Below are positions 1 through 10,249 of a stretch of DNA of 10,249 bases, piece after piece. Under the pieces are notes generated by a model that worked only from the letters and a program-made list of their open reading frames with translations, had not been told where the DNA came from and ran no database searches. The stretch comes from Lysobacteraceae bacterium (lineage in GTDB: Bacteria > Pseudomonadota > Gammaproteobacteria > Xanthomonadales > Wenzhouxiangellaceae), in contig JAIVHD010000383.1 in NCBI GenBank assembly GCA_020201235.1, positions 1 through 10,249 of the forward strand, given 5' to 3'. Position numbers and translations under genes: made by a program. The first letter of the stretch is position 1; every line of letters starts with the position of its first letter.

Positions 1-913
1 GCTCGGCGATGAAGTCCCGGGTGGCCACGGCGGTGAGCCAGGAATGCGGGATTTTTTTACGCCGCGTGCGCACGATGGCCTGCTCGGCCGGCAGCGTGAT
101 CTTGCCCGAAGCGCCGGCGCCAATGCCAACGTAGTCGCCGAAGCGCCAGTAGTTCAGGTTATGAACGCTGGCGCGACCCGGTTTGGCCCAAGCCGAGATT
201 TCATAGTTTTCAAGACCGGCCGCCGACAAACGCTCAGCGCAGGCGTCCTGCATGGCCCAGACGACATCCTCGTCGGGCAAGGTCGGCGGGCGCGCGGCAA
301 ACACCGTGTTGGGCTCGATCGTGAGTTGATAGTGCGACAGGTGTGGCGGACCGAATGCCAGCGCCTGATCGATGTCGGCGCAGGCCCGCTCGAGGCTTTG
401 CCCCGGCAAGCCCCACATTAGGTCGAGATTAAAGTGATCAAAACCGGCATCGACGATCGCCCGGATCGCCCCTCTGGCCTGTTCACCATCGTGGATACGA
501 CCCAGCGTTTGCAGTTGCCGATCGTCGAAGGTCTGAATACCAAGACTGATCCGGTTGACGCCGGCTGAGCGATAGGCCTCGAAGCGGTCGTGCTCGACCG
601 TGCCGGGGTTGGCCTCCAGCGTAATTTCCGCGCCGGGTGCCAGTCGCACTCGCGCCGAGACACCATCCAGGATGGCACCGATGGCTGATGCCGAAAACAG
701 GCTGGGCGTGCCGCCGCCAAAAAAAATCGAACCAACCGTCCGGCCCCAGATGCGCGGCAGGTCCAGTTCCAGATCGTGCAGCAAGGCCTCGACATAGGCC
801 TGCTCGGGAACTTCGCCGGAAAGCGCGTGCGAGTTGAAATCGCAGTACGGGCACTTGGCCACACACCAAGGCAGATGGACATACAGGGAAAGTGGGGGTA
901 AAGACAGGCGCAT
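1..913 (-). CDS. hemW: HemW, radical SAM haem chaperone (3' end cut by window edge)
   Basis: HemW, long annotated as an oxygen-independent coproporphyrinogen III oxidase-like protein, is a cytoplasmic radical SAM protein that binds haem and passes it to target enzymes. The frame is open from ATG 913 to the left edge, giving about 304 residues against roughly 380 in the family, so the C-terminal quarter lies outside the window. The cluster motif PWCVAKCPYCDFNSH has Cys17, Cys21 and Cys24, with Tyr and Phe spaced as in HemW. The SAM-contact loop FGGGTPS follows at 65-71. EANPGT, NRISLGIQ, HLSHYQLTIEPNT and HNLNYWRFGDYVGIG are all family hallmarks and are in order. I checked the frame base by base and saw no lesion. 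The start fits homologues beginning just before LPPLSLY; no good Shine-Dalgarno is visible. It lies 152 nt after rdgB, in the usual rph-rdgB-hemW order. Confidence 0.95.
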   Translation of the reverse strand, partial: MRLSLPPLSLYVHLPWCVAKCPYCDFNSHALSGEVPEQAYVEALLHDLELDLPRIWGRTVGSIFFGGGTPSLFSASAIGAILDGVSARVRLAPGAEITLEANPGTVEHDRFEAYRSAGVNRISLGIQTFDDRQLQTLGRIHDGEQARGAIRAIVDAGFDHFNLDLMWGLPGQSLERACADIDQALAFGPPHLSHYQLTIEPNTVFAARPPTLPDEDVVWAMQDACAERLSAAGLENYEISAWAKPGRASVHNLNYWRFGDYVGIGAGASGKITLPAEQAIVRTRRKKIPHSWLTAVATRDFIAE

Positions 914-1065
914 GCGGGCTTTCGGCGGGGCGAATAGACGAATGATACGCCGCTTTCGGGTTTTAGGTTTTCGGCTGAGTGTTCCGGTTGAGCCCGGCTT
1001 ACAAGATTCCGGATGACGGGACCAAGGAGGGGCTCAGTGGCGCGATCCGGCACGCCTTCGATTTT

Positions 1066-1671
1066 TTAGACTTCCTGATCATCCAACTGCTGATACAGCG
1101 CTTGGAGCGCCTTGCCACGATGGCTGAGTCTGTTCTTTTCCACTGCTGCAAGTTCGGCTGCGCTTACGCCCATATCAGGATCGACGAACACCGAATCATA
1201 ACCAAAGCCGCCCTGGCCGCGACGTGCCTCGAGAATGTAGCCGTGCCATCGACCGATCGCGATCAGCGGCGCGGGATCTTCGAGGTGTCGGAGGAGCACC
1301 AGGCAACAATAAAAACAGGCTCCGCGACGCTCTTCAGGCATGTCTTCCAGTTCACAAAGCAGCTTGTCGATATTGCTGTCGTCATCGGCGTGTTCGCCGG
1401 CAAAGCGGGCCGAGTGAATCCCTGGCCGGCCGTCGAGCGCGTGCACGACCAGTCCCGAGTCGTCGGCAAGCGCCGCTGAACCCGAGGCTTGCGCTGCGTT
1501 CCGCGCTTTAATCAGGGCATTTTCAACAAAGGTTCTGCCAGTTTCCGGCGGCGGCTCGACACCGTAGTCCGATTGCGCACGTACATCAAAACCTTTCGGT
1601 GCCAGCATCTGCCTGAACTCGTCAAGCTTGCCGCGATTTCCGCTTGCGATGACCAGCGTTTTCTTGCCCAT
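1066..1671 (-). CDS. rdgB: dITP/XTP pyrophosphatase (RdgB/HAM1 family)
   Basis: This cytosolic enzyme hydrolyses non-canonical purine triphosphates (dITP, ITP, XTP) to monophosphate plus pyrophosphate, keeping deaminated bases out of DNA and RNA. The 201 residues match the family length of about 197-200. Visible motifs are ASGNRGKLDEF (9-19), TFVENALIKAR (47-57), ALADDSGL (67-74) with the metal and base-site aspartates 70-71, PGIHSARFAG (83-92), GGFGYDSVF (154-162) and EKNRLSHRGKAL (178-189). The only oddity is Ser160, where most members have Pro (GYDP). The ATG at 1671 gives the canonical N-terminus. It starts 5 nt after the rph stop, so it is probably co-transcribed and perhaps translationally coupled with that gene. 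No independent Shine-Dalgarno is evident, so damage to rph could reduce its translation. Confidence 0.96.
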   Translation of the reverse strand: MGKKTLVIASGNRGKLDEFRQMLAPKGFDVRAQSDYGVEPPPETGRTFVENALIKARNAAQASGSAALADDSGLVVHALDGRPGIHSARFAGEHADDDSNIDKLLCELEDMPEERRGACFYCCLVLLRHLEDPAPLIAIGRWHGYILEARRGQGGFGYDSVFVDPDMGVSAAELAAVEKNRLSHRGKALQALYQQLDDQEV

Positions 1672-1676
1672 CGCGA

Positions 1677-2308
1677 TCAGGCTTTCGCAAGCGCTTCGGT
1701 CTGCGCCTGCATCAGCGTCTCAACGCCGATCCAGGCCAGATCAAGCATCCGATCAAGTTCGCTGCGATGAAAGGCATGGCCTTCAGCCGTACCCTGGACT
1801 TCGATCAGACCACCGCCGTCGTTCATCACCACGTTGAGGTCGGTATCGGCATTGGAATCTTCGGCGTAATCGAGATCGAGCACCGACTCGGTTCCCAGCA
1901 TCCCAACCGAAACGGCGGCGACCTGGCCATGGATCGGGTTTTTCTTGATCTTGCCGCGCTTTTTCAGCGTGCCAATGGCATCGACCAGCGCCACATAGGC
2001 ACCGGTGATGGCAGGCTGCGCCCGATCAGGCGCTGAATCTCCAGCGTTCGGCCGGCCTGCCGGCCCTTGGTCGCCTCGCGCATGTTGCGCGAGTGCGTCG
2101 CGCGCGGCAACATCCCGTATTCGGCCGTCACCCAGCCCGAATTCTTGCCGCGCAGCCAGGGCGGCACGCGGTCCTCGACGCTGGCGTTGCATAAAACCCG
2201 CGTTTCGCCAAAACTGATCAGCACCGAGCCTTCGGCATGGCGCGTGAAGTGACGCAGAATTTCGAGCGGCCTGAGTTCGTCGGGCTGTCTTCCGGAGGGT
2301 CGGTTCAA
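1677..2308 (-). pseudogene. rph: RNase PH, broken by an out-of-frame internal deletion
   Basis: RNase PH is a phosphorolytic 3'-to-5' exoribonuclease that trims tRNA 3' ends. The first 99 codons, from a TTG start at 2308 with AGGA at 2316-2319, match the family: [27 protein letters not shown] and [14 protein letters not shown]. From 2009 to the TGA at 1677 another frame carries the rest: [42 protein letters not shown] with catalytic aspartates, and IEVQGTAEG. Between CTG (2012-2014) and ATC (2007-2009) only two bases remain. E. coli Rph has 31 residues there, including the GGTRTA phosphate-binding loop. About 91 nt are therefore missing, which shifts the frame. Restoring them would give about 240 residues against 238 in E. 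coli. As written, translation runs out of frame and stops near 1964. This is either a true pseudogene or a sequence artefact. Confidence 0.88.
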
Positions 2309-2495
2309 GTTGATTTCCTACAGGATTTTAAGAGTGGGACGGAAGGTTACCATGGACGACCCACACGGCCACCGGTAATCCCGCCGTATTCACCAGTCTT
2401 GCATTGCGAGGGGTCGTCCGGCCGGACGGTGCGGCAGCAGCAAGGGATGAATAAGGCGGGCGAAGATACCGACAAGCACGCTTAGCCCAGCTTAT
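2309..2495 (-). other. ridA-rph spacer
   Basis: No gene is supported in this 187-nt gap. It contains most of the stem-loop at the ridA stop, a 14-bp perfect palindrome (CGTCCGGCCGGACG, 2415-2428), a possible -10-like TAAAAT at 2325-2330 without a good -35, and AGGA at 2316-2319 serving the TTG start of rph. An rph-rdgB-hemW promoter is likely here but cannot be pinned down. Confidence 0.35.
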
Positions 2496-2498
2496 TCA
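2448..2498 (-). other. Stem-loop spanning the ridA stop codon
   Basis: TGAATAAG (2448-2455) pairs perfectly with CTTATTCA (2491-2498). After a symmetric 2x2 internal loop, GGGC (2458-2461) pairs with GCCC (2485-2488). On the minus strand the outer stem begins at the ridA TGA. It could protect the ridA 3' end or separate it from rph. There is no following T-run, so I do not call it a terminator. Confidence 0.35.
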
Positions 2499-2888
2499 AT
2501 ACGATTGGGCAACCACCGCAACGCCATCCATTTCAACATCGACGTTCGTGGGAAGCGCCGAAACCTGGACCGCGGCGCGCGCCGGATAGGGCTCGTCGAA
2601 GACTTCGGCCATAATGGCATTGACCTCGGCGAAGCGCGCCAGATCGGTCAAGTAGATGTTGAGCTTGACGACGTCGGCGAGGCTTCCTCCAGCGGCCTCG
2701 CAAACGGCCCGAAGGTTGCCGAAAACCCGCTGCACGCGCGCCTCGAAATCGCCGTCGACCAGCTCGCCGGTATCCGGGTCCAGCGGTATCTGGCCGGAAA
2801 GATAAACCGTCTGGCCGGCCCGGACCGCTTGAGAATACGGCCCGATCGCCGACGGTGCGCTGGCGGTCTGGATCGGATTGTTGTGCAT
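2496..2888 (-). CDS. ridA: RidA family enamine/imine deaminase
   Basis: RidA hydrolyses 2-aminoacrylate and related reactive enamines/imines released by PLP enzymes such as threonine dehydratase, protecting other PLP enzymes in the cytosol. The product is 130 residues (E. coli 128) and reads through the family pattern: [58 protein letters not shown] with the substrate-carboxylate Arg, and [10 protein letters not shown] near the C-terminus with the acidic position. The frame is open upstream to 3005, but ATG 2888 is the right start: AGGAG lies 8 nt upstream (2897-2901) and the N-terminus aligns there. It sits downstream of spoT, a common gammaproteobacterial arrangement, with the oxygenase remnant between. 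A 172-nt spacer (2889-3060) upstream could hold its own promoter, but I see no convincing -35/-10 pair. Confidence 0.95.
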
Positions 2889-3060
2889 GAAGATGGCTCC
2901 TGATTCAAACTGATCAATAGCGGATAGGCCGGCGCGGAAGACACGCCTGGCGCCGCCGGAAAGTACGACCCGCTGTACCGAGGATAGTGTAACCGCGCCG
3001 GCCAATTAATGACTCGTTGCGACCGGGCCGACTGCAACTGCAAACCCGGAAAAATCCATA

Positions 3061-3492
3061 TCAGCGCGGCGGGTCAAGCACTTCGCCAACATTGCCGTTG
3101 AGCCTGAACCAGGCCGATACGCTGGCGCGGTCGACCCGCGGCCGCAGGCATTCAAGCTGATCGAGCAACACCCGGTGCGCATTGCGCGAACGGCTCAGCC
3201 AGAAGATCCAATCCCGCCGAATCTGGCGGGCCAGCTGAAACGTGCGCTCGCGACCGATGCCGGCACGCTTGAGACGATCCTGGTTGAGCAGCCGGGCGAA
3301 ATCGGCTCGAAGGAGAGCGACCAGCGCTTTCGGAACCGCGTTTTCCTGGACATACCAGCCGTGCTGCGTCAGCGCCCCGGCAGCCGGCCCAATCAATGCT
3401 TCGATATCAAGCCGCATCGCGTTATGAACAGCCTGCTTCCCGGCCTGCTTCCCGGCCGGGAAGTCAAGCGAGCGATTATCAGGGCGACTCAT
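3061..3492 (-). CDS. 2-oxoglutarate/Fe(II) oxygenase (SM-20-like) remnant lacking its catalytic core
   Basis: The 143-residue product resembles the ends of an SM-20/prolyl-hydroxylase-like 2-oxoglutarate dioxygenase of about 200-220 residues. Residues 40-115 carry the N-terminal family pattern: LTQHGWYV, ALVALLRADFARLL, AGIGRERTFQLARQIRRDW, FWL and LLDQLECLR. Residues 124-131 (SVSAWFRL) look like the family's C-terminal strand, usually SLTGWFR. The double-stranded beta-helix core between them, with the HxD...H iron ligands and the 2OG-binding Arg, is absent. The join is near 3121-3126 and keeps frame. By family length about 80-95 codons are missing, so the product should be inactive. The ATG at 3492 overlaps the spoT stop by 4 nt (ATGA); an internal ATG at 3417 is an alternative that would exclude a 12-bp tandem repeat. 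The family assignment is from motif memory and is less certain than for the neighbours. Confidence 0.6.
   Translation of the reverse strand: MSRPDNRSLDFPAGKQAGKQAVHNAMRLDIEALIGPAAGALTQHGWYVQENAVPKALVALLRADFARLLNQDRLKRAGIGRERTFQLARQIRRDWIFWLSRSRNAHRVLLDQLECLRPRVDRASVSAWFRLNGNVGEVLDPPR
3431..3463. repeat. 12-bp tandem duplication joined to a 16-bp perfect palindrome
   Basis: GCCTGCTTCCCG occurs twice in tandem at 3431-3454. The second copy runs into the palindrome CTTCCCGGCCGGGAAG at 3448-3463. It lies about 40 nt beyond the spoT stop in the transcription direction, inside the N-terminus of the oxygenase remnant (encoding AGKQAGKQ) if the upstream ATG is used, or in the spacer if ATG 3417 is used. 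Confidence 0.6.
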
Positions 3493-5609
3493 CCCATCTC
3501 ACGGCTAACGCGAAAAACCCTGGGGTTGCGGCGCAGCCGGGTCATGACGCGCGCGAGTTGGTTGCGGCTGCGCAGCCCGATCAGGAAATAGAGTTCGGCG
3601 GTATCGCTGGTGCTTTCGCGCTGCTCTACGCGCTCAATATTGGCTTGCGCCTGACCAAGCGATGCCGAAATCGAGGCCAGCACGCCGGGTCCGTTGACCG
3701 TAACCACTCTCAACACGGTGCTGAAGGTGCCGCGTGGCAAAGGCTCCCAGCCGACGTCAATGCAACGTTCCGGGCGCTCACGCCTCAAGGCCGGCACGTT
3801 CGGGCACTTTTCGCGATGGACGATGATGCCGCGGCCCGGCTCCAGGTAAGCCATGATGCGATCGCCGGGGATCGGGTGGCAGCATTTGCCGTAGCGGATC
3901 GCCGTGCCCTCGTTGCTACCGACCGTGAAGACATCCTCAGCGGGCGGCTCGGTGCCCCGGCGTCTGGTGATCGACAACAATTTCGGGACTACGTTGATCG
4001 CCAGGACATCACCCCGTGCGATCCGGATGAGCAGCTCTTCGATGCGCTCCAGGCCGGCTTTTCGAAGATAGCGATCGAGCCTGCGGGTCGAAACACCGTC
4101 CAGTGAGCTACCACGTCGCGCCAGCGCCTGGTCGAGCAAACGGTGCCCGATGGCGACCGTATCGGCCTGCTCCAGGTGCTTGAGATGCGATCGAATTGCT
4201 GCTCTTGCCTTGGCGGTCACGACGTGATCGAGCCAATCGGCGCGCGGCTCAACAGAGTCATCTGTGTCGATCTCGACGGTCTGTCCATTTTTAAGCCGTG
4301 TGCTCAGCGGTGCCTGTTTGAAATCGATCCGGGCGCGACGCGCACGATTGCCGACGTCGGTATGAATGGCATAGGCAAAGTCGAGTGCCGACGAATTTTC
4401 CTTGAGATCGATGATCTTGCCCCTGGGGGTAAACACGAAGACCTCGTCGGGAAACAATTCCGCCTTGGCGGTATCGATGAAGTCGAGCGGGCTGTTGGTG
4501 CGCGACTGTGACTCGACCAGTTTCATCAGCCACTCACGCGCTCTGACCGCGGTCGTGGTGCTGGGCGTTGCTGCCTTATACAGCCAGTGCGCGGCGGCAC
4601 CCTTTTCGGCCACCGTGTCCATTTCGACGGTCCGGATCTGAATTTCGATCGGGACGTTGTAGGGTGAGGTCAGCACCGTGTGCAAGGACTGGTAACCGTT
4701 CGGCTTGGGCAGCGCGATGTAGTCCTTGAAGCTGCCGGGACGCGGCTTGAACAAATGATGTACCACGCCCAGTGCCCGGTAACAATCCGACTCGGAATGC
4801 GTGATGATTCTGAATGCGTACAGATCATAAACCTCGTTGAACGACAAGGATTTGTCGCGCATCTTGGAATAAATGCTGTAAATGCTTTTTTCTCGCCCTT
4901 CGACCCGACAGTTGATTTCGGCCTCGTTGAAGCGCTTCTTCAGCGAATCGCTGACCGAAGCGATGATGCCCTTACGATGCCTGGCGATCGTGCGCGCTCG
5001 GCGCGCGATGATGCGGTAACGGTTGGGATGAAGATTGCCGAAACCGAGTTGCTCCAGCTCCAGCTTCAGCGCGTTCATACCAAGCCGGTCAGCAATCGGG
5101 GCATAGATCTGCAGGGTTTCATTCGAAATGCGACGGCGCGCCCCGGGCGACATCGCCGAAATGGTTCGCATATTGTGCAGACGGTCGGCCAGCTTGATAA
5201 AAATAACGCGAAGATCGCGGCTCATCGCCAGCAGCAGCTTGCGAAAGCTCTCCGCGTCGGCTTCCTGCCGGGTGCGGAATTTCATCTTGTCGAGCTTGGT
5301 CACGCCGTCAACCAGCTTGGCGACCGCTTCGCCGAATTCGAGCGAAAGGTCCAGCAGCGACAACGGGGTATCCTCGACCGTATCGTGCAAAATGGCGGCG
5401 GTAATGGTCTGATGATCCATCCGCATTTCAGCCAGGATGGTCGCGACCGCAACCGGATGAAGTATGTACTCCTCGCCGGACCGGCGGGTCTGGCCGCGAT
5501 GGGCACGCTCGCCCACTTCAAACGCGCGCAGCACGATTGCGACCTGATCCGGCTCCAGATAGCTTTCGAGCAGGCGTTTTAAATCGCGAACCGGACTCGG
5601 GTAGTTCAC
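3489..5609 (-). CDS. spoT: SpoT, bifunctional (p)ppGpp synthetase/hydrolase
   Basis: SpoT sets (p)ppGpp levels: an N-terminal HD domain hydrolyses it and an adjacent domain can make it from GTP/GDP and ATP. At 706 residues it matches E. coli SpoT (702). The hydrolase is intact: SGEEYILHP (His51), ILHDTVEDT (His75-Asp76, Glu79-Asp80), KLADRLHNMRT (Asp142). In the synthetase region, YDLYAFRII (Asp262), NGYQSLHT and IEIQIRT (Glu322) are kept, but the RxKD motif reads Ser293-Phe-Lys-Asp. TGS is at about 388-448 (FPDEVFVFTPRG), the Cys/His region at 576-602 (GKCCHPIPGD, VHREKC), and ACT at about 630-704. The GTG at 5609 is the first possible start after an in-frame stop at 5664-5666 and aligns with the E. 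coli N-terminus; no strong ribosome-binding site is visible. It follows rpoZ and overlaps the next gene by 4 nt. Confidence 0.97.
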   Translation of the reverse strand: MNYPSPVRDLKRLLESYLEPDQVAIVLRAFEVGERAHRGQTRRSGEEYILHPVAVATILAEMRMDHQTITAAILHDTVEDTPLSLLDLSLEFGEAVAKLVDGVTKLDKMKFRTRQEADAESFRKLLLAMSRDLRVIFIKLADRLHNMRTISAMSPGARRRISNETLQIYAPIADRLGMNALKLELEQLGFGNLHPNRYRIIARRARTIARHRKGIIASVSDSLKKRFNEAEINCRVEGREKSIYSIYSKMRDKSLSFNEVYDLYAFRIITHSESDCYRALGVVHHLFKPRPGSFKDYIALPKPNGYQSLHTVLTSPYNVPIEIQIRTVEMDTVAEKGAAAHWLYKAATPSTTTAVRAREWLMKLVESQSRTNSPLDFIDTAKAELFPDEVFVFTPRGKIIDLKENSSALDFAYAIHTDVGNRARRARIDFKQAPLSTRLKNGQTVEIDTDDSVEPRADWLDHVVTAKARAAIRSHLKHLEQADTVAIGHRLLDQALARRGSSLDGVSTRRLDRYLRKAGLERIEELLIRIARGDVLAINVVPKLLSITRRRGTEPPAEDVFTVGSNEGTAIRYGKCCHPIPGDRIMAYLEPGRGIIVHREKCPNVPALRRERPERCIDVGWEPLPRGTFSTVLRVVTVNGPGVLASISASLGQAQANIERVEQRESTSDTAELYFLIGLRSRNQLARVMTRLRRNPRVFRVSREMG

Positions 5610-5820
5610 TGCCGGTCTTGCGTTCGCCCCGGACCCTTCAGGAGCCGGCGGTCCAGAAAGCTTTCAAAAACCTGAAAACCCAGCCATTGACCATTGCATC
5701 CATCGGACATCGACTTGCCTGGACGGCGGCAATGTGCGACATCGCGAAACATCGCTTCGCGCTCGACCGAATGCATCGCGGCAGGTCGGATCATGGATGG
5801 TTCGGCTCAATCGTGCCCGA
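5610..5820 (-). other. rpoZ-spoT interval without a convincing gene
   Basis: If the natural omega tail ends at 5821, the 211 bases before spoT are non-coding. The three minus-strand frames carry no recognised domain. One 62-codon frame (5794-5606) ends in a GTGA overlap with the spoT start but resembles nothing known to me. The interval contains a second copy of a 13-bp sequence also present in rpoZ (5799-5811 and 5921-5933) and a 10-bp palindrome, GAAAGCTTTC. Confidence 0.35.
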
Positions 5821-5966
5821 TCAGTCTTCGTCCGGCGGCGGCGGCGGAAGCTCGGCAGCGGCTCGGAGCCGTTGGCGATCTGGCGGGCGCGCTGTGCCGC
5901 CATGACAATAAGGTTGAACCGGTTCGGCTCAATATCCATGCAATCTTCTACGGTGACACGGGCCAT
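5664..5966 (-). pseudogene. rpoZ: RNA polymerase omega subunit, N-terminal half followed by an aberrant frame
   Basis: Omega helps assemble RNA polymerase by latching the beta' subunit and forms part of a ppGpp-binding site. ATG 5966 has an excellent AGGAG at 5974-5978. Residues 1-38 are canonical: [28 protein letters not shown]. After that the conserved block normally reading DKPTVVALREIA is absent in all three frames. The starting frame continues as arginine-rich, low-quality sequence to a TGA at 5664-5666 (100 codons). A second frame reads [10 protein letters not shown] then TGA at 5821-5823, which looks like a natural acidic omega tail. The likeliest reading is an internal deletion near 5848-5861, with removed length equal to 1 mod 3, beside a repeated CCGAGC and a run of five CCG. 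If instead the 100-residue frame is real, it is a very unusual omega. Confidence 0.75.
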
Positions 5967-6206
5967 TGAATGACTCCTGGAATAAACGTGTTTGAAAACA
6001 AAGCCGAACATCGGCCAGAAAAACAGCCGGTCAACGGCCGGATCACGGGCGCACTGATGGCTTCATAAAACCCAATTGCGGGCCGTCGCCGACCATTTTT
6101 TACAGCCACCTCAACGGGCCAGAGCGTGCAATAGACACCTGCAGCGCGCCGGCTCAGGAATCGCCGGAACGCACAGCCGGTCAGCGATCGAACTGGATAT
6201 TATACC
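5967..6206 (-). other. gmk-rpoZ spacer, probable rpoZ leader
   Basis: These 240 bases hold no credible gene. They contain the TATAAT at 6199-6204 near the gmk end and AGGAG (5974-5978) near the rpoZ start. A short GCCG/CGGC stem followed by five T lies about 70 nt before rpoZ on the minus strand; it is too weak to call an attenuator. Nothing else stands out. Confidence 0.4.
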
Positions 6207-6229
6207 TCAGGAACTCAGCAAGTCGGCAA
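6199..6229 (-). promoter_or_regulatory. Probable promoter for rpoZ-spoT overlapping the 3' end of gmk
   Basis: On the minus strand a perfect TATAAT lies at 6199-6204, just past the gmk stop, with TTGCCG (4 of 6 to consensus) at 6224-6229. The 19-nt spacer is on the long side. A consensus -10 is unusual in this GC-rich sequence and is well placed to feed rpoZ and spoT independently of gmk, leaving a leader of over 220 nt. This is prediction only. Confidence 0.45.
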
Positions 6230-6839
6230 GCCGCGATCGCTGAACGATTTTCTGCCGCTCGCGCCGCAGCGGCCAGGCGCGCAGGATCGACATCAATTGC
6301 TGGCGCGCGTGATTGAACTGGTCATTGACCAGGATCCAGTCAAATTCGAGGCAGGCCGAAATTTCATGGCGGGCCTCGCCGAGGCGACGCGCAATCACGT
6401 CAGGCTGGTCGGTACCGCGCGCAACCAGGCGGGCCCGAAGCGCTTCCAGAGACGGTGGCAAAATGAAAATCAGGCAGGCCTGCGGGTGGCTTTGGCGTAC
6501 CTGGGCCGCACCCTGGACATCGATTTCGAGCAGCACATCGCAGCCCTTGCCCCAAAGCTGCCGGACCCGGGCACGATCGGTGCCGTAGCCGTGACCAAAG
6601 ACCTCGGCGTGTTCCAGGTAGCGGCCCTGTGCGACGCGCTCGGTAAAGGTCGCCGGCTCGATGAAGTGATAATGCACGCCGTCGACTTCGCCACGGCGCG
6701 CGGCGCGCGTGGTGTCGGAGACCGAAAACGCCAACGATGGAAATTCCTCCAGCGCGCTGTTGATCAGGCTGGTCTTGCCGGCACCGCTGGGCGCTGCGAT
6801 GACGTACAGCTCGCCGTCGCGATCCGGGTTATTCGACAT
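6207..6839 (-). CDS. gmk: Guanylate kinase
   Basis: Gmk phosphorylates GMP (and dGMP) to the diphosphate with ATP and is essential for guanine nucleotide supply; it is also a known ppGpp-sensitive enzyme in several bacteria. The product is 210 residues, close to 207 in E. coli. The P-loop is APSGAGKTS (16-24). The GMP-binding region has SDTTRAARRGEVDGVHYHF, then LEHAEVFGHGYGTDR, LEIDVQGAAQVR, and the C-terminal FILPPS and DWILVNDQFNHA. Within TTRxxRPGE the proline is Arg here, a mild departure. An upstream in-frame ATG at 6866 exists, but ATG 6839 matches the family N-terminus and has AGG at 6846-6848. The first 11 nt overlap the 3' end of yicC, implying co-transcription and coupling. Its last codons contain the -35 of a probable promoter for rpoZ. 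Confidence 0.97.
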   Translation of the reverse strand: MSNNPDRDGELYVIAAPSGAGKTSLINSALEEFPSLAFSVSDTTRAARRGEVDGVHYHFIEPATFTERVAQGRYLEHAEVFGHGYGTDRARVRQLWGKGCDVLLEIDVQGAAQVRQSHPQACLIFILPPSLEALRARLVARGTDQPDVIARRLGEARHEISACLEFDWILVNDQFNHARQQLMSILRAWPLRRERQKIVQRSRLADLLSS

Positions 6840-7698
6840 TCTGTACCTGTTCCCGCAGCTGCTCAATCAGCACCTTCAATTCCACTGCCACGCCGGTGGT
6901 TTCGATCGCCACTGACTTCGATCCCAGCGTGTTGGCTTCGCGATTGAGTTCCTGCATCAGAAAATCCAGACGCCGGCCAACCGGCTCATCAAGTGCAACA
7001 ACCCGGCGAATTTCGGCCACGTGCGCCTCGATGCGGTCCAGTTCCTCGTCGACGTCGAGCTTGGTCAGCTGCAAAACCACTTCCTGCTCGATCCGCCCGG
7101 GCTCGAGATCCTGGCCGAGATTTTCGAGCCTTTCTTCAAAACGCGTCTGCAACGCACGCCGCACCTCGGGCAAATGATGACGCACTTTCGCGACCTGTTC
7201 GAGAATGCCGGCTAAGCGGGGTTTGAGCATATCGATGATTGCGCGGCCTTCCTGGGCACGCGCCGCCGACAGATCTTCGATGCAAGCATCGAGCAGTTTT
7301 AACGCACGCGCGCGCTCGGATTCAAAATCCAGGCGCTGCTCGATGATCAGGCCCGGCCAGGCCAGCATGCGCACCAGGTCGGGTTCGGCCGCCGAGCCCG
7401 CCATATTGGCCAGCACTTCGTGCTGGCGCAAAAGCGATTGGGCCAGCGCGGCATTGAGCTCAAGCGTTGCCGCCTGGGCCGCCGGGTCGGGCTGATAGCG
7501 CAGGTTGACCTCGATCTTGCCACGACTGAATTTTTTCTTGAAGCGCTCGCGCAACTGCGGTTCGAGAACTCGAAACTCCTCGGGCAGGCGCGGCGATACA
7601 TCGAGATAGCGCTGATTGACGCTCTTGAGCTCCCAGAGGATCTGCCCGAAAGCGGAGGACTCGCCGCGACTGGCATAGGCAGTCATGCTATGGATCAT
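6829..7698 (-). CDS. yicC: YicC family endoribonuclease/RNA-turnover protein
   Basis: YicC-like proteins are conserved endoribonucleases; E. coli YicC has been linked to PNPase-dependent degradation of the small RNA RyhB. The 289 residues match E. coli YicC (287). The N-terminus MIHSMTAYASRG with LKSVNQRYLD, PRLPEEFR and FSRGKIEVNLRY is the YicC_N pattern. The C-terminal DUF1732 end is unmistakable: RIEQEVVLQLTKLDVDEELDR, AHVAEIRRV, PVGRRLDFLMQELNREANTL and GSKS. The frame is open upstream to 7842, but ATG 7698 gives the conserved MIHSMTAY start. It is the first gene of the minus-strand run and is divergent from recG. In many gammaproteobacteria rph lies next to yicC; here rph is about 4.5 kb downstream on the same strand. 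No lesion is seen. Confidence 0.94.
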   Translation of the reverse strand: MIHSMTAYASRGESSAFGQILWELKSVNQRYLDVSPRLPEEFRVLEPQLRERFKKKFSRGKIEVNLRYQPDPAAQAATLELNAALAQSLLRQHEVLANMAGSAAEPDLVRMLAWPGLIIEQRLDFESERARALKLLDACIEDLSAARAQEGRAIIDMLKPRLAGILEQVAKVRHHLPEVRRALQTRFEERLENLGQDLEPGRIEQEVVLQLTKLDVDEELDRIEAHVAEIRRVVALDEPVGRRLDFLMQELNREANTLGSKSVAIETTGVAVELKVLIEQLREQVQNVE

Positions 7699-7829
7699 GA
7701 TGCAGTAGTCTCGAATCGAGGGCCCGTCATGGTAACTGATTGCCGCCACTGGCATCCAGCTTCCGGATCGGCCCGGCTTGCACGACCTCACCATTGCGCG
7801 GCATTCCGGCGGCGGACTGCCTGCCGGCC

Positions 7830-7857
7830 GTGAAACGGGCACAATGCGGGGTACACT
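7830..7857 (+). promoter_or_regulatory. Candidate recG promoter in the divergent yicC-recG spacer
   Basis: GTGAAA (7830-7835) and TACACT (7852-7857), each 4 of 6 to sigma-70 consensus with a 16-nt spacer, lie about 95 nt before the recG ATG. The whole spacer (7699-7950) is non-coding and must serve both directions. Just upstream of yicC it has a small inverted repeat, CTCGA-A-TCGAG, at 7710-7720. Weak evidence. Confidence 0.25.
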
Positions 7858-7950
7858 GAGACCTCAAGGCGAACAAATCCATTAAAGGGCGAAGCAACAG
7901 GGAGGATCGGCGAAGCGACGTGCATCATCCGACCCCCAACGTTTAAATCC

Positions 7951-9852
7951 ATGCCGGCCGATTCCCGTAAAAGCGCGCCCGCCAGGCGCATCGAAGATCT
8001 CCCTGGCATCGGCCCGGGGCTGGCTGCAAAATTCAGGACGCTGGGGGTCAATGATGAACACAATCTGCTATTTCATCTGCCGCTACGCTACGAGGACCGC
8101 ACCCGCCTGACCCCTATCAGTCGGCTTCGACCATCACTCACGGCGCTGGTCGAGGGGCGCGTTTGCCATCAGGAAACCCGCCAGGGTGGTCGCCGCAGCC
8201 TGCTCGTGGTCATCGAAGACGACACCGGTCAAGTGGTGCTGCGATTTTTTAATTTTTATCCCAGCCAGCAGCGCCAGTTCGCGATCGGCAACCGACTGCG
8301 CTGCTTCGGCGAGGTCCGGTTTGGGCCGGAGGGCTTCGAGATGGCCCATCCGCAATGCCAGAATCTGCGCGCCGGCCACGAGCCGATCCACCGACCCGAC
8401 CCCGGTGCCGACCTGGAGGGTCTGATCAACGGGCTGCATCCGGCGGTCCGACGGCTGGCGCTGGAAGAACTGATCGCCCACCATCTGGCACTGGCTCGGC
8501 TTAATCGAGCGCGCGCCCGGCAACACGCGCAAGCGTTATGCGACGAGGCCGGACTGGTTGGTCGCCTGCTGCGGGCATTTCCGTTCGAACCGACCGCTGC
8601 GCAAAAGCGCGTGATGACCGAAATCGGCGCCGACTTGTCCGGCACCCGGCCGATGCGGCGCCTGCTGCAAGGCGATGTCGGCTCCGGCAAAACGCTGGTG
8701 GCGGCGGCTGCCGCGGCTCAGGCAATGGGTGCCGGGGCACAGGTCGCCATTGTCGCGCCGACCGAAATTTTGGCCGAACAGCACCGGGTCAACTTCAGCG
8801 CGTGGTTTAAACCGCTGGGGATCGAACCGGTCTGGCTGGCCGGCAAGGTCACCGGCAAGAAGCGCGAGCAAACGCTGGGCGAACTGGCCGACGGTGCTGC
8901 ACTGGCGATCGGTACACATGCGCTGTTTCAGGAAGCCGTGCAGTTTCGCAATCTGTGCCTGGTCATCGTTGATGAGCAGCACCGCTTCGGCGTCGACCAA
9001 CGCCTGGCGTTGGCGGCCAAGGGCAGCCGGGACCGCCAGGTTCCGCACCAGTTGGTCATGACCGCAACGCCGATTCCGCGCACCCTGGCAATGACCGCCT
9101 ACGCGGGTCTCGAGATATCCGTGATCGACGAACTGCCGCCCGGACGCAAGCCGGTGACCACGGCGTTGATCGACGGCGAGCGCCGCGGCCAGGTGATCGA
9201 GCGCATACGAATCGCGCTGGGCGAGGGACGCCAGGCCTACTGGGTCTGCCCACTGATCGAGGAGTCCGATGCGCTCGAAGCCGAGGCGGCCGAAACCACT
9301 GCGGCCGAACTGGAACGCCAACTGCCCGGATTGCGGGTCGGGCTGATTCACGGGCGAATGAAATCGACAGACAAGACCGCCGTCATGGATGCCTTCAAGC
9401 AGGGCCACATCCGGCTGCTGGTCGCGACCACGGTCATCGAGGTCGGGGTCGATGTCAGCAACGCCAGCCTGATGATGATCGAAAACGCCGAGCGTCTCGG
9501 ACTTTCGCAATTGCACCAATTGCGTGGCCGGGTTGGCCGCGGCAGCGAAAAAGCCGCCTGCGTTCTGCTCTACAAGTCACCGGTCGGACAGCTTGCGCGA
9601 GAACGGCTGAAGGTCATGCGCGAGACGAGCGACGGTTTCAGGATTGCCGAGCGCGATCTTGAACTCCGGGGCCCGGGCGAGCTTCTGGGCCGGCGCCAAA
9701 CCGGCATGCTGCGCTTTCGCATCGCCGATCTCGGCCGCGATGCCGGGCTGATCGACCGGGTCGCGCCGCTGGCCACGGCGCTCGATCGCGACCAGGCCGA
9801 TACCCTGATCCGCCGCTGGATCGGCGACGCCGAGCAGTTTGCCGACGCCTGA
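7951..9852 (+). CDS. recG: RecG branch-migration helicase with a likely internal deletion
   Basis: RecG is a superfamily 2 double-stranded DNA translocase that regresses stalled forks and migrates Holliday junctions. The product is 633 residues; E. coli RecG has 693. The N-terminal wedge begins normally (DLPGIGPGLAAKF, LLFHLPLRYEDRT, RFFNF, GFEMAHP). The helicase part is complete: GDVGSGKT (241-248), APTEILAEQH, VIVDEQHRFG with DEQH at 341-344, TATPIPRTLAMT (371-382), HGRMK, VATTVIEVGVDV, LHQLRGRVGRG (521-531), then RDLELRGPGELLG. At residues 144-148, GHEPI runs straight into HRPDP. The roughly 60 residues normally between, including the conserved PVYPTTEG motif and the linker into the helicase domain, are missing in frame near 8383-8391. 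ATG 7951 aligns with the family start; no Shine-Dalgarno is evident. Activity is doubtful if the sequence is correct. Confidence 0.94.
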   Translation: MPADSRKSAPARRIEDLPGIGPGLAAKFRTLGVNDEHNLLFHLPLRYEDRTRLTPISRLRPSLTALVEGRVCHQETRQGGRRSLLVVIEDDTGQVVLRFFNFYPSQQRQFAIGNRLRCFGEVRFGPEGFEMAHPQCQNLRAGHEPIHRPDPGADLEGLINGLHPAVRRLALEELIAHHLALARLNRARARQHAQALCDEAGLVGRLLRAFPFEPTAAQKRVMTEIGADLSGTRPMRRLLQGDVGSGKTLVAAAAAAQAMGAGAQVAIVAPTEILAEQHRVNFSAWFKPLGIEPVWLAGKVTGKKREQTLGELADGAALAIGTHALFQEAVQFRNLCLVIVDEQHRFGVDQRLALAAKGSRDRQVPHQLVMTATPIPRTLAMTAYAGLEISVIDELPPGRKPVTTALIDGERRGQVIERIRIALGEGRQAYWVCPLIEESDALEAEAAETTAAELERQLPGLRVGLIHGRMKSTDKTAVMDAFKQGHIRLLVATTVIEVGVDVSNASLMMIENAERLGLSQLHQLRGRVGRGSEKAACVLLYKSPVGQLARERLKVMRETSDGFRIAERDLELRGPGELLGRRQTGMLRFRIADLGRDAGLIDRVAPLATALDRDQADTLIRRWIGDAEQFADA

Positions 9853-9886
9853 GCCCGGCAGACGGCTGCGCTGCCGACATCGGCAT

Positions 9887-9915
9887 TCGCCGCCAGTCCG
9901 CGCGGCTGGCGGCGA
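9887..9915. terminator. Hairpin between convergent recG and phaC
   Basis: A 10-bp perfect stem, TCGCCGCCAG (9887-9896) and CTGGCGGCGA (9906-9915), has a 9-nt loop midway between the two stop codons. Its place between convergent genes suggests a bidirectional terminator or RNA-end barrier. No U-tract follows on either strand, so it is not a textbook intrinsic terminator. Confidence 0.45.
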
Positions 9916-9924
9916 CCGGCCGGA

Positions 9925-10249
9925 TCAGGCCTTGCCGTAGCTTTTCTTGACGTAGCTGCCCGGTGCCGGCTCGATCACCGACAAATCGCCGTCGCCGGGC
10001 TGGCGCGCCGGGATGCGGCGACCGGCGTATTGCTTGATCCACTGGTTCCAGTGCGGCCACCACGAGCCTTCGTGATAATCGGCGCCTGCAATCCACTGAT
10101 CCGGATCGGCCGGCAAATCGTCGTTGGTCCAGTAGCCGTACTTGTTGGCCGACGGCGGGTTGATGACGCCGGCAATGTGGCCGGAACCGGCCAACATAAA
10201 GGTAATCGGCCCCGAGAAAATCTGCGTGGCCTTATAGACCGACGGGTAC
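9925..10249 (-). CDS. phaC: Class I poly(3-hydroxyalkanoate) synthase, C-terminal part (5' end outside window)
   Basis: PHA synthase polymerises (R)-3-hydroxyacyl-CoA into storage polyester on granule surfaces. Only the last 107 codons are present, open to the right edge. YPSVYKATQIFSGP and MLAGSGHIAGVINPP contain the catalytic histidine of the alpha/beta-hydrolase fold (GSGHIAG, the counterpart of His508 in Cupriavidus necator PhaC). They are followed by the class I tail pattern: YGYWTND, LPADPDQW, GSWWPHWNQW and EPAPGSYVKK. The catalytic Cys and Asp would lie upstream, out of view. The stop at 9925-9927 leaves 72 nt to the convergent recG stop. Its presence implies the organism stores PHA. 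Confidence 0.93.
   Translation of the reverse strand, partial: YPSVYKATQIFSGPITFMLAGSGHIAGVINPPSANKYGYWTNDDLPADPDQWIAGADYHEGSWWPHWNQWIKQYAGRRIPARQPGDGDLSVIEPAPGSYVKKSYGKA

Follow-up and report, generated by a model that had tools for sequence, protein, structure and literature searches.

The window analysed here, a stretch of 10,249 nt that represents the entire contig C189 of the draft assembly G000, raises the question whether four conserved genes, each lacking an internal block between intact flanks, were shortened in the living organism or during the reconstruction of its genome. The assembly comprises 439 contigs with 2,888,667 bases and its completeness is rated at 83.12%. An earlier note on this DNA described rph, a 2OG-Fe(II) oxygenase gene, rpoZ and recG as normal N-terminal parts fused to normal C-terminal parts, which was borne out by exact protein matching for three of the genes and by comparison with relatives for RpoZ. 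The losses are almost certainly assembly errors, because otherwise identical intact copies of three of these genes exist in public records.

Four joins inside conserved genes

The gene rph encoding ribonuclease PH (1677..2308, minus strand) has kept both ends around an internal loss of 91 nt that shifts the frame. Its join (2011/2012) was placed by exact matching to the intact protein P0121 (240 aa), whose residues 2-99 equal window positions 2305-2012 and residues 130-240 positions 2012-1680, the two stretches being read in different frames, and by DNA alignment with the locus L105, which carries 91 nt extra at this place. L105 belongs to G005, a relative from the same genus, and its gene order is identical to that of the window. 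Residue 1 of Rph stays outside the exact match, and the start codon in the window is TTG.

The oxygenase gene (3061..3492, minus strand) has lost 285 nt, i.e. 95 codons, from its interior with the frame kept. The intact protein P0242 (238 aa) matches exactly with residues 1-117 (window 3492-3142) and 214-238 (3138-3064), and the codon at the join falls outside these matches. The join is thereby placed at 3139-3141, so that the loss itself is confirmed whereas its previously proposed position near 3123 has to be corrected. The family PF13640 was detected in P0242, and the Pfam search of the shortened window product returned no family.

In recG (7951..9852, plus strand) codons 146-203 are lost, which corresponds to 174 nt and keeps the frame. 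Exact matching to P0002 (691 aa) placed the join at 8385/8386, with residues 1-145 covering window positions 7951-8385 and residues 204-691 positions 8386-9849. The window product of 633 aa is identical to P0002 save for the block of 58 residues, and this shortened RecG is already an entry (P0001) in the protein collection searched. The gene rpoZ for the omega subunit of RNA polymerase (5821..5966, minus strand) has lost approximately 124 nt with a frame shift, as judged from its alignment with L105, L106 and L107, which puts the join at 5855..5857 (about 5856); this loss was sized against relatives only, with the 89-aa rpoZ ORF of L105 as reference.

Two of the joins shift the frame (rph and rpoZ) and two keep it (oxygenase and recG), exactly as the note had stated, and its estimates of about 31 codons for rph, 80-95 for the oxygenase and about 60 for recG hold when set beside the 91, 285 and 174 nt found here. 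None of the four joins contains Ns. Alignment with L105 likewise showed all four losses between preserved flanks, those in rph and recG being sharp. Point sequencing errors were rejected as a cause, since each loss removes one clean block (91-285 nt).

The neighbouring genes hemW, rdgB, ridA, spoT, gmk and yicC had been regarded as complete. DNA alignment with L105 revealed no clean loss in the last five, whereas hemW (1-913, minus strand) is truncated by the contig edge at base 1. One more candidate join, located between gmk and yicC at 6815-6829, was rejected, because the difference of 148 nt represents additional intergenic DNA in L105 that is absent from L106 of the relative G003, which aligns across this place as one piece. 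The longest piece between joins (3141..5855, about 2,715 nt) holds spoT and is a suggestive candidate for an original contig. Outside the genes discussed here, window positions 2376-2435 show 79-82% identity to one stretch each on C163, C351 and C79 elsewhere in the genome. At the other end, the contig end cuts a gene of which the C-terminal part is left (9925-10248, minus strand); the fragment presumably resembles the C-terminus of PHA synthase, and a Pfam scan of 9928-10197 gave no family.

Intact alleles in relatives and public records

The survey of relatives comprised 17 loci, one each from 17 of 60 relatives, and was done with tblastn. The RecG block is retained in all 17 loci, with 57-58 of 58 residues. 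Where a match was obtained, the Rph block is retained in all 15 loci (the remaining two of 17 had none) and the oxygenase block in both, the other 15 of 17 giving none. For RpoZ, 0 of 40 block residues were found in the window vs 40 of 40 in each of 15 loci with a match, a count that includes the query's own locus, and 2 of the 17 loci were without match. In the window itself tblastn seemingly placed 40 of 58 block positions for RecG, 6 of 30 for Rph and 28 of 96 for the oxygenase, which exact matching revealed as residues of the flanks that had been forced into alignment with the block. The note had pointed out that relatives with the same shortened genes would make the deletions ancestral; among the 17 loci examined, the short forms are absent wherever the block could be matched.

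Public records hold an intact Rph (240 aa), an intact oxygenase (238 aa) and an intact RecG (691 aa), all labelled NCBI MAG Wenzhouxiangellaceae bacterium. Apart from the first residue of Rph and the codon at the oxygenase join, the flanks of all three joins match these proteins exactly. P0002 was found with the window RecG as query among the best 120 listed of 8,000 scored candidates, while P0121 and P0242 were found with the C-terminal part of rph and the oxygenase remnant, respectively. The contig given for each of the three has a length of 14,609 bases, and we infer from this equal size and the common label that they are encoded on one contig. Judged from the sequence identity, the records should stem from the same species, and hence the missing sequence is probably present in the same organism for RecG, Rph and the oxygenase. 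By extension, rpoZ would be intact in the organism, too.

A relocation of the blocks to other places in the genome was rejected, albeit by weak searches; fetched contigs below 3 kb read as N. The L105 blocks of rph and recG, queried with short flanks, failed to match anywhere in G000, the flanks in the window included, which makes this empty answer uninformative. The rpoZ query matched in G000 the window's own flank only, and the intact oxygenase P0242 matched the two window pieces only.

Losses elsewhere in the assembly

For comparison with the rest of the assembly, 64 of the 439 contigs including the window were sampled, of which five (below 3 kb) consist wholly of N, leaving 59 readable contigs with 426,777 bases. 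They were compared with G003 (41 stretches) and G005 (21), in both cases covering part only of the relative. In total, 16 N-free losses of 85-298 nt were found in 7 of the 59 readable contigs, a rate that is inflated because the window, which is included, was picked for its losses. Ten of them are distinct losses at the DNA level (91-298 nt, 5 contigs, after one row had been dropped), two places being detected in the comparisons with G005 and G003 alike. Six others come from protein alignment and exact matching, the window and L142 contributing two each and L135 and L201 one each. Thirteen of the 16 were sized against relatives rather than against an allele of the same species, and the flanks are weakest in L201 and L142 (44-54% protein identity). 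The count omits the gmk-yicC row, N-marked sites, L154, L185 and the loose gaps in L164 (5866-5902), L133 (3468-3667) and L201 (2648-2709), the last of which was used for piece length only.

In 45,456 bases aligned between G000 and G005, nine sharp losses appeared in our assembly, or eight without the dropped row, vs none in G005; in 39,318 bases aligned with G003, four losses in our assembly stood against one in G003. The control alignment of G005 with G003 (49,494 bases) gave none in G005 and one in G003, and this control row is the same place as the dropped row (window 6815), i.e. the extra intergenic DNA in L105. An orthologue test in its first pass, which used longest-ORF gene calls and was later replaced, yielded 7/20 and 4/30 events for our assembly and 2/32 and 2/26 for the controls. 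The replacement test gave 7/32 and 6/52 vs 1/48 and 2/45; all three control events are gaps within one alignment, as are some of our own (RecG twice, mfd, L154 and L185). Insertions in the replacement test numbered two and three for our assembly and two and one for the controls.

The loss lengths are divisible by three in 5 of the 16 cases, which is roughly the chance level. One frame-shifting loss of 215 nt splits metK on C13 (L135, 3862-4732); a search of G000 for the MetK family returned the two halves only, both on C13, and no further copy. The gene metK is generally essential. When eight affected proteins of the relatives were scanned, three could be named (an RND periplasmic adaptor, MetK and Mfd), and the remaining five gave no family at E 1e-20. 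Collectively, the losses are spread across the assembly regardless of gene or frame. A reverse case was observed in L154 (C109) at about 3464-3472, where some 342-364 nt are present in our assembly and absent in G003, where the place lies within or next to an ORF of 859 aa.

Possible origin of the losses

The four shortened genes represent, with a probability of about 96%, an assembly artefact and not biology. The note had rated an artefact no less likely than a biological cause. Among the causes it listed, collapsed or removed scaffold gaps are strongly supported by the intact alleles, the recurrent losses and a control with a single, intergenic difference, whereas microhomology-mediated deletion and an undefined deletion process are not supported. 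Most probably, short-read contigs were abutted without Ns. The window would then consist of about five short-read contigs scaffolded end to end, in which the assembler or scaffolder dropped 91, 285, about 124 and 174 nt at four places and wrote the flanks adjacent to each other without Ns. Gaps estimated at zero or below may have been written as direct joins, with the sequence between them lost, while the organism's own genes would be intact. We infer that the faulty step was contig scaffolding with a gap estimate of zero or less rather than some other assembler error.

Two kinds of evidence bear on this step. The 59 readable contigs contain 11 N runs that are 24-225 long, some or all of which may be masks, because masking also reads as N. 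At two comparable runs the relative has 22 and 480 nt beyond what the Ns stand for, which fits underestimated scaffold gaps. That N runs were removed wholesale is unsupported, because they persist in other contigs, though with the same reservation about masking. Furthermore, the list of contigs shows a local ordering by length, interrupted by longer contigs, and seems to mix several series; its longest descending runs (12/22, 10/19 and 12/25) were equalled in 1, 8 and 3 of 2,000 shuffles, respectively. The longest piece of the window sits between the nearby C188 (2,731) and C194 (2,686). Similarly, the longest piece of C13 (4,461) fits its bracket of 4,376-4,520 and that of C19 (4,264) the bracket 4,232-4,309, while C198 can fit loosely, with a join somewhere in 2,648-2,709 and a bracket of 2,633-2,655. 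Over the seven contigs with joins, three fit, one can fit, two do not (C11 and C371) and C20 speaks neither way, so that the length order is suggestive and leans towards abutted contigs.

Another assembly or library error, such as a wrongly closed gap or chimeras with deletions that arose during amplification, is an unlikely competitor. In its favour, the intact alleles and the recurrence in other contigs fit any technical loss, and C11 and C371 do not conform to the piece-length argument. In C189, C13 and C19 the piece lengths lean to scaffolding instead, as do the N runs, two of them with more missing than their Ns stand for, although such runs may be masks. True microhomology-mediated deletions in a decaying genome appear highly improbable. 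They would be in line with the sharp joins and with an assembly of 2.89 Mb rated 83% complete; however, for three of the genes there are alleles whose flanks are identical and whose middle is intact, the sole metK copy found is interrupted by a frame-shifting loss, eight losses per 45,456 bases aligned with G005 would be hard to survive, and the sequence shared at the joins, as estimated at the codon level, amounts to at most about 2 nt in rph and 0-1 in recG.

Even less credit can be given to strain-level polymorphism, or an undefined process of internal deletion, in a living subpopulation. The intact records come from outside this genome, and populations could indeed differ, but the three proteins are without any amino acid difference outside the joins, start residue aside, the losses ignore the frame, and the blocks were not found elsewhere in G000, although by weak searches. 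It is hardly credible that a population truly carries many internal deletions of 85-300 nt, metK included, beside an otherwise identical intact one. Abutted contigs with silently lost sequence thus remain the preferred reading. For users of this draft, it carries a warning on data quality, namely that apparently broken or shortened genes should not be interpreted biologically. Silent N-free losses occur at 8 per 45,456 bases aligned with G005 and 4 per 39,318 aligned with G003, window included, and they may also affect the completeness figure of 83%.

Lineage-specific internal gene deletions are a feature of reduced genomes, in which the short form is found lineage-wide or decay follows. The window resembles such cases in that conserved genes are shortened while their flanks are intact, and differs from them in that the relatives examined have full-length genes and the alleles with identical flanks are intact. 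This exact error type was not found in the literature surveyed at listing level. For metagenome-assembled genomes, Chen et al. (2020, Genome Res., PMC7111523) describe how gaps where scaffolds are joined, as well as errors of local assembly, leave incomplete or incorrect protein genes in public databases. The losses in the window would be comparable, with incomplete genes at what are probably scaffold joins. Unlike one error type described in that work, in which Ns are put in though the flanks overlap, the window loses sequence without Ns, which makes the error harder to spot.
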